Source: Brevibacterium sp. CCUG 69071 (GTDB lineage: Bacteria > Actinomycetota > Actinomycetes > Actinomycetales > Brevibacteriaceae). From it: a stretch of 64,000 nucleotides of DNA. This document shows positions 1 through 64,000 of the stretch, one piece after another. The stretch is from assembly GCF_021023135.1 (NCBI RefSeq), contig NZ_PGFV01000003.1, positions 310,001 through 374,000 of the forward strand, read 5' to 3'. The first letter of the stretch is position 1. Every line of letters begins with the position of its first letter. The notes below the pieces were generated by a model. That model made no database searches. It saw only the letters and a list, made by a program, of their open reading frames with translations, and had not been told where the DNA came from. The position numbers and the translations under genes are program-made.

Positions 1-210
1 ATCCTGCAGAGGCCCGGCCGAACCGCCGAGGACGATGAGAGCAGAGAAGCCGTCGGCACCGGCCCGGGTCAGTCCCTCGGCGGGGATCTCCTCCCCCAGG
101 TACGGGCGGACGGTCACCACCTCGGCGCCGGCCTCGGCCAACCACGTGCCGAAGCGTTCGGGACCGGTGCCGTTCTCATGTTCGATGACGAGGATTCTCA
201 CGTGAGTCAT
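1..210 (-). CDS. Type 1 glutamine amidotransferase-like protein, N-terminal part (cut by window edge)
   Basis: Seventy codons are visible, from an ATG at 208-210 to the window edge. The protein opens RILVIEHENGTGPERFG, then reaches a beta strand ending LIVLGGSAGPLQD. This is the N-terminal Rossmann-like part of class I glutamine amidotransferases (GuaA N-domain type). The catalytic Cys and His-Glu would lie beyond the edge. A GTG at 199-201 is an alternative start. It lies 71 bp behind the SDR gene on the same strand and may be the last visible gene of the amine-catabolism operon, perhaps acting on gamma-glutamyl compounds. That role is inference; the substrate cannot be told from this fragment. 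Confidence 0.7.
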   Translation of the reverse strand, partial: MTHVRILVIEHENGTGPERFGTWLAEAGAEVVTVRPYLGEEIPAEGLTRAGADGFSALIVLGGSAGPLQD

Positions 211-281
211 GGCCCCAATCCTCTCACCCGTGCACCCCGGCTTCGCGGTGAGCACGCCGTTGCTCGACGGTGAGCGCGCCG

Positions 282-1058
282 CTACTCGGCCGTGACGTAG
301 GCCGAGGAGATCCCGCCGTCGACGGTGAACGACGAGGCGTTGACGAAGGAGGAGTCGTCGCTGGCGAGGAAGGCCACGGCCGCGGCGATCTCCTCGGGTT
401 CGGCGAAGCGGCCGCCCGGGCAGTGCACGAGTCGACGCTGCGCCTGTACGGGATCCGAGGCGAAGAGCTCGCGCAGCAGCGGCGTGTTCACCGGTCCCGG
501 GCACAGGGCATTGACCCGGATCCCGTTCTTCGCGAACTGGACGCCGAGTTCCCGGCTCATCGACAGCACGCCGCCCTTCGAAGCCGAGTACGAGATCTGC
601 GAGGTCGCCGCGCCCATCAGGGCGACGAATGAGGCCGTGTTGATCACCGAACCGGAGCCCTGCTTGACCATCTGCTCGAGCGCATACTTGCTGCACAGGT
701 AGACCGAGGTGAGGTTGACCGTCTGCACCTTCGTCCAGGCTGCGATGTCGGTGGTGAGGATCGAATTGTCGTCGGTCGGGTTGATGCCGGCGTTGTTGAA
801 GGCGACGTCGACGCGCCCGTAGACCTCGACGGTGCGCGCGAAGAGGTTCTTCACGTCCTCCTCGTCGGCGACGTTGACGCGCACGAACAGCCCGCCGAGC
901 TCCTCGGCGATCTGCGGTCCGCGGACTTCGTCGAGGTCGGCGATGACGACCTTCGCGCCTTCCTCGGTCAGCCGGCGGGCGCTGGCCAGGCCGATGCCCG
1001 AGGCGCCGCCGGTGATGACGCAGATCTTGTCCTTCAGGCGTGTTGCTGCAGTGGTCAT
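282..1058 (-). CDS. SDR family NAD(P)-dependent oxidoreductase
   Basis: A 258-residue classical short-chain dehydrogenase. The cofactor motif TGGASGIG is at residues 16-23, NNAG at about 88-91, the catalytic Ser near 143, and YSASK with Tyr157 and Lys161; the C-terminus ends VDGGISSAYV as in FabG-like enzymes. An acidic residue after the second strand (IADLDE) suggests NAD preference. It lies 92 bp downstream of the aldehyde dehydrogenase in the same direction. In a gamma-glutamylation route for ethanolamine, an alcohol must be oxidised to an aldehyde before the aldehyde dehydrogenase can act. This enzyme is the obvious candidate in the cluster, but that assignment is inference from context. 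Confidence 0.88.
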   Translation of the reverse strand: MTTAATRLKDKICVITGGASGIGLASARRLTEEGAKVVIADLDEVRGPQIAEELGGLFVRVNVADEEDVKNLFARTVEVYGRVDVAFNNAGINPTDDNSILTTDIAAWTKVQTVNLTSVYLCSKYALEQMVKQGSGSVINTASFVALMGAATSQISYSASKGGVLSMSRELGVQFAKNGIRVNALCPGPVNTPLLRELFASDPVQAQRRLVHCPGGRFAEPEEIAAAVAFLASDDSSFVNASSFTVDGGISSAYVTAE

Positions 1059-1150
1059 GGTGCTCCTTCTGATCGCGCGTGGGTGTCTGTAGATTTCAAT
1101 GACTGTCTGTGGGTGTCAGCGGGTGTCGGTTCGATGGGTGTCGGCGCCGG

Positions 1151-2521
1151 TCAGCGGCCGACGGGTCGGGTGGCGAAGAAGACGTTCTTGACCTCGGTGA
1201 ACGCGGCGACGGCATCGGGGCCGAGCTCGCGGCCGAGTCCCGACTGCTTGTACCCGCCGAAGGGCGTCGAGTAGCGGACCGAGGAGTGCGAGTTCACCGA
1301 GAGGTTGCCCGCCTCGACACCCCGGGAGACCCGCATCGCCCGGTCGAGGTCGTTCGTCCAGATCGAGCCCGAGAGTCCGTATTCGGTGTCGTTGGCGATG
1401 CGCAGAGCGTCGGCCTCGGTGTCGAAGGGGACGACCGAGAGCACGGGTCCGAAGATCTCCTCGGTGAAGTCCGCCGAGGCGGTGGTGGCCGGCCGCAGCA
1501 CGGTCGGCGGGAACCAGAATCCCGGACCGTCCGGAGCGGATCCGGTGAATGCAACCTCGCCGGCGGCGACGTAGCCGGCGACCTTCTCCCGGTGTGCCGC
1601 GGTCACCAAGGGTCCCATGTCCGTGTCCGGGAGGCTGGGATCGGCGCAGCTGAAGGCCGAGACGGACTCCTCGAGTGCGGCCATGAATTCCTCATAGACG
1701 CCGCGCTGGATGAGAAGCCGGGAGCGCGAACAGCAGTCCTGTCCCGAGTTGTCGAAGACGCCGCCGGGGGCGGCGGCCGCGGCACCGGCGATGTCAGCGT
1801 CGTCGAAGACGATGTTCGCGTTCTTGCCCCCGAGTTCGAGGGTCAGGTTCTTCACCTGGTCGGCGCACCCGGCCATGATCTTCTTGCCCACCTCGGTGGA
1901 GCCGGTGAAGACGACCTTGCGCACGCTCGGGTGGGTGACGAAGCGCTCCCCCACGATGGATCCCTTGCCGGGGATGATCGTCAGCACTCCTTCGGGCAGG
2001 CCGGCCTCGAGGGCGAGCTGCCCGATGCGGATCGCCGTCAGCGGGGTGATCTCGGCGGGTTTGAGCACGACGGTGTTGCCGGCGGCCAGGGCCGGGGCGA
2101 ATCCCCAGCCGGCGATCGGCATCGGGAAGTTCCAGGGGACGATGACACCGACGACGCCGAGCGGTTCGGCGAAGGTGATGTTCACCCCGCCGTCGACGGG
2201 AATCTGCCGCCCGAAGAGCCTCTCGGGCACCGCCGCGTAGTAGTCGATGACGTCGCGGACATTGCCCGCCTCCCAGGTCGCGTTCGAGATCGTGTGACCG
2301 GCATTGGCGACCTCGAGCGCGGCGAGTTCGTCGATCGCGCCGTCGACCGCCGAGGCGAAGCGGCGCAGGATCCTTCCGCGATCGGCCGGGGCAACGTTCC
2401 GCCAGGTCTCGAATGCCTTCTCCGCCTTCGCGATCGCGGCGTCCGTGGCCGCGAGGTCGGCGAGTTCGACCTCCTCGATCGGCCCCTCGGTGGCGGGGTT
2501 GATCACCGTGTATGTGCTCAA
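1151..2521 (-). CDS. NAD(P)-dependent aldehyde dehydrogenase
   Basis: A 456-residue ALDH-superfamily enzyme. Visible are VPWNFP (about 128-133), the ELGGK motif with general-base Glu near 229, and GQDCC with the nucleophilic Cys at about 263. The start is TTG at 2519-2521, whose TTGA overlaps the TGA of the upstream hydrolase gene, so the two are translationally coupled. By analogy with PuuC/IpuI-type enzymes and the ethanolamine route of Streptomyces, it probably oxidises a gamma-glutamyl-amino-aldehyde to the acid, for example gamma-glutamylglycine. Family assignment is firm; the substrate is inferred from the neighbouring ligase and hydrolase. Confidence 0.9.
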   Translation of the reverse strand: MSTYTVINPATEGPIEEVELADLAATDAAIAKAEKAFETWRNVAPADRGRILRRFASAVDGAIDELAALEVANAGHTISNATWEAGNVRDVIDYYAAVPERLFGRQIPVDGGVNITFAEPLGVVGVIVPWNFPMPIAGWGFAPALAAGNTVVLKPAEITPLTAIRIGQLALEAGLPEGVLTIIPGKGSIVGERFVTHPSVRKVVFTGSTEVGKKIMAGCADQVKNLTLELGGKNANIVFDDADIAGAAAAAPGGVFDNSGQDCCSRSRLLIQRGVYEEFMAALEESVSAFSCADPSLPDTDMGPLVTAAHREKVAGYVAAGEVAFTGSAPDGPGFWFPPTVLRPATTASADFTEEIFGPVLSVVPFDTEADALRIANDTEYGLSGSIWTNDLDRAMRVSRGVEAGNLSVNSHSSVRYSTPFGGYKQSGLGRELGPDAVAAFTEVKNVFFATRPVGR

Positions 2522-3330
2522 AGCTGTTCTCTCCTCATGTCTGTCGCGGGTGTCGAGGCGCCGTCGGATCCTCGACGCCGGGCATATCGCAGGGCGTATC
2601 GCCGGGCCTCATCGACCAGGGCTCGGACGACTCGGTTGTCGGCGGGGTCGTGCTCGGGATGCCATTGCACGGCGAGGAGCCACCCGGCCTCCTCTTCCGG
2701 CGGCGTCCCGTCGACTGCCGAAGCCGGTTCGATAGTCTCGATCAGCCCTTCGGGACTGCGCCCGGTGACCACGAGTCCCTCGCCGAGGCGGTCGACGCCC
2801 TGATGGTGATAGCAGGGTGCCGTCGTCGTCTCCCCGAGGATCTCCCTGGCCAGCGACCCGGGTTCGGTGGTCACCGTGACCTCGCCGTAGACGCCGGGGC
2901 TCGGCTGGTAGTCGGAGTGCCCGAGAGTCTCGGGCAGGTGCTGGATCAGGCTGCCGCCCGCGGCGACGTTGATCACCTGGAGTCCGCGGCAGATGCCGAG
3001 CACGGGCAGTCCTCGCTGCCGCGCGGCGGTCAGCAGCATGGTCTCGCTGTCGTCCCGGAAGGGGTGGGAGACCGTGAGAGCGTGCGGTTCCTGCGCGTAG
3101 GCGACCGCGTCGACGTCGGCCCCGCCGGCCAGCAGGAGCCCGTCGACCCGATCGAGCACCGCAGGCGCCTGTCCGTGCGGCGGCAGGAGGACCGGGATCG
3201 CCCCGCACGCGCTGACCATTCGCACGTAGTCGGCGGGGATGAGGGCCGCCTCGGTGTCCCAGACTCCCCACCGTGCCTGCTGCAGATAGCAGCTGATGGC
3301 GATGACGGGTTCAGAGTCGTTCGAAGCCAC
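2518..3330 (-). CDS. Gamma-glutamyl-gamma-aminobutyrate hydrolase family protein (PuuD-like, peptidase C26)
   Basis: A class I glutamine-amidotransferase-fold hydrolase of about 270 residues. The nucleophile elbow VLGICRGLQVIN carries the catalytic Cys, and the partner motif is VQWHPEHD near the C-terminus. An ATG at 3358-3360 gives ten more residues, but the GTG at 3328-3330 has a good Shine-Dalgarno (GGGAGAGGA) just upstream and starts right before the conserved PVIAISCY, so I prefer it. Either start overlaps the end of the upstream ligase gene (3311). Expected role: cleavage of the final gamma-glutamyl conjugate, releasing glutamate and the oxidised amine (glycine if the substrate is ethanolamine). 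Confidence 0.88.
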   Translation of the reverse strand: MASNDSEPVIAISCYLQQARWGVWDTEAALIPADYVRMVSACGAIPVLLPPHGQAPAVLDRVDGLLLAGGADVDAVAYAQEPHALTVSHPFRDDSETMLLTAARQRGLPVLGICRGLQVINVAAGGSLIQHLPETLGHSDYQPSPGVYGEVTVTTEPGSLAREILGETTTAPCYHHQGVDRLGEGLVVTGRSPEGLIETIEPASAVDGTPPEEEAGWLLAVQWHPEHDPADNRVVRALVDEARRYALRYARRRGSDGASTPATDMRREQL

Positions 3331-4729
3331 GGATCCTCTCCCAGTCGGTGACGGTCGCATTGTAGTCGGCGAGTTCGATGTCGGCGGCGTGGACGTAGTG
3401 CCGGACCACGTCTGCGCCGAGGACGTCCCTGGCGATCTGCGAGTTCTCGAGCCGGTCGCGGGCTCCCTGCAGGGTGGTCGGCAGGCGCGTGGCGCCTGCG
3501 GTGTAGGCGTTGCCTTCGGTGATCGCCGGCAGCTCGAGTTCGTTCTCGATCCCGTGCAGTCCCGCGGCGACGAGGGCCGCGGTGGCGAGGTAGGGGTTGA
3601 GGTCGGCCCCGCCGACGCGGCATTCCACGCGCAGCGAAGGACCGGATCCGACGACCCGGAAGGCGCAGGTTCGGTTGTCGAAACCCCAGGCCACGGCCGT
3701 CGGCGCGAAGGAGCCTTCGACGAAGCGCTTATAGGAGTTGATGTTCGGGGCGAAGAAGTAGGTGAAGTCCTCGATGCAGGCCAGCTGTCCGGCGATGAAG
3801 TGCTCCATCAGGGTCGAGAATCCGTGGTCCCGATCTCCGGCCATGACCATATCTCCGTCGGCGGAGCGGAAGCTCAGGTGGATGTGGCACGAGGAGCCCT
3901 CCTTCTGGTCGTACTTGGCCATGAAGGTGATCGACTTCCCGTGCTGGGCGGCGATCTCCTTCGCTCCGTTCTTATACACCGCATGGTCGTCGCAGGCCTT
4001 CAGCGCCGGCTGGTAGCGGAAGGTGATCTCGTGCTGGCCGAAGTTGCATTCGCCCTTCGCGCCTTCGACGAAGAGCCCGGCCCCGGCCATGGAGTTGCGG
4101 ATGTCGCGGAGCAGGGGTTCGACCCGCGCGGTGCCGAGCAGGGAGTAGTCGACGTTGTACTGGTTCGACGGGGCCACCTCGGTGTATCTGGAGGCGAAGC
4201 CCTGTTCATAGGAGGAGTCGAAGGTGATGAATTCGAGTTCGGTGCCCACGTGGGCGCTGAGCCCATGCTCGCCGAGGCGCTCACACTGCCTCTTCAGGAT
4301 CTGACGTGGGGAGGGAGCCACCTCGGCGCCGGTGGTCGTGAGCAGATCGCAGTTGACCATGGCCGTGCCCGGCTGCCAGGGGACGACGCGGAGCGTGGCG
4401 AGATCCGGCTTCATCACCATGTCGCCGTAGCCGGTCTCCCAGGACGAGACCTCGTAGCCGTCGACGGTGTTCATGTCGACGTCGACGGCGAGCAGATAGT
4501 TGCAGCACTCCGAGCCGTGGTCCATCACGTCCTCGAGGAAGAACTGCGCGCCGAGGCGTTTGCCCTGCAGGCGACCCATGTGGTCGGTGATGGCGACGAC
4601 GACGGTGTCGATGGCGCCCTCATCGGCCAGTCGGCGGAGCTCATCGACGGTGAGCGGTTCGGCCTGCTTTGATCCGTTCGGGGTGCGCTGCGGCGAGGTG
4701 GGAGAAATGGGGACCGGAATCTCTGTCAT
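3311..4729 (-). CDS. Glutamine synthetase family protein, gamma-glutamyl-amine ligase (GlnA4/PuuA type)
   Basis: A 472-residue glutamine-synthetase-fold ligase. It has an N-terminal beta-grasp (MGRLQGKRL), the C-terminal catalytic domain with a His-x-His segment SSCHIHLSF near residue 280, NSYKRFV, and FDNRTCAFRVV. It lacks the adenylylation-loop context of housekeeping GlnA. Relatives ATP-dependently join glutamate to amines: PuuA (putrescine), IpuC (isopropylamine), GlnA3 (polyamines) and GlnA4 of Streptomyces coelicolor (ethanolamine). A neighbouring permease that looks ethanolamine-type points to the GlnA4 activity. The start ATG is preceded by AAAGGAA. Family is sure; the amine substrate is inferred. 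Confidence 0.88.
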   Translation of the reverse strand: MTEIPVPISPTSPQRTPNGSKQAEPLTVDELRRLADEGAIDTVVVAITDHMGRLQGKRLGAQFFLEDVMDHGSECCNYLLAVDVDMNTVDGYEVSSWETGYGDMVMKPDLATLRVVPWQPGTAMVNCDLLTTTGAEVAPSPRQILKRQCERLGEHGLSAHVGTELEFITFDSSYEQGFASRYTEVAPSNQYNVDYSLLGTARVEPLLRDIRNSMAGAGLFVEGAKGECNFGQHEITFRYQPALKACDDHAVYKNGAKEIAAQHGKSITFMAKYDQKEGSSCHIHLSFRSADGDMVMAGDRDHGFSTLMEHFIAGQLACIEDFTYFFAPNINSYKRFVEGSFAPTAVAWGFDNRTCAFRVVGSGPSLRVECRVGGADLNPYLATAALVAAGLHGIENELELPAITEGNAYTAGATRLPTTLQGARDRLENSQIARDVLGADVVRHYVHAADIELADYNATVTDWERIRGFERL

Positions 4730-4768
4730 GCGTCGTTCCTTTGCTGTTGTGAGCGGGGTCGTTTGAGG

Positions 4769-6205
4769 TCACTTGAGGTCCTTCTCGGCGGCCTCGATCT
4801 GTGCGAACTCCTCCTCGGGGGCGCTGGCCACGAGGTGGTGGCGGGAGTAGAACCAGAAGTAGGCGAGCGCGACGAGGAAGACGGCGGCGGCGATGCCGGC
4901 GGCGAAGATGTCGACGAAGAAGGTGGCGATGACGGCCACCGAGGCGAGCACCAGGGCGATCGATGTGGTGACGATGCCGCCGGGGGTCCGATAGCCGCGG
5001 GTCAGCTCGGGTTCCTTGATGCGCAGGCGGATGTGGGAGAGGTTGAGCAGCACGTAGGAGACAGTGGCTCCGAAGACCGCGACGTTGAGGAGGACTCCCC
5101 CGTTGCCTTCGACGAGGATGGCGAGGATGAAGCCGATCGTGCCGGGGACGATGAGTGCGAGCACCGGGGTCTTGCGCTTTCCGGTCAGGGACAGCCATTT
5201 GGGCAGGTAGCCGGCTCGGGAGAGGGCGAAGAGCTGACGGGAGTAGGCGAAGATGATCGAGAAGAAGCTGGCGACGAGTCCGGCCAGTCCCGCCCAGTTG
5301 ACGAAGGTGGCCAGGGCCGAGTTGTCGCCGTAGGCGGTGCGCAGCGCCTCGGGGAGCGGATTGTCCGATTCCCCCATCGCCGAGGAGCCGGCGAGACCGG
5401 GGACCAGGGTGAGCATGAGCGCGCCGAAGATGACGAGGATCGCCATGGCTGTGATGATGCCGCGCGGCATGTCGCGCTTGGGGTTGGCCGATTCTTCGGC
5501 GGCCAGCGGGACTCCTTCGACGGCGAGGAAGAACCAGATGCCGAAGACGAGGGAGCCGAGCAGTCCGGAGATGCCCATGGGCAGGAAGGAACTCGAGCCG
5601 AGGGCGGCCGTGGGTTCGATGTCGAAGAGGTTGCTCGGATCGAAGTGGCCGATGGCGGCGACGACGAAGACGATGAGTGCGACGACCGCGATGGCGGTGA
5701 TGACGAACATCAGCCGCAGGGCCTCGCCGACGCCCCACAGGTGGATGCCGACGAAGACGGCGTAGGCGACGAGGTAGATGGTCCACACCGGCACCGAGGC
5801 GGGGAGGATTCCCAGCGCTTGGACGTAGCCGGCGATGAAGGTCGAGATGGCCGCGGGGGCCATGGTGTATTCGATGAGGATGGCCATGCCGGTGGCGAAT
5901 CCGCCGAGTGGTCCCAGGGCGCGGCGGGCGAAGCCGTAGCCGGCGCCGGCGGTCGGCAGGGTGGAGGAGAGTTCGGCGAGACCGAAGACCATGCACACAT
6001 ACATCAGGCCCATGAGCAGAAAGGCGATGAGGAGTCCGCCCCATCCGCCCTCGGCCAGGCCGAGGTTCCAGCCGGAGAAGTCGCCGGAGATGACGTAGGC
6101 GACTCCGAGCCCGGCGAGCAGGATCCAGCCGGCTGCGCCCTTCTTCAGCTGTCTCTTCTCAAGATAGTTGTCATCGACATTGCCGTATTCGATGTTTCTG
6201 CTCAT
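4769..6205 (-). CDS. APC-superfamily permease, ethanolamine permease-like
   Basis: A 478-residue polytopic transporter with about 12 hydrophobic segments. The N-terminal stretch YLEKRQLKKGAAGW, followed by YVISGDFSGWNLGLAEGGWGG, is the signature I associate with ethanolamine permeases (Eat family). Later segments include GAGYGFARRALGP and an acidic C-terminal tail. The reading frame is open back to 6295, but the ATG at 6203-6205 (MSRNIEYGN) is the plausible start; the upstream codons would overlap the operator region. First gene of the catabolic operon, divergent from the GntR regulator. Expected to import ethanolamine or a related small amine by proton or cation symport. Confidence 0.85.
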   Translation of the reverse strand: MSRNIEYGNVDDNYLEKRQLKKGAAGWILLAGLGVAYVISGDFSGWNLGLAEGGWGGLLIAFLLMGLMYVCMVFGLAELSSTLPTAGAGYGFARRALGPLGGFATGMAILIEYTMAPAAISTFIAGYVQALGILPASVPVWTIYLVAYAVFVGIHLWGVGEALRLMFVITAIAVVALIVFVVAAIGHFDPSNLFDIEPTAALGSSSFLPMGISGLLGSLVFGIWFFLAVEGVPLAAEESANPKRDMPRGIITAMAILVIFGALMLTLVPGLAGSSAMGESDNPLPEALRTAYGDNSALATFVNWAGLAGLVASFFSIIFAYSRQLFALSRAGYLPKWLSLTGKRKTPVLALIVPGTIGFILAILVEGNGGVLLNVAVFGATVSYVLLNLSHIRLRIKEPELTRGYRTPGGIVTTSIALVLASVAVIATFFVDIFAAGIAAAVFLVALAYFWFYSRHHLVASAPEEEFAQIEAAEKDLK

Positions 6206-6242
6206 AGCCGCCCTCAGCGTCCTGGGATGATCGGTGCGAAAA

Positions 6243-6296
6243 TTCAATGGATCACATTCAGACCATTGAACTGAATCGAATGTAATATGGATCACA
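6243..6296. promoter_or_regulatory. Nested inverted and direct repeats, probable GntR operator region
   Basis: Between the divergent permease (start 6205) and GntR genes lie three overlapping inverted repeats. TTCAATGG (6243-6250) pairs with CCATTGAA (6263-6270). ATTCAG (6256-6261) pairs with CTGAAT (6271-6276). ACATTC (6254-6259) pairs with GAATGT (6278-6283). ATGGATCACA is also repeated directly at 6247-6256 and 6287-6296, exactly 40 bp apart. The stretch is AT-rich against its surroundings. It most likely controls both promoters. Confidence 0.6.
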
Positions 6297-6371
6297 GCGC
6301 AGTGTCAAGGAGTTTCTGCGAGAGAATCTGACAGAGAATCAGAATGAGGCGAGTCGATGAAGGGGGTGTCG

Positions 6372-7130
6372 GTGGATCACGATGAGAGCACCGGTCGTCT
6401 GAGCGGCTCACCCAGACGCGGGGGCAATGTCTTCGAGCACACGATCGCCGAGCTGCTGCGCGCGATACGGCTCGGCCAGTATCTCGTCGGCGACAAGCTG
6501 CCGGCCGAGCGGGAGCTCGCCGCTCGGATCAAGGTCTCGCGGGCCACTCTGCGGCAGGCGCTGGGTGAACTCCAGACCGCGGGCATCGTCACGGTTCAGC
6601 GCGGCCGATACGGAGGGACCTTCGTCACTCGCCTGCCGAGTGCCGACACGGAGGAGCGGATCGATCCGGTCGAGCTCGACGATGCGGTGAGGTTCCGGCA
6701 CATCCTCGAAACGGCCGCGGCGCGGATCGCGGCCGAACGCGAGCTCACCGCGGAGGAGATCGCGAACCTGCGCGCTGCCGAGCAGGAATGCCGGGCCGCA
6801 CTCGGCGATCCGGCAGACAGTCCTGCACTGGTCGAGCCGGATGACGGGGCGGAGAGGTTCCGCGCCCTCGATGCCCGCTTCCACCTCACCATCACCGAAC
6901 TCACACGGGTGCCGTCACTGGTCACAGCCTCGGCGAACACTCGCTCACGGGTCAATGCCCTGCTCGATCGGATCCCCTTCATCCACACGAACGTCGACCA
7001 CTCGTGCTCTCAGCATCGCGCCCTCGTCGAGGCGATCCTCGACTCCGATGCCGACCGAGCCGCCGAGCTGGCCGCCCAGCACGCGGAGGGCACCGAACAG
7101 CTTCTGCGCGGCTTCCTCGAACAGCAGTGA
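6372..7130 (+). CDS. GntR/FadR-type transcriptional regulator
   Basis: About 252 residues. An N-terminal winged helix (GDKLPAERELAARIKVSRATLRQAL, then GIVTVQRGRYGGTFV) is followed by an all-helical FCD-type ligand domain with RFRALDARFHLTITEL and a late HRALVEAILDSD His cluster. An in-frame ATG at 6357 exists, but the GTG at 6372-6374 is preceded at good distance by AAGGGGG, so I favour it. Divergent from the permease operon, as in the comparable Streptomyces locus where a regulator gene adjoins glnA4. Expected to sense the amine or a pathway intermediate and bind the repeats at 6243-6296. Confidence 0.88.
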   Translation: MDHDESTGRLSGSPRRGGNVFEHTIAELLRAIRLGQYLVGDKLPAERELAARIKVSRATLRQALGELQTAGIVTVQRGRYGGTFVTRLPSADTEERIDPVELDDAVRFRHILETAAARIAAERELTAEEIANLRAAEQECRAALGDPADSPALVEPDDGAERFRALDARFHLTITELTRVPSLVTASANTRSRVNALLDRIPFIHTNVDHSCSQHRALVEAILDSDADRAAELAAQHAEGTEQLLRGFLEQQ

Positions 7131-7184
7131 GGTCGCGGATCATTGCTCCAAGGGCGCGATTGCTCGGTGAGCTCGACTGCTCGC

Positions 7185-7215
7185 TTGAACCTGACACAGT
7201 GACAGGTGAGTCAAT
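7185..7215 (+). promoter_or_regulatory. MerR-type promoter with internal dyad
   Basis: A TTGAAC -35 box (7185-7190) is followed by a near-perfect dyad, ACCTG-a-CAC-a-GTG-a-CAGGT (7189-7207; a single mismatched pair around the central base). A weak -10 candidate GTCAAT lies at 7210-7215 after a 19-bp spacer. A dyad lying between over-spaced -35 and -10 boxes is the classical MerR-family arrangement. It precedes the merR-like gene at 7264, suggesting autoregulation. Confidence 0.5.
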
Positions 7216-7263
7216 GGCAGTGACGACGAGGCAGAAGGCCCAAGGGAACAGGCAGGACAGACG

Positions 7264-8115
7264 ATGAAGATCGGTGATTTCGCCCGGCTCGGTCAGGTTT
7301 CGGTGCGGATGCTGCGCCACTATGAGTCGCTTGGACTGCTCGCCCCCGAGACGGTCGACAGGTTCAACGGCCATCGCAGCTATTCGGTGGCACAGCTGCC
7401 ACGACTGAACAGAATCATGGCATTGAATTCGCTCGGCATCGAGCTGAAGAAGATCGCCGTGCTGCTCGACTCGGACCTCAGCACCGCAGGTCTGGTCGAC
7501 ATGCTGCGCCTTCGTCGTCAACAGCTGCGCGCCGAACAGTCGGCCGCGGCCGCCAAGCTGGCCGATGTCGAGTTTCGGCTGGCACTCATCGGAAGGACGA
7601 CCATGGAACACCCTGACATCATCATCAAGGAACTGCCTGCGGAGAGAATCCTCGGACGGACCGTCAGCCTCGGCGAACCACCATTCGACACCTCAGAGAT
7701 CGGCCCGCTGTTCGGAGCCGTGGCGGCCGAGATCGCCGAGTCCGGAGGCGATCCGAACATCGGAGTCGCCCTCTATTCCGACGTCGAATCGGGCACCGAA
7801 GTCACTTGCGGCTACCGCACGAACACGGCCGCGGACGACGATACGGGATCGGACGACGGCACAGTGCCGGGTGGTACTGCGGGCCATGCACTCGAGATCA
7901 CAGAACTGGCCGCCTGTACTGCCGCGACCCTCATCCACAAGGGAACGATGAGTCGCATCGGCGCCAGCTGGCAGCATCTCTCCGAGTGGTGCATCGTCCA
8001 GGGCTATGCGCTCAGCGGCCCGTGCCGGGAGATCTACCTCGAGGCCGGAGACGGCACCGACGACTCCGATCAGTCGGGGTGGATCGTCGAACTGCAGCAG
8101 CCGATCTCGGCCTGA
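7264..8115 (+). CDS. MerR family regulator with GyrI-like effector domain
   Basis: A 283-residue protein. The N-terminus MKIGDFARLGQVSVRMLRHYESLGLLAPE is a MerR winged helix-turn-helix; a coiled-coil dimerisation helix (LRLRRQQLRAEQSAAAAKLADVE) follows. From about residue 115 (IIIKELPAERILGRTVSL) there is a GyrI/SOUL-like effector-binding domain, as in BmrR/TipA-type regulators of multidrug response. No target gene is adjacent. It may control itself through the dyad at 7189-7207, or a distant efflux gene. Confidence 0.88.
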   Translation: MKIGDFARLGQVSVRMLRHYESLGLLAPETVDRFNGHRSYSVAQLPRLNRIMALNSLGIELKKIAVLLDSDLSTAGLVDMLRLRRQQLRAEQSAAAAKLADVEFRLALIGRTTMEHPDIIIKELPAERILGRTVSLGEPPFDTSEIGPLFGAVAAEIAESGGDPNIGVALYSDVESGTEVTCGYRTNTAADDDTGSDDGTVPGGTAGHALEITELAACTAATLIHKGTMSRIGASWQHLSEWCIVQGYALSGPCREIYLEAGDGTDDSDQSGWIVELQQPISA

Positions 8116-8173
8116 CGAGGTCAATCGGACTGTGCGCCTCCGGGCCCAAGCCCGGAGTCCGCGGACATAGAGC

Positions 8174-8213
8174 GGGCCCGCACCACGACGATGACGTCGT
8201 GTCGTGCGGGCCC
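8174..8213. terminator. Bidirectional terminator hairpin
   Basis: GGGCCCGCAC (8174-8183) pairs with GTGCGGGCCC (8204-8213), and an inner stem CACGACG/CGTCGTG closes an ATGA loop. There is no U-tract, as usual in high-GC actinobacteria. It sits between convergent genes ending at 8115 (+) and 8261 (-), so it can serve both. Confidence 0.8.
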
Positions 8214-8218
8214 GGGCC

Positions 8219-8235
8219 CCACCTCGGCGGGGGTG
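8219..8235 (+). repeat. Dispersed 17-mer, copy 1 (intergenic)
   Basis: CCACCTCGGCGGGGGTG, here preceded by two further C residues and lying just after the terminator hairpin. Identical copies occur at 17917-17933, 34447-34463 and 43353-43369, all inside protein genes in three different reading frames. The 11-base core CCACCTCGGCG is found many more times. Confidence 0.75.
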
Positions 8236-8260
8236 CGGGTGAACTGGTGTCAGTGCCGGA

Positions 8261-8710
8261 TCAGTCGGCCAGCGATCCGACCGATGCCGTGGTCACGGCC
8301 TTGTCGGTGACGATCTTTTTGCGCAGGGCGAGGAAGAGCAGAACCATGCCCACGGACAGTGCGATGTGGCCGAGGCCGGCGATTCCGGCGATCATGGCGC
8401 TGGACTCCTGGCCGAGGACGGTGAGCATGCCGTGCCAGACCATCGTCGCCGAGGTGAGGACGACGCCTGCGTTGTAGGTCCAGAAGAACCACGAGAACAG
8501 CTTCGTGCCCGAGAGCCCGAAGACCTTGTCGAGGACGAGGACGATGAGCAGGACGATGAAGCCGAGGGTGAGCAGGTGGGTGTGGACGAGACCCAGCTGC
8601 GTGAAGTCTCCTTCCGGGAAGTCGTTGGCCTTGGTGAACTCTCGGTAGAACAGCCCGGAGAGGACGCCGATGATCATGTGCGCGAATGCTGCGTTGAATA
8701 TTTTCTTCAT
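8261..8710 (-). CDS. DUF2871-like membrane protein
   Basis: A 149-residue protein with four predicted membrane helices: FAHMIIGVLSGLFYREF; LLTLGFIVLLIVLVLDKVFGL; FFWTYNAGVVLTSATMVW; GHIALSVGMVLLFLAL. The MHxxHxHLL-like element (LVHTHLLTLGF) and overall size match the DUF2871 family of actinobacterial and firmicute membrane proteins of unknown function. It stands alone, ending at the shared terminator and divergent from the gene at 8856. Confidence 0.8.
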   Translation of the reverse strand: MKKIFNAAFAHMIIGVLSGLFYREFTKANDFPEGDFTQLGLVHTHLLTLGFIVLLIVLVLDKVFGLSGTKLFSWFFWTYNAGVVLTSATMVWHGMLTVLGQESSAMIAGIAGLGHIALSVGMVLLFLALRKKIVTDKAVTTASVGSLAD

Positions 8711-8722
8711 GGTTCCACTTCA

Positions 8723-8747
8723 TCAGGATCTGCTCGCGCGATCCTGA
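8723..8747. promoter_or_regulatory. Perfect inverted repeat in a divergent promoter region
   Basis: TCAGGATC (8723-8730), nine bases, GATCCTGA (8740-8747). It lies 13 bp upstream of the DUF2871 start codon and before the divergent gene at 8856, a position typical of an operator. No regulator gene for it is adjacent. Confidence 0.4.
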
Positions 8748-8855
8748 CCAAGAGGATTGAACTCCATCCCCAACTTTCGATTGATGTTTCGTCTCACAGG
8801 CCTCCGAAGCCCGAATTCGCGGGCGATGAGGCATACGCGGGGTTAGCCTGGGGCC

Positions 8856-9341
8856 ATGGTTTCGGACAATGTGTTTGCGAAGATCGATCGCCTCGCCGGC
8901 GGGAAGAAGGCCGGCATCCTCGTCGCGCCCGAAGGACTCCGCCTGCCGAAGACGAGGACCGCATTCCGGTGGATCACGTGGCTGCTGTCCTTCGAGCTGG
9001 TGCTCGGGTTCGGCGCCGTCGTCGTCGCCGTCATCATCTCCCAGTCGGGCGACCCCGTGCCCTTCGCCGTGTGGATGCGCACGGTCGTCGTCCTCGGCAT
9101 GACGGCAACACTGTTCTACTTCTTCTGGCGCGCGACGAAGGGGTACTACTGGGGCTACCAGAGGCTGCGCCTGTTCACGCAGATCTTCCCGGTGATCACC
9201 CTGGTCATGGCCGCAATCCCGGGCCTCTATCCCGTGTGGATGATCACCGAGCAGATCGTCTTCAGTCTCGTCATGATCGGCGTCGGCGACTTCCTCACCA
9301 GCGATCACATGCGTGAGGTGTTCCGGAAACCGGAGGACTGA
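8856..9341 (+). CDS. Small integral membrane protein of unknown function
   Basis: A 161-residue protein. A charged N-terminus is followed by about four hydrophobic helices: AFRWITWLLSFELVLGFGAVV; MRTVVVLGMTATLFYFFW; LRLFTQIFPVITLVMAAIPGL; MITEQIVFSLVMIGVGDFL. A short cytoplasmic tail ends FRKPED. Codon use is normal and the frame is full length, so it is a real gene. I do not recognise the family. It is divergent from the DUF2871 gene. Confidence 0.75.
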   Translation: MVSDNVFAKIDRLAGGKKAGILVAPEGLRLPKTRTAFRWITWLLSFELVLGFGAVVVAVIISQSGDPVPFAVWMRTVVVLGMTATLFYFFWRATKGYYWGYQRLRLFTQIFPVITLVMAAIPGLYPVWMITEQIVFSLVMIGVGDFLTSDHMREVFRKPED

Positions 9342-9436
9342 GCAGGGCCGGTCGGAGTGCCAGCAGGCCGGTCGGCGAGGCGGCGGGCCGGGCGGTCGGA
9401 TCTACGGGACCGGCCGAACCTGATCGTCGTCCGGCC

Positions 9437-10927
9437 TCAGCCGGCGACGAGCCGCCGCGCCTCCTCCTGGTGCGCCGCGATGAGCGCCTCCTTGTCGATC
9501 GGAGCGCCATCCGCACCGACGGCATTGCCGTCGAGCACGCGCCACTGCCCGCCGACCATCACCCGATCTGCCTTCTCGGCGCCGCAGAGCACGAGGGCCG
9601 GAATCGGATCGTGGGAACCGGAGAAGGCGAGACCGTCGAGGCGGAACATCGCGAGGTCGGCCTGCTTGCCGACCTCGATGCGGCCGATGTCCTCGCGTCC
9701 CAGCGCCGCCGCCGATCCGCGGGTCGCCCAGTCGAGTGCGCGAGCGCAGGTGACAGCCTCGGCGCCGTAACGCAGACGTTGGATGTAGAGAGCCTGTCGG
9801 ACCTCGCGGATGAGGTTCGAGGCATCGTTCGAGGCGGATCCGTCGACGCCGAGTCCGACGTTGACCCCGGCATCCTCGAGTTCGACGGCACGGGCGATGC
9901 CCGAGGCCAGACGCATATTCGAGGTCGGGCAGTGGGCCACGGAGGCACCGGCCTCGCCGAGGCGGGTGATCTCCTCATCGTCGAAGTGCACACCGTGCGC
10001 CAGCCAGGCTCGTTCACCCAGCCACCCGACCGATTCGAGGTAGTCCACCGTCCGCAGGCCGAAGCGTTCCCGGCAGAAGTCCTCCTCGTCGAGAGTCTCG
10101 GCCAGGTGGGTGTGCAGGCGGACGTCGAGCTCCTCGGCGAGGATCGCGCTGTCACGCATGAGTTCGGTGGTCACGGAGAACGGTGAGCAAGGGGCGAAGC
10201 CGATCTGCACCTGCGCCCCCGCACCGCGTTCGTGGTAGGTCTCGACGAGGCGGCGGGAGTCGGCGAGGATGACCTCCGCGTCCTGCACGGTCTGCTGCGG
10301 CGGGAGTCCGCCGTCCTTCACCCCGAGTGACATCGACCCGCGGGTGAGCATCGCCCGCATCCCCAACTTCCGCACGACGTCGACCTGGATGTCGATCGCA
10401 TCGTCCATCCCCGTCGGGAACAGGTAGTGATGATCGGCGGCGGTCGTGCAGCCGGATTCGAGGAGTTCGGCCATCGCAACGGTGGTGGCGAGTTCGAGAG
10501 CGCGCGGAGTCAGCCGGGCCCAGACCGGGTAGAGGTTCGTCAGCCACCCGAACAGCGGCAGATCCGCGACCGGGGCCCAGGCCCGCGTCAGGGTCTGATA
10601 GAAGTGATGATGGGTGTTGATCAGCCCGGGGGTGATCACGTGAGCGCTCGCGTCGACGATCTCACCAACGGACTGAACTCCCCCGGCGGGTTCCCCACCT
10701 GCGGGAATGAGCTCCAGGATGGTTCCGGTCGCCCGGTCGACGACGATCCCCCGCGCTGCTCGTCCCGGATCGACGCCGGCGCCGAGGTGGACGGCGAGTG
10801 GGTCACGGAGCCACACGGCCGAAGTGGCGGGTGTGGCAGCAGCGGGTGCGGGTGTGGCAGCAGCGGGTGCGGGTGTGGCAGCAGCGGGTGCGGGTGTGCC
10901 AGGTGCAGATTGCGGGTCGAAGGACAT
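9437..10927 (-). CDS. Amidohydrolase, probable 8-oxoguanine deaminase
   Basis: A 496-residue member of the ATZ/TRZ amidohydrolase family. The metal motif is GLINTHHHFYQTLTRAW, with later HTHLAET, HGVHFDDEEI and LGVDGSASND elements, the order expected for the cog0402 group. Closest remembered relatives are 8-oxoguanine deaminases (hydroxydechloroatrazine hydrolase-like). Divergence from an NCS2 purine permease supports a purine-salvage role. The frame is open 79 codons further upstream, but ATG 10925-10927 has AAAGGCGAC before it and is chosen. Residues after the start hold three perfect PAPAAAT heptapeptides from a 21-bp DNA repeat. Confidence 0.85.
   Translation of the reverse strand: MSFDPQSAPGTPAPAAATPAPAAATPAPAAATPATSAVWLRDPLAVHLGAGVDPGRAARGIVVDRATGTILELIPAGGEPAGGVQSVGEIVDASAHVITPGLINTHHHFYQTLTRAWAPVADLPLFGWLTNLYPVWARLTPRALELATTVAMAELLESGCTTAADHHYLFPTGMDDAIDIQVDVVRKLGMRAMLTRGSMSLGVKDGGLPPQQTVQDAEVILADSRRLVETYHERGAGAQVQIGFAPCSPFSVTTELMRDSAILAEELDVRLHTHLAETLDEEDFCRERFGLRTVDYLESVGWLGERAWLAHGVHFDDEEITRLGEAGASVAHCPTSNMRLASGIARAVELEDAGVNVGLGVDGSASNDASNLIREVRQALYIQRLRYGAEAVTCARALDWATRGSAAALGREDIGRIEVGKQADLAMFRLDGLAFSGSHDPIPALVLCGAEKADRVMVGGQWRVLDGNAVGADGAPIDKEALIAAHQEEARRLVAG
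10830..10892. repeat. Three perfect 21-bp tandem repeats inside the deaminase N-terminus
   Basis: Copies at 10830-10850, 10851-10871 and 10872-10892 are identical and in frame, encoding PAPAAAT on the minus strand. Such a perfect microsatellite can change length without breaking the frame. Confidence 0.9.
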
Positions 10928-11430
10928 CAGGTCGCCTTTCGGTTCGGATCCGGTCGGGACCGCGTCTGCCGGGCCCGACGTGCGGCGACAACGCTGGGGC
11001 CATCGCCTCCAGCTCAGGTTTTCCGGCGTCTGCTGCTCCGCCGTTCGGGATACCAGGCTCTGTCCGAAGACTTTGCCCTCACAGTTTCGTCCACACACGG
11101 CGGCGAAGATCTGTCCCGAGGGTTTGCGCCGGAATGGCATACCGGCAAGACTGCACTCTAGCATGTGTCGCGGCTCACGAAAATGGGTTGCAGTCAGACC
11201 GCAATTCCCCTAAAGTTTTGCGATAAGGAAATAAGATTTCATATCTTGGAAAGATTTTCTTGGCTATCGCTTTGAACATCGTTATAGCTGTGATGATGGT
11301 TGAGGAAGCCGCAGATATGAGATCACCGATTCCCGATGCGCGGCGTCGAAGCGTCAGTCCTGACTCTTCGTGGCCATCGGCGCAGAGAGAACCGAATCAG
11401 ACGATTCGGCAGAGCTCAACGGAGAGATAG
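10928..11430. promoter_or_regulatory. Divergent deaminase/purine-permease intergenic region
   Basis: No gene is supported here. On the minus strand a TAGAGT -10-like box (11155-11160) would give the deaminase mRNA a leader of about 220 nt. On the permease side the stretch 11210-11300 is strikingly AT-rich and contains AAGAT-N5-ATCTT (11233-11247) and the distant pair GCGATA (11220-11225)/TATCGC (11265-11270). A purine-responsive protein or RNA could act here, but I recognise no known riboswitch core. Confidence 0.4.
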
Positions 11431-13014
11431 ATGTCGGCACCCAAACAGTCCACGAAGAAGGCACTCCGTCCGGAGGACGAGCGCCTCTCCGTCGGATCCT
11501 CATTCGCCTACGGACTTCAGCACGTCCTCACCATGTACGGCGGCATCATCGCCGTGCCGCTCATCATCGGCAACGCGGCCGGGCTCGACCCCAACGGCAT
11601 CAGCATCCTCATCGCATCATGCCTGTTCATGGGTGGTCTGGCGACGATACTGCAGTCTTGGGGCGTCCCCTTCTTCGGGTCCCAGCTGCCCCTGGTTCAG
11701 GGCGTGTCCTTCGCCGGTGTCGCGACGATGACTTCGATCCTCGCCGGTGGGGACGGACTCCCGGCGGTCTTCGGTTCCGTCATCGTCGCCTCGGTGATCG
11801 GCCTCGTCGTCGCTCCGGCATTCGCCCTCATCGTCAAGTACTTCCCGCCCGTGGTCACCGGCACCGTCATCACGACGATCGGACTCTCACTCATGCCGGT
11901 CGCGGCGGGGTGGGCGATGGGCGGCAACGCCGAGGCGGCCGACTACGGCAGCGCACGCAACATCCTCATCGCCGTCGGCACCCTCGCAGTCGTGCTCATC
12001 CTCAGCAGGATTCCAGTTGCGACGGTCTCTCGTCTTTCAATTCTGCTGGCAATCGTCATCGGCACCATCGTCTGCGCGATCTTCGGATGGGCAGACTTCT
12101 CGGAGGTCTTCGCTCGCGGCATCTTCGCCTTCCCTGAGCCCTTCGCGTTCGGCTGGCCGACATTCTCCGCGGCGGCGATCATCTCGATGTTCATCGTCAT
12201 CATCGTCACCTTCGCCGAGACCACTGCCGACATCATCGCCGTCGGCGAGATCGTCAAGACCAAGGTCGACTCGAAGCGGATATCCAATGGCCTGCGCGCC
12301 GACATGCTGTCTTCAGCTGTGTCGCCGGTGTTCAATTCGTTCACTCAGTCCGCCTTCGCGCAGAACGTCGGACTCGTTGCGATCACCGGTGTGAAGTCGC
12401 GCTTCGTCGTCACCGCCGGTGGTGTGATCCTCTTGGTCCTCGGCCTGCTGCCGGTCATGGGCGGCGTGGTCGCGGCGGTTCCCTCTCCGGTGCTCGGCGG
12501 TGCGGGGATCGTCCTGTTCGGCACGGTCGCCGCGTCCGGCATTCGCACCCTGTCGAAGGTCGAGTACGAAGGCAACCTCAACATGATCATCGTAGCCGTG
12601 TCCTTGGCCTTCGGCATCATTCCGGTCGTCGAGCCCGATTTCTACAACTCGTTCCCCTCCTGGGTCGGCATCATCCTGCACTCGGGCATCTCTTCGGCGA
12701 CGCTCATGGCGGTGCTGCTCAACCTGGTCTTCAATCACATCGGAGCCAAGTCCAAGGACCGTTCCGATCGCTCGGTATTCGTCGCAGGCACGGGCCGAGT
12801 CATCCGCAAGGAAGAGCTGCAGCGACTCGTCGATCACGAGGCGATTCTCACCGAGGGCGATACCGTCAAGGACGGCAAGATCGTCGACTGCAACGGCGAA
12901 GAGGTCCCCGTCGTCACCGACGAACAGCACGAGAAGGTCATCGAAGCGGCCAAGAACGGCGAAGTCAAGACCCAGGACGACGTCCGCCGTGTGATCCAGG
13001 AGGACGAGGTCTGA
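11431..13014 (+). CDS. NCS2 family purine (xanthine/uric acid) permease
   Basis: A 527-residue transporter of about 12-14 membrane segments. The motif GLQHVLTMYGG opens the first core helix, and the substrate-site segment FAETTADIIAVGEIV matches the ETTGD-like signature of nucleobase:cation symporter-2 proteins (XanQ, UacT, PbuX). About 85 hydrophilic residues extend the C-terminus beyond the last helix. The start is ATG at 11431 with GGAGAG upstream. Next to a probable 8-oxoguanine deaminase it likely imports xanthine, urate or a related purine by proton symport. Confidence 0.9.
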   Translation: MSAPKQSTKKALRPEDERLSVGSSFAYGLQHVLTMYGGIIAVPLIIGNAAGLDPNGISILIASCLFMGGLATILQSWGVPFFGSQLPLVQGVSFAGVATMTSILAGGDGLPAVFGSVIVASVIGLVVAPAFALIVKYFPPVVTGTVITTIGLSLMPVAAGWAMGGNAEAADYGSARNILIAVGTLAVVLILSRIPVATVSRLSILLAIVIGTIVCAIFGWADFSEVFARGIFAFPEPFAFGWPTFSAAAIISMFIVIIVTFAETTADIIAVGEIVKTKVDSKRISNGLRADMLSSAVSPVFNSFTQSAFAQNVGLVAITGVKSRFVVTAGGVILLVLGLLPVMGGVVAAVPSPVLGGAGIVLFGTVAASGIRTLSKVEYEGNLNMIIVAVSLAFGIIPVVEPDFYNSFPSWVGIILHSGISSATLMAVLLNLVFNHIGAKSKDRSDRSVFVAGTGRVIRKEELQRLVDHEAILTEGDTVKDGKIVDCNGEEVPVVTDEQHEKVIEAAKNGEVKTQDDVRRVIQEDEV

Positions 13015-13028
13015 GTACCCGAGCATTC

Positions 13029-13079
13029 CGCTGAGGCGATGCCTCCGTCGACGTTGCCGTCGATGTCGTCGCCTCAGCG
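13029..13079. terminator. Hairpin between convergent genes
   Basis: CGCTGAGGCGA (13029-13039) pairs perfectly with TCGCCTCAGCG (13069-13079); the 29-base loop may fold further. It lies between the permease stop (13014, +) and the DUF222-HNH stop (13088, -), so it can terminate both. Confidence 0.75.
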
Positions 13080-13087
13080 AAGTGCGT

Positions 13088-15691
13088 TCAGAAGGGTGGG
13101 GGTTCGTCGCGATTCCAGTAGGAGTCATGCGATCGTCCGTTCGCGGACCAGGGATCGATCGATTTCCCTGATTCCCTGGCGACCCTGCGACTCCGTCGCC
13201 CTGTGGATCTCTTCGACTGTTCGGGTGGGCGATACTCGTTGCCCGGCGATCGGTCTTCCTTCCCGGACGACCAACCCTCCCTGCCCGGCGGACGAACTCT
13301 CGGATTGGGTGTCCGTGGAGGTCGAACCGAAGCGTCGAAGAGGGTATCGGTGCCATCGGGCGGGGCTGCCCCTGTCCGAGGTAGCGGGTCCGTCGCTGAT
13401 GCTGGAGGGCTCGTGCCCGGTGACGGCGATGATCCAGTCGGTGGCCCGCTGCCCGGTCCGGGTGGTGAAGCATCTGGTCCGGGTGGTGGCCCATCCGAAT
13501 CGGGAGGATCATCCGAATCGGGAGGTGCGTCCGATCCGGGAGAACCATCCGGATCAGGCGGCCGTCCCAGTTTCTCGATAAGCCTGGCATGTTCGACATT
13601 GATCGGCTGATCTGCCGGTGCCACATTCGTGGTCACTCCGTGTTTGAACACGTATTCGACACACCCGTCCGAGGTCTTGCGGACACTGTATCTGCGGTCG
13701 GTCTTCCCCTGGTGGTGCTGTTTGCAGAGGGGGTGGGTATTCATGAATGTCGTCAGTCCGCCCTGGTCAGGGCGTTGGTGATCGTACGAGATCAGATGAT
13801 CGATCTCGGAGGTCTCGGCTCGGCGGGTACATCCGGGGGTGGTGCATGACTGCCACTTCGCAATCAGGACCCTCCGCACGGATGCGGGGATGGCGTAGTT
13901 GGTGGCTTTCGCATCGATCGGGGTCCCGGTGGCGGGGTCGGTGAGGATCCTCGTCCAGGTCGGGCATTCCTTGGCGATGGCGCGTACCGCGTCGGCCGGG
14001 ACCGGGGCGCCGTCGGAGAAGACGCCGGGCAGTTCGGCATTTCCGGCGAGGGTGAGGAATGGAACGGTGACGAGCATTTTGCCCTGTCCGGCCATCCATT
14101 GCCCCTGTGTCGGCAGAACCAGATTGATGGTCGTCGATACCTTCACCGCACCATGTTCGGTTCCGGTCTCGGCGACCTCGCCGTCGGCGACACCGGTCTC
14201 GGCAGTCCCGGTGTTCGCGGCCTCTTCGATATTCGCTGCGGATTCGGCCGCGGCACGTGCCGCATCGGCCTGGTCGCGAGCCGCGGCGACGATTCCCACC
14301 GGGCTGGTCTCTTTCGATTCGGGAATGTTGAGGGGGATCTCGTCGGTCGTCGTCTGTCCGGTGGTGGTGTCGTGAGTGGTGACCTCGATCGTCAGCTGAG
14401 GCCGAGTGCGGGTCGAAATGTCGAACATGAGGGCATTGATGCTCCGTTCATCGACCACATCCATACTCGACGTATCCTCGGTGGTGAACTCGGCGATCTG
14501 GCCCGACGCGATCGCTCTCGCGAAGGCCTCCAACCGAAGGAAATACGCCTTGAGCTCCGCAGCAGGACCCGACAGAGTCACGGCCGCAGTGCCGTCCGGA
14601 TAGGTCGTGATGTCAACACGCCGACGCTTCGACGCTTCCTTGAGCCTGTCCTCAACGGGCTCAAGAGCGGCGACCTTCGTGTTCACAGACCTGCGGAACG
14701 TCTCAATCGTGACATCGGCACGGCGCTGGGCCAGGTAGGCGTCGAGGAACGGAAAGTGCTCGAATTTGAGATCCCTGGCGGCCCTCGAAACAGCGTCGAG
14801 GTGTTCGATGGTGAACTCGCCCGCAAAGACCCGGGCCGAAAACCGGGGCAGGCCGTGGTTGAGCATCATGGCCGTGGTGATTCTGCCGTAGGCGTGATCG
14901 ATCGTCGCGCCGAGCACAGTGGTGAATTCGGCGATGTCATCGGTCTCCGCCAGACCTCTCACCCATCCGGAGAATGTCTGATCGAGACGGAACCGGGGGA
15001 AGATCGGCAGTTCACGAACTGGCTCGAGCGAAGGGCCGGCTTCGGACTCAGTGGGAGCCTCAACTTCAGCCTCGAGCTTCTCCGCCTCCGTATCAGCTTT
15101 GACTCCCTCCACCTCGGCAGCGGCTTCCCGGTCGGCCTCGACATCCTGGTCTGTCTCGACTTCACCGGCGACTTCGAACTCCGACTCGGTGACGACCTCG
15201 GCAGCGGGAGCCGCACCGTCTGCGGCCAAGAGTGCGCGGAGACCATCGAGCTTGCTTCGATACGATTCCCGCGGCGACGGCGCATCGGGATCCGGGACAT
15301 CTTCCTTGGCTGCCTCGACGAAGAGGAATCGTTCGACGGTGTCGGTGAACGAAGCGTAGTCATAGAGGCCGTCGACCCCGTTGGCGGCGAAGTTGAGCTG
15401 CTGGATCGTCTCGGCCATGAACACGTTGCCGATGGCCTGGTACTCAATCACCTGCGTCATCGTCGAGGCCTTCACCACATGTGCCAGGACGGCCAACAGC
15501 GAGTCCGGAGCAACATCGAGGCGACGCGGTGAGTCCGGCCCCACTGTGGGCGGATCGATGACATTGCCGATCTGTCCGGTGTCGGGGACCAGTTCGGACG
15601 ATGTGGTTTCGGGCGATGCAGTCGGGTCAGGTTCGGGTGCAGGGGTGGGGCCTTTGGTACCAGGATCATCTGGATCCTTCATCGGTTTCAC
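13088..15691 (-). CDS. DUF222 and HNH endonuclease domain protein (13E12 repeat family)
   Basis: A large 867-residue member. An acidic, low-complexity N-terminal third is followed by a DUF222 core (about 230-560), then an HNH nuclease domain near 615-670 with CTTPGCTRRAETSEIDHL and PLCKQHHQGKTDR. The tail after about residue 690 is proline, glycine, aspartate and serine rich, with repeats such as DSDDPPDSDGPP. Such proteins are multicopy in actinobacterial genomes; their function is unsettled, and mobile-element or group I intron-like homing roles have been suggested. Codon use is native. An ATG four codons further in is an alternative start. Confidence 0.88.
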   Translation of the reverse strand: MKPMKDPDDPGTKGPTPAPEPDPTASPETTSSELVPDTGQIGNVIDPPTVGPDSPRRLDVAPDSLLAVLAHVVKASTMTQVIEYQAIGNVFMAETIQQLNFAANGVDGLYDYASFTDTVERFLFVEAAKEDVPDPDAPSPRESYRSKLDGLRALLAADGAAPAAEVVTESEFEVAGEVETDQDVEADREAAAEVEGVKADTEAEKLEAEVEAPTESEAGPSLEPVRELPIFPRFRLDQTFSGWVRGLAETDDIAEFTTVLGATIDHAYGRITTAMMLNHGLPRFSARVFAGEFTIEHLDAVSRAARDLKFEHFPFLDAYLAQRRADVTIETFRRSVNTKVAALEPVEDRLKEASKRRRVDITTYPDGTAAVTLSGPAAELKAYFLRLEAFARAIASGQIAEFTTEDTSSMDVVDERSINALMFDISTRTRPQLTIEVTTHDTTTGQTTTDEIPLNIPESKETSPVGIVAAARDQADAARAAAESAANIEEAANTGTAETGVADGEVAETGTEHGAVKVSTTINLVLPTQGQWMAGQGKMLVTVPFLTLAGNAELPGVFSDGAPVPADAVRAIAKECPTWTRILTDPATGTPIDAKATNYAIPASVRRVLIAKWQSCTTPGCTRRAETSEIDHLISYDHQRPDQGGLTTFMNTHPLCKQHHQGKTDRRYSVRKTSDGCVEYVFKHGVTTNVAPADQPINVEHARLIEKLGRPPDPDGSPGSDAPPDSDDPPDSDGPPPGPDASPPGPGSGPPTGSSPSPGTSPPASATDPLPRTGAAPPDGTDTLFDASVRPPRTPNPRVRPPGREGWSSGKEDRSPGNEYRPPEQSKRSTGRRSRRVARESGKSIDPWSANGRSHDSYWNRDEPPPF

Positions 15692-15892
15692 CTGCTCTCC
15701 ACGACGGTGTGGGTGCTTTTATCCAGTCTACTAATGATTGCGAAGAATGAATGTCACAATTCGGTAAACAATCGAACGACAATCACATATCATTCAAATG
15801 AATGATCGACTTTCAGGCAGGGAGAACGCACTCACGAACATCGGTTCCGCCCAGCGGTCGGCGGCACGAGCCCACGCTGTTCCGTCCTCGCC
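15692..15892. promoter_or_regulatory. AT-rich intergenic region with an 18-bp palindrome
   Basis: ATCATTC (15789-15795), AAAT, GAATGAT (15800-15806) is a perfect inverted repeat in a locally AT-rich stretch (about 15720-15810). It is upstream of the DUF222-HNH gene and downstream of the HAD gene, both on the minus strand. It may be an operator for the former or an end structure for the latter. No gene is seen. Confidence 0.4.
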
Positions 15893-16570
15893 CTACTCCA
15901 CGAGCAGCTCCGGCAGATCATCCATCGAGGTGAACACCTCGGCCGCCCCCGCCGCCAGCAGCGTCTCAGGACTCTGGTGAACCAAGGAATCCGGGCTGAA
16001 TCCGAGAACATGCGAACCCGCCGCAACTCCGGCGATGACTCCGGTCGGGGAATCTTCGATCACAGCCGCCTCGGCGGGGTCGACCTCCAGGAAATCGGCA
16101 GCCGCCAGGTAGACATCGGGGGCAGGCTTCGAGCGCGGCAGCTCCATGCCGGAGAAGATCCTGCCCTCGAACGATTCGAACAGACCGACCTTCTTCAGCT
16201 GCAGTTCGATCTTCGGCCGATCCGCACTCGACGCACACGCAAGCTTTCCCGGATAGGCCAGAGACAGCTCACGCACGGCCTCGACCACACCGGGAATCGC
16301 CTTGAGGGACGCTTCGAGCGCGACATTGCGACGCTGCCGGAACTCGGACAGCCAGTCGGCATCGATGCGGTATCCGGTGTGCTCCTCGATGACATCGGCC
16401 TCGTCCCGAAGCATCTTGCCCACAAAACGTGCCAGTGACTCTTCTCGCGACAGCTGCCACCCGAGGTCCGCGAGCATCTCACGCAGGACTTCGTTCGTGA
16501 TGCTCTCGGATTCGACGAGGACTCCATCGCTGTCGAACAGAACGGCGGCATATCTCGGCTTCGGCGTCAT
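15893..16570 (-). CDS. HAD family hydrolase (beta-phosphoglucomutase/phosphatase-like)
   Basis: A 225-residue subfamily IA HAD enzyme. Motif I FDSDGV carries the nucleophile Asp13 and acid Asp15; motif II Ser is in ACASSADRPK; motif III Lys is in LPRSKPAPDVY; motif IV is VIEDSPTGV. The helical cap lies between motifs I and II. Length is standard. The acceptor substrate, a sugar phosphate or phosphoglycolate-like compound, cannot be told. It stands alone; a degenerate repeat tract precedes its start. Confidence 0.9.
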   Translation of the reverse strand: MTPKPRYAAVLFDSDGVLVESESITNEVLREMLADLGWQLSREESLARFVGKMLRDEADVIEEHTGYRIDADWLSEFRQRRNVALEASLKAIPGVVEAVRELSLAYPGKLACASSADRPKIELQLKKVGLFESFEGRIFSGMELPRSKPAPDVYLAAADFLEVDPAEAAVIEDSPTGVIAGVAAGSHVLGFSPDSLVHQSPETLLAAGAAEVFTSMDDLPELLVE

Positions 16571-16630
16571 GTCCTGATTGTCTCACTCGGCACTGACGCG
16601 AGGTTCGGATACCCGAGGGGCGGACGGAGC

Positions 16631-16808
16631 CGACCGCACGCAGAATGGGCGGTTCGACCGCACGCAGAACATGCGGTTCGGCCGCGCGCAGATTGGGAGG
16701 TTCGGCCGCGCAGATCGGGCGATTCAGGTGTCAGCAGAATGAGCGGTTCGGTGTGAGCAGAACAGGCGACCGCGAATCTCCGCCGACCGCGCGCAGAATG
16801 GGCGACTT
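16631..16808. repeat. Degenerate 24-bp tandem repeat tract
   Basis: Units begin at 16631, 16655, 16679, 16703 (22 bp), 16725 and 16749, with a further displaced copy at about 16783-16808. The common core reads CGCAGAAT-GGGCGGTTCG. Divergence between units is high, there are no spacers and no open frame of merit, so it is neither a CRISPR nor a gene. It fills the space between the M50-like gene and the HAD gene (16571-16830), both minus strand. Confidence 0.7.
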
Positions 16809-16830
16809 CAGCCCCACCCGACCTCAGCAC

Positions 16831-17583
16831 TCACCCGAGCGCGAGCGCCGAATACAGAATCCATCCGGACCCCAGCGCACATGCCACGATGACCAGGGCG
16901 AACAGTGTCAGCCAAGCCCCGGCTGGAAGGCTCGAACCTCGGCTGAGGATATAGGCATCGGACTGCTGCACACCGCGCCTGCGCGTGTGGACCCGGATGA
17001 CCTTGACGAGGTCTTTGAGCGAGCCGATGGCCAGCGCCGTGCCCAGTGCGGCCACGAACACCGAGATCCACTCGAGCGGCAGGAACACGACGACGAGCTG
17101 CGCCGCCACGGCCGTGATCACGGCGATGACGGCACCGGCGACATTGCGGATGAAGATGAGCGCGACCAACAGGATCAGGGCCCCGATCGACAGAGCCAAA
17201 GGCGCCCAGCCGAACACCGCCGAGGTGATGAGGACCAATCCGAGCACGCCGGGTGCCGGATATCCCCAGAACCCGGCCCAGGTGGCCGAGAAGCCGACCC
17301 GGCCGAAGGAGTTCATCTGCCCGGAATGATCGAAGTTCAGCGAGATTCCCTTGACCACACGCCCCGTCATCAGTGCCGCGAAAGCGTGCCCGAGCTCGTG
17401 CACGAAGGTCACGAACATCCCGAAGAAGCGCCAGACTCCCGGCGTCAGCGTCACCACCAGGGGAATGCCGACCACGAGGACGAGTCGCAGAACATCGAGT
17501 TCGAGGCCGTCCTGACGCCCGAATCCGGACGTGATGGCCTCCCACCACGTCGCCGCTCCCTGTTTCAGATCCATAGCCGCCAA
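16831..17583 (-). CDS. M50 family metalloprotease-like membrane protein
   Basis: A 250-residue polytopic protein. The zinc motif HELGH lies at residues 62-66 within VTFVHELGHAFAALMTGR, followed by a beta-rich loop (GISLNFDHSGQMN) and hydrophobic segments, matching the peptidase_M50B-like family of actinobacteria. A site-2-protease-like role in the membrane is possible but untested for this family. The C-terminus passes into two late helices (AWLTLFALVIVACALGSGWIL). It is separated by only 28 bp from the ABC ATPase gene upstream, perhaps by chance. Confidence 0.82.
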   Translation of the reverse strand: MAAMDLKQGAATWWEAITSGFGRQDGLELDVLRLVLVVGIPLVVTLTPGVWRFFGMFVTFVHELGHAFAALMTGRVVKGISLNFDHSGQMNSFGRVGFSATWAGFWGYPAPGVLGLVLITSAVFGWAPLALSIGALILLVALIFIRNVAGAVIAVITAVAAQLVVVFLPLEWISVFVAALGTALAIGSLKDLVKVIRVHTRRRGVQQSDAYILSRGSSLPAGAWLTLFALVIVACALGSGWILYSALALG

Positions 17584-17611
17584 GTCTATGAATCAACCCT
17601 GAGCGGCGTCC

Positions 17612-18736
17612 TCAGGCGATAGCCAGCTGAGTCTCGGGGTCGAAGATCCGGGCGCGCTCCGGGTCGAGAGCCAGCCACATCCGATCCCCGCGCTTGGGCG
17701 TCGATCCCTTCGGCAGACGGACGACGAAAGGACGCTCGCCGAGGTGGCCGACCGTTCCGGTCCCGCCCATGTCCGCTGAACCGCCGCCCTCGGTCCGGGC
17801 CAGCGACCCGTAGACATAGGTGTCCGAGCCCAGCTCTTCGATGAGATCGATGTCGAGAGCCAGGGCCGCTTCGCTCTCGCCGCTGGGACGCAGGTCTTCC
17901 GAGCGGACCCCGAGGACCACCTCGGCGGGGGTGTCGGCAGCATTCCGAACGAGCGGCACCCGAGCGTCGCCGACGACCAGCCCCGACTCGGCCCGGCGTG
18001 CATTGAGCAGATTCATCGTCGGCGAGCCGATGAACCCGGCGACGAACAGCGAGCGCGGGTGATCGTAGAGCTCACGCGGGGTGCCGACCTGCTCGATCCG
18101 GCCGCCATTCATCACCACCACCCGATCCCCCATCGTCATCGCCTCGGTCTGATCATGCGTGACATAGACGGTGGTCACGCCGAGCTTGCGCTGCAGCGCA
18201 GCAATCTGCGCACGGGTCTGCACGCGCAGCTTCGCATCGAGGTTCGACAGCGGTTCGTCCATGAGGAAGACCTGCGGCGATCGCACCAGCGCACGGCCCA
18301 TCGCCACCCTCTGCCGCTGCCCGCCCGAGAGCTCGCGCGGCTTGCGATCGAGCAGACCATCGAGCTCGAGCATCGCCGCGGCCGTCTCGACCTGGGTCAC
18401 CCGCTCGGCCTTGGGCACGCCAGCGTTCTTCAGGGAGAACTCGAGATTGCCGGCCACACTCATGTGCGGGTAGAGCGCATAGGACTGGAACACCATCGCC
18501 ACGTCCCGGTCTTTCGCCCCCACCTCGGTGACGTCCTGGGAACCGAAGACGATCCGTCCGGACGTGGGGTGCTCGAGACCGGCGAGCATCCGCAGCGTCG
18601 TCGATTTCCCACACCCCGAGGGACCGACAAGGACGAGGAACTCCCCGTCGGCGATGTCGAGATCGAACCCCGCAACCGCGGGGGTCTCGGCCTGCGGGTA
18701 GCTCAGGCTGACATCTGTGAGGGTGACGTTGACCAT
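17612..18736 (-). CDS. Sugar ABC transporter ATPase, MsmK/UgpC type (CUT1 system 1)
   Basis: A 374-residue ATPase. Walker A is GPSGCGKST, the Q-loop is VFQSYALYPHMSV, the signature is LSGGQRQRVAMGRA and Walker B is VFLMDEPLSNLD, followed by the H-loop in YVTHDQTEAM. A C-terminal MOP/TOBE regulatory domain begins near residue 240 (GFIGSPTMNLL). Last gene of the minus-strand order permease-permease-binding protein-ATPase. Its core is very similar at DNA level to the ATPase gene at 22454-23548. One copy of the dispersed 17-mer falls inside its TOBE region. Confidence 0.93.
   Translation of the reverse strand: MVNVTLTDVSLSYPQAETPAVAGFDLDIADGEFLVLVGPSGCGKSTTLRMLAGLEHPTSGRIVFGSQDVTEVGAKDRDVAMVFQSYALYPHMSVAGNLEFSLKNAGVPKAERVTQVETAAAMLELDGLLDRKPRELSGGQRQRVAMGRALVRSPQVFLMDEPLSNLDAKLRVQTRAQIAALQRKLGVTTVYVTHDQTEAMTMGDRVVVMNGGRIEQVGTPRELYDHPRSLFVAGFIGSPTMNLLNARRAESGLVVGDARVPLVRNAADTPAEVVLGVRSEDLRPSGESEAALALDIDLIEELGSDTYVYGSLARTEGGGSADMGGTGTVGHLGERPFVVRLPKGSTPKRGDRMWLALDPERARIFDPETQLAIA
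17917..17933 (+). repeat. Dispersed 17-mer, copy 2 (in ABC ATPase gene)
   Basis: CCACCTCGGCGGGGGTG read on the plus strand. On the coding strand it falls in codons for DTPAEVV, with the first base of the repeat in third codon position. Confidence 0.75.
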
Positions 18737-18774
18737 CGTGCGGTCTCCTGTGTCTTGTCGTCGGGAAGGTGGCT

Positions 18775-20103
18775 TCAGTTCTTCAGCTTGTCCGGCAGAT
18801 CGTTGTCGTAGAGGCCCTGCAGCTCGTCCTGGGCGCCCTGCAGCTCCTCGGTGACATCGGCATCCGAGGTGAGGATCTTCTGCAGCGACTTCGCGATCGT
18901 CGTGTCACCGCCGGGCAGGAGCACTCGGCCCGGATCCTGGGTGCGGGTCTTCTCGAGCTGGTCGACCGCGACCTCGAACTGCGGGGTCTTCTCGTAGACC
19001 TTGCTCATATCGGCGTCCGTGCGCACAGGCAGGTAGCCGGTGCCCTCGGAGAACGTGGCCGTGTTCTCGGAGTTCGTCAGGTAATCGAGGAACATCGCCG
19101 AGGCGAGCTGCTCCTCCGGGCTCGACTTCGCCGAGATCCCCACGCCGGCACCGCCGGTGGGCACGACCTTGTCGGTCTCCTTCGGTCCGCCCGGCAGGAA
19201 GCCGACGCCGACCTCGAAGTCAGCGGATTCGAGGATGCCGGCCAGCGAACCGGTCGAACCGAGCACCTGGCTGGTCGCACCGGCGGCGAAGTCATCCTCG
19301 GGGACGCCGCTGGAGACGTTCGCCCAGCCGTCCTTCGTCGAATCCTGCGCGAACTGGACGGCCTCGACGGTCTCGGGGCTCGTCATCGCCGACATGTCCC
19401 AGTCGCTGCTCCAGCCGCCGCCGTAGCCCCAGACCATGTTGCCGAGGATCCACGCCGGGTAGGCGTCTTCCTTCGGGTAGCTCAGTGCCGACTTCGCGGT
19501 CTTCTTCTCCTGCAGCTTCTCCGAGTTGGCCTTGACGTCCTCCCAGGTGGCAGGGGCCTTGTCATCGAGTCCGGCCTTCTTGTAGTGGTCCTTGTTGTAG
19601 TAGAAGATCGGGGTCGACCGGGCGTAGGGCACCGCGTAGTGGGCGTCCTCGTAGAGGTAGTCGTCGAACAGTGTCTCCTGGTAGGTCGAGGTGTCCGACT
19701 CGGCGGATTCGAGGACCTTGTCGACGGGCAGCAGCGAGTCGTTGGCGAAGTTCGTGAACCAGGTGGCATCGGAGACGACGACCATGTCGCCGACCTCGTC
19801 GGAGTTCTGCGCGGTCTGGAACTTCTGCGAGACCTCTTCGTAGTTCGCCCCCGCGGTGACGAGTTCGACGTCGATGCCGGACTCCTTCTTGAAGTCGGCG
19901 ACGATCTGCTTCTCGATGTCCATGGACCCGCCGGGGTGGTTCGTCCAGAAGGTGATCTTGTCGGCGGGCTCAACATCCGAGTAGTCGACATCGGTCTCCG
20001 CAGCGGAATCCGAACCGACGCTGGGTCCGCAGGCGCTCATGCCGAGCGTCGCGAGACCGAGGATTGATGCGCCGAGAACGAAGCGCTTGCTGGTGCGGGA
20101 CAT
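18775..20103 (-). CDS. Extracellular solute-binding lipoprotein (CUT1 system 1; UgpB-like)
   Basis: A 442-residue binding protein with a lipoprotein signal peptide ending LGMSAC (lipid-anchored Cys25). The mature part has ITFWTNHPGG, STPIFYYNKDHYKKAGLD and PATWEDV, typical of family 1 sugar or glycerol-3-phosphate binding proteins. It would be tethered outside the membrane and deliver substrate to the two permeases encoded upstream. Substrate unknown; UgpB resemblance is a weak hint towards glycerol phosphate compounds. Confidence 0.9.
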   Translation of the reverse strand: MSRTSKRFVLGASILGLATLGMSACGPSVGSDSAAETDVDYSDVEPADKITFWTNHPGGSMDIEKQIVADFKKESGIDVELVTAGANYEEVSQKFQTAQNSDEVGDMVVVSDATWFTNFANDSLLPVDKVLESAESDTSTYQETLFDDYLYEDAHYAVPYARSTPIFYYNKDHYKKAGLDDKAPATWEDVKANSEKLQEKKTAKSALSYPKEDAYPAWILGNMVWGYGGGWSSDWDMSAMTSPETVEAVQFAQDSTKDGWANVSSGVPEDDFAAGATSQVLGSTGSLAGILESADFEVGVGFLPGGPKETDKVVPTGGAGVGISAKSSPEEQLASAMFLDYLTNSENTATFSEGTGYLPVRTDADMSKVYEKTPQFEVAVDQLEKTRTQDPGRVLLPGGDTTIAKSLQKILTSDADVTEELQGAQDELQGLYDNDLPDKLKN

Positions 20104-20124
20104 GTTCTTCTCCTTGAGAGCGGT

Positions 20125-20196
20125 GGTTCAGGTGGCTGGAATGGTCAGGTTGGCTGTACTGGTTCAGGTTGGCTGGGATGGTTCAGGTGCTGGTCA
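20125..20196. repeat. Imperfect 18-bp tandem repeats in an operon spacer
   Basis: Four units resembling GGTTCAGGTTGGCTGG begin at 20125, 20143, 20161 and 20180 and fill the gap between the second permease stop (20197) and the binding-protein start (20103) on the minus strand. They could affect ribosome loading or mRNA stability for the downstream gene. Confidence 0.75.
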
Positions 20197-21228
20197 CTAC
20201 TTCACCGCGCCCTGGGTCAGGCCCGAGACGATGTGGCGCTGGAGGGCGGCGAAGACGATGAGGACGGGCACGATGACGAGCACGGCGCCTGCCATGAGGT
20301 AGCCGTAGCTGCCGGTCTGCCCCTCGACGGACTGGAGCAGGTTGAGCCCGACCGGCAAGGTCATGTTCTCCGGGGTGTCGGTGATGACCAGCGGCCACAT
20401 GAACGAATTCCACTCGGTGACGATCGTGACCAGGGCGACGGTGGCGATCGCCGGTGCGCAGACCGGGACGACGATCTTCCACAGCTTCTTCCAGTGGCCC
20501 GCGCCGTCGAGTTCCGCGGCCTCGAGCATGTCGATCGGCAGGGTCTTGAACTGCTGCCGCAGCAGGAACGTTCCGAAGGCCGTGCCCAGTCCCGGCAGCA
20601 GGATCCCCCACAGGGTGTTGCGCCCGCCGAGGGCGGATATCGTCATATAGTTCGGCAGCAGCGCGACCTCGGGCGGAACCATCAGGGCGACGAGGATGCC
20701 GAGGAAGATGATGTTCTTGAACCGCACCTTGATGAAGACCAGCGCATACGCCGAGGTGATCGCCAGGACCACCTTGATGAGCGAGCCGACGGCGGTGACG
20801 ATGATGCTGTTGAGCAGGATCCGTCCCAGCGGCACGCGATCGGCGACCGCCGCATAGTTGTCCGCCGTCGGCTCCTGCGGCCACAGGGTCGGGGTCAGCG
20901 TGACGATCTCGCCCGGCGGTTTGAACGAGGCGATGACCATCCACACCAGCGGCAGGACGATGACCGCGAGCGCGATGAGCAGCGGCAGGTAGCCGGTGAG
21001 GATCGTCTCACCCAGATGCCGTGGGGTGAAGGCCTCGCGCCAGGCGGGGCCTCGGCCGGATCGACCCGATCCACCCCGCGCCGAGGTGGTCCCGGAGACC
21101 CCGGCGACAGCGCCGGAGGTATCTGCCCCGGTCCTGGCAACCCCTGCCCCGGTCCCTGCGATGATGCCCGCATTCCCAGCCCCCGCCTCGGCGCCGGGGT
21201 TCGCTTCGTTCCTGGATTCGACGCTCAT
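20197..21228 (-). CDS. Carbohydrate ABC permease, MalG/UgpE type (CUT1 system 1)
   Basis: A 343-residue permease. It has an unusual low-complexity N-terminus of about 65 residues rich in Gly, Ala, Thr and Ser (GTGAGVARTGADTSG) before the first membrane helix LIALAVIVLPLVWMVIASF. The EAA loop is EAAELDGAGHWKKLWKIVVPV, and the end is RHIVSGLTQGAVK. The start ATG 21226-21228 overlaps the stop of the preceding permease (ATGA), giving translational coupling. The reading frame runs open upstream through the other permease in a different frame, but that part is a shadow. Confidence 0.9.
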   Translation of the reverse strand: MSVESRNEANPGAEAGAGNAGIIAGTGAGVARTGADTSGAVAGVSGTTSARGGSGRSGRGPAWREAFTPRHLGETILTGYLPLLIALAVIVLPLVWMVIASFKPPGEIVTLTPTLWPQEPTADNYAAVADRVPLGRILLNSIIVTAVGSLIKVVLAITSAYALVFIKVRFKNIIFLGILVALMVPPEVALLPNYMTISALGGRNTLWGILLPGLGTAFGTFLLRQQFKTLPIDMLEAAELDGAGHWKKLWKIVVPVCAPAIATVALVTIVTEWNSFMWPLVITDTPENMTLPVGLNLLQSVEGQTGSYGYLMAGAVLVIVPVLIVFAALQRHIVSGLTQGAVK

Positions 21229-22220
21229 GCGTAGTGGACCTTCCGCTCGACGAAGCGCATCTGCACCGTGGTGATGATGAAGAGCGCGAGGAAGAGGACG
21301 ACCGAGATCGCCGCGGAGTAGCCTGCCCGCTGGTAGACGCCGAAGCCCTGGAGGAAGAGTTCGAAGACGATGGTGTTCGTCCCGTGTCCGGTCGGCGTCA
21401 TGATCCGCAGGATGTCGAAGGCCTGCATCGAGGAGAGGATCGTGGTGATGATGAGGAAGAACGTTGTCGGACCCAGCAGCGGGAAGCTGATCGTGAAGAA
21501 GCGGCGCACAGGACCGGCGTGGTCGATGGCCGCGGCCTCGAGCAGGTCCTTCGGGATCGACTGCAGTCCGGCCAGGTAGACCACCGCGCAGTAGCCGAGG
21601 TTCTTCCAGATGTAGACGACGATGACCATGACGAGAGCAAGATTCTTGTCCAGGTACCAGTCCGGCGAGTTCGCCCCGAAGAAGGCGAAGACGTGGGAGA
21701 GCAGACCGATCTGCGGATCGAAGATGAAGTTCCAGACCATGCCGACCCCGACCCCGGAGAGCACATAGGGCGAGAAGACGGCGGTGCGGGCGAAGGTCCG
21801 TCCCGGGATGTTCCGGTTGAGCACGAGGGCGAGGAGCAGGCCGATCGCCATCGAGATGACGACGGTGCTGATCGTGAAGATCAGCGTCACCCGCCACATA
21901 TCGAGCCCGGTCGGCGAGGTGAAGAGAGTGAGGTAGTTCTTCAGTCCGACGAAATCCGCGCTGGCCGCTCCGAGGCGCCAGTCGAGCATCGAATAGTAGA
22001 TGTTCGAGGCCAGCGGGTAGTAGATGAACGCAAGGATGAGGAGGACGTTCGGGGCGAGGAAGGCGAGGAACGTCGCCCACTCGCGCACACCTCGGCGATG
22101 CCGTGCCGCCTTCTGCGCGGGCGGATCCTGCACCTCGGACGGGGTGAGCGCTGCCTTCATTCCCATCCTCCGCCTCGGTCGACTCCGGCCGTCCGGCTGG
22201 ACGACCTCGGTCATTGTCAC
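21225..22220 (-). CDS. Carbohydrate ABC permease, MalF/UgpA type (CUT1 system 1)
   Basis: A 331-residue permease with a cytoplasmic arginine-rich start (RRRMGMKAAL), six membrane helices (first FLAFLAPNVLLILAFIYYPL), and the EAA loop EAAAIDHAGPVRRFFTISFPL. First gene of the minus-strand CUT1 system 1. A LacI-type palindrome 180 bp upstream (22399-22408) may regulate it. Confidence 0.92.
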   Translation of the reverse strand: MTMTEVVQPDGRSRPRRRMGMKAALTPSEVQDPPAQKAARHRRGVREWATFLAFLAPNVLLILAFIYYPLASNIYYSMLDWRLGAASADFVGLKNYLTLFTSPTGLDMWRVTLIFTISTVVISMAIGLLLALVLNRNIPGRTFARTAVFSPYVLSGVGVGMVWNFIFDPQIGLLSHVFAFFGANSPDWYLDKNLALVMVIVVYIWKNLGYCAVVYLAGLQSIPKDLLEAAAIDHAGPVRRFFTISFPLLGPTTFFLIITTILSSMQAFDILRIMTPTGHGTNTIVFELFLQGFGVYQRAGYSAAISVVLFLALFIITTVQMRFVERKVHYA

Positions 22221-22398
22221 CAGGCAGGATGAACCGCGACTCCGCTGTCGCTGAACAGCCGCGATCGGGCAGGTGAACGCGGCCGATGCGGGTGAATCAC
22301 ACCCGCACAGCCGGGACGTGCGGCACAGGCACGCGGGATGGCTGCGGCCGCGTCACCTCGGCGAACGTCCTGAGGTGGACGACAGCCCACGAGAACGT

Positions 22399-22408
22399 GA
22401 ACGCGTTC
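22399..22408. promoter_or_regulatory. Possible LacI-family operator
   Basis: GAACGCGTTC is a perfect CG-centred palindrome within TGAACGCGTTCG, close to the pattern bound by LacI/GalR regulators of sugar operons. It lies in the 233-bp gap between CUT1 system 1 (start 22220) and the second ATPase gene (stop 22454), both on the minus strand. No LacI gene is in the window. Confidence 0.45.
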
Positions 22409-22453
22409 GCGCTCCGTTCACCGGTCCCGCCGAGGCGGTTGCTCGAGCCGCAC

Positions 22454-23548
22454 TCAGACCAGAAGCCGCTCGGTCCGGGCATCGAAGACGCGCACCTGTG
22501 CCGGATCGATGTGGACGCTCATCCGTTCCCCTCGCCTCGGCACTCCGCCCTTGCTCAGCCGGGCGACCACGGGCTTCTCGCTGAGCTTGAGCGGATCCTG
22601 CTCGGGGGTGGTGCCGTAGACGAAGGTGTCGGAGCCGAGCTCCTCGACGAGCGAGATCTCGAGTTCGAGTTCGCTCGTGCCCTCCCCTGGTGAGACGGCC
22701 AGATCCTCGGGCCGGATGCCGAGCACGATGTCCTCCCCCGATTCCGGCAGATCCCGGGGCAGGGAAACCGAGACTCCCGCGCCGACCGCCGTGCCGTCGG
22801 CTCCGCGCGTGGCCGGAATGAGGTTCATCGTCGGCGAGCCGATGAACGCGGCGACGAACAGCGTGGCCGGGGAGTTGTAGAGCTCGCGCGGGGTGCCGGC
22901 CTGCTCGATCCGGCCCTCGTTCATCACCACCACCCGATCGCCCATCGTCATCGCCTCGGTCTGGTCGTGGGTGACATAGACGGTGGTCACCCCGAGCTTG
23001 CGCTGCAGGGCCGAGATCTGGGCGCGGGTCTGCACGCGCAGCTTCGCGTCGAGATTCGACAGGGGTTCGTCCATGAGGAAGACCTGCGGCCGGCGCACGA
23101 TCGCCCGGCCCATCGCCACCCGCTGCCGCTGTCCGCCGGAGAGCGCCTTCGGCTTCCGGCCGAGGAGGTCCTCGAGTTCGAGCATTGCGGCGGCTTCGGC
23201 GACGAGCTCCCGACGCCGGTCCTTCGCCACGCCCGTGTTCTTCAGGGAGAACTCCATGTTCTCCGCAACGCTCATATGCGGGTAGAGGGCGTAGGACTGG
23301 AAGACCATGGCGACGTCGCGGGTCGTCGGGGACACATCGGTGACATCGGCACCGTCGAAGAGGATGCTGCCCGAGGTGGGGAATTCGAGACCCGCGAGCA
23401 TCCGCAGGGTCGTCGACTTCCCGCAGCCCGAGGGGCCGACGAGGACGAGGAATTCGGAGTCCGCGACCTCGAGGTCGACGTCAGCGACCGCCGGCCGCTC
23501 CGTTCCCGGATAGCTCAGACTCACCTCGCGCAGCGAAACATTGACCAT
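22454..23548 (-). CDS. Sugar ABC transporter ATPase, MsmK/UgpC type (CUT1 system 2)
   Basis: A 364-residue ATPase with Walker A GPSGCGKST, Q-loop VFQSYALYPHMSV, signature LSGGQRQRVAMGRA, Walker B VFLMDEPLSNLD and a TOBE domain from about residue 235. It is divergent from the binding protein and permeases of system 2 (23811-26957), an unusual split for an ABC system. Protein and DNA closely match the ATPase at 17612-18736 across the nucleotide-binding domain, while the TOBE parts differ. This indicates duplication or later gene conversion. One ATPase may serve both importers. Confidence 0.93.
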   Translation of the reverse strand: MVNVSLREVSLSYPGTERPAVADVDLEVADSEFLVLVGPSGCGKSTTLRMLAGLEFPTSGSILFDGADVTDVSPTTRDVAMVFQSYALYPHMSVAENMEFSLKNTGVAKDRRRELVAEAAAMLELEDLLGRKPKALSGGQRQRVAMGRAIVRRPQVFLMDEPLSNLDAKLRVQTRAQISALQRKLGVTTVYVTHDQTEAMTMGDRVVVMNEGRIEQAGTPRELYNSPATLFVAAFIGSPTMNLIPATRGADGTAVGAGVSVSLPRDLPESGEDIVLGIRPEDLAVSPGEGTSELELEISLVEELGSDTFVYGTTPEQDPLKLSEKPVVARLSKGGVPRRGERMSVHIDPAQVRVFDARTERLLV

Positions 23549-23649
23549 GGGGCTCCTTCGCCTTTCTGTTGCCTGCCGTTCCCTACCGTGTCCTCAACCA
23601 CCGAACTCGGCAGATTTGTGATTGAGAACTATCAGAAAGATCCATTCAT

Positions 23650-23672
23650 GTGATTGATATTCACGGAATCAC
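23650..23672. promoter_or_regulatory. Inverted repeat in the divergent region of CUT1 system 2
   Basis: GTGATT (23650-23655) and AATCAC (23667-23672) flank 11 bases in an AT-rich part of the 262-bp gap between the ATPase (start 23548, -) and binding protein (start 23811, +) genes. Its position suits an operator acting on one or both promoters. No other structure in the gap is convincing. Confidence 0.35.
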
Positions 23673-23810
23673 TTCACAATAGCGATTATATACTTGATTT
23701 GTGACTCCACTCACAGCATACTTTCTTTCAATGCGACTGTTCCGATCGACGCGGGCAACCGATGGCGACCGGGAAGGTCGACCGACGATACGTTCAATGG
23801 AGAACTGCTC

Positions 23811-25052
23811 ATGAGAAGAACACGCACACTCGGGGCCATCGCCGCCACGGCAGCATTGACGCTGACGGTGTCCGGCTGCGGCTTCGGCGGGTCCGATTCC
23901 GGCGACGAGAGCGGAAAGACCACCCTGGACTTCCTCGTCCCCACCTACTCGGATGTCACGAAGGGACTCTGGGAAGACGTGATCGAGGGCTTCGAGGCGG
24001 AGAACGAGGACATCTCCGTCAACCTCGAGGTCCAATCCTGGGACAACCTCGAGAAGGTCGTGTCGACGAAGATCCAGGCCGGCGAGGCCCCCGACATCTA
24101 CAACGGCGGGCCTTTCGCCGGCTTCGCCTCCGATGATCTGCTCTACAAGGCCGAGGACGTCACGAGCCCCGAGACGTTCCAGGACTTCGACGAGGGCTTC
24201 CTCGACAATGAGACCCTCGAGGGCACCGCCTATGCGGTGCCGCTCATCGCCTCGACCAGGGCGCTGTTCGTCAACAACGAACTCCTCGACGAGGCGGGGG
24301 TGAAGGAGGCGCCCAAGGACTGGGACGAACTCCTCGACGCGTCGAAGAAGGTCTCCGAACTCGGCGACGGAGTGGCCGGCTACGGCATGCCGCTCGGGTC
24401 CGAAGAGGCCCAGGCCGAGGCGGCGATCTGGCTGTGGGGCGCCGGCGGGACCTTCGGCGACGAGAAGGAGATCACGATCGACACGCCTGAGAACCTCGAG
24501 GGCGCGAAGCAGATCAAGAAGATGATCGACGAAGGCGCGACCCAGGACGATCCGGGCTCCTCCCAGCGTACCCCGCTGCTCGACATCTTCGTCCAGGGCA
24601 AGATCGGCATGCAGGTCGGTCTGCCCCCAACGGTCGGCCAGATCAAGGACTCCAATCCCGACCTCGACTACTCGGTGGTGCCGATTCCGACCAAGGACGG
24701 CTCGCCGATGACCCTCGGGGTCGGCGATCAGCTCATGGCCTTCCAGAACGACGGGGACAAGGCCGAGGCGATCACGAAGTTCTTCGACTACTTCTACACC
24801 GCTGAGAACTATCTGCCCTGGGTCGAGGCCGAAGGCTTCCTGCCGGTGACGAAGTCCGGCTCGGAGGAGCTCGCCGACAACGAGGATCTGAAACCGTTCC
24901 TCGATCTCATGCCCGATGCGCAGTTCTACCCTTCGACGAACTCGAAGTGGTCGGCCACCGACGGCGCCTTCAAGTCCACCTTCGGTGAGCTCGAGTCCAA
25001 GCCCGCCGACGAGGTGCTCGGGTCGATCCAGGATCAGGTCGACGAAGGGTGA
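23811..25052 (+). CDS. Extracellular solute-binding lipoprotein (CUT1 system 2)
   Basis: A 413-residue family 1 binding protein. The signal peptide MRRTRTLGAIAATAALTLTV runs into the lipobox VSGC (Cys23), followed by a Gly/Ser/Asp linker. The mature part shows EDISVNLEVQSWDNLEKV, KIQAGEAPDIYNGG and PSTNSKWSATDG. The ATG at 23811 with GGAGAA upstream is chosen over an in-frame codon at 23694 because the signal peptide begins exactly here. Its stop overlaps the GTG of the next permease gene (GTGA). Confidence 0.9.
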   Translation: MRRTRTLGAIAATAALTLTVSGCGFGGSDSGDESGKTTLDFLVPTYSDVTKGLWEDVIEGFEAENEDISVNLEVQSWDNLEKVVSTKIQAGEAPDIYNGGPFAGFASDDLLYKAEDVTSPETFQDFDEGFLDNETLEGTAYAVPLIASTRALFVNNELLDEAGVKEAPKDWDELLDASKKVSELGDGVAGYGMPLGSEEAQAEAAIWLWGAGGTFGDEKEITIDTPENLEGAKQIKKMIDEGATQDDPGSSQRTPLLDIFVQGKIGMQVGLPPTVGQIKDSNPDLDYSVVPIPTKDGSPMTLGVGDQLMAFQNDGDKAEAITKFFDYFYTAENYLPWVEAEGFLPVTKSGSEELADNEDLKPFLDLMPDAQFYPSTNSKWSATDGAFKSTFGELESKPADEVLGSIQDQVDEG

Positions 25053-26017
25053 GCCTGAGTTCCAAACCGAGCAGTTCGGGCTCCGCACCGAAGAGCCCGG
25101 GTTCCAAGCAGCGGAGCTCGGGTTCCGGGCGCCGGACCACGTGGCGTGACACCCTCAAGGCTCTGCCGTGGCTGGCCCCGGCGCTCGTACTCATCGTCGG
25201 GGTCGTGTTCTTCCCTGCCGGGCTGATGCTGTTCAACTCGACTCGGGATCTCGCGATCTCCGGGCTCGACAAGGGTTCGGTCGGCTTCGACAACTACGCC
25301 ACGGTGTTCGGCTTCTCGCAGTTCTGGCCGATCATCGGCCGCACTGTGATCTGGGTCGTCGCCGTCGTCGGTCTCACCGTGGTCATCTCGCTCGGGCTTG
25401 CGCAGGTGCTCAACAAGGCCTTCCCCGGTCGGCAGCTGGTCCGGCTGGCCGTGATCATCCCGTGGGCCGCCTCGGTGGTGATGACGACCATGGTCTTCTA
25501 CTACGGTCTCGAACCGTACTTCGGGGTGGTCAACAAGTTCTTCGTCGACCTCGGGCTGATCGACAATCCGGCCGGCTACGGGTGGACGAAGAATCCGACC
25601 ACGGCCTTCCTGTGGTCGATCGTCATCGCGATCTTCGTGTCCCTGCCCTTCACCACCTATACGCTGCTGGCGGGCCTGGCCACGATCCCGCGGGAGACGA
25701 TCGAGGCCGCGCGGATGGACGCGGCGGGTCCCGTGCGCACCTACTTCGCGGTCATCCTCCCGCAGCTGCGCGGGGCGCTGAGCGTCGCGGTGCTCATCAA
25801 CATCATCAACGTGTTCAATTCCCTGCCGATACTGAAGGTGATGACCGGATCGATCCCCGGCTACGGGGCGGACACGATCATGACGATGATCTTCAAGTAC
25901 ATCGAACTCCAGCGCAAGGTCGACGTCGCCAGTGCGCTCTCGGTGATCGCCTTCGCAATCGTCATCATCATCGTCATCGTCTACGTCCGCGTCGTCAAAC
26001 CCCTCAAGGAGGTCTGA
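25049..26017 (+). CDS. Sugar ABC permease, MalF type (CUT1 system 2)
   Basis: A 322-residue permease. A low-complexity Ser/Gly/Lys start (LSSKPSSSGSAPKSPGS) precedes six membrane helices, the first being ALPWLAPALVLIVGVVFFPAGL. The EAA loop reads EAARMDAAGPVRTYFAVILPQL. GTG start at 25049 overlaps the binding protein stop. The last helix continues to a short VVKPLKEV tail. Together with 26019-26957 it forms the membrane pore; the ATPase is probably the divergent gene at 22454-23548. Confidence 0.92.
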   Translation: MSLSSKPSSSGSAPKSPGSKQRSSGSGRRTTWRDTLKALPWLAPALVLIVGVVFFPAGLMLFNSTRDLAISGLDKGSVGFDNYATVFGFSQFWPIIGRTVIWVVAVVGLTVVISLGLAQVLNKAFPGRQLVRLAVIIPWAASVVMTTMVFYYGLEPYFGVVNKFFVDLGLIDNPAGYGWTKNPTTAFLWSIVIAIFVSLPFTTYTLLAGLATIPRETIEAARMDAAGPVRTYFAVILPQLRGALSVAVLINIINVFNSLPILKVMTGSIPGYGADTIMTMIFKYIELQRKVDVASALSVIAFAIVIIIVIVYVRVVKPLKEV

Positions 26018-26018
26018 G

Positions 26019-26957
26019 ATGTCGGCCTCGCTCGACCGGAACACCCAGGACACGGCCCCCGGAACTCAGGACACCGCCCCTGGAACTCAGGCCCCGCCTC
26101 GGCGGACGAAGCGCTACACCGAGGACAAGGTGCCCTTGGGCACCGTGATCGGGCGGATGATCGTCGGCCTCGTCGTCCTGGCCGTGTTCATCCTGCCCTA
26201 CCTCATCATGGTCTTCGGCTCGGTGAAGACGAAGTCGCAGATCAGGTCCGTCGACCCCACGTACTTCCCGCAGGAGTGGCACTGGGAGAACTTCGCGTCG
26301 ATGTGGTCGACTCCGGAGACGCCGCTGGCCCAGAACATGATCTCCACGGTCATCATCTCGGTCTGCGCGACCCTGCTCGTCCTCGTCGTCGCCCTGCCCG
26401 CCGCCTACTACACCGCCCGGTTCCGGTTCCCCGGCCGGATGGTCTTCATGTTCCTCGTCATCGTCACCCAGATGCTCCAGCCGGCGGTGCTGACCTCGGG
26501 CCTGTTCCGGCAGTTCTCGATCCTCGGCCTCGGCGACACCTGGGCGGCGATGATCCTCGTCAATGCGGCTTTCAACCTGTCCTTCGCAACGTGGATCATG
26601 CACTCCTTCTTCGCCGGGATCCCCAAGGAGATCGACGAGGCGGCCCGACTCGACGGCGCATCCCAGCTGGCCGTCCTGTTCCGGATCAACCTCCCCCTCG
26701 TGTGGCCGGGGATCGTCACGGCGATCGTGTTCACGTTCGTGGCCTGCTGGAACGAGTTCGCGGCCTCGCTCGTCATCCTCTCCACGGCGGGCAATCAGCC
26801 GATCTCGGTGGCGCTGACGAAGTTCGTCGGTCAGTACGAGACGAGCTGGCAGTACGTCTTCGGGGTCTCGATCGTCGGCATCCTGCCGGTGGTGCTGCTG
26901 TTCATGCTCATCGAGAAGCGCCTCGTCGGCGGCCTGACCACGGGCAGTGTGAAGTAG
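26019..26957 (+). CDS. Carbohydrate ABC permease, MalG type (CUT1 system 2)
   Basis: A 312-residue permease. The first 25 residues contain a short tandem repeat (QDTAPGTQDTAPGTQ) encoded by a nearly perfect DNA repeat at about 26044-26092. Six helices follow, with the EAA loop DEAARLDGASQLAVLFRINLPL and the end LVGGLTTGSVK. It starts 2 bp after the previous stop (TGAG-ATG) and ends 8 bp before a convergent isomerase stop, leaving no room for a separate terminator. Confidence 0.92.
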   Translation: MSASLDRNTQDTAPGTQDTAPGTQAPPRRTKRYTEDKVPLGTVIGRMIVGLVVLAVFILPYLIMVFGSVKTKSQIRSVDPTYFPQEWHWENFASMWSTPETPLAQNMISTVIISVCATLLVLVVALPAAYYTARFRFPGRMVFMFLVIVTQMLQPAVLTSGLFRQFSILGLGDTWAAMILVNAAFNLSFATWIMHSFFAGIPKEIDEAARLDGASQLAVLFRINLPLVWPGIVTAIVFTFVACWNEFAASLVILSTAGNQPISVALTKFVGQYETSWQYVFGVSIVGILPVVLLFMLIEKRLVGGLTTGSVK

Positions 26958-26964
26958 GGGCGAG

Positions 26965-27978
26965 TCACTGGTTCGAGAACGCCGCGTCGAAGGCGGTCTC
27001 CGGGCGCTTCCACAGCAGTTCGCGGATCTTCGCGACCGCCTCGGCGGCCCCGTGGAGTCGGTCCATTCCGGCGTCCTCCCACTCGATGGAGATCGGACCG
27101 GTGTAGCCGATCGAGGCGAGCGCGCGGAACGCGTCCTCCCAGTGCATGTCGCCGTGACCCGTGGAGACGAAGTCCCAGCCGCGCCGCGGGTCTCCCCAGG
27201 GCAGGTGCGAGCCGAGGATCCCGCTGCGGCCGCTGGCCGGTCTCAGTCGGGTGTCCTTGCAGTCGACGTGATAGATGCGATCGGCGAAGTCGGTGATGAA
27301 TCCGATGGTGTCGATCCCCTGCCAGAGCAGGTGGCTGGGATCCCAGTTGAGACCGAACGCCTCACGGTGCTCGATCGCCTCCAGGGTTCGCACCGTCGTC
27401 CAGTGGTCGTAGGCGATCTCGGAGGGGTGGACCTCGTGGGCGAAGCGCACCCCTTCGGAATCGAAGACGTCGAGGATCGGATTCCACCGCTCGGCGAAGT
27501 CTTCATAGCCTGAGTCGATGACCTCGGCGGGGACGGGAGGGAACATCGCCACATAGGGCCAGATCTTCGAGCCGGTGAACCCGACGACCGTGTCGACGCC
27601 GAGCCTGCGCGCCACCCTGGCCGCACGCTTCATGTCCTCGGCGGCGCGCTGTCTGACCCCTTCGGCCTCGCCGTCGCCCCAGACATAGTCGCGCACGATC
27701 GCCCGATGGCGGAAGTCGATCGGGTCATCGCACACAGCCTGCCCGGCCAGGTGATTCGAGATCGCCCATACCTTGAGACCGTGTCGGTCGAGGATGTCGA
27801 GGCGGGACTGCAGGTAGGCAGGGTCCTCATCGGCCCGAGCCAGATCGAGATGGTCCCCGGAGCACGCGATCTCGAGACCGTCGTAGCCCCAGGAGGCGGC
27901 CAGTCGGGCCACCTCTTCGAAGGGCAGATCCGCCCACTGGCCGGTGAAGAGTGTGACGGGATGCGAACTCTCGGTCAT
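26965..27978 (-). CDS. Sugar phosphate isomerase/epimerase (xylose isomerase-like TIM barrel)
   Basis: A 337-residue AP-endonuclease-2-type TIM barrel. Probable metal ligands are the Glu/His in RFAHEVHPSEIAYD, Asp in GLNWDPSHLLW, Asp/His in IYHVDCKDT and Glu in PISIEWEDAG. Similar enzymes act in inositol, tagatose or rare-sugar catabolism. Last gene of the seven-gene operon; its ATG overlaps the stop of the preceding isomerase gene (27975-27978). The exact sugar cannot be told. Confidence 0.88.
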   Translation of the reverse strand: MTESSHPVTLFTGQWADLPFEEVARLAASWGYDGLEIACSGDHLDLARADEDPAYLQSRLDILDRHGLKVWAISNHLAGQAVCDDPIDFRHRAIVRDYVWGDGEAEGVRQRAAEDMKRAARVARRLGVDTVVGFTGSKIWPYVAMFPPVPAEVIDSGYEDFAERWNPILDVFDSEGVRFAHEVHPSEIAYDHWTTVRTLEAIEHREAFGLNWDPSHLLWQGIDTIGFITDFADRIYHVDCKDTRLRPASGRSGILGSHLPWGDPRRGWDFVSTGHGDMHWEDAFRALASIGYTGPISIEWEDAGMDRLHGAAEAVAKIRELLWKRPETAFDAAFSNQ

Positions 27979-29000
27979 GGCTGCTCCTTTGCAGGTGAGT
28001 CTATGTGTGCAGGGGTATCGATGTGTGCAGGGTTCTCGGTGCGTGCAGAGTCTTCGGGTGATTCAGCCGGGGAGGCATCTCTCATCCGACCACGCTGCAT
28101 CTCGGTGAGGAAGTCGGCGCTGGCCCGGGCCAGTTCGTCCTGGCTGATCGCCAGCGGCCGCCAGATCGATGCGGCCACGGCGATCGTGTCGTTGTCGGCG
28201 GTGAAGCTCTCCAGGGTCAGCGGCCCCCCGTAGCCGATGTCGTCGAGGGCATCGAGGAAGCCGCTCCAGAAGCGCCGGTCCCCCTCGGTCCGGTCTCCTC
28301 CCACCGGACCTCTGTCGTTTCCGCAGACCTGAACGACCAGGCAGTGGTCCCCGGCGGCGCGGATTGCGGCGGCCGACGAGCGCTCCTCGATATTCAGGTG
28401 ATAGCTGTCGAGGGCCAAACCGAGGCCGCTGCCCAACAGGGGGCCCAGGGCGTCGAGTCCCTGCTCGACCGTGTTGATGATGCTGGTCTCGTAGCGATTG
28501 AGCGGTTCCACGGCCAACGCCACTGCCCGCTCGGCCGCATAGTCGGCCACCGGGCGCAGCGCCTCCCGCAGGGTGTCGATGACCACCCTGCGGTCGGCCG
28601 CGTCCATCCTCCAGACCCGTCCTGTGGCCGCGGTGAACGGTCCCGCCACGGTGGGCGATCCCACGGTGTGGGCCACGTCCACGCAGTGCCGCAGGTAGTC
28701 CTGGGTGTTCGCACGGAACCTCGGATCGATGAGGTCCCGACCGGGGCCCATCGCCCCGACGATCCGCGCACCCATGCCGGACTCGGCGAGCACCTCGGCG
28801 GCGGTGTCCGGGTCCCAGTCGCCCGCGCGCTCCACCGGCAGCTCCAACAGACCAAACCCGAACCCCCGGGCTCTGACCGCCAGATCCTTCAGTATCTGAG
28901 TCGTCAGCGGGGACGCCCACACCCAGGTGTTGACGCCGAGCTCACGCGGCCCGACCCCGGTCGGGCCGGGCACGCCCGCGATCTCCTGTGGCTCGTTCAT
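27975..29000 (-). CDS. Sugar phosphate isomerase/epimerase, second paralogue
   Basis: A 341-residue TIM-barrel protein of the same superfamily but a different subgroup. Landmarks are LGVNTWVWASPL, AVEPLNRYETSIINT, LALDSYHLNIEER and GPLTLESF, with metal-ligand Glu/Asp/His positions. Its closest general resemblance is to D-psicose/D-tagatose 3-epimerase-like proteins. The C-terminal tail (ENPAHIDTPAHIDSPAKEQP) is a short tandem repeat beyond the barrel. It follows the binding-protein gene by 26 bp and overlaps the next isomerase by ATGA. Confidence 0.87.
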   Translation of the reverse strand: MNEPQEIAGVPGPTGVGPRELGVNTWVWASPLTTQILKDLAVRARGFGFGLLELPVERAGDWDPDTAAEVLAESGMGARIVGAMGPGRDLIDPRFRANTQDYLRHCVDVAHTVGSPTVAGPFTAATGRVWRMDAADRRVVIDTLREALRPVADYAAERAVALAVEPLNRYETSIINTVEQGLDALGPLLGSGLGLALDSYHLNIEERSSAAAIRAAGDHCLVVQVCGNDRGPVGGDRTEGDRRFWSGFLDALDDIGYGGPLTLESFTADNDTIAVAASIWRPLAISQDELARASADFLTEMQRGRMRDASPAESPEDSARTENPAHIDTPAHIDSPAKEQP

Positions 29001-29026
29001 GGCTGCAGACTCCGATCAGAGGATGA

Positions 29027-30235
29027 TCAGGGGATGACCCTGTCCTGCCACACCTCGGGGAATCCCGACATGTCCTCGCCGCCGAACTTCGCATAGTGGC
29101 CATCGGGCATTCCCTCATTCCGGTCGAGGTACTCATCGAGGTCGCCGGCAGTGATCGGACTCTGCGGCAGAACCCATTCGGTCGGCACCTCCTCGCCCTT
29201 GAAGATCATCTCCGCGGCCAGCAGCGGAGTCCTCCACTGGAAGTTCGTGTACACGGGAGCCAGGGCCGTCATCTCCGTCTCCTTCCACTTCCGCAGGAAG
29301 CTCAGCTCGTCCTCACCGGTCATGACGGGATAGTCCTTGCCGCCATCCTCGAAGGCTTCAATGGCCGAGACTGCGCCGTCTCCGGCGTCCATCCAGATTC
29401 CCTGCACGTCACCCTTGGCGAGCTCATCGGAGACGACCTTCTTGATCTCGGCCGGATCGCCCTCGGTGAAGTAGTCGACGACCTCGATTCCCGCCTCCCC
29501 GAAGAGCTTGTCCGCGGCAGCCCACCGCTGTTCGAGCACGTCGACGCCGGGCAGGATGCGCAGGGCCACAACTTTGTCGCCTTCGCTGAGATTGTCGATG
29601 AGGAACTGCGAGGTGTCGATGCCCCAGGCGAATCCGCCGATCGGGTGGATGAAGGTCACCGCACAGTCGGTCTCGACGCCGCGGTCGAAGACGATGACGG
29701 GTTTGTCGGTCTCACACGCTCGTTCGACGGCCGGGGTGATGGCGGCCGTGGAGTTCGGCGAGATGATGAAGCCGTCGCAGTCGCCCTCGGAGATGAAGTA
29801 GTCGATGTCGGCGATCTGGGTGTCATCGTTGTCCTGCGCATCGCGGGTCTCCATCTCCGTGATGACGCCGTCCTTCTTCAGCTCCTTCAGCTGTTCGTTC
29901 ATCGTGATCCACCCTGTCTGGCGCCACGGGTTGGAGATCGAGGCATTCGCGAAGCACATCTTCTTCTCGCCCTCGGCCTTGAATTCCGAAGTCTCGCCCA
30001 TCTCCGGGTTGATCATCTGCAGGTAGGGTTTGTCCTCCGGGCCTTCCGGCACGACATCGCGCTCCTCGAACTGCTTGTCATAGAGCTCCTGATCGAACCA
30101 TTCCTGCGACGACTCCTCCCCACCTCCGTCCCCTTCGTCCGCCGGCTCCACGGAGGGATCCGTCGTGCACCCCGCCAGTGCGATGAGCGCCGAGGCCCCC
30201 GCAATGGCGACCGCTGTTCTCACGCCTCTTCTCAT
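29027..30235 (-). CDS. Substrate-binding lipoprotein, ribose/CUT2 type
   Basis: A 402-residue periplasmic-binding-protein-like lipoprotein. The signal peptide ends ALIALAGC (Cys23), then an acidic, Gly/Glu-rich linker leads to the type 1 fold. Visible are KKMCFANASISNPWRQTGW, DGFIISPNSTAAITPAVERA and PVIVFDRGVETDC, corresponding to the strand-helix units of RbsB-like proteins. Partner of the CUT2 permeases and ATPase immediately upstream. The ligand is unknown; isomerases and a Gfo dehydrogenase in the operon suggest a sugar or polyol. Confidence 0.9.
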   Translation of the reverse strand: MRRGVRTAVAIAGASALIALAGCTTDPSVEPADEGDGGGEESSQEWFDQELYDKQFEERDVVPEGPEDKPYLQMINPEMGETSEFKAEGEKKMCFANASISNPWRQTGWITMNEQLKELKKDGVITEMETRDAQDNDDTQIADIDYFISEGDCDGFIISPNSTAAITPAVERACETDKPVIVFDRGVETDCAVTFIHPIGGFAWGIDTSQFLIDNLSEGDKVVALRILPGVDVLEQRWAAADKLFGEAGIEVVDYFTEGDPAEIKKVVSDELAKGDVQGIWMDAGDGAVSAIEAFEDGGKDYPVMTGEDELSFLRKWKETEMTALAPVYTNFQWRTPLLAAEMIFKGEEVPTEWVLPQSPITAGDLDEYLDRNEGMPDGHYAKFGGEDMSGFPEVWQDRVIP

Positions 30236-30251
30236 GATGGAATCTCCTCTG

Positions 30252-31388
30252 TCATGTCCGGTCGGCGCCGTCGCCGCCGGTGAGTGGGATCGACGAAGGT
30301 GTCCCCGCCGAGGTGGTCATTGGCTTCTCGGCGACCCTCGCCGAGGTGGTGGCATCGTCCGGTGCGCTGGCAATGTCAGATGCGCTCGGCCGCTTGCGCC
30401 GTTTCGCGAAGATCACCCCGGAGTAGGCCACCGCCGCGATGATGATGGCGCCCTGGATCGCGTCGCGCATCGTCGCCGGCACCGTGGTGAAGTTGAGCAG
30501 GGTGAAGAGCGATTCGAGGGTGAAGGCGCCGATGAGAGCGCCGAGCACGGTCCCCCGACCGCCGCCGAGCACGACACCGCCGAGGACCACGGCGGTGATC
30601 GCCGTGAACTCGTATCCCTGTCCCACCGAGGGGTGCACGCCCGCATAGCCGGCCAGGAGCACACCCGCCACGGTGGCCGAGAGCGAGGAGAGGACGAATG
30701 CGAAGGTCTTCGTCCGCCACACATTCGCGCCCGCGAAGGTCGCCGCCCTGGCGTTGTCGCCGATCGCGACCACCGTCTGTCCGAAGGGCCGGCGGGAGAT
30801 CCACACTGCGAACACGATCACGGCGATGAGGACGAGCACCGCGTAGGGCAGAAGGTCGACGACGGGGAGACCCTCGATCCCGCCCCGCCCGAGCCGCCGG
30901 AAGGACTCGGCGGGGTTGCCCGTCGCCGTCCCACCGGTCCACCACATGACTCCGCCGTGGATGACGAGCATCGTGCCGAGAGTGACGATGAAGGACGGCA
31001 CCTTGAGCAGAGTGGTGGCCAGGCCGTTGACGATGCCGACGATGATGCCGATGCCGAGCATGAGGACGAGCACCGGACCGGTCTTCGTGTCATCCTCGCC
31101 GATGAGGTGACCTGCGGTCATCACCTGTGCGGTCACGACCGCCCCCATCGAGAGGTCGAACTCGCCGGAGACGATGACGAAGTACTGACCGATGGCGACG
31201 ATCGCGATCGGTGCGACCCGTTGGATGAAGCGCATGAGGGAACCCGGCTCGGCGAAGCTCGGGTTGAGCACGATGATGGCGGTCAGGATCACGATGAGCA
31301 GGACGAGGACGATGCCCTTCGGGTCAACAGCGCGTCGGACCAATGTCATGAGGCGGTCTGATCTGTTCTCCGCGGCAGATGCGTTCAT
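30252..31388 (-). CDS. ABC permease, RbsC type (CUT2, second permease)
   Basis: A 378-residue permease with eight or more helices, containing FVIVSGEFDLSMGAVV, VPSFIVTLGTMLVIHG, GDNARAATFAGANVW and VVLGGVVLGGGRGTVLGALIGA, all typical of RbsC. The ATG at 31386-31388 overlaps the stop of the first permease (ATGA). The C-terminal 35 residues are hydrophilic (SASDIASAPDDATTSARVAEKP). The frame runs open further upstream, but as a shadow of the neighbouring permease. Confidence 0.9.
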   Translation of the reverse strand: MNASAAENRSDRLMTLVRRAVDPKGIVLVLLIVILTAIIVLNPSFAEPGSLMRFIQRVAPIAIVAIGQYFVIVSGEFDLSMGAVVTAQVMTAGHLIGEDDTKTGPVLVLMLGIGIIVGIVNGLATTLLKVPSFIVTLGTMLVIHGGVMWWTGGTATGNPAESFRRLGRGGIEGLPVVDLLPYAVLVLIAVIVFAVWISRRPFGQTVVAIGDNARAATFAGANVWRTKTFAFVLSSLSATVAGVLLAGYAGVHPSVGQGYEFTAITAVVLGGVVLGGGRGTVLGALIGAFTLESLFTLLNFTTVPATMRDAIQGAIIIAAVAYSGVIFAKRRKRPSASDIASAPDDATTSARVAEKPMTTSAGTPSSIPLTGGDGADRT

Positions 31389-32470
31389 TGCGATCGCCCT
31401 CCCGTCTCCGCAGCCGGCGCGGGAGCCGCAGCCGGAGCGGGAGCCGGAGCGGGAGCCGGAGCCGATCCGGTGGCGATGTTGGGCCCCGGTGCGTTCGCGG
31501 CGAAGCGGATCCGGCGGGCGATGACCCGGCGACGGGCGTAGAGGGCGACGGCGATGATGATGACGAGTCCGCGGATGACGTCTTTGAGGAACGGGTTGAA
31601 CTGCATGACGCTCATCAGGTTGTCGAGGACTGCGAAGATGGCCACGCCGCCGATCGTCCCCCAGATCGATCCGCGCCCGCCCATGAGCACCGTGCCGCCG
31701 AGGACGACCGCCGCGATGGAGAGCAGATCGTAGCTGCCCTGCGAACCGACGGTGGGGCTGCCGACGCCCAGACGACTGGCCAGCAGAAGGCCGGCCAGTC
31801 CGGCGCACACTGAACTGCCGATGTGGGCGCCGATGAGCGGCAGCCGCTGCCGGACCCCGGAGAGTCGGGCGACCTCCGAGCTGCCGCCGACGGCGAAGAG
31901 GTGGTGTCCGAAGGCGGTGCGCACGAGAATGAAGGCGACGAGGGCGGCGAGCGCGAGCATGACGATCGTCGAGATCGGAACCGGCCCGATGCCGGTGGCG
32001 CCGAAGAGCTGGAACGACCAGGGCACGCTGCCCTCCGTTCCCTGATAGTTCGTGTCGAGATACCCCTTGAGAATGAGCCCCACGCCGAGAGTCGCCACGA
32101 ATCCGTGGACCCCGAGAACGGTGACGATGAGTCCGTTCGCCAGACCGATGCCGGCAGTGACCACGAGGGTCAGCAGCACGGCCGGGACCACCATCGCATC
32201 GCTGCCGTTCATCGTCTGCGCCGCAACGAGGCTGGCCAGACTCATCACATAGGGAACCGAGAGATCGAGGGAGGCACCGAGGATGACGAGGGTCTGGCCG
32301 ATGGCGACGAAGCCGAGCACGCTCATCCCCGTGAGGATGTCCCTGATGTTTCCCGGGCTGAAGAGGCTGCGCCCCGTGGTGGCGACGAGGATCGCGGCGA
32401 TGATGAGGACGGCGAGGAGCGCGAGGTAGACGAGTGCCGTGGTGTCGAGTCGGCGCAGCCGCAGTCTCAT
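31385..32470 (-). CDS. ABC permease, RbsC type (CUT2, first permease)
   Basis: A 361-residue permease. It carries FVAIGQTLVILGASLDLSV, VHGFVATLGVGLILKG, GGSSEVARLSGVRQRL and VVLGGTVLMGGRGSIWGT. The tail is an Ala-Pro repeat (APAPAPAPAPAAAPAPAA) encoded by GC-rich microsatellite DNA at about 31400-31470. Two different permease subunits indicate a heterodimeric CUT2 importer, unlike RbsC homodimers. Stop and start overlaps tie it to the ATPase gene (32467-32470) and the second permease. Confidence 0.9.
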   Translation of the reverse strand: MRLRLRRLDTTALVYLALLAVLIIAAILVATTGRSLFSPGNIRDILTGMSVLGFVAIGQTLVILGASLDLSVPYVMSLASLVAAQTMNGSDAMVVPAVLLTLVVTAGIGLANGLIVTVLGVHGFVATLGVGLILKGYLDTNYQGTEGSVPWSFQLFGATGIGPVPISTIVMLALAALVAFILVRTAFGHHLFAVGGSSEVARLSGVRQRLPLIGAHIGSSVCAGLAGLLLASRLGVGSPTVGSQGSYDLLSIAAVVLGGTVLMGGRGSIWGTIGGVAIFAVLDNLMSVMQFNPFLKDVIRGLVIIIAVALYARRRVIARRIRFAANAPGPNIATGSAPAPAPAPAPAAAPAPAAETGGRSQ

Positions 32471-34005
32471 TGCCGCCCCACCGTCCCGGCATCGTCGCCG
32501 ATCACCTGGTTCTCCGTCCCGACTGCCAAAGCGAGGATCTCCTCTTCGGTCGAACTCGGCGGCAGCTGGCCGGCGACCCTTCCGTCGGACATGACGAGGA
32601 CCCGATCGGACATGCCCAGCACCTCCGGCAGCTCGCTGGAGACGAGGACGATCGCCACACCTCGGCGGGCGAGGCTGCGGATGAGTCGGTAGACGGCGAT
32701 CTTCGCTCCGACGTCGATGCCGCGGGTCGGCTCATCGAGAAGCACCACCTGCGGGGAGGTCGCGAGCCATTTGGCCAGGACGACCTTCTGCTGATTCCCA
32801 CCGGAGAGGGCGCGCACCTCCTGGGCCGAGCCGCGGCTGACCACCTCGAGGGATTCGAGGATGCCGGGCACCTCTGCCCGCATCTGCCGGGCCCGGGAGG
32901 GGAACACCGCTCGGATCGCCAGCAGGGCGTTGTCGAGCACCGATTGGGAGAGCGCGAGACCTGTGCCCTTGCGGTCCTCCGTGACGAGTGCGAGTCCGTT
33001 GCGGACCCCCTGCCGTGCCGATCTCAGGGTGAGAGTCGAGCCGTGCAGGCGCAGCGTTCCCCGGGTGAAGGGAACGACGCCGAAGATCGCTTCGAGCAGC
33101 TCCGTCCGTCCCGAGCCCTGGAGTCCCGCGACGCCGAGGATCTCACCGGCGTGCAGGTCCACGTCGATGTCGTCGAGCTGTTCGCTGCCCCCGCCGCGGA
33201 CCTCGAGGACCACTTCGCCGATCTCCGTGCCTTCCTCGGGCTCGGGAAAGAAGGCGCTGATGGGCCTGCCGACCATGGCGCGGACGAGGCCGGCATGATC
33301 CAATTCTTCCGCCGGGCGACTGGTCACGAGCGCTCCGTCTTTGAGCACCGTGATCGTGTCGCACAGATCGAAGATCTCCTGGAGCCTGTGGGAGACGTAG
33401 ATGATCGCCACGCCTTTGGACTTCAGCGCCCCGATCACCCGGTAGAGCACGGCCACCTCGGCCTCGGAGAGGGCCGCCGTGGGTTCGTCCATCGAGATGA
33501 CCCGCGCGTCGACGGACAGGGCCTTGATGATCTCGACGATCTGCTGTTCGGCCACCGTCAGCCACCCGACCTTCGCCTCGGGGGTGATTCCCTCCACGCC
33601 GAGGTCGTCGAGCAGGGCCTGCGTGTCCGCTCGCATCGCCTTGACGTCGACGAGACCGCGCCGGCGAGGTTCCCGCCCGAGGAAGACGTTCTGGGCGACG
33701 GTGCGGTCGGGCAGGAGGTTGAACTCCTGGAACACGGTGGCGACCCCCGCTCGGCCCGCTTCGACGGGATGGGAGAAGTCGACGAGGCGATCGTCGATGG
33801 TCAGTTCTCCGCCGTCGCGTCGGTGCACCCCGGCGATGATCTTCATCAGCGTGGACTTGCCGGCGCCGTTCTCGCCGACGAGTCCGTGCACGGTGCCCGC
33901 GTGGACGTCGAGCGAAACCTCGTGCAGAACCTCGACGCCGAAGAACTGCTTGCGGATGCCGCGTGCGCACAGCACGGGGGCACCGGACGTAGGCGCGCCC
34001 GTCAC
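32467..34005 (-). CDS. Sugar ABC ATPase, RbsA type (two nucleotide-binding domains)
   Basis: A 512-residue tandem ATPase. Domain 1 holds Walker A GENGAGKSTL, signature-region LTVAEQQIVEIIKAL and Walker B VISMDEPTAALS. Domain 2 has a degenerate P-loop GLQGSGRTELLEAIFG and the signature LSGGNQQKVVLAKWLA with LLDEPTRGIDVG. Degeneracy of the second P-loop is normal for RbsA/MglA. It sits between the Gfo dehydrogenase gene (ATGA overlap at 34002-34005) and the two permease genes. Confidence 0.93.
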   Translation of the reverse strand: MTGAPTSGAPVLCARGIRKQFFGVEVLHEVSLDVHAGTVHGLVGENGAGKSTLMKIIAGVHRRDGGELTIDDRLVDFSHPVEAGRAGVATVFQEFNLLPDRTVAQNVFLGREPRRRGLVDVKAMRADTQALLDDLGVEGITPEAKVGWLTVAEQQIVEIIKALSVDARVISMDEPTAALSEAEVAVLYRVIGALKSKGVAIIYVSHRLQEIFDLCDTITVLKDGALVTSRPAEELDHAGLVRAMVGRPISAFFPEPEEGTEIGEVVLEVRGGGSEQLDDIDVDLHAGEILGVAGLQGSGRTELLEAIFGVVPFTRGTLRLHGSTLTLRSARQGVRNGLALVTEDRKGTGLALSQSVLDNALLAIRAVFPSRARQMRAEVPGILESLEVVSRGSAQEVRALSGGNQQKVVLAKWLATSPQVVLLDEPTRGIDVGAKIAVYRLIRSLARRGVAIVLVSSELPEVLGMSDRVLVMSDGRVAGQLPPSSTEEEILALAVGTENQVIGDDAGTVGRQ

Positions 34006-35102
34006 AGCTGCTCGACCTCCACCCAGGTCCGCTGCGCCGCCGAGCGCAGCACGGCTTCGGTGACGAGTGCGGCCCGGACACCGTCGGCGAGCATCGGCAC
34101 TCCCTCTCGCTCCTCACCGGCGAAGACCGCGTAGGAGTCGGCGATGAAGGCGTTGAAGGCATCCTGGTAGCCCTGCGGGTGCCCGGCGGGCACGGTGCAG
34201 AGTCGAGCGGCATCGAGGCTGAGCGCCTCGGGGTCGCGCATGATCAGGCGACTGCCGCTGCGCCGACCGATCCACAGCTGCTCCGGCTGCTCTTGGTCGA
34301 AGGCGATGCTCTCCTCGGTCCCGGCGACCTCGAGGACGAGGCTGTTCTTCCGTCCCGGAGCCAGCTGCGAGACGAGGACCGAGCCGGTCCCTCCGCCCTC
34401 GAGCTCGACGGTCATCGCAACGGTGTCCTCGGTCGTCACCTCGGCCCCACCTCGGCGGGGGTGCACTGTGCGCGTCGTCGCCGCGAGTGCGACGATGCGC
34501 TGCCCGAGGACGAATTCGATGAGGTCGACGAGGTGGGATCCGATGTCCGCGAAGGCCCGCGAGGGGCCGCCCGCACCGGCGTCGACGCGCCAGTTGTCAT
34601 CCTCGTCCCCGAGCAGCCAGTCCTGCAGATAGCGGGCATCGACGGTGAGGATGCGCCCGACCTCGCCGCGCCGGATCGTCTCTCTCGCCTCGCGCACCAT
34701 CGGATGGTAGCGGTAGACGAACGGCACCGTTCCGGTCAGTCCCCTCTCCTGTGCGGCGTCGAGGATCGACCGGGCCGAGGCCGCGTCGGTGGCCAGCGGC
34801 TTCTCACAGATGATGTTCGCGCCGGCGGCGAGCGCCCGCAGGGACTGTTCGACGTGGCCGGAGTTCGGGGTGCAGATGTGGACGACGTCGAGCCCCAGAG
34901 CGTCCAACTCCGCGCTCGTCGTCGCGGCCTCGTAGCCCAGTGCCGCCGCAGCGCGTTCACTGCCGACCGGACCGGAGGTGGCGATCACGGAGAGCTCCGC
35001 GCCGGCGAGTCGAGCCGCCTGGGTGTGGGTGCGCGCCATGAAGCCGCCACCGAGCATTCCGATTCTCGGTGCCGTCTGGGACGTATGAGCAACACTGACC
35101 AT
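34002..35102 (-). CDS. Gfo/Idh/MocA family oxidoreductase
   Basis: A 366-residue NAD(P)-dependent dehydrogenase. A Rossmann fold (IGMLGGGFMARTHTQAARL) is followed by CEKPLATDAASAR with the conserved Lys, and by DIGSHLVDLIEFVLG with a catalytic-region His. Relatives oxidise inositol, glucose-type sugars or their derivatives. First gene of the seven-gene operon. No Shine-Dalgarno is seen; a promoter at 35108-35138 places transcription start at or next to the ATG, so the mRNA is probably leaderless. One dispersed 17-mer lies within. Confidence 0.9.
   Translation of the reverse strand: MVSVAHTSQTAPRIGMLGGGFMARTHTQAARLAGAELSVIATSGPVGSERAAAALGYEAATTSAELDALGLDVVHICTPNSGHVEQSLRALAAGANIICEKPLATDAASARSILDAAQERGLTGTVPFVYRYHPMVREARETIRRGEVGRILTVDARYLQDWLLGDEDDNWRVDAGAGGPSRAFADIGSHLVDLIEFVLGQRIVALAATTRTVHPRRGGAEVTTEDTVAMTVELEGGGTGSVLVSQLAPGRKNSLVLEVAGTEESIAFDQEQPEQLWIGRRSGSRLIMRDPEALSLDAARLCTVPAGHPQGYQDAFNAFIADSYAVFAGEEREGVPMLADGVRAALVTEAVLRSAAQRTWVEVEQL
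34447..34463 (+). repeat. Dispersed 17-mer, copy 3 (in Gfo dehydrogenase gene)
   Basis: CCACCTCGGCGGGGGTG on the plus strand. On the coding strand it supplies codons for HPRRGG, a reading frame different from the copies in the ABC ATPase and PolA-like genes. Confidence 0.75.
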
Positions 35103-35107
35103 AGATC

Positions 35108-35138
35108 ATTATGGTGACGGCCTCACCACTTTTGTCAA
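35108..35138 (-). promoter_or_regulatory. Sigma-70-type promoter of the CUT2/dehydrogenase operon
   Basis: On the minus strand a consensus TTGACA (35133-35138) and a -10 CATAAT (35108-35113) are 19 bp apart. The -10 ends 5 bp before the ATG at 35100-35102, so transcription would begin at about the start codon itself. The divergent ROK gene starts at 35198 or 35207, leaving about 95 bp for shared control. Confidence 0.5.
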
Positions 35139-35197
35139 TAGCTTTTCAAATGTCTTTCGCGAACCGTTGCTCTTCTGCAATGTGTTTTACTGAATGA

Positions 35198-36385
35198 ATG
35201 GTCCAGATGAGCACTTCGAGCAGCGTCGACGTCTCCCACGCCGGGGGACTCTTCCAACTGCTCCGTGACGGTCAGCCGCGAACGCGCGCCGAGCTGGCCA
35301 AGTCGACGGGGCTCTCCCGCCCCACCGTCGCACAGCGGATCGATCAGCTGCTCGGACTCGAACTCATCTCGCCCGTCGACGCCGCGGCCTCGACGGGAGG
35401 CCGCCCCAGCTCGCAGTTCGCCTTCAATCCGCAGGCTCGGGTCGTCATCGCCGCCGATTTCGGGGCCTCGCACGCCCGGGTCGCCGTCACCGACCTGACC
35501 GGCACCCTGCTCGCGGAGACCGGGGAGGAGCGCGAGATCTCCCTCGGTCCGGTCAGCGCCATGGAGTGGCTGACCACGTCATCCCTGCTTCTGCTGGAGC
35601 AGTCCGGGCGCAGCCTCGACGAGGTCGTCGGAGTGGGCATCGGACTGCCCGGCCCGGTCGAGTTCTCGACGGGCAGACCGATCAATCCGCCGATCATGCC
35701 CGGCTGGGATCGGTTCGACCTGCCCGGAGCGCTGCGGGAGACGTTCTCGGCCCCCGTGCTCATCGACAACGACGTCAACATCATGGCGCTCGGCGAGCAG
35801 ACCTCCGCCTGGCCGGAGACCACCGATCTCATCTTCGTCAAGGTCGCCACCGGCATCGGAGCAGGCATCATCTCCGGCGGCTCCCTGCGGCGCGGTTCCC
35901 ACGGCGCCGCCGGTGACATCGGCCATGTCGCACTCTCCCGAGCCGCAGAGACTCCCTGTGCCTGCGGCAATCGCGGCTGCCTCGAGGCCGTCGCCTCCGG
36001 CAGGGCCATTGCCGAGGAGCTCACCCGCACCGGCACTCCGGCGGCGACCCCCGGGGACGTCGTCCGACTGGTCAAAGCGGGCGACCTCACGGCGATCCAG
36101 CTCGTTCGTCAGGCCGGTCGCGACCTCGGAGAGGTCCTCACCACCTGCGTGAGCCTGATGAATCCTTCGCTCATCCTGATCGGCGGAACGATGGCCCAGG
36201 CGGCCGAGCACCTCGTCGCCGGTGTCCGCGAGGTCGTCTACGCGCGTTCGATCCCCCTGTCCACCGAGCACCTGACGATCGCCCCCTCACATGCGGCCGG
36301 CGATGCGGCGATCCTCGGTGCCGCCCATCTCGCCATCGATGCCGCCCTGTCTCCCGAGCGGATCGCCGCCGCCCTCGGACGGTGA
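35198..36385 (+). CDS. ROK family transcriptional regulator (XylR/NagC-like)
   Basis: A 395-residue protein with an N-terminal winged helix (RAELAKSTGLSRPTVAQRIDQLLG) followed by a sugar-kinase-like ROK domain. The ROK part has IAADFGASHARVAV, GIGLPGPVEFSTGRP, DNDVNIMALGEQ, GIGAGIISGG and the zinc cluster CACGNRGCLEAVASG. An in-frame ATG at 35207 is an alternative start. Divergent from the seven-gene sugar operon, which it most likely represses until the sugar binds. Confidence 0.92.
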   Translation: MVQMSTSSSVDVSHAGGLFQLLRDGQPRTRAELAKSTGLSRPTVAQRIDQLLGLELISPVDAAASTGGRPSSQFAFNPQARVVIAADFGASHARVAVTDLTGTLLAETGEEREISLGPVSAMEWLTTSSLLLLEQSGRSLDEVVGVGIGLPGPVEFSTGRPINPPIMPGWDRFDLPGALRETFSAPVLIDNDVNIMALGEQTSAWPETTDLIFVKVATGIGAGIISGGSLRRGSHGAAGDIGHVALSRAAETPCACGNRGCLEAVASGRAIAEELTRTGTPAATPGDVVRLVKAGDLTAIQLVRQAGRDLGEVLTTCVSLMNPSLILIGGTMAQAAEHLVAGVREVVYARSIPLSTEHLTIAPSHAAGDAAILGAAHLAIDAALSPERIAAALGR

Positions 36386-36396
36386 GGCGCCGACGC

Positions 36397-36440
36397 CCAG
36401 TGCACTTGACGCCCAGTGCACTTGAGGGCCAGTACACTGG
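36397..36440. promoter_or_regulatory. Three phased palindromic boxes before phzF-like gene
   Basis: CCAGTGCACTTG at 36397-36408, the same at 36413-36424, and CCAGTACACTGG at 36429-36440, each 16 bp after the last. The first two are part of a perfect 16-bp tandem duplication (36393-36424). The third has perfect arms CCAGT/ACTGG and contains TACACT, a possible -10. The set ends 60 bp before the TTG start of the PhzF-like gene. It looks like a multi-site operator. Confidence 0.5.
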
Positions 36441-36500
36441 AGGCAGAGGCCGCGCAATCCCCGAACAACGGCGCGGGCCACCTCTGCCGAAGGAGTGCAA

Positions 36501-37394
36501 TTGCCCCATAACCGTTCCTTTGCCCAGGTCGACGTCTTCTCCGCCATCCCCTATCGCGGAAACCCCGTCGCCGTGATCCTCGACGCCGACGGTCTCTCCG
36601 ATGCGGACATGGCCCGGATCGCGAACTGGACGAACCTGTCGGAGACGACCTTCGTCCTTCCGCCGAGCGACCCCGCGGCCGACTACCGGCTGCGCATCTT
36701 CACTCCGCACCGCGAGCTGCCCTTCGCCGGCCACCCCACCCTGGGCTCCGCGGCCGCCTGGCTCGATGCCGGCGGCACGCCCCGGACCACGGGCCGCATC
36801 ATCCAGGAATGCGGTGCCGGACTCGTCGAACTCCGCAGAGGCGGCCAGGCTTCACCGTCGACCGTGACCTCAGATGTGACCGCCGAGACCCTGTCCTTCG
36901 CGGCCCCCGAACGCCTCCGCTCCGGCCCCCTCGACGAGGACTATGTTGAGCAGATCGCGGCCGCCCTGCACCTCGACCGCACGGAGATCCTCGGCCACCA
37001 GTGGGTCGACAACGGACCCGGCTGGGCGGCCGTGCGGATCGCGAGCGCCGCGCAGGTCCTCGACCTCGAGCCAGACTTCTCGACGATTCCCGATGCCAAG
37101 CTCGGCGTGCTCGGCGCACACCCGGAGGATTCGGAGCACGAATACGAGATCCGCGCCTTCGTGCCCGGCGTCGGTGTCGCCGAGGATCCGGTCACCGGCA
37201 GCCTCAACGCCTCGGTGGCGCAGTGGCTGATCGGCGCCGGACTCGCCCCCGATTCCTACACAGCCACCCAGGGCACCGCGCTCGGCCGGGCAGGTGTCAT
37301 CTCGATCTCCCGCGAAGCCGAGAAGACCGAGTCCGAGAAGATCTGGGTCGGCGGCGCCGCCACCGTGTGCTTCCGCGGAACGGCCCTCGCATGA
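36501..37394 (+). CDS. PhzF family phenazine biosynthesis-like isomerase
   Basis: A 297-residue PhzF/DAP-epimerase-fold protein. Visible are FAQVDVFSAIPYRGNPVAV, NLSETTFVLPP with the conserved catalytic Glu, LPFAGHPTLGSA, and GVAEDPVTGSLNASVAQWL. A GTG at 36495 lies within the Shine-Dalgarno AAGGAG itself, so the TTG at 36501 with 5-bp spacing is the likely start. No phenazine genes are near; the substrate is unknown, as for most PhzF-like proteins. Stop overlaps the start of the next gene (ATGA). Confidence 0.9.
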   Translation: MPHNRSFAQVDVFSAIPYRGNPVAVILDADGLSDADMARIANWTNLSETTFVLPPSDPAADYRLRIFTPHRELPFAGHPTLGSAAAWLDAGGTPRTTGRIIQECGAGLVELRRGGQASPSTVTSDVTAETLSFAAPERLRSGPLDEDYVEQIAAALHLDRTEILGHQWVDNGPGWAAVRIASAAQVLDLEPDFSTIPDAKLGVLGAHPEDSEHEYEIRAFVPGVGVAEDPVTGSLNASVAQWLIGAGLAPDSYTATQGTALGRAGVISISREAEKTESEKIWVGGAATVCFRGTALA

Positions 37395-38371
37395 GCCGGC
37401 ACCTGACCAGCAAGAACAAGCCGAAGAACCGGCTGCGCATCTTCCACGGCCGCATGTACTTCGCCCTCCAGGCCCTCGCGGGGGCCGCCTGGTGGCTCGG
37501 TGTCAGCACGCTTCCAGCCCTGCAGGAAGCGACGCTCGGCGGCCTCGACCCGCTGCTCGTCTCGATCATCGACATTCCGCTCTTCGTCATCGGCTCGGCC
37601 CTTGCCGCCCTCAACATGCGCTGGGCCGTGTGGCTCGCCTCGGCGTGGACGGTCATCGTCGCGATCTTCATGCTCATCTACGCCACGGTCACCACGACAG
37701 GCGGGATCGGTGCGATCCTCATGGTCGGTGCCGCGATCGGCAGCGTCCTCGCTGGATCGCTCATGCTGCTCGGCCGCATCCCCTCGCACCGCCTCATCGT
37801 CGGCCCCTTCGCCTTCCGGGCCTCGCACACGCGCATCCGCTCCCGACTCCTGGTCCGGACCACCGTCCAGCTCGTGATCTTCTGGGGCGTCTTCCTCATC
37901 GTCCTGCCCGCGATCATCAACGCGCTCGAGGACCGCTGGAACCTGTCATTCAAGTTCCCGATCCTCGTCGTCGTCGCGGGCTTCGCCCTGCTCGCCTTCT
38001 CCACCGTGCTCGGCGTGTGGTCGGCTCGGGCGATCGCGAACTTCGGGTCCGGGACTCCCCTGCCCGCGGAGATGGCCAACCACCTCGTCGTCCGCGGACC
38101 CTATGCTTTCGTCCGCAATCCCATGGCCATCGCCGGCATCGGCCAGGGAATGGCGATCGGACTCCTCATCGGATCCTGGCTGATCGTCGTCTACGCTCTG
38201 GCGGGTTCGCTGCTCTGGAACTGGCTCATCCGCCCCCACGAGGAGGCCGATCTCCGGGACCGCTTCGGGGCCGAATACGTGGAGTACACTCGGCGTGTGT
38301 CCTGCTGGTTCCCGCGCGGACGCGCCTTCGACGATGACGCCGAGGGAGAGCCTGAGACCGAGGAGGACTGA
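37391..38371 (+). CDS. Isoprenylcysteine carboxyl methyltransferase family membrane protein
   Basis: A 326-residue polytopic protein with about seven helices. The C-terminal third carries the ICMT-type SAM-binding elements GPYAFVRNPMAIAGIGQG and HEEADLRDRFGAEYVEYTRRV followed by WFPRG. Bacterial relatives have unknown substrates, probably lipids or prenyl compounds. Coupled to the PhzF-like gene by an ATGA overlap. The frame is open upstream inside phzF, but only as a shadow. Confidence 0.85.
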   Translation: MSRHLTSKNKPKNRLRIFHGRMYFALQALAGAAWWLGVSTLPALQEATLGGLDPLLVSIIDIPLFVIGSALAALNMRWAVWLASAWTVIVAIFMLIYATVTTTGGIGAILMVGAAIGSVLAGSLMLLGRIPSHRLIVGPFAFRASHTRIRSRLLVRTTVQLVIFWGVFLIVLPAIINALEDRWNLSFKFPILVVVAGFALLAFSTVLGVWSARAIANFGSGTPLPAEMANHLVVRGPYAFVRNPMAIAGIGQGMAIGLLIGSWLIVVYALAGSLLWNWLIRPHEEADLRDRFGAEYVEYTRRVSCWFPRGRAFDDDAEGEPETEED

Positions 38372-38376
38372 GTCCC

Positions 38377-38810
38377 ATGGTCACATTCACGACGACGCTG
38401 CTGTCGCTGGGCAACAACGTCGGCTCGAAGTCCCCGAGGAGATCGTGCTCGGCTTCGGAGCCGGCAAGCGGGTCCCCGTGATCGTCACGATCGCGGACTA
38501 CTCCTATCCCTCGACGATTGCGGTGATGGGCGGGAAGTTCCTGATCCCACTGGCCAAGGAGCACCGGGAGGCCATCGGCGTCGCTGGCGGTGAGACCCAC
38601 GAGGTGACGCTCACCCACGACACCTCGTCCCGGGACACCCCAGTGCCCGATGACCTCGCCGAGGCGCTCAGAACCGCCGATGTCCGCGCGGTCTTCGACG
38701 CGCTGGCTCCCTCGAAGCGCAAGGAGCACGTGCGCCAGGTGACCACGGCCAAGGCCGAGGAGACCCGGGCCCGGCGGATCGCGAAGATCGTCGACTCGCT
38801 GACGCAGTGA
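38377..38810 (+). pseudogene. DUF1905 (YdeI/OmpD-associated-like) gene with a one-base frameshift
   Basis: An ATG at 38377, preceded by AGGAGG, opens MVTFTTTLLSLGNNVG, the usual DUF1905 start. Immediately afterwards the homologous frame shifts and continues VPEEIVLGFGAGKRVPV, then a C-terminal YdeI-like helical part (VRAVFDALAPSKRKEHVRQV, KAEETRARRIAKIV) to the stop at 38810. Insertion of one base after 38424 would restore GIEVPEEIV without other change, so a single-base deletion, real or a sequencing error, explains it. Everything downstream is intact, implying a recent lesion. Confidence 0.75.
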
Positions 38811-38839
38811 GTCAGTGAGTCCGATTCGCTGTGCCCAGT

Positions 38840-39208
38840 TCAGCCTTCGTCGTGGATGGTCACCCGGTAGCCGTCGGGATCGGCGAAGGCGAAGATCAGA
38901 CCGAAGGGGCTCGGTGCCGGCTCGCTGAGGATCTCGACCCCCGCCTCGGCGAGTGAATTGTGCAGAGCCTGCGCATCATCGCAGCGGAACCACAGCGCGA
39001 CTCCGAGACCCGGGGTGGTCACCGAATCGAGATCGACGTCGTGCAGGGGCTCGCGGACCGCGAATGGGATCGGGGAGGTCGCGAAGACGACCGCCCCGGG
39101 AGGGCCGGCCGGGGCCCGGGTGAGTCCGAGCCGGGTCTCGTAGAACTCCGCCGATTTCGCGAGGTCGCGGACCTGCAGTGCCGTGAAATCCAGTCCTGTC
39201 ACGCTCAT
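38840..39208 (-). CDS. VOC family (glyoxalase/bleomycin resistance-type) protein
   Basis: A 122-residue single vicinal-oxygen-chelate domain with two beta-alpha-beta-beta-beta modules: LDFTALQVRDLAKSAEFYE at the start and PFGLIFAFADPDGYRVTI at the end. A metal-ligand Glu is not obvious at the C-terminal strand (Asp occurs instead), so enzymatic activity is uncertain; a binding or resistance role is possible. Divergent from a MarR regulator with strong operators between them, so it is likely regulated by it. Confidence 0.87.
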   Translation of the reverse strand: MSVTGLDFTALQVRDLAKSAEFYETRLGLTRAPAGPPGAVVFATSPIPFAVREPLHDVDLDSVTTPGLGVALWFRCDDAQALHNSLAEAGVEILSEPAPSPFGLIFAFADPDGYRVTIHDEG

Positions 39209-39268
39209 GATGACTCCCTTCTCCCGATGCCCCGTAACTGCGCGGCATCATGTGTCTGTGTGTGTATC

Positions 39269-39280
39269 TGCACATGTGCA
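39269..39280. repeat. TGCACATGTGCA palindrome in an alternating purine-pyrimidine tract
   Basis: A perfect 12-bp palindrome at the end of a TG/CA-rich run (39250-39282) between the VOC and MarR genes. Together with the adjacent MarR boxes it gives this short region three consecutive dyads. It might be a further binding site or just simple-sequence DNA. Confidence 0.5.
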
Positions 39281-39282
39281 TC

Positions 39283-39306
39283 TATATGTCAGTAACCTGA
39301 CATATA
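39283..39306. promoter_or_regulatory. Perfect MarR-type operator
   Basis: TATATGTCAG (39283-39292), TAAC, CTGACATATA (39297-39306): a perfect inverted repeat with 10-bp arms, 24 bp in all, midway between divergent VOC and MarR genes. AT-rich content and size match operators of MarR family dimers. Confidence 0.8.
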
Positions 39307-39313
39307 AAAATCT

Positions 39314-39331
39314 ATGTCAGAATGCTTACAT
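39314..39331. promoter_or_regulatory. Second, imperfect MarR-type operator over the marR start codon
   Basis: ATGTCAG (39314-39320), AATG, CTTACAT (39325-39331): the same half-sites and 4-bp spacing as the first operator with one mismatch. Its centre is 28 bp from the first, and it overlaps the ATG at 39330, so binding should repress marR itself. Confidence 0.7.
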
Positions 39332-39797
39332 GAGTCAAGAGGAGCAGAGAAGCACGGAAGACCTCCCGAGTCTCGAATCGATGCTCGGCTATCAGCTCAA
39401 GCACCTGCAGTCGGCGCTGCGCTCGCGGATGGACGAATCGCTGCGCGAGCTCGGGCTCTCGACGCCGCAGTACGTGTGCCTCGAGCAGCTGCGCAGACGT
39501 CCCGGCGCCTCGAATTCGGAGCTCGCCCGTCGCGGATTCGTCACCCGGCAGACGATGAACACCCTGCTGCGCGGACTGCAGGATCGGGGTCTGGTGACCA
39601 GGCCGGAGAAGGCGGAGACGGGCAGGGCGCTGCCGACGACCCTGACTGACGCAGGCGGGCAGCTGCTCGATCGGGCGGCCGAACGGATCGCGCGCATTCA
39701 GGAGCGGATGATCTCGAGGCTCGACTCCGCTCAACGCGAGCGTCTGGCCGGGGACCTCGAGCTGTGCATCGCAGCCCTCGAGGAGGGCGAGGGCTGA
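39330..39797 (+). CDS. MarR family transcriptional regulator
   Basis: A 155-residue winged-helix regulator. The central part ELARRGFVTRQTMNTLLRGLQDRGLVTRPEK is the recognition helix and wing region. An amphipathic N-terminal helix (LESMLGYQLKHLQSALRSRMDESL) and C-terminal helices form the dimer interface. The frame is open upstream to 39183, but the ATG at 39330 is the sensible start because codons before it are AT-rich operator sequence. Expected to repress itself and the divergent VOC gene. Confidence 0.9.
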   Translation: MSQEEQRSTEDLPSLESMLGYQLKHLQSALRSRMDESLRELGLSTPQYVCLEQLRRRPGASNSELARRGFVTRQTMNTLLRGLQDRGLVTRPEKAETGRALPTTLTDAGGQLLDRAAERIARIQERMISRLDSAQRERLAGDLELCIAALEEGEG

Positions 39798-39840
39798 ACT
39801 TCAGCTGATTGCGAGGCTCTGTCTGATCACGCGACTCCAA

Positions 39841-39876
39841 CTGGCCCCGCCGACTTATCTGGCCCCGCCGACTTAT
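39841..39876. repeat. Two perfect 18-bp tandem copies at the end of the VanZ gene
   Basis: CTGGCCCCGCCGACTTAT is repeated at 39841-39858 and 39859-39876. The second copy overlaps the stop codon of the VanZ gene (39873). Each copy carries the TAA-forming trinucleotide on the minus strand. Confidence 0.8.
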
Positions 39877-40343
39877 CTGACCACGCGGTCCGGAGGACGG
39901 TCCTCCTCCTGCTTCGGCGGCAGCAGAACCATGACGAGCAGCCCGAGGGCGGCGCCGATGCCCGAACCGATCGTGTTCGTCACGAGGTCGCTGATGGTGG
40001 CGAACCGCGTCTGCGTGAGCACCGTCCCCTGGAAGATCTCGATGGCCGCACTGAACCCGGCCCCCACGACTCCGCCGAGCCACCAGCGGCTGCGTCCGAG
40101 GTGAAGGGCGAGGAGGAGCCCGAAGGGGATGAACATCCCTACGTTCGCGAGCTTCTCGACTCGCGAATAGGTCAGCCACTCGGTCGCCGAATGGCTCGCG
40201 AAGAACTCGAGCAGCCGACCGATCGGCCCATATGGGCCCGTGTCGAGCTGCTGGGGAGTGAGCGTGACGAAGGCGATGAACAGGGTGTAGAAGATCAGCA
40301 TGATGAGTGGGGCGTTGCCCATTCGACGATCGCGACCTGTCAT
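39873..40343 (-). CDS. VanZ family membrane protein
   Basis: A 156-residue protein with about four membrane helices: LIMLIFYTLFIAFVTL; KLANVGMFIPFGLLLALHL; WLGGVVGAGFSAAIEIFQG; IGSGIGAALGLLVMVLL. The NVGMFIPFG and E-x-FQ motifs (AAIEIFQGTVLT) are the VanZ hallmarks. Some VanZ proteins give low-level teicoplanin resistance; most have no known role. Monocistronic. Confidence 0.9.
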   Translation of the reverse strand: MTGRDRRMGNAPLIMLIFYTLFIAFVTLTPQQLDTGPYGPIGRLLEFFASHSATEWLTYSRVEKLANVGMFIPFGLLLALHLGRSRWWLGGVVGAGFSAAIEIFQGTVLTQTRFATISDLVTNTIGSGIGAALGLLVMVLLPPKQEEDRPPDRVVR

Positions 40344-40413
40344 TGTCCCAAGCCTACCGAGGGAATCTTGGTGCTGGATCAGACCCGGATCAATGCCGGA
40401 TCACAGACGACAC

Positions 40414-40446
40414 AGGGCCGCTCCTCTCGACGAGAGGAACGGCCCT
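40414..40446. terminator. Hairpin terminator downstream of the alcohol dehydrogenase gene
   Basis: AGGGCCG (40414-40420) and TCCTCTC (40422-40428) pair with GAGAGGA (40432-40438) and CGGCCCT (40440-40446), giving a 14-bp stem with a single mismatch and a 3-base loop. It follows the minus-strand dehydrogenase stop (40482). Confidence 0.85.
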
Positions 40447-40481
40447 GGGAAGAGTGGAGCGACTCAGCGCATCAGAAGCCC

Positions 40482-41558
40482 TCAGGCCACCTCGGCGTCC
40501 GCGAAGCTCGCGGTGTCGATGACGGCGCGGAAGTGCACGTCGCCGGACACGACCCGGTCATAGGCGACATCGACTTCGCCGATGCCCACGGTCTCGATCT
40601 TTGCGGCGATGCCGTGCTCGGCGCAGAAGTCGAGCATCTCCTGGGTCTCGGGGATGCCGCCGATGTTCGATCCGGCGAGCACCTTGGCGCCGCCGATGAC
40701 CGAGGCGAAGGACAGATCCTGCTTCTCCGGGGGTAGGCCGACGACGGCCATGACGCCGCGCGCCTTGAGCAGACGCAGGTAGCGGTCGACGGGGATGTCG
40801 GCGCTGATCGTGTTGAGGATGAGGTCGAACTCACCCTTGTGCTCGCTGAAGAAGTCCTCGTCGGAGGTCGCGAGCATCCGCTGCGCGCCGAGCTCGAGAG
40901 CCTCCTGCTCCTTCTTCATGGACCGGGAGAGCACGGTGACGTCGGCGCCCATGGCCACGGCGATCTGCACGCCCATGTGGCCGAGCCCGCCGAGACCGAG
41001 GACCGCGACCTTCTTCGGTGCCCCGTTCTTTGTCTCTCCGGCGCCCCAGCGGTTGAGCGGGGCGTAGGTGGTGATGCCTGCGCAGAGCAGCGGTGCTGCG
41101 ACGTCGAAGTCGAGGGCGTCGGGGATCCGGCAGACGAAGCGTGCGTTGACGACGACCTTCTCCGCATATCCGCCCTGGGTGACGGTGCCGTCGACGTCGG
41201 TGGAGTTGTAGGTACCGACGCTGCCGTTCAGGCAGTTCTGCTCCTGACCGGCACGGCATTCCTCGCACTCGCCGCAGGAATCGACCATGCAGCCCACGCC
41301 CACGCGGTCGCCGACCTTCCAATCGGTGACGTTCTCACCAACCGCCTCGACGACGCCGGCGATCTCATGGCCGACGGTCAGCGGGAAGCTCGCCTCGCCC
41401 CATTCGTTGCGGATCGTGTGGATGTCGCTGTGGCAGATCCCGGCGGCCTTGATGTCGATGACCACGTCATCGGCGCGCGGATCCCGGCGCTCGATGTTCG
41501 CGACCGTGAACGGCTGGTCCGGGCCGGTCTTCTGCAGAGCCTTGACGGTGATGCTCAT
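40482..41558 (-). CDS. Zinc-dependent NAD(P) alcohol dehydrogenase (YahK/CAD type)
   Basis: A 358-residue medium-chain dehydrogenase. The catalytic zinc site is formed by CHSDIH, GHEIAGVVEAVGE and a later Cys; the structural zinc cluster is CGECEECRAGQEQNC; the Rossmann turn is GLGGLGHMGVQIA. Similar enzymes reduce aldehydes with NADPH (YahK, cinnamyl-alcohol dehydrogenase class). Not linked to any pathway here. Monocistronic with its own terminator. Confidence 0.92.
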   Translation of the reverse strand: MSITVKALQKTGPDQPFTVANIERRDPRADDVVIDIKAAGICHSDIHTIRNEWGEASFPLTVGHEIAGVVEAVGENVTDWKVGDRVGVGCMVDSCGECEECRAGQEQNCLNGSVGTYNSTDVDGTVTQGGYAEKVVVNARFVCRIPDALDFDVAAPLLCAGITTYAPLNRWGAGETKNGAPKKVAVLGLGGLGHMGVQIAVAMGADVTVLSRSMKKEQEALELGAQRMLATSDEDFFSEHKGEFDLILNTISADIPVDRYLRLLKARGVMAVVGLPPEKQDLSFASVIGGAKVLAGSNIGGIPETQEMLDFCAEHGIAAKIETVGIGEVDVAYDRVVSGDVHFRAVIDTASFADAEVA

Positions 41559-41750
41559 GGGTTCTCCTCACGTATCTGGGGCGATTCCGGTGCGCTCGTC
41601 CGGCACGGCAGCTCGGGCATGGCGGCCCGGGTGCCGGCTGACGATCTCACACCGTTCCACGACGTCCAGCGTCGAGAGCCCCCGGATTATTCCATGCACG
41701 GGCGCTTATTCTTCACCCGTCTCCTCACCCCGGGCTCGCGAGCGGACCTC

Positions 41751-43547
41751 TCAGTCCTTGACCGCGCGCTCGGAGATCGCGAGATCGAGCGGGAAGTCGA
41801 CCGGCGCATCCCCGAAGAGCAGTCGACCCGCCGAGGCGGCCGATTCCCTGATCGCGTCTGCGGCGGCCTCGGCGTGCTCGGCGGGGGCATGGACGATGAC
41901 CTCGTCGTGGAGGAAGAAGACGAGATGCGCGCGTCGGGAGAACACCGGCCCCGAGGCGGCGGCTGACCCCTCCCCCTCGTCCGGGTTCCCGTCGCTCGCG
42001 AGATTCTCCCCGGCCTCCGGCAGCCGGGCCAAGCGCAGACGGAGGTCCGCGAGCCACGCCAGGGCCCATTCGGCCGCGGTGCCCTGGACGACGAAGTTGC
42101 GAGTGAATCGCCCCTGGTCACCGGCGGCGCGCCGGGCCCGGTTCTCATCGGCGGCGGTGGCGTCGAACTGGTTCGCCGCCTTCTGCACCTCCAGCCACCG
42201 TTGCCCGGGTGCCGGGGAGGTCCGTCCCAACCAGGTGGACACGACCCCTCCCTGCACCCCCACCTCGGCGGCGGTGTCGACGAGGTGCATCGCGGCGGGG
42301 AAGCTCGTGCGCAGACGCGGCACAAGAGCGCCGGCCTCCCCCGTCGTCGACCCGTACATGGCGCCGAGCACGGCGATCTTCGCCTCCTGCCTCGTGGCGA
42401 CTACTCCGGCGTCGACGAGACCCGAGTAGAGGTCACGGCCCCGCCCGGCCTCGGCCATCGCCCGGTCACCGGACATGGCGGCGAGCGCCCGAGGCTCGAG
42501 CTGGGCGACATCGGCCGAGATCAGCCGCCAGCCGGGGTCCGCGCGCAGGGCCGGGCGCAGCTGCCGCGGAATCTGCAGGGCACCGCCGCCGCTGGCCGCC
42601 CACCGTCCGGTGACGACTCCGCCGGGAACATAGACGGGCCGGTAACGTCCCTGCTCGACCCATTCGTCGAGCCAGTGCCAGCCGTTGGCCGAGAGCAGCC
42701 GGGCCTGCTTCTTGTAGCGCAGCAGCGGCTCGACGCCCGGATGCTCGCTGGTTTCGAGCTCCCATTTCGAGGTCGAGGCGACGTTGATCCCGGCATTGCG
42801 CAGGGCCTGGAGCAGGCGGACGGGCGAGTCGAGATTGGCCCGCGGATCTCCGAACGCGGCCCGCACCTCCTCGGCGACGGCGAGCATCTTCGCCGGCTTC
42901 CGGTCCCCGATCGGGCGGGGACCGAGGATGTCTGTGAGGATCCGCTCATGCTCGGCCACGTCCCAGGGCACCCCGGCGGCTTGCATCTCCGCGGCCACGA
43001 GACCGCCGGCGGATTCGGCGGTCAGCAGCAGGCGCAGTCGCCCGGGGTCGCTCGCCCCGGCCTGGGCACGGTTCTGCCGATCGTATTCGGCCAGGGTCTC
43101 GTCGATGCTGTGGGGCACCTGTCTGACGTAGCCGCGACCTTCGGCGACCTCGAACAGGGCGGCAGGGGCGTCGACTCTCGCAGCCGCCGTCGGCCCGGCC
43201 TCCCATTGTGCGGCCGCACGGATCGCCTCGGGTTCGGTCACGAGCTCGGAGCGGGCGAGGATCGCGTGGGCCAGTCGCAGATCATGGCAGCGTTCGATGC
43301 GGACACCGGCTGCCAGCAGCGGCGGGTACCACTTCGGTGTGTCGCTGAAGACCCACCTCGGCGGGGGTGTTCGGGTCGAACGACTGCGTTCTTCGAGGTC
43401 ACGGACCCGCTCGGGCAGCTCCGCCTCGGCGATGTCGGTCCTGCCGATCACCGCTCCGCCGTGATCGATCTCGACCATGGCCACCCGGTCGTCACCGGCG
43501 CGCCCGAGCACGCACGCAGCGGGAGGACGGTCGGGGACGGCGGACAT
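41751..43547 (-). CDS. Bifunctional 3'-5' exonuclease/DNA polymerase (PolA-like, family A)
   Basis: A 598-residue family A polymerase shorter than PolA and without the 5' nuclease. Polymerase motif A is SADVAQLEPRALA (catalytic Asp near 345), motif B is RQEAKIAVLGAMYGSTTGEAG, and motif C is VFFLHDEVIVHAP (near 545). The N-terminal third is an exonuclease-like fold; I do not see the DEDDy acidic residues clearly, so proofreading is doubtful. Common in actinobacteria as an accessory polymerase. Contains one dispersed 17-mer and one near copy (42260). Confidence 0.85.
   Translation of the reverse strand: MSAVPDRPPAACVLGRAGDDRVAMVEIDHGGAVIGRTDIAEAELPERVRDLEERSRSTRTPPPRWVFSDTPKWYPPLLAAGVRIERCHDLRLAHAILARSELVTEPEAIRAAAQWEAGPTAAARVDAPAALFEVAEGRGYVRQVPHSIDETLAEYDRQNRAQAGASDPGRLRLLLTAESAGGLVAAEMQAAGVPWDVAEHERILTDILGPRPIGDRKPAKMLAVAEEVRAAFGDPRANLDSPVRLLQALRNAGINVASTSKWELETSEHPGVEPLLRYKKQARLLSANGWHWLDEWVEQGRYRPVYVPGGVVTGRWAASGGGALQIPRQLRPALRADPGWRLISADVAQLEPRALAAMSGDRAMAEAGRGRDLYSGLVDAGVVATRQEAKIAVLGAMYGSTTGEAGALVPRLRTSFPAAMHLVDTAAEVGVQGGVVSTWLGRTSPAPGQRWLEVQKAANQFDATAADENRARRAAGDQGRFTRNFVVQGTAAEWALAWLADLRLRLARLPEAGENLASDGNPDEGEGSAAASGPVFSRRAHLVFFLHDEVIVHAPAEHAEAAADAIRESAASAGRLLFGDAPVDFPLDLAISERAVKD
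43353..43369 (+). repeat. Dispersed 17-mer, copy 4 (in PolA-like gene)
   Basis: CCACCTCGGCGGGGGTG on the plus strand. On the coding strand it supplies codons for TPPPRW, a third reading frame. A copy with one mismatch is at 42260-42276 in the same gene. Confidence 0.75.
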
Positions 43548-43727
43548 GATCCCAGCCTACTGCGCACCGGGGACACGGCCGCGGACGCAGCGCGGACGCG
43601 GCTGCGTACGCACCGTCTAGCCCGCCGCTGTCCGACCGACGGTCGCCGAGAACAACCGAATGTGATCCTGGTAACGTCGGCGGCACACCACGGATGTCGG
43701 ACATCGCACGAAAGGCCCACACACAAC

Positions 43728-45098
43728 ATGGACGTTGTCTCCTCCCTCATCGAGGCCCTCGGCTCCTCGGCCGTCATCACCGATCCCGACTCCATGGACG
43801 CCTACCGCTGGGACCGCGCGAACGACCCCGACGCCGGTGTGCCGCTGGCTGTGGTCAGGGCGACCTCGACGGCCGATGTGCAGGCCGCCGTCCGTATCGC
43901 AGCCGCAGCGAAGGTGCCGATCGTCCCCCGCGGGGCGGGCTCCGGGCTCTCCGGCGGCAGCTCCGCGATCGCCGAGGGCATCGTCCTGTCCCTCGACCGG
44001 ATGCGCGAGATCGACATCGACCCGATCACCCGGATGGCCGTGGTCCAGCCGGGTGCCTTCAACGCCGAGGTCAAGGCCGCTGCCGCCGAGCACGGCCTGT
44101 GGTATCCGCCGGATCCCTCCTCCTTCGAGTTCTGCTCGATCGGCGGCAACATCGCCACCAACGCCGGCGGCCTGTGCTGCGTGAAATACGGTGTGACCAC
44201 GGACTATGTGCTGGGGATGACGGTCGTCCTCGCCGATGGGCGCGCGGTCGAACTCGGCGGACCCCGGCTCAAGGACGTCGCCGGTCTGCCGCTGACCAAG
44301 CTGTTCGTCGGCAGCGAGGGAACGCTGGGCATCATCACCGAGGTGACGCTGCGGCTGATCCCGGCCCAACTGCCGCCGACCACCGTCGTCGCGATGTTCC
44401 GCAACCTCGCCGAGGCGACGCAGGCGGTGCTCGACATCGCCCGTGAGCTGCGGCCCTCGATGCTCGAGTTCATGGACCGCACGTCGATCAACGCCGTCGA
44501 GGACGAGATCCGCATGGGACTCGACCGCGAGGCCGAGGCGATGCTCGTCATGCAGTCCGACGAACCCGGCGAACACGCGGCGTCCCAGGCAGGAAAGCTC
44601 GAAGAGATCTGCCGGGCCAACAACGCCTCGGAGTGCTATCTCACCGAAGATCCGGACGAGGGCGAGGCCTTCGTGGCCGCCCGCCGGATGGCGATCCCCG
44701 CGGTCGAGAAGAAGGGGGCGCTCCTGCTCGAGGACGTCGGGGTGCCGCTGCCGATGCTCGGCGAGCTGGTGCTCGGGATCGAGAAGATCTCGCAGGAGCG
44801 GGCCGTGACGATCGCGGTCATCGCCCATGCCGGGGATGGCAACACGCATCCGCTGCTCCTCCTCGACCCGAAGGACGATGCCCAGCAGGTGCGGGCACGC
44901 ATCGCCTACGGCGAGGTCATGGACCTGGCGACGGGACTCGGCGGGACGATCACCGGGGAGCACGGGGTCGGCCGGCTCAAGGCACCTTGGCTCGCGGCCC
45001 ACCTCGGCGATGACGTGATGGAGCTCAACCACCGGATCAAGCAGGCACTCGATCCCGACAACATCCTCAATCCCGGAGCCGTCTACCTCGGGCTCTGA
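43728..45098 (+). CDS. FAD-binding oxidoreductase, GlcD/D-lactate dehydrogenase type
   Basis: A 456-residue flavoprotein. The PCMH FAD domain shows VPRGAGSGLSGGSSA, SIGGNIATNAGGLCCVKYG and LFVGSEGTLGIITEV. The C-terminal cap has IAHAGDGNTHPLLL and GTITGEHGVGRLK with the catalytic His/Glu region. Family members oxidise glycolate, D-lactate or 2-hydroxyglutarate. ATG at 43728 starts the conserved N-terminus; the frame is open far upstream only as a shadow of the PolA-like gene. The stop is 16 bp inside the convergent MFS gene. Confidence 0.92.
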   Translation: MDVVSSLIEALGSSAVITDPDSMDAYRWDRANDPDAGVPLAVVRATSTADVQAAVRIAAAAKVPIVPRGAGSGLSGGSSAIAEGIVLSLDRMREIDIDPITRMAVVQPGAFNAEVKAAAAEHGLWYPPDPSSFEFCSIGGNIATNAGGLCCVKYGVTTDYVLGMTVVLADGRAVELGGPRLKDVAGLPLTKLFVGSEGTLGIITEVTLRLIPAQLPPTTVVAMFRNLAEATQAVLDIARELRPSMLEFMDRTSINAVEDEIRMGLDREAEAMLVMQSDEPGEHAASQAGKLEEICRANNASECYLTEDPDEGEAFVAARRMAIPAVEKKGALLLEDVGVPLPMLGELVLGIEKISQERAVTIAVIAHAGDGNTHPLLLLDPKDDAQQVRARIAYGEVMDLATGLGGTITGEHGVGRLKAPWLAAHLGDDVMELNHRIKQALDPDNILNPGAVYLGL

Positions 45099-46393
45099 GG
45101 CTCGCGAGGCCGGCGGGCTCGGTGTCGGCGCCGCAGCACCGGGGCGAGGGCGACGACGAGGACGAGAACTCCCATCGGGATGAGCAGTGCGCTCCGCAGT
45201 CCCCAATGCTCGCCGACGAGGCCGAGTGCCGGTGGGCCTACGAGGAAAGCGAGGTAGCCGATCGTCGAGACCGTGGCCACGCGCTTGGCCGGGTTCGGTC
45301 CCGAGGCGCCGGCTTCGGAGAGCGCCACCGGGAAGCCGAGCGAGGTGCCCAGCCCCCACAGAATGACGGCGACCGCGGCGACGATCTGACTGTCGATCAG
45401 CGAGGTCAGGCCGATCCCGACGAGCCCGAAGGCTCCACTGACCAGCAGCACGTTCGGGCGTCCGAAGCGGGCGACGATGGGCCCGCCGAGGAACCTGCCG
45501 AGCGTCATCGACGCGGCGAAGATCGCGTAGATGCTCGACCCCAGCGCCGCATCGAAGCCGTGCCCGTCGACCATGACCAAGGGCAGCCAGTCGTTGGCCG
45601 TGCCCTCGGCCAGGGCCATCCCGAGCACGATCGCGCCGATGACGATGAGCCGCGGATCCCTCCACACCGGGCGAGCGCGGGATCCGGACACCGCCGAGGC
45701 GGCAGTGGGGTTCCGGTCTCCATGGGCAGAGGCGGATGCATCCGCCGAGGTGGTCGCTGCGTCGGTCCTGCCCGTCCCCGCGGGGACGTGGCGCATGGCC
45801 GGGACGAGGACGATCGCCCCGAGGACGCCGATGGCCACGAGGTGGATGAGCACGGAGAAGTCCGCGGCGGTGGCGACGATGCCGAGCACCGCGCCGATCA
45901 CCGTGCCGAGGCTGAAGAACCCGTGCAGTGCGGGCAGGAACGGGCTGCCCAGATGCTTCTCGAGCTCGGCGCCCTCGACGTTCATCGCGACCTCGCCGGT
46001 GCCCATGCCCAGGCCGAAGACGACGAGCCCGGCCGCCACGACGAGCGGCTGGGACACAGCGGCACCGAGTCCGACGATCGGCATGCTCGCGACGACGCCG
46101 ATCGTGCCGACGACGATCACCGGACGGGCTCCCCACCGGGAGACGAGCGGGCCGGAGCCGAGGATGCCGATCATCGAGCCGATCGAGAGGCCGAAGAGGA
46201 CAAGGCCCATCTGCGCGGTCGAGGCATCGAGAGAATCACGGATCGACGGAGTCCGGGTCACCCAGGAGGCGATCGAGATTCCGGGCAGGAAGAAGAGGGC
46301 GAGGAGGGCGAGGCGGCGCCGGTTGAGCGAACTCGCCCCGGAGGGCCGACGCGACCGGTGCCCGGTCTCATGGTGCTGTGCTTCGGTGCGCAT
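45083..46393 (-). CDS. MFS transporter
   Basis: A 436-residue 12-helix major facilitator. Landmarks are ALLALFFLPGISIASWVTRTPSIRD, the loop 2 segment GSGPLVSRWGARPV, and a hydrophilic central loop with low-complexity Thr/Ser/Ala. It resembles the YbjJ-like group of sugar or drug MFS proteins. ATG at 46391-46393 starts the gene; open codons beyond it belong to other frames. Divergent from a TetR regulator, with operator-like palindromes between, so it is probably a regulated exporter. Confidence 0.88.
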   Translation of the reverse strand: MRTEAQHHETGHRSRRPSGASSLNRRRLALLALFFLPGISIASWVTRTPSIRDSLDASTAQMGLVLFGLSIGSMIGILGSGPLVSRWGARPVIVVGTIGVVASMPIVGLGAAVSQPLVVAAGLVVFGLGMGTGEVAMNVEGAELEKHLGSPFLPALHGFFSLGTVIGAVLGIVATAADFSVLIHLVAIGVLGAIVLVPAMRHVPAGTGRTDAATTSADASASAHGDRNPTAASAVSGSRARPVWRDPRLIVIGAIVLGMALAEGTANDWLPLVMVDGHGFDAALGSSIYAIFAASMTLGRFLGGPIVARFGRPNVLLVSGAFGLVGIGLTSLIDSQIVAAVAVILWGLGTSLGFPVALSEAGASGPNPAKRVATVSTIGYLAFLVGPPALGLVGEHWGLRSALLIPMGVLVLVVALAPVLRRRHRARRPREPQSPR

Positions 46394-46460
46394 CGGCTCA
46401 TCTCCTTCTCGGGTCTTGTCCTTCGGTGTCTCCCGGGTCCACGGTCCGCCCGTGCGATTG

Positions 46461-46501
46461 GTACAGTCGTACACACTTCCGGTGCGTGTACAAATGTACA
46501 C
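46461..46501. promoter_or_regulatory. Paired GTAC-N4-GTAC palindromes, likely TetR operators
   Basis: Site 1: GTAC-agtc-GTAC (46461-46472). Site 2: GTGTAC-aaat-GTACAC (46486-46501), a perfect 6-bp-arm repeat. Centres are 27 bp apart, lying between the MFS (start 46393, -) and TetR (start 46640, +) genes. Confidence 0.65.
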
Positions 46502-46639
46502 TCTGTGCAGGACGACCGCCACGGACGGCGCCGGAAGACCGAGCGAACTCACGGTGACGAAAGACGGAGAACCGAAAGACGGGGAACCGCAGGCGAAAGA
46601 CCGAGAACACGCAAGGCACACGAACGGGAGGGGCCCGAC

Positions 46640-47197
46640 ATGAGCGCACGCAGCGGGGTTCCGAACGACCCCGGCCGCCGCGAGCGGATCATTCAGGCCG
46701 CGCTCGAGCTCATCCTCGACGAGGGCGTCGCTGCGGCCTCCCACCGTGTGGTCGCCGCCCGCGCGGGCGTTCCCCTGGGTTCGATGACCTACCACTTCAG
46801 CGGTCTCGACGAGATCATCACCGAGGCCTTCAGACTGCTCGTCTCCCGCCTGTCGGGTCGCTACAAGGACGGCCTCCACTCCTCGAAGTCCCTGACCGAA
46901 GCGCGAGAGTCGATCGTCGAGATCATCTGCGGGGACGAATTCATCACCCCGCGCGAGATGGCCGGCATCTTCGAGCTCTACTCCTACGGTCGGTGCTCCC
47001 GGGACTCGGCCGAGATCGCCTCCTCATGGATGGACATCAGCCATTCCGCACTCACCGAGCACTTCACCCCCGCCTCGGCGCGGGCCGTGGATGCACTCAT
47101 CGAGGGCTGGACGATTCACCACCACCTCGGCGGGGTCGCCCCCGACCGCGATCTCGTGCGCTCGGCCGTCACCGCGGTGACATCACTGAACGACTAG
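46640..47197 (+). CDS. TetR family regulator
   Basis: A 185-residue TetR/AcrR protein. The N-terminal DNA-binding domain reads RERIIQAALELILDEGVAAASHRVVAARAGVPLGSMTYHF, with the recognition helix around GVPLGSMTYHFSG. The C-terminal helical domain is the ligand pocket. ATG at 46640 follows GGGAGGGG. It is divergent from the MFS gene and most likely represses it through the GTAC palindromes at 46461-46501. Confidence 0.92.
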   Translation: MSARSGVPNDPGRRERIIQAALELILDEGVAAASHRVVAARAGVPLGSMTYHFSGLDEIITEAFRLLVSRLSGRYKDGLHSSKSLTEARESIVEIICGDEFITPREMAGIFELYSYGRCSRDSAEIASSWMDISHSALTEHFTPASARAVDALIEGWTIHHHLGGVAPDRDLVRSAVTAVTSLND

Positions 47198-47370
47198 ACC
47201 TGAGCCTTCCGGCCGATGACCAGGAACGACAGCGATCAGCGGGTCTGATTCCGTGCCAACCGGAGAAATTTCGACGATAATCGGCACCAGCTGTCGAATC
47301 GAGGATGATCCGATCGTCTTCTCGGTGAGCGACCGAGATGCGGCCGCCGCACAGGAACGGAGCCAGACCA

Positions 47371-47751
47371 ATGCGCTACTCACTGATCTTCCACGCATCC
47401 GAGCCCGGAGCCGATGGCCCGGCGCCCTCGCAGGACGACATCGAGGAGATGATGCGGCTCATGGACGACTACGGCCAGGCGCTCGCCTCGGCCGGCGTCT
47501 TCGTCGCCTGGGAGATGCTCGCAGACCAGGCGTCGACGACCACAGTCACTCGCCGAGGCGGTTCGGTGGTCATCGAGGACGGTCCCTTCGCGGCGACGAA
47601 GGAAGCCTTGGCCGGGGTCGTCGTCATCGACGTGAGTGACCGGGATGCGGCCCTGGCCTGGGCGGAGAGGTTCCCGGGCACGAGCTACGGCACCATCGAG
47701 GTGCGCCCCGCGGCGACCTCGTTCGTCGACGGCGCCTGGACCAGGCCGTGA
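47371..47751 (+). CDS. YCII-related (DGPF domain) protein
   Basis: A 126-residue ferredoxin-fold protein starting MRYSLIFHASEP and carrying the motif EDGPFAATKEALAGVVVIDV, the DGPF signature. Such proteins are the constant genetic partners of ECF42-type sigma factors. The stop TGA (47749-47751) overlaps a GTG at 47748, the expected sigma start. ATG at 47371 is chosen over upstream in-frame codons because it opens the conserved strand. Function unknown, possibly sensing or oxidative chemistry. Confidence 0.9.
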   Translation: MRYSLIFHASEPGADGPAPSQDDIEEMMRLMDDYGQALASAGVFVAWEMLADQASTTTVTRRGGSVVIEDGPFAATKEALAGVVVIDVSDRDAALAWAERFPGTSYGTIEVRPAATSFVDGAWTRP

Positions 47752-47776
47752 CGACGGGCTCGAACATCGCACGCCG

Positions 47777-48913
47777 ATGACCGACCGGGCCGACCCCGTC
47801 GATCGGGGCCTGAGGGCCTGGCGGGAGTCGGGTGTGCCGCGCAACCCCGAAGGCTGGCTCTACCGGGTGGCGCTGAACGCACGACGGGACGTGTGGAAAT
47901 CCGCGGCCGCCCGCACCTCGGTGGCCTTCGATCCCGAGGTCCACGACGAGGCCGGGCACGAGATCCCGGCCGAGGCCGACCCGGAGGCCCTGCCCGACCG
48001 ACGCCTCGAACTCCTCACCGCCTGCGCCCATCCGGACATCGACCCCGGTGTCCGACCGCTGCTCATGCTCTCTGCGGTGATGGGGCTGACGGGACGGCAG
48101 ATCGCCTCGGCGATGACATTGCCCGCGGCCACCGTGGCGGCCCGGCTGACACGGGCGAAGAAGCGGATCGCCGCCACAGGCCTCGGCTTCGGCTCACCCG
48201 ACCGGCTCGAGCTCGAGGCCCGGCTGCCCGATGTGTGCGAGGCGATCTACGGCGCCTTCGCCATCGATTGGGTCCATTCCACCTCCCAGCCGAGGGAGGG
48301 GATGATCGGCGAGGCCATCTTCCTCTCGGGTCTGCTCGCCCGCCTGTGCCCAGGCGACGGGGAATCCCACGGGCTCGCGGCTCTCGTCCACCTCTCGGCT
48401 GCTCGTTTTCCCGCCCGCCGAGGTGAGGGCGGGGCCTTCGTGCCCTTGGCCGAGCAGGACCCCGAGGCCTGGAACACGAGTCTCGTCACGGCGGGCGAGC
48501 ATCACCTCCGCGAGGTCCATCGCTGCGGTCATGTCGGGCGCTTCGGCCTCGAGGCGGGGATCCAGATCCTCCATATGACCGGCGTCCGACGAGGTGAGAC
48601 GGACTGGCCGATGCTGCTGCGTCTCCACGACGACCTCGACCGGATCGCCCCGAGCCTCGGCGGGTCCGTTGCTCGGGCCGCGGTCCTCGCCGAGGCGGAC
48701 GGGCCGGCAGTCGCTCTGGCGGCACTCGAGGCCCTCGACTCCGACGACCGTCGCCTGACCGGCTTCCAACCTGCGTGGGTCCTGCGCGCCCACCTGCTCA
48801 CCCAGCTTGACCGCCGCGATGAAGCGACCGCGGCCCACCGGCGCGCCCTCGAACTGACCACCGACCCGGCCGAACGCGACTACCTCACCCGATTGCCCAG
48901 ATCATCTGCTTAG
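47777..48913 (+). pseudogene. ECF42-type sigma factor lacking most of region 2
   Basis: The remaining 378 residues begin after MTDRADPVDRG with RAWRESGVPRNPEGWLYRVAL (end of sigma region 2), then region 4 (LMLSAVMGLTGRQIASAMTLPAATVAARLTRAKKRI) and the long helical TPR-like C-terminal extension of ECF42 (GVRRGETDWPMLLRLHDDL, AAVLAEADGPAVALAALEAL). The normal start survives at GTG 47748, coupled to the DGPF gene, but it reads TTGSNIARR and stops at 47778-47780. About 55 codons including regions 2.1-2.2 are missing and the frame is shifted. ATG 47777 could start a truncated product unable to bind RNA polymerase normally. Confidence 0.8.
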
Positions 48914-48922
48914 CCTATCCTT

Positions 48923-48939
48923 AGTTATCGGCATTAACT
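48923..48939. promoter_or_regulatory. Inverted repeat upstream of a TetR gene
   Basis: AGTTA (48923-48927), seven bases, TAACT (48935-48939), in a short AT-rich stretch 20 bp before the start at 48959. It suits an autoregulatory TetR site or overlaps the promoter. Confidence 0.4.
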
Positions 48940-48958
48940 TTGAGGACAGCACCACCAC

Positions 48959-49744
48959 ATGCGCATCGGCGGACGACCGCGGCAGATCGAGCTCGACGAC
49001 ATCGTCGCCGCAGGTCGCGACATCGGACTGCGCGAGCTCAGCCTCGGCGGTGTCGCCTCCCGCCTCGGCGTCTCCTCTGCTGCCCTCTACCGTCACGTAG
49101 AGAATCGCTGGGGCCTCGAACAGCTCGTCGGCGAAAGTCTCCTGGCCGATCTGGAGCTGCCCGACGACCCCGCCGCCGACGTGCCCACCCAGCTGCTGAC
49201 CTTCGGTATCGCACTCTTCGACTTCGTCGTCGACCCCCCCGGCCTCGCCCCCTACGTCCAGACCCTGTTCCCGCGCGGTGAGGCCGGTCGTCGGCTGCTG
49301 TCCGAGGAGACCGCCGCGATCGAGCGCCGAGGCTACTCGACCGATGCCGCGATCGTCCTGTGCAGCGCGGTGGCCACCCAGGCCATCGGCCACGCCGCCG
49401 CCGAGGACGCCCAGCGTGCCCGGGCAGAGGGCTGGGAGGCCCGACGCGCCGAGGCGGTCGAAGGCATGCGCGACATCGGTCGACTCCACGAAGCCCACCA
49501 CCGACTGCCGCAGCTGAGCATGCCCCGCTACACCCGCCTCATGCTCGCCGCCACCGTGCGCGCGATCGTCGACATCCTCCCGCCCGACCGGGACGTCGGC
49601 GAGGTCTTCGGCGAACTCGAATCGCAGGTCGAGGCCAGCGAACCCCCGAGTCGCGACGTCGCCACCTCCCACACATCCTCCACGCCCCAGACACCCTCCA
49701 CGTCCCACACACCTTCCTCACTCACCCCAGCGAAGGACCTCTGA
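48959..49744 (+). CDS. TetR family regulator
   Basis: A 261-residue protein with an N-terminal HTH (VAAGRDIGLRELSLGGVASRLGVSSAALYRHVENRWGLEQL) and a long helical ligand domain. The last 35 residues are a Ser/Thr/Pro/His repeat (SHTSSTPQTPSTSHTPSS) outside the fold. The stop overlaps the ATG of the siderophore-importer remnant (TGATG at 49742-49746), so it is in one operon with irtA and irtB and probably regulates siderophore uptake. Confidence 0.88.
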   Translation: MRIGGRPRQIELDDIVAAGRDIGLRELSLGGVASRLGVSSAALYRHVENRWGLEQLVGESLLADLELPDDPAADVPTQLLTFGIALFDFVVDPPGLAPYVQTLFPRGEAGRRLLSEETAAIERRGYSTDAAIVLCSAVATQAIGHAAAEDAQRARAEGWEARRAEAVEGMRDIGRLHEAHHRLPQLSMPRYTRLMLAATVRAIVDILPPDRDVGEVFGELESQVEASEPPSRDVATSHTSSTPQTPSTSHTPSSLTPAKDL

Positions 49745-51975
49745 TGGCCAAACGCGGTTTCAACCTACCTCGAAGAGCATGAGGAGACCGACCGCCTCAT
49801 CCCCCTGGCCGATCACCCCCGGCTGAACCTCCACTGGGTCCCTCGCCGAGGCGACTCCTCCCTGGCGGCGGCCCTGGAGTCCCGTGATTGGTCGGATTGG
49901 CACGTGTGGACGGCTCCGGAGTCCGGCTCGCTCAAACAGCTGCGGTCCCGGCTGAAGGACGAGTTCGGCTTCCCGAAGTCCGTGATCACCGCGCGTGCGT
50001 AATGGTACTCGGGACGCGCCTTCGGGTCGATGCGCGGCGGAAAGAAGGAGGAGCCGCAGCAGGCGACTACCCCGGAGACGCCCGAAACCCTCGCAGCACC
50101 CGCCGCCCCCACCTCGGCGAGCCCGGCTTCAACTACCCCTCCCCCGAAGGGCTCGTGGAAGGCCGATGCCGGGAGGCGTCTCATCGCCGAACTCAAGCCG
50201 ACGCTGTGGATCGCGGGCATCCTCCAGGGCATCGTCACCCTCGTCGAGCTCGCCCCCTACGTCCTCCTCGTCGAACTCTCCCGTCAGCTGCTCTCCGGCG
50301 CGAACGCCGAGCGACTCTGGACCACGGGCATCTGGGCTCTGAGCCTCATGGCCACCGGCATCCTGCTGTCGGCGGCGCTGATGTTCTGGCTCCACCTCGT
50401 CGACGCCCGATTCGAGAGGAGTCTGCGGCAGAGGCTTCTCGACAAGCTCTCGCGACTGCCGCTCGGGTGGTTCGTCGATCGCGGCTCGGGCCGGATCAAG
50501 CAGATCGTTCAGGACGACACCCTGTCCCTGCACTACCTCGTCACACATGCGGTCTCCGATGCCGTGCAGGCAGCGGTGGCTCCCATCGCGGTGCTCGTCT
50601 ACCTGTTCATCGTCGACTGGCGCATCGGACTCGTCCTGCTCGTGCCCGTGCTCGTCTACATCATCGCGATGTACATCATGCTCATCCAGTCCGGGTCGAA
50701 GCCGAAACAGGCCCTGACCTGGAAGGAGACCCTCAACGTCGAGGCCGGCGGGTACCTGGCCGGGCAGCCCGTGGTCCGCGTCTTCGGCGGCGCGGCGGCC
50801 TCCCGGTTCCGCACCCGCCTCGACGAATACATCCGCTTCCTCTCGGACTGGCAGCGACCCTTCACGAAGTACAAGACGGTGATGGACCTCGCGAACCGTC
50901 CCGGTACGTTCCTCCTGCTCATCATCGCCCTGGGCACCCTGCTCACCGTGACCGGGTCGATGGATCCGATCGATCTGCTGCCTTTCCTCTTCCTCGGCAC
51001 GACCTTCGGATCCCGCCTGCTCGGCATCGGCTAGGGCATCTCGGGGCTGAGCACCGGGCTGCTCGCGGCCCGGCGGATCCGCAACGTCCTCGACGAGGAG
51101 GAGCTCACGGTCCGGGCACCCGGTGACTCCCATGCGCCTCCCGCCGAGGCAGCCCCCACCTCGGCGGGGGACGCCACCTCCCCCGCCGGTGCGGCAGTCC
51201 CCGCGGGCCTCGTCGAATTCGACCACGTCGGCTTCGCCTACCGACCCGGCGTGCCCGTCATCGACGATGTCAGCGTGAGGCTGCGGCCGGGAACCGTCAC
51301 GGCCCTCGTCGGGCCCTCGGGCTCGGGGAAATCGACGCTCGCGGCCCTGCTCGCCCGGTTCCACGACGTCGGTACCGGGGCCGTGCGCATCGGCGGAACG
51401 GACCTGCGTGAGCTCGAGACCGATGAGCTCTACACGCGGGTCGGATTCGTCTTCCAGGACACCCAGCTCATCCACGGCACGGTGGCCGAGAACATCGCTC
51501 TCGCGGTGCCCGAGGCGGACCGGCAGCGGATCGTCGACGCCGCGAAGCAGGCCCAGATCCACGAGCGCATCGAGGCGCTGCCGGCCGGCTACGACACCGT
51601 GCTCGGCCCCGACGCCGCGCTCTCCGGCGGCGAACGGCAGCGGCTGAGCATCGCCCGGGCGATCCTCGCCGACACCCCGGTCCTCGTCCTCGACGAAGCC
51701 ACGGCCTTCGCCGATCCCGAATCCGAACACCTCGTGCAGCAGGCCCTCGGTCGGCTCTCGGCGGGGCGGACCGTGCTCGTCATCGCCCACCGTCTCCACA
51801 CGATCACCGAGGTCGATTCCATCGTCGTCCTCGACGGCGGGCGGATCGCCGAGACCGGCACCCATGCCGAACTCCTCGCCTCGGGCGGACGCTACCGTCG
51901 GCTGTGGGACGCGCGGGAGGCCGACCCACCTCGGCGAGCGCCGCCGCTTCCGCCTCCGAAGGAGCCGCCCGATGA
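49744..51975 (+). pseudogene. irtA: irtA-like siderophore ABC importer with fused siderophore-interacting domain, multiply broken
   Basis: Remains of an IrtA-type protein: FAD-binding siderophore-interacting domain, ABC membrane domain and nucleotide-binding domain in one chain. Lesions: (1) MAKRGFN at 49744 joins out of frame to YLEEHEETDRLIPLADHPRL near 49766, so roughly 150 or more codons are deleted; (2) TAA at 50000-50002 in AR-A[12 protein letters not shown], where IrtA has Tyr; (3) TAG at 51032-51034 in LLGIG[18 protein letters not shown], again a Tyr position; (4) a missing C near 51925-51927 in the tail, without which the stop at 51973-51975 would overlap irtB. Membrane and ATPase motifs ([35 protein letters not shown]) are otherwise well kept. 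Confidence 0.85.
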
Positions 51976-53786
51976 TCCGCACGTTCTTCGCTCTCCTCCC
52001 CGCGGACCGTCACCGGAAGGCGTTCCTGCACGTGGGGCTGACCCTGCTCAGCGTCATCCTCCGGGCGCTCGGTGCGGTCCTCCTCGTGCCCCTCATCGCG
52101 GCTCTTTTCGGCCCCGATCCGGCCCGCGCCTGGCCCTGGGTGGGACTGCTCGCCCTGGTCACCGCCGCCGGATGGGTCATCGACGCCGTGATCTCACGGA
52201 TCGGCATCGACCTCGGCTTCGCCCTGCTGGACAACGCTCAGCACGGGGTGGCCGACCGTCTGGCCCGGATCAGGCTGAGTTGGTTCACCGCCTCCAACAC
52301 CGCCACCGCGCGGGAGGCCATCGCCTCCGGCGGACCCGACCTCGTCGGCATCATCGTCTACCTGCTCACCCCGCTGCTGGCCGGGATCACCCTGCCGGTC
52401 GCGATCGCCCTCGCCCTGCTGCCGATCTCGGTGCCGTTGGGCATCGCCGCCCTCATCGGGGTCCCGATCCTGCTCGCGGCCTTCCTCGGCGGCGCCCGCA
52501 TCGGACGACGAGCCGACCGTGCCGCGGCCGAGTCGAACACCGAGCTGACCGAGCGCGTCGTCGAATTCGCCCACACCCAGCAGGCCCTGCGCGCCGCCCG
52601 CCGCTCGGCACCGGCGCGCAGCCTCGTCGGAGCCGCCCTGGCCCGGCAGCACGGGGCGACGATGAAGCTCATGCTTCTCCAGATTCCCGGCCAGCTGCTC
52701 TTCGGTCTCGCCAGCCAGCTGGCGCTGCTCATCCTCGCCGGAACGACCGCCTATCTGACGGTGACGGGCCGCCTCGGTGTGGCCGAGGCGATCGCCCTCA
52801 TCGTCGTCATCACCCGCTACCTCGAGCCCTTCACCTCCCTGGCCGAGCTCGCCCCCGCGATCGAGACGACCACCGGGGTGCTGCGCACCATCCGCGCCGT
52901 CCTCGAGGCCCCGACCACCTCGCGCGGGACGACGTCGGCCGAGTTCGCCGCGCCGCCCCGGATCGAGTTCCAGCAGGTCTCCTTCCGCTACGGACAGACC
53001 GAGGAGGGCCGGGCCGACGGCGGCCAAAACGCCGCCGAGGTGCTCCATGAGCTCGACCTCAGCGTCGAACCGGGTACGACGACGGCGATCATCGGACCCT
53101 CCGGTTCGGGGAAGTCGACGATCCTGTCCCTCGTGGCGGGCCTGCAGGAGCCGAGCTCGGGCCGGGTGCTCATCGACGGCCAGGATCCGCGCGACTGGGA
53201 CGCCGAGACCCGCCGGCGCGCGGCCAGCGTCGTCTTCCAGCATCCCTATCTGTTCGAAGGCAGCATCCGCGAGAACATCCTCGCCGGCGCCATGGGCAGC
53301 CCGGGCACCACCGGCGCCACCGACAGCACTACCGACGCCACCCACCACCACCTCGACACCGTCGCCCGCCTGGCCAGGGTCGACGAACTGACCACCCGGC
53401 TGCCCGGCGGCTGGGAGGCCGAGGTCGGCGAGGGCGGCACGGCGCTGTCCGGCGGCGAGCGCCAACGGGTCTCGATCGCCCGCGCCATCCTCAAGCCCGC
53501 GCCGATCCTCCTCGTCGATGAGGCGACGAGCGCCCTGGACACGGAGAACGAGACCGCGATCGTCACCGCCCTGACCGAGGACGCGACCCCGCGCACGCGC
53601 ATCCTCGTCGCCCACCGCCTGGAGAGCATCCGCACCGCCGATCGTGTGATCTTCCTCGCGGACGGCGGCGTGGTCGAGGACGGTTCGATCGAGCAGCTGC
53701 TGGCCGCGAACGGACGCTTCGCCCACTTCTGGAGCGAGCAGGACGCGGCGGCCGATTGGAAGCTCGGAACCCCCAACCCGGACTGA
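51972..53786 (+). CDS. irtB: Siderophore ABC importer subunit, IrtB-like
   Basis: A 604-residue exporter-fold ABC protein. Six membrane helices ([41 protein letters not shown] and onward) are followed by an ATPase domain with GPSGSGKST (about 376), [43 protein letters not shown] and VAHR. Full length with no visible lesion. ATG at 51972 follows AAGGAG and overlaps the expected irtA stop. IrtAB normally works as a heterodimer importing ferric mycobactin-type siderophores; here the partner is broken, so function is uncertain. Confidence 0.9.
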
Positions 53787-53849
53787 TCGGCAAGGACACG
53801 CCACTGAGACCGGAGTCACCTCGTCTTCGGGATGACCCGGGGTTCGGCA

Positions 53850-53866
53850 TATGATGGTGGCATCAT
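53850..53866. promoter_or_regulatory. Palindrome and -10 box upstream of the mevalonate operon
   Basis: TATGAT (53850-53855) is a fair -10 element and overlaps a perfect repeat ATGATG-gtgg-CATCAT (53851-53866). The mvk start is 26 bp downstream at 53892. A protein bound here would block transcription of the whole pathway. Confidence 0.45.
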
Positions 53867-53891
53867 TCCACGGACCCCGAAACCCACCTGC

Positions 53892-54884
53892 ATGCACAAT
53901 TCCTCACTGACCGACCCGAGTTCGACCGCGCACACCCGCGGCGAGGCATCGGCGGATACCGCGCAGGGCCTTGCCCATGCGAAGGCGATCCTCTTCGGAG
54001 AGCACGCCGTGGTCTACGGGTCCCCCGCCTTCGCCGTGCCCCTGCACGGGCTCGCCGCCCAGGCCGACATCCGGTACTCCCCGGGCAGGGAGACGCGCAT
54101 CGAGAGCCAGCTGTTCGCCGGCACCGTGCTCGCCGCCCCCGAACCCATGGGTCCCGTCGTCGCCGGGCTGCGCGCCGCCCTCGAGGCGACCGGTGAGGGC
54201 ATCGCCGAGGTGGAGCTGACCATCCGCAGCGCGATCCCCCACGGTCGTGGCTTGGGTTCCTCGGCCGCCGTCGCCACGGCCGTGGCCCGCGCCGTGGCCG
54301 GGCTGCGCGAACACACTTTCGACGAGTTCGCCCTCCACGAGATCGTGCAGAAGGCCGAGACCGTCGCCCACGGCCGGCCCAGCGGCATCGACGCCTGGGC
54401 CGTCGCCACCCCCGCCCCCATCCGCTTCCAGGGCGGACGGGCCACCACGATCGAGGTCGGCAGACCGCTGACCTTCGTGCTCGCCGATTCCGGCCATCAC
54501 GGATCCACCGCCGAGGCGGTCGCCGGGGTCCGTGCGCTCCGCGATTCCGCGCCGACGACGATCGACCCGATGATCGCCCGCCTGGCCGAGCTGACCGAAT
54601 CCGCGATCGACGACGTCCGTCGCGGTGACCGCGATGCCATCGGTGGGCGTATGCTCGAGGCGCACCGACTCCTCACCGAGCTCGGCGTGAGCACTCCGAC
54701 GTTGGGCTCCCTCGTCGACGCGGCGACCGCCGCCGGAGCCAGGGGAGCCAAGCTCACCGGCGGAGGGCTCGGCGGCTGCGTGCTCGCACTGGCCGATTCG
54801 GCCGAGCAGGCCGAAGAGCTCGCGGATGCGCTGCGCGCGGCCGGAGCACCCCGCACCTGGACCACGGAGGTATCGAGGACATGA
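53892..54884 (+). CDS. mvk: Mevalonate kinase
   Basis: A 330-residue GHMP kinase: phosphorylates mevalonate to 5-phosphomevalonate. Landmarks are AKAILFGEHAVVYGSPAFAVPL, the ATP loop PHGRGLGSSAAVATA, HGRPSGIDAWAV and KLTGGGLGGCVLAL. An ATG at 53832 is in frame, but the palindromic promoter falls inside that extension; ATG 53892 fits better. First gene of six. Overlaps mvaD by ATGA. Confidence 0.93.
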   Translation: MHNSSLTDPSSTAHTRGEASADTAQGLAHAKAILFGEHAVVYGSPAFAVPLHGLAAQADIRYSPGRETRIESQLFAGTVLAAPEPMGPVVAGLRAALEATGEGIAEVELTIRSAIPHGRGLGSSAAVATAVARAVAGLREHTFDEFALHEIVQKAETVAHGRPSGIDAWAVATPAPIRFQGGRATTIEVGRPLTFVLADSGHHGSTAEAVAGVRALRDSAPTTIDPMIARLAELTESAIDDVRRGDRDAIGGRMLEAHRLLTELGVSTPTLGSLVDAATAAGARGAKLTGGGLGGCVLALADSAEQAEELADALRAAGAPRTWTTEVSRT

Positions 54885-55870
54885 GGACGAGCACGGCCAG
54901 GGCGTATCCCAACATCGCCCTCGTCAAGTACTGGGGCAAGGCCGACGAGGCCCGCATCCTGCCGGCCGCCGGCAGCCTGTCGATGACCCTCGATGACTTC
55001 GAGACCACGACCACGGTCGTTCCCGCTCCCGAGGCCGATGCCGATGTCCTCGAACTCGACGGCACCTTCGCCGATGCCGACGCCACCGGCCGCATCACCA
55101 CGTTCCTCGACCATGTCCGGACCCTCGCCGGCTCCACGGACAGAGTCCTCGTCCGCTCCCGCAACTCCGTGCCCACCGGGGCCGGACTGGCCTCCTCGGC
55201 GTCGGGCTTCGCGGCGCTGGCCACAGCCGCCGCGAACGCCTTCGAACTCGATCTCGACACCCGCGATCTCAGTCGGCTGGCCCGCCTCGGCTCCGGTTCC
55301 GCCTGCCGCTCCGTGGTGCCCGGCATGGCCGTGTGGCACTCCGGGGACGATGAGACCTCCTTCGCCGAACCCGTGGACGCCCCCGACATGCGGATGGTCA
55401 TCGTCACCGTCGACCGCGGCCGCAAAGCGGTCTCGAGCCGCACCGCGATGCGTCTGACCGCGCAGACCTCCCCGTTCTACGACGCCTGGGTGTCCTCGAC
55501 CGAGGCCAGCCTCGAGAAGATGATCGCAGCCTGTGAGGCCGGCGACTTCACGGCCGTCGGCGAGATCACCGAGTCCCATGCCCTGCGCATGCACGCGGTC
55601 ATCGCGTCCACGGAGCCTCCGATCCGCTATCTGCGCCCGCGCAGCGTGGCGATCTTCGACGCCGTCGCGGAACTGCGCGAACAGGGACTCGAAGCCTATT
55701 CCACGGCCGACGCCGGACCGAACGTCGCGGTCATCGTCCGCCCCGCGGACGCCGAGCGGCTGGCCGCCCAGCTGACCGAATTCGGTGAGGTCCGCGTCGT
55801 CGCCCCCGGGCCCGGTGCCGAACTGCTGAGCGCAGACGCCGAGGTGCCCGCCGCCGAGGTGAGCGCATGA
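54881..55870 (+). CDS. mvaD: Diphosphomevalonate decarboxylase
   Basis: A 329-residue GHMP-fold enzyme converting 5-diphosphomevalonate to isopentenyl diphosphate. Signature ARAYPNIALVKYWGKADE with the conserved Lys, then PTGAGLASSASGFAALATAA and SGSACRSVVPG. ATG overlaps the mvk stop; its own stop overlaps the pmk start. Third step chemically but second gene, the order known for actinomycete mevalonate operons. Confidence 0.93.
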   Translation: MRTSTARAYPNIALVKYWGKADEARILPAAGSLSMTLDDFETTTTVVPAPEADADVLELDGTFADADATGRITTFLDHVRTLAGSTDRVLVRSRNSVPTGAGLASSASGFAALATAAANAFELDLDTRDLSRLARLGSGSACRSVVPGMAVWHSGDDETSFAEPVDAPDMRMVIVTVDRGRKAVSSRTAMRLTAQTSPFYDAWVSSTEASLEKMIAACEAGDFTAVGEITESHALRMHAVIASTEPPIRYLRPRSVAIFDAVAELREQGLEAYSTADAGPNVAVIVRPADAERLAAQLTEFGEVRVVAPGPGAELLSADAEVPAAEVSA

Positions 55871-56955
55871 TCGAGACGCGTGCGCCGGGCAAGCTCTACG
55901 TCGCCGGTGAGTACGCGGTCGTCGAACCCGGCGAACCCGCCGTGCTCGTCGCCGTAGACCGCTACATCACCGTGCAGCTGAGCGAGAGCCGCGATGTCGG
56001 TCGGATCCATTCGAGCGAATACGGGCAGGCGCCGCTGGTCTGGCACCGCGAGGCCGACAACCAGAGCATCGTCCTCGAGCACCGCCCCGCAGACTATGTG
56101 CTCTCGGCGATCACCGCTGTTGAAGAGCTGCGTTCGGAGATCGGCACCGCCCCGCGCTACTTCGACCTCGACATCTCCAGCGAACTCGACGATGCGAACG
56201 GCCGGAAGTTCGGCCTCGGCTCCTCGGGAGCGGTGACCGTGGCGACGATCGCCGCCCTCGACGAGTTCTACTCCCTGGGCCTGACCCGCACCGAACGCTT
56301 CAAGCTCGCCCTGCTTGCGACCATCGCCGTCGCACCGACGGCCTCGGGCGGAGACCTCGCGGCAAGCACCTTCGGCGGCTGGATCCGCTTCACCTCCCCC
56401 GACCGGCAGGCCCTGCGCGCACACCGCGAGAAGCACGGGGTCGCCTCGGCGCTGTCCTGCTCGGAATGGGCCGGCTCCGGGGCCGCCCGCCTCGCCCCGC
56501 CCGAAACCCTGCAGCTCCTCGTCGGCTGGACCGGTTCCCCGGCCTCGACCGAACGCCTCGTCGAACGGGTGCGCCTGCCCGGCGCCGAGGCCCAGCAGCC
56601 CTACGAGACCTTCACCTCCGACAGCCGCGCCTGCGTCGACGCCCTCGTGACTTCCTTCGCCGCCGCTGACGGCCGCGCCCTCGAATGCATCCGCCAGGCC
56701 CGCCGACTGCTGCAGCGCCTCGGCGCCTCCTCGGGCAGCCAGATCGAGACCGAGCAGCTGCGCAACCTGTGCGATATCGCCGAGAGCTACGGGGCCGCGG
56801 CCAAGCCCTCCGGTGCCGGCGGCGGGGACTGCGGAATCGCGCTCTCGGACGCCGAACTGCCGACGATCGACATCCTCCGCGAATGGGAGAGGCACGGCAT
56901 CCGCCGCCTCAGCCTGTCCCCGCACGCGGCAGAGGGAGACATCGATGACTTCTGA
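55867..56955 (+). CDS. Phosphomevalonate kinase
   Basis: A 362-residue GHMP kinase making 5-diphosphomevalonate. The N-terminus APGKLYVAGEYAVVEPGEPAVLVAV is followed by KFGLGSSGAVTVATIAAL, ASGGDLAASTFGGWIRF and KPSGAGGGDCGIAL. Start overlaps the mvaD stop (ATGA) and the end overlaps the fni start by 11 bp. Length and motifs fit the bacterial/actinomycete PMK group. Confidence 0.92.
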   Translation: MIETRAPGKLYVAGEYAVVEPGEPAVLVAVDRYITVQLSESRDVGRIHSSEYGQAPLVWHREADNQSIVLEHRPADYVLSAITAVEELRSEIGTAPRYFDLDISSELDDANGRKFGLGSSGAVTVATIAALDEFYSLGLTRTERFKLALLATIAVAPTASGGDLAASTFGGWIRFTSPDRQALRAHREKHGVASALSCSEWAGSGAARLAPPETLQLLVGWTGSPASTERLVERVRLPGAEAQQPYETFTSDSRACVDALVTSFAAADGRALECIRQARRLLQRLGASSGSQIETEQLRNLCDIAESYGAAAKPSGAGGGDCGIALSDAELPTIDILREWERHGIRRLSLSPHAAEGDIDDF

Positions 56956-58072
56956 GCACCCCGGCACCGGCCCCGACCCGGGCACCGACGCCCCGAACAC
57001 CGACACCTCCCGTGCCTCGCGCAAGGACGACCACGTCCGGCTCGCCACCGAGCAGCGCGCAGCGCGTCCGCCGCACACCGACTACGACGATCTCGAGTTC
57101 GTCCATCACGCGCTGTCCGGCACGAACCCCGAGAGCGTCGACATCTCCGTCACCGTGGGCGACTGGACCTGGGCCACGCCCTTCTACGTCAACGGGATGA
57201 CTGGGGGCACCGAAACCACCGGCCGGATCAACCGCGACTTGGCGATCGCCGCGCACGAGACCGGCCTGCCGATGGCCTGCGGGTCGATGAGCGTGGCCCT
57301 CGACGATGCCGAGGCCGCGAAGGGCTTCACCGTCATCCGCGAGGAGAACCCGAACGGATTCGTCATGGCCAACCTCGGCGCCGGTCGCGGCCCCGAGGAT
57401 GCCCGCCGCGCCGTCGAGCTGCTCGGCGCCGATGCCCTGCAGATCCACATCAACCCCGTGCAGGAGACCGCGATGCCCGAGGGCACCCGCGACTTCTCCG
57501 ACTGGGCCCGCGTGCTCGAAGAGGTCGTCGCGGCCTGTCCCGTGCCCGTCATCGTCAAGGAGGTCGGCTTCGGACTGAGCCGCCGCACTCTGGAGCGACT
57601 CGACTCGATCGGGGTCCGCTTCGCCGATGTCAGCGGGGCCGGCGGCACCGATTTCCTCGCCATCGAGAACGCCCGCAGCACGGCCGCCGAGGATTTCTCG
57701 ATGCTCACCGGATTCGGGCAGTCCGCACTGGCCTGCCTGCTCGACGCCCCCGCGGACGGACCGACCCTGTTGGCCTCGGGCGGAGTCCGCAACCCCTATG
57801 ATGTGGTCAAGGCGCTGTCCTGCGGGGCGCGGGCCGTCGGCGTCGCCGGCACCTTCCTGCAGGCCGTGCTCGACGGCGGACCCGAGCGTCTCGTCGAGCT
57901 CGTGCGCACCTGGCAGAATCAGACGACAGCACTGCTCGCCCTGCTCGGAGCCGACCGGCCCGAACAGCTCACCGGCACCGACCTGCTCACCCGCGGTCGC
58001 CTCGGCGAGTTCTGTCGTCTGCGCGGAATCGACGTCACCGCTCTGTCGCGGCGCTCCGAGCTGCATCGTTGA
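56945..58072 (+). CDS. fni: Type 2 isopentenyl-diphosphate delta-isomerase
   Basis: A 375-residue FMN-dependent isomerase interconverting IPP and DMAPP. Landmarks are RKDDHVRLATEQ, FYVNGMTGGTETTGRIN, MACGSMSVAL, INPVQE, VIVKEVGFGLS, SGAGGTDFLAIE and LASGGVRNPYDVVKAL. ATG 56945 follows GAGGGAGA within the end of the pmk gene; in-frame codons upstream are shadow. A disordered, Asp/Thr/Pro-rich stretch of about 25 residues precedes the fold. Confidence 0.93.
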   Translation: MTSEHPGTGPDPGTDAPNTDTSRASRKDDHVRLATEQRAARPPHTDYDDLEFVHHALSGTNPESVDISVTVGDWTWATPFYVNGMTGGTETTGRINRDLAIAAHETGLPMACGSMSVALDDAEAAKGFTVIREENPNGFVMANLGAGRGPEDARRAVELLGADALQIHINPVQETAMPEGTRDFSDWARVLEEVVAACPVPVIVKEVGFGLSRRTLERLDSIGVRFADVSGAGGTDFLAIENARSTAAEDFSMLTGFGQSALACLLDAPADGPTLLASGGVRNPYDVVKALSCGARAVGVAGTFLQAVLDGGPERLVELVRTWQNQTTALLALLGADRPEQLTGTDLLTRGRLGEFCRLRGIDVTALSRRSELHR

Positions 58073-58139
58073 TCAGGCACGTCGCCGTGTTCGGAGGACC
58101 AGAGGTCCGCGGAACGCACCATGATTCGAGGAGGAACCA

Positions 58140-59219
58140 GTGAACCAACCAGCAGGCAGCCGTGAGACCCTCACGGCGATCCCGACCACCTGGGTCGGCC
58201 CGCTGCGGGTCAGCGGCGCCGCCCTCGCCCCGGTCGGCACCCACACCGAGGTGGCCGTGCCCCTGGCCACCTACGAAACCCCGCTGTGGCCCTCGGTGGG
58301 CCGCGGCGCCTCGATCTCACGGGAGATCGAGGGCGGCATCCGGACCGTCATCGTCGACGAGCGGATGACCCGATCGACCCTGTTCGTCGCCGACAGCGCC
58401 ATCACCGCCGAGGCGGCCGCGCAGGGGATCCGGCACCGCCTGGCCGAACTCGAGGCCGTGGTCGAAGCCGGCAGCAAGCACGCCCGGCTGATCGAGATCC
58501 ACCCCGAGGTCGTCGGCAATCTCCTCTTCGTCCGCTTCGCCTTCCGCACGAACGACGCCTCCGGGCACAATATGGTCACCGCTGCCTCCGATGCGCTGAT
58601 GGAGCGGATCCTGTCCTGGGACCTGGGCTTGGGCTACGGCTCGGTGTCGGGCAACTTCTGCTCGGACAAGAAGGCCACCGCCGTCAACGGGATCCGCGGC
58701 CGCGGTCGCAATGTCGTCGCCGAGATCCTCCTGCCCCACGAGGTGGTCGAGCGTCGCCTGCGGTCCACGGCCGCGAAGATGACCGACATCGTGGTGCGCA
58801 AGAACCTCGTCGGCTCGACGATCGCCGGAGCCCTGCGCTCGGCCAACGCCCACTACGCGAACATGCTCCTCGCCTTCTACCTGGCCACGGGCCAGGATGC
58901 GGCGAACATCGTCGAGGGCTCGCAGGGCATCACCTATGCGGAGAACCGGGACGAAGGCCTGTACTTCTCGACCACCCTTCCCCACCTCATCGTCGGCACC
59001 GTGGGCAACGGCAAGCACCTGCCCCACGTCGACGAAGCACTGACCCGGCTCGGCTGCCGCGAGGACCGCGAACCCGGCGCCAACGCCGGACGCCTGGCCG
59101 CGCTGATGGCCGCGACCGTCCTCTGCGGCGAGCTCTCGCTGCTCGCCGCGCAGACGAATCCGGGAGAGCTGATGGCCACACACATGGAGATGGAACGCAG
59201 GGAGGCCGGTCAGGAATGA
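58140..59219 (+). CDS. Hydroxymethylglutaryl-CoA reductase
   Basis: A 359-residue enzyme making mevalonate from HMG-CoA with NADPH. Visible are ENRDEGLYFSTTLPHLIVGTVG, the catalytic Lys in CSDKKATAVNGIRGRGR, catalytic Asp in GQDAANIVEGS, and substrate-loop FRTNDASGHNMVTAAS. GTG at 58140 has a perfect AGGAGG ahead. It stands 67 bp after fni, the widest gap in the operon, and overlaps the synthase gene by ATGA. Confidence 0.93.
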   Translation: MNQPAGSRETLTAIPTTWVGPLRVSGAALAPVGTHTEVAVPLATYETPLWPSVGRGASISREIEGGIRTVIVDERMTRSTLFVADSAITAEAAAQGIRHRLAELEAVVEAGSKHARLIEIHPEVVGNLLFVRFAFRTNDASGHNMVTAASDALMERILSWDLGLGYGSVSGNFCSDKKATAVNGIRGRGRNVVAEILLPHEVVERRLRSTAAKMTDIVVRKNLVGSTIAGALRSANAHYANMLLAFYLATGQDAANIVEGSQGITYAENRDEGLYFSTTLPHLIVGTVGNGKHLPHVDEALTRLGCREDREPGANAGRLAALMAATVLCGELSLLAAQTNPGELMATHMEMERREAGQE

Positions 59220-60577
59220 GCACGCACGAGAGCACAGCGAACGACAGCACCACCGCGAACGGCGGCGCACCGGCGATCGGGAGCGCACCGGCGATCGGCA
59301 TCGACGACATCGAGCTCGCCACCGCCCATCACGTCCTCGACCTGGGCACCCTCGCCGAGGCGACCGGGACCGATCCGGCCAAGTTCCGTCTCGGACTCGG
59401 CCAGGACGAGTTCAGCTTCCCCGCCCCCGACGAGGACATCGTGACCATGGGGGCCACGGCGGCGCTGCCGCTCATCCAGCGCGGCGGCACCGAGGGCATC
59501 CGCACCCTCATCGTCGCCACCGAATCGGGCACCGATCAGTCGAAGGCCGCCGGTCTGGCGATCCACCGTCTCCTCGATCTGCCTTCCCAGGTCCGCGTCA
59601 TCGAGTTCAAGGAAGCCTGCTATTCGGGCACCGCCGGCCTGCAGGCCGCGATCGGACTCGTCTCCCGCAATCCCGGCGACCGTGTGCTCGTCATCGCCAG
59701 CGATGTCGCCCGCTACGAGCTCGACTCCCCCGGGGAGCCGACGCAGGGTGCCGGAGCCGTTGCGATGCTCGTCTCCGCCGATCCGTCTCTGATCGAGATC
59801 GAACCGGCTTCCGGAATCCATTCTGCCGATGTCGATGACTTCTGGCGTCCGAACGATTCGACGACCGCGATCGTCGACGGCGCCCTCTCGGTCACCGCCT
59901 ACCTCGATTCGCTGACCGGGGCGTGGAACGATCTGCAGGACCGGGGCGGAGCCGGGATCGCCGAGATCGACCGGATCCTCTACCACCAGCCGTTCACGAA
60001 GATGGCGAAGAAGGCCCAAGTGCACCTCGCCGGAATCACCGGAGCGGCGCTGAGCACGGAACTCGGCGTGGAAGCGGCTGCCGGGGTCGGTGCCGGTGGG
60101 GTCGGGGCCTCAGCCTCGACCGACACCGCGGAGCAGCCCGGGGCCCCAGCCTCAGCCGACACCGGTGCGACTGCCTCGGCGACACCCGGCCCACGCGACA
60201 CCGGCCTGGCCACCTCGACGCTGTACAACCGTCGCCTCGGCAACTCCTACACGGCTTCGCTGTGGGCCGGGCTGTGCTCCCTGCTCGACCATGACGAGGA
60301 TCTGGCCGGTCGGCGCATCGGTCTCTTCAGCTACGGCTCGGGCAGCGTCGGCGAATTCATCACCGGCCTCGTGAAGCCCGGCTACGCCGAGCACTCCCGC
60401 CGTGCCGAGGTCACCGCCGCGCTCGACGCCCGTGTGCCGCTGAGCGTCGCCGACTACCGTGAGCTGCACTCCGCCGAGCTCTCGAGCGCGGAGGACTCGC
60501 AGACCCCGCGGACCACCTCGGCGCCGTTCCGCTTCGCCGGGGTCACAGGCCGCGCCCGCGTCTACGAACGCAGCTGA
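59216..60577 (+). CDS. Hydroxymethylglutaryl-CoA synthase with a low-complexity insert
   Basis: A 453-residue thiolase-fold synthase condensing acetyl-CoA with acetoacetyl-CoA. The catalytic Cys135 lies in EFKEACYSGTAGLQAAIG; YHQPFTKMAKKA supplies the active-site His; NRRLGNSYTASLWAGLCSLL and GLFSYGSGSVGEF close the fold. Bacterial relatives are about 390 residues. The excess comes from an N-terminal 28-residue Thr/Ala/Gly stretch and an insert at about 285-330 rich in Ala, Gly, Ser, Thr and Pro. ATG overlaps the reductase stop. Confidence 0.92.
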   Translation: MSTHESTANDSTTANGGAPAIGSAPAIGIDDIELATAHHVLDLGTLAEATGTDPAKFRLGLGQDEFSFPAPDEDIVTMGATAALPLIQRGGTEGIRTLIVATESGTDQSKAAGLAIHRLLDLPSQVRVIEFKEACYSGTAGLQAAIGLVSRNPGDRVLVIASDVARYELDSPGEPTQGAGAVAMLVSADPSLIEIEPASGIHSADVDDFWRPNDSTTAIVDGALSVTAYLDSLTGAWNDLQDRGGAGIAEIDRILYHQPFTKMAKKAQVHLAGITGAALSTELGVEAAAGVGAGGVGASASTDTAEQPGAPASADTGATASATPGPRDTGLATSTLYNRRLGNSYTASLWAGLCSLLDHDEDLAGRRIGLFSYGSGSVGEFITGLVKPGYAEHSRRAEVTAALDARVPLSVADYRELHSAELSSAEDSQTPRTTSAPFRFAGVTGRARVYERS

Positions 60578-60658
60578 GGCTCCTCGGTCGCGAGGCACGG
60601 CCGCGGCCCTCAGCCGAAGGCCACCCTGCGCCCTGCGCGCCCGGGAACTCCCGCGAGA

Positions 60659-60718
60659 TGCAACGCTCCGCTCGAAAACAACGTCACCCACGACGACTTT
60701 TTCAGGCGGAGCGTTGCA
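60659..60718. repeat. Long imperfect palindrome after the mevalonate operon
   Basis: TGCAACGCTCCGC (60659-60671) and GCGGAGCGTTGCA (60706-60718) are perfect 13-bp complements. The 34 bases between also fold imperfectly (GAAAACAACGTC against GACGACTTTTTC), so the whole 60 bp can form one long hairpin. It lies 81 bp past the synthase stop. It may be the operon terminator or a small dispersed palindromic element. Confidence 0.7.
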
Positions 60719-60783
60719 ACGAGCCCTGACGTGGGTACGGCGAGCCCGAACTTCGGTGCTCCGCACCACCGTTTCAGATACGA

Positions 60784-60827
60784 AACAGCCCCTCACCGGA
60801 CCCGAAGGTCTCTGGTGAGGGGCTGTT
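60784..60827 (-). terminator. Terminator of tRNA-Leu
   Basis: AACAGCCCCTCACC (60784-60797) and GGTGAGGGGCTGTT (60814-60827) form a perfect 14-bp stem with a 16-base loop, followed on the minus strand by TTTCG. It lies directly downstream of the minus-strand tRNA. Confidence 0.9.
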
Positions 60828-60833
60828 GTCCGC

Positions 60834-60920
<87 letters not shown>

Positions 60921-61381
60921 GAACAAGAGAAAACTCTAGCATCGACGTCGCCGAATCATGAAACCGGAACCGAGCGATCGGCCCGAAAAGGCCGAAAACG
61001 TGTCGACCTTCACATTCGCCCGCGGAGGGAAGGGCCGCGGAGGCCAGCGACCACCGCCGCACACCCCTCCCAGGACCAAGCCCAGGACCAGGCTCAGGAC
61101 CGACCCCACGACCGGCCGACGAATCTGAACGCTCACCGGGAATCCGAGCACAGCTGTGCCCCGCGAACACTGCGAACGTGAGTTGAGAGCCTTGCCGCGT
61201 TAGGATTGGGTGTTGATGTGCCCATCTCGGAGCATCCTTCCCGACCCGCCGGGCCGGGAGTGAGCACCGGGCGCACCAGCACGAATATGCTCGGACCATG
61301 GGGCCACAGGCCCAGAGAGTACGGTCTGGGCGCGTGGCGAACCGTTCGTCCACGAACAGCGACACCTGCGAAGGAGGTGCC
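60921..61381. promoter_or_regulatory. Intergenic region between tRNA-Leu and fhaA
   Basis: No gene is supported over these 461 bases. On the minus strand a TAGAGT -10 box (60933-60938) with a possible TTCATG -35 box 18 bp upstream fits the tRNA promoter. On the plus strand a TAGGAT box near 61200 could be the fhaA promoter, giving a leader of about 170 nt. The rest shows nothing recognisable. The fhaA ribosome site GAAGGAGGTG ends just before the ATG. Confidence 0.4.
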
Positions 61382-62266
61382 ATGGGGATTCTCGATCGCT
61401 TCGAGAAGGGGTTGGAGAACGTCGTCAATGGTGCCTTCGCCAAGGCGTTCCGCTCCCAGGTCGAACCCGTCGAACTCGCCGGGGCCCTGCGCCGCGAGGC
61501 CGACAACAAAGCGGCAGTGGTCTCCCGCGGTCGCACCCTGACCGCCAATCACTACACCATCGAACTCTCGCCCACTGACTTCGAGCGCCTCTCCGGACTC
61601 GAGAGCGAACTCCGCTCCGATCTGCGCCAGGTCATCGGCGATCATGCGGTCGAACAGGCCTACAGCTTCGTCGGTCCCGTGTCCGTGGAATTCACCGAGG
61701 CCGATGACCTCGACACCGGAATGTACCGCGTCGTCTCGAGCACTCAACGCCCCGACGGCTCACCGGCCGCCCAGCCGGCCAACCGCGGCGGCTACGATCC
61801 CGTCTCCCGCGCGAACCCGATCGTCGGCGACTCCGCCGCGAGCTCCGGCCCCCGCTCGGCACCCCAGCCTCGGCAGCCGGCCCCGGTGCGACAGGCCTCC
61901 CAGTCACGTCCTGCCGCCCAGGCGCAGCCGCGCCCGGCCACACCGGTCCGTCAGGCAGCACCCGCACGGCCCCGTGCCATCGAAGCCAGCGTGGTCGTGG
62001 GCGGCCGCACCCTGCAGCTGCGTCAGGGCACAAACACCTTCGGCCGCTCCTCGTCGAGCTCCGACTTCGTCATCGACGACCCAGGCGTCTCCCGCCGCCA
62101 CTTCGAGATCATCCTCGACGGCGACCATGCCGTGGCCAACGACCTCGGTTCGACCAACGGCACGCTCCTGCACGGACGCAAGCTCACCTCGGCGAACCTC
62201 TCCAACGGTGACATCCTCACGGCCGGAGATGCCGAGGTCCGCTACACCGAGCAGGACGCCCTGTGA
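61382..62266 (+). CDS. fhaA: DUF3662 and FHA domain protein (FhaA)
   Basis: A 294-residue signalling protein. Residues 1-115 are the DUF3662/FhaA_N domain (MGILDRFEKGLENVVNGAFAKAFRSQVEP). A Gln/Pro/Ala-rich linker leads to a C-terminal FHA domain from about 205 (NTFGRSSSSSDFVIDDPGVSRRHFEII, NDLGSTNGTLLHGRKL), binding phosphothreonine. ATG 61382 has an ideal AAGGAGG. In mycobacteria FhaA works with the PknA/PknB kinases and MviN in cell-wall control; the same cluster begins here. Overlaps fhaB by GTGA. Confidence 0.92.
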   Translation: MGILDRFEKGLENVVNGAFAKAFRSQVEPVELAGALRREADNKAAVVSRGRTLTANHYTIELSPTDFERLSGLESELRSDLRQVIGDHAVEQAYSFVGPVSVEFTEADDLDTGMYRVVSSTQRPDGSPAAQPANRGGYDPVSRANPIVGDSAASSGPRSAPQPRQPAPVRQASQSRPAAQAQPRPATPVRQAAPARPRAIEASVVVGGRTLQLRQGTNTFGRSSSSSDFVIDDPGVSRRHFEIILDGDHAVANDLGSTNGTLLHGRKLTSANLSNGDILTAGDAEVRYTEQDAL

Positions 62267-62793
62267 GCGAGTTCACCGTCACCGTCTTCCGGTTTGCCTT
62301 CTTCATCATCCTCTGGCTCTTCGTCCTGGGTGTCGCCGGAGTGCTCCGCCGCGACATCTTCGGAGCCCGCCGGGGCAGCAGGAAATCCCGCCGAGGTCGG
62401 TCGAAGCGCTCGGCCGCACCGGTGCCCTCCCCGGCTGCCGCACCACGGCAGAGTCCGCCCCCGCCGGCGGCCGCACCGCCGGGAGGCGGCAGATCGCAGG
62501 CCCACCCGGGTGCGATCCGCGTCATCGCCGGTCCGCTGGCCGGCACCTCGCTCATGCTCTCCGGAGCTCCCGTGACCTTCGGTCGCGCCCCGGACAATAC
62601 GATCGTCATCAGCGATGACTTCGCCTCGAGCCACCATGCCAGGATCTCCGCGCAGAACGGCGCCTGGGTGCTCGAGGACCTCGGTTCCACGAACGGCACC
62701 ATCGTCGATGGCCGGCGCATCGACTCGCCCGTGCGACTGCGCATCGGCACAGAGATCACCATCGGCCATACGACGTTGGAGACCCAATCGTGA
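62263..62793 (+). CDS. fhaB: FHA domain membrane protein (FhaB)
   Basis: A 176-residue protein with an N-terminal membrane helix (VFRFAFFIILWLFVLGVAGVL), a basic Arg/Ser/Lys stretch, a Pro-rich linker and a C-terminal FHA domain (VTFGRAPDNTIVISDDFASSHHARI, EDLGSTNGTIVDGRRI). GTG starts inside the fhaA stop and its stop overlaps the phosphatase GTG. This is the classical second gene of the fhaA-fhaB-pstP-rodA-pbpA-pknA/B cluster. Confidence 0.92.
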   Translation: MSEFTVTVFRFAFFIILWLFVLGVAGVLRRDIFGARRGSRKSRRGRSKRSAAPVPSPAAAPRQSPPPPAAAPPGGGRSQAHPGAIRVIAGPLAGTSLMLSGAPVTFGRAPDNTIVISDDFASSHHARISAQNGAWVLEDLGSTNGTIVDGRRIDSPVRLRIGTEITIGHTTLETQS

Positions 62794-64000
62794 CGACCGA
62801 CGGTACGATCACCCTCCGTTCGGCAGCCCGGTCCCACACCGGGCTGGTGCGCAAGAACAATCAGGACTCTGGCTATGCGGGTCCGAACTTCCTCCTCATC
62901 GCCGACGGTATGGGCGGTCATGCCGGCGGAGACGTCGCCTCGGCGATCACCGTCTCCCGCCTCGCCGAACTCGACAGCGAGCCCAGCGGCGAAGACGCTC
63001 TCGAGCTCCTGCGCACCTCGATCCTCGAAGCCAATGACCGCATCGTCCGCGGCGTGGCCGAACAGCCCGAGCTCGCCGGCATGGGCACCACCGTGACCGC
63101 CCTGCTCCGAGCACCGGGCAACCGCTTCGCCCTCGCCCACATCGGCGATTCCCGCGGCTATGTTCTCCGCGACGGCGAACTCCAGCCCGCCACCCACGAC
63201 CACACCTTCGTCCAGATGCTCGTCGACGAAGGCCGGATCACCGCCGACGAAGCCGAGACCCACCCTCAGCGCTCTGTAGTCATGAAGGTCCTCGGCGATG
63301 TCGGGGCCTCCCCCGATCTCGACCTGTCCCTGCGCGAAGCCCATGTCGGCGACCGCTGGATGCTGTGCTCGGACGGGCTGACCGGATTCGCCGACATCGA
63401 CGAGATCGCCCGCGTCCTCGCCGAGGTCCCCGACCCCGACGAATGCTGCCGCCAACTCATCGACCTGGCCCTGGCCGGGGGCGGCGCGGACAATGTCACC
63501 GTCGTCATCGGCGACGTCCTCGAAGGCACCGTCGATGCGCCCTCGGGCAATCCCGTCGGCTCCGTGCAGGTCAACCCCCAGTACGCGACGATCGGGACGA
63601 ACCCCGACGGCCAGATCCCGGCAGAGACCCAGCCGATCTACGGCGACGGCGACATCCCCACCGACACCGTGCCGATGCAAGCTGTGTCCGGGGATGCCCA
63701 GGAACCCACCGCCGAGGTGGTCCCTCCCTCCCAGCGCACCGATGCGGATTCCTCTGCGGAGTCCGCCGCCTCCGAATCCGACCGAACGAAGTCCGCTGCG
63801 CAGAGGCTCGGCACCGAGGAGGATGACCTCGACGCTGATGACGACGAGGTCGAGAAACGGTCCTACCTCGGGTGGATCATTGCGGGCATCGTCATCATCG
63901 CCCTCGCTGTCGGTGGCTTCTTCGCCTACAACTACATCAGCAACCACTACTTCCTGACCAGCGACGAGGGCAAGGTCACCCTCTACCGCGGCCTCGACAC
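62790..64000 (+). CDS. pstP: PP2C-type serine/threonine phosphatase PstP (cut by window edge)
   Basis: About 403 codons are visible from GTG 62790. Residues 1-240 form the PP2C domain with RKNNQDSGY, IADGMGGHAGGDVAS, GMGTTVTALL, HIGDSRGYVLRDGEL, LCSDGLTGFADIDEI and GGADNVTVVIGD, giving all metal-binding Asp residues. A long acidic and Ser/Thr-rich juxtamembrane region leads to one membrane helix (LGWIIAGIVIIALAVGGFFAY) near 357-380 and the start of an extracellular part. It would dephosphorylate targets of the Ser/Thr kinases expected downstream. Confidence 0.93.
   Translation, partial: MTTDGTITLRSAARSHTGLVRKNNQDSGYAGPNFLLIADGMGGHAGGDVASAITVSRLAELDSEPSGEDALELLRTSILEANDRIVRGVAEQPELAGMGTTVTALLRAPGNRFALAHIGDSRGYVLRDGELQPATHDHTFVQMLVDEGRITADEAETHPQRSVVMKVLGDVGASPDLDLSLREAHVGDRWMLCSDGLTGFADIDEIARVLAEVPDPDECCRQLIDLALAGGGADNVTVVIGDVLEGTVDAPSGNPVGSVQVNPQYATIGTNPDGQIPAETQPIYGDGDIPTDTVPMQAVSGDAQEPTAEVVPPSQRTDADSSAESAASESDRTKSAAQRLGTEEDDLDADDDEVEKRSYLGWIIAGIVIIALAVGGFFAYNYISNHYFLTSDEGKVTLYRGLD

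Follow-up and report, generated by a model that had tools for sequence, protein, structure and literature searches.

Which amine is degraded by the gene cluster that opens a 64,000-nucleotide stretch of DNA from Brevibacterium sp. CCUG 69071 (hereafter, the window), and which of its enzymes would carry out an alcohol oxidation if that amine is ethanolamine? The first-pass annotation had proposed that ethanolamine is catabolized by gamma-glutamylation, independently of B12, with a short-chain dehydrogenase (SDR) serving the alcohol step. Ligase phylogeny, permease family, linkage of the SDR to the ligase, and the finding of neither EutB nor BMC shell proteins all support this reading, and the locus is very probably an actinobacterial GlnA4-type ethanolamine catabolic operon. 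Comparison gives the ethanolamine reading good support; the route itself, though, is not new. The annotation was right that Streptomyces GlnA4 makes gamma-glutamylethanolamide, but the later steps that it held to be unclear have been in print since 2019, when all four steps, SDR included, were proposed for the glnA4 cluster SCO1610-SCO1615, which contains a short-chain dehydrogenase (Krysenko et al. 2019, PMC6529630).

Domain and family profiles confirmed every member of the gene set as originally named: permease, ligase, PuuD-like hydrolase, aldehyde dehydrogenase (ALDH), SDR and GntR regulator. The features of the locus, including a predicted promoter and operator, are as follows:

4769-6205, minus strand: ethanolamine-type APC permease (TIGR00908 equivalog)
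3311-4729, minus strand: GlnA4-type gamma-glutamyl(ethanol)amide synthetase, a GS-like ligase (PF00120)
2518-3330, minus strand: PuuD-like class-I amidotransferase/peptidase C26, predicted gamma-glutamylglycine hydrolase (PF07722, 181 bits)
1151-2521, minus strand: aldehyde dehydrogenase, predicted gamma-glutamyl-aminoacetaldehyde dehydrogenase (PF00171, 519 bits)
282-1058, minus strand: SDR, predicted gamma-glutamylethanolamide dehydrogenase (PF13561/PF00106, NF004713)
1-210, minus strand: 5' part of a second class-I amidotransferase (whole gene, L004:13455-14210, minus strand)
6357-7130, plus strand: divergent GntR/FCD regulator, EpuRI-like (PF00392 and PF07729)
6279-6308, minus strand: predicted sigma-70-type promoter, from conservation (TTGACA 6308-6303, TACATT 6284-6279)
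6246-6267, minus strand: predicted operator AATGGTCTGAATGTGATCCATT, a conserved palindrome AATGGT-N10-ACCATT (wider palindrome 6243-6270)

On the operon strand, 39 b separate the permease from the ligase, the hydrolase and ALDH overlap by 4 b, and gaps of 92 b and 71 b follow the ALDH and the SDR, respectively. The hydrolase probably begins at GTG 3330, because GAGAGGA precedes this codon and an orthologue begins MASNDSDP; its overlap with the ligase is then 20 b, as against 50 b with the listed start. The permease probably begins at ATG 6205, a column conserved in a 17-row alignment, instead of with the listed ORF reaching 6295. The second amidotransferase had been described as partial; its 5' part does lie in the window, but the gene is complete in the genome (251 aa) and is cut solely by the window edge.

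From these assignments we infer ethanolamine as the substrate and a reaction for each enzyme. The permease would import ethanolamine, which the GS-like ligase would join to glutamate at the expense of ATP, yielding gamma-glutamylethanolamide. Using NAD(P), the SDR would oxidize the alcohol of this intermediate to an aldehyde, which the ALDH would convert to gamma-glutamylglycine; the PuuD-like hydrolase would then release glycine and glutamate. Glycine could then enter the glycine cleavage system; gcvP is present in the genome.

The ligation step has a demonstrated counterpart in S. coelicolor: GlnA4 has been shown to make gamma-glutamylethanolamide, and growth on ethanolamine requires it (PMC6529630). 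In our tree the window ligase falls inside an actinobacterial GlnA4 group of 34 rows (support 100/99) together with Streptomyces, a kinship based on Streptomyces other than S. coelicolor. Mapped by eye on an alignment, with constant offsets of 8 and 10, the S. coelicolor GlnA4 residues given for metal, glutamate and ATP (PMC6529630) correspond to E164, E166, E227, E234, H282, H284, R335, F341, R358, E369 and R371 of the window ligase; all are invariant in 11 rows except F341, which is nearly so. The permease scored 516.1 bits against the ethanolamine permease family TIGR00908, above the cut-off of 381.75, although the family name on its own is no proof of substrate. The ligase, ALDH and PuuD-like hydrolase scored below the cut-offs of every NCBIfam family listed (for the ALDH, 25 of 42 listed). 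Sequence motifs were found in the ALDH (ELGGK and the Cys region GQDCC), in the hydrolase (the Cys in GICRG, and HPE) and in the SDR (TGGxxGxG, NNAG and YSASK). The SDR exceeded the NF004713 cut-off of 404 with 451.9 bits; this family is named 3-oxoacyl-ACP reductase, that is, after another reaction.

Assignment of the SDR to the alcohol step draws on its linkage to the ligase. A comparison of GlnA4 neighbourhoods had been suggested, with clusters that never contain the SDR counting against the route. We compared five sets of loci (18 other clade-1 Brevibacterium, a further 16, 40 phylum, 80 named and 20 distant-ligase loci) and did not see that pattern: an SDR with 45% identity or more lies no farther than 6.5 kb from the ligase in 18/18, 16/16, 39/40, 78/80 and 14/20 loci, respectively. 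The two genes are thus linked in nearly all close GlnA4 loci. Two of the six distant-ligase loci without an SDR in this range have one near 7 kb. Loci without the SDR include a ligase standing alone (L127) and a ligase with PuuD only (L202); a third, L209, is ended by a short contig. Across the genus, 36 of 57 Brevibacterium genomes have the ligase, and all 36 have the SDR; among the 21 ligase-less genomes, three hold fragments only. One deletion scar has lost the unit between the GntR gene and the SDR. The closest other SDR in the window's own genome is 41% identical. The arrangement exceeds chance: the order ligase, PuuD, ALDH, SDR is kept in all 18 other clade-1 loci, and the permease lies within 6.5 kb in 16 of these 18, one of which is ended by a contig edge.

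SDRs often act on, or prefer, secondary alcohols. This tendency, and the identity of only 59-66% between the window ligase and ligases of the named Streptomyces loci, would suit an operon that degrades another amino alcohol (e.g., 1-amino-2-propanol, alaninol or 3-aminopropanol) through the same reactions, with the SDR oxidizing that alcohol. We regard such a substrate as unlikely: the permease matches the ethanolamine equivalog, of the amines assayed, S. coelicolor GlnA4 was specific for ethanolamine (Km 0.47 mM; PMC6529630), and a secondary alcohol would yield a ketone, on which the ALDH could not act.

An Ipu-type pathway for isopropylamine is less probable still. The annotated IpuC cluster of Paenarthrobacter aurescens pTC1 (L141) resembles the Brevibacterium locus in combining a GS-like ligase with an SDR, an ALDH and amidotransferases, but it differs in having a P450, a ferredoxin and a reductase, and its ligase is 39% identical and placed apart from the window ligase in our tree. 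Both IpuC-like loci have a P450 (L141, and L082 with 64% identity to that of L141), whereas the P450 of L141 matched nothing in the window or in 16 kb reaching upstream. Nor did any locus of the five sets show a match closer than 6.5 kb to its ligase; two weak matches (27-28%) lie just beyond (L256 and L266). Catabolism of putrescine (Puu) or another polyamine would fit the PuuA-, PuuC- and PuuD-like domains, but is equally improbable, with Puu equivalog scores far under the cut-offs (ligase 194.7 vs 650, PuuC 347.7 vs 850, PuuD 64.1 vs 266), no PuuB-like oxidase among the operon proteins, and no evident role for an SDR on a glutamylated diamine. The EutBC metabolosome has the ethanolamine substrate in common with the locus, but we dropped it as a reading, with EutB found in 0 of 57 genomes of the genus and BMC shell proteins absent from the window's own genome (0/1).

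We also considered the second amidotransferase as the true gamma-glutamylglycine hydrolase, and prefer the PuuD-like enzyme, since it is chiefly in Brevibacterium that the second gene accompanies the cluster. In 15 of the 18 other clade-1 loci it follows the cluster at no more than 6.5 kb; the phylum set has a weak match near one of its 40 loci and the distant set near six of its 20. We take it to be optional because it lies near only 2 of 80 named loci, one in Brevibacterium and one in Nesterenkonia. In L074, a MerR gene stands between the cluster and this amidotransferase.

The divergent GntR protein would control the GlnA4-type ethanolamine operon, probably as a repressor that acts at the palindrome immediately after the -10 box. 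The promoter's TTGAC and TACA are invariant in the 17-row alignment, and the palindrome AATGGT-N10-ACCATT also precedes clusters of other actinobacterial families; it is likely an EpuRI-type operator. In S. coelicolor, EpuRI represses glnA4 and binds the glnA4 promoter region in gel shifts (PMC8998196). Operator scores are partly circular, with the consensus picked after the sites were seen; a fairer test takes the half-sites from Brevibacterium and looks at their spacing in loci outside that genus. Scanning the window's own genome gave nine operator-like places with two mismatches, one of them in this operon. Across the five sets, a GntR match lies no farther than 6.5 kb from the ligase in 15/18, 16/16, 19/40, 63/80 and 1/20 loci; 21 of the 40 phylum loci and 19 of the 20 distant ones thus lack a match in this range.

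Like SCO1610-SCO1615, the Brevibacterium cluster comprises a ligase, an ALDH, a short-chain dehydrogenase, a glutamine amidotransferase, a divergent regulator and an optional permease, and the four proposed steps are the same. Unlike Streptomyces, where in most named loci a second, divergent unit carries the hydrolase and the permease, clade-1 Brevibacterium have the catabolic genes in a single run, permease first, and there is an additional amidotransferase at the end. Clusters in alphaproteobacteria and C. salexigens (Phaeobacter, PMC10132767; Paracoccus, Sinorhizobium, Ruegeria) share the overall proposed chemistry and a related ligase (44-50%). In these clusters, however, an iron-containing ADH replaces the SDR, an N-formylglutamate amidohydrolase replaces the PuuD-like enzyme (PF00465 and PF05013, respectively, by profile match in Paracoccus), and the ALDH is distant (31-34%); RpiR or DeoR regulators occur in three records (Paracoccus, Sinorhizobium and Ruegeria). 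Neither the Paracoccus iron-containing ADH nor its hydrolase had a match in the window or in any actinobacterial locus compared. A 2022 review names the iron-containing ADH for C. salexigens, and tables this enzyme and the N-formylglutamate-amidohydrolase-type enzyme as orthologues of the Streptomyces enzymes (PMC9397018). Judged by protein family, they are not orthologues. Apart from that review, we found no paper on iron-containing ADHs in glutamylated-ethanolamine routes, and no title among the matches listed for Brevibacterium and ethanolamine concerned the cluster in this genus.

What is new beyond the published route is the conserved promoter and palindrome, and the family difference from the alphaproteobacterial enzymes. 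We consider it likely that ethanolamine gamma-glutamylation exists as two largely convergent builds sharing mainly the ligase, an actinobacterial one with an SDR and a PuuD-type hydrolase and a proteobacterial one with an iron-containing ADH and an N-formylglutamate-amidohydrolase-type enzyme, and that in many Actinomycetota the former makes up a regulon controlled by an EpuRI-type GntR repressor through the conserved operator AATGGT-N10-ACCATT. This extends a published, partly tested pathway to Brevibacterium and corrects the orthology table of the 2022 review. The concrete predicted operator would make regulon searches possible, and the conserved linkage singles out the SDR as the predicted gamma-glutamylethanolamide dehydrogenase across much of Actinomycetota.

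The ethanolamine-type operon stands in a 4.13-Mb genome and is laid out as follows.

Window minus strand, in order: permease, ligase, PuuD-like hydrolase, aldehyde dehydrogenase, short-chain dehydrogenase (SDR), second class-I amidotransferase.
Divergent from these: a GntR/FCD regulator gene.

Adjacent genes of the operon overlap or are separated by no more than 92 b, and the permease scores above the ethanolamine-permease cut-off in a family profile search. The first-pass annotation was right to place a second amidotransferase here; its description as partial does not hold, as the gene extends beyond the window edge and is full-length in the genome (251 aa). A MerR/GyrI-like gene adjoins the GntR gene (window 7264-8115), a neighbour seen in several loci of the window's own ligase clade (clade 1) only. 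Further along, an 8-oxoguanine deaminase gene (NF006055) diverges from one for a xanthine permease (TIGR03173), a purine catabolism pair (window 9437-13014).

In a 44-row tree, the window ligase clusters with Streptomyces and other actinobacterial sequences (34 rows, support 100/99), while IpuC, the Paenarthrobacter isopropylamine ligase, pairs separately with a second ligase of another Brevibacterium (L082); the long branches (the genome's own GS1 and GS2 and the IpuC pair) may be misplaced relative to each other. At that Brevibacterium locus (G044:C1:4079652-4098968) lies an IpuC-like cluster, probably for isopropylamine, whose P450 shares 64% identity with the one in P. aurescens pTC1. The metal-, glutamate- and ATP-binding residues given for S. 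coelicolor GlnA4 in PMC6529630 correspond by eye-mapped alignment to conserved window residues at constant offsets, as does the F replacing the E327 flap residue. Our Streptomyces comparisons concern species other than S. coelicolor: within the best 80 of 594 loci, named Streptomyces proteins are 59-66% (ligase), 59-72% (aldehyde dehydrogenase), 68-72% (SDR), 41-46% (PuuD) and, where found, 54-62% (permease) identical to those of the window.

According to PMC6529630, S. coelicolor GlnA4 makes gamma-glutamylethanolamide and is specific for ethanolamine, a glnA4 mutant does not grow on ethanolamine, and the S. pristinaespiralis permease is helpful. That paper's Discussion puts SCO1611, SCO1612 and SCO1615 forward as the enzymes of the alcohol, aldehyde and hydrolysis steps, so the gamma-glutamylation pathway for ethanolamine is not new. 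In line with the reported lack of eutBC and microcompartment genes, EutB is missing from all 57 genus genomes and BMC proteins from the window's own genome; gcvP is present there.

The first-pass annotation had given alcohol oxidation to the SDR and had raised, against this, the case of GlnA4 clusters that never contain one. The loci compared do not bear this objection out. Counting an SDR as linked at 45% or greater identity to the window protein and within 6.5 kb of the ligase, we found it in 18/18 other clade-1 Brevibacterium loci and in 16/16 clade-2 loci (covering 16 of 17 genomes; in the other, G049, the SDR is on another contig). Linkage likewise held at 39/40 phylum loci and 14/20 distant loci with 43-51% ligase identity, sets that together sample 60 of 103 non-window places (upper part: 40, most of them on long contigs; lower part: 20). 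Among the named loci, the best 80 of 594 confirmed, 78 carried the SDR; this set includes one duplicate (L145 of L066), and of the two loci without it, L209 is a contig of 4 kb. True exceptions are L127, where none of the other genes sought accompanies the ligase, and L202, with ligase and PuuD only. The latter, from Pseudonocardia thermophila (8986-11056), has no aldehyde dehydrogenase or SDR match nearby.

Across the genus, all 36 genomes with the ligase also encode the SDR, and the 21 without the ligase include three with SDR fragments only (Fisher p = 4e-12, treating genomes as independent and ignoring kinship). The next-closest SDR in the window's genome is 41% identical. Two of the fragments sit at contig ends. 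At the third (G037; L245 8911-9607), the 3' portions of the GntR and SDR genes abut, with an amidotransferase match after them; this junction is a deletion scar, from which the cluster between GntR and SDR was lost.

Clade-1 ligases occur in 19 genomes, including the window's, and clade-2 ligases in 17. The two are not sisters in the 44-row tree, never co-occur among the 57 genomes and differ in transporter, which together suggests from sequence comparison that the clusters were acquired separately. The clade-2 transporter is a different APC protein; in L083 (TIGR00907, 424 bits, below the cut-off of 598) and, by a weak match, in L088, its gene and the ligase gene diverge.

A second build of the route appears in Paracoccus, Sinorhizobium and Ruegeria, where a related ligase (44-50%) lies beside an annotated iron-containing alcohol dehydrogenase and N-formylglutamate amidohydrolase, PF00465 and PF05013 by domain search in Paracoccus. 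These two Paracoccus proteins had no match in the actinobacterial loci searched (E up to 1e-10) or within the window (E up to 1e-5); a Streptomyces locus (L220) instead has an SDR (PF13561) and a peptidase C26 (PF07722) at the corresponding places. The review PMC9397018 gives SCO1611 and SCO1615 as orthologues of the C. salexigens PF00465 and PF05013 proteins. Judged by family, they are replacements rather than orthologues, because other Streptomyces have the SDR and peptidase families at these gene positions and the legend to Fig. 2 of PMC6529630 mentions a short-chain dehydrogenase and a glutamine amidotransferase. Phaeobacter proteins of the iron-dehydrogenase build are raised in abundance on phosphorylethanolamine (PMC10132767). 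On an Arthrobacter plasmid (L142 1560-6830), the cluster adjoins choline kinase, amidase and inositol monophosphatase family genes, the last also present in Ruegeria (L139).

In an alignment of the GntR-permease intergenic region of 17 Brevibacterium rows, including the window, TTGAC and TACA are invariant and spaced as in a promoter, and AATGG-N12-CCATT or a near form follows directly downstream. Exact half-sites with N12 occur at two places in the window's genome, one being this operon. We then applied the Brevibacterium half-sites with spacers of 4-20 to 119 non-Brevibacterium loci. Exact half-sites numbered 13 upstream of the ligase, 9 of them N12 (p = 5e-9 for the N12 preference, the loci being related), and none in the downstream control stretches, which are missing or shorter where contig ends cut the locus. 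Allowing one mismatch, N12 accounted for 48/110 sites upstream and 0/22 downstream, with a second peak of 16 at N7. Using a 14-position consensus picked after the sites had been seen, scores of at least 11 were reached upstream in 82/152 loci (2 of 154 being too short to score), downstream in 8/141 and in 45/760 shuffles. In 24 loci of Streptomyces-like layout, in which the ligase and PuuD (alone or together with the permease) are divergently arranged, sites that reach a score of at least 10, weak by itself, precede both units in 20 and lie at or just before the PuuD/permease unit start in all 24.

The regulator resembles EpuRI, described in PMC6529630 as a negative regulator of glnA4. The main text of that paper mentions no operator, palindrome, motif or footprint, its sole 'binding site' being a ribosome binding site; PMC8998196 has no whole-word mention of a binding motif, palindrome or consensus, and none of the titles listed by a literature search deals with an EpuRI site. 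The operator sequence predicted here may therefore be new within the literature searched. As PMC8998196 reports gel shifts in which EpuRI binds eight promoter regions, including those of glnA4, epuRI itself and polyamine-linked genes, EpuRI may serve more than the ethanolamine cluster alone.
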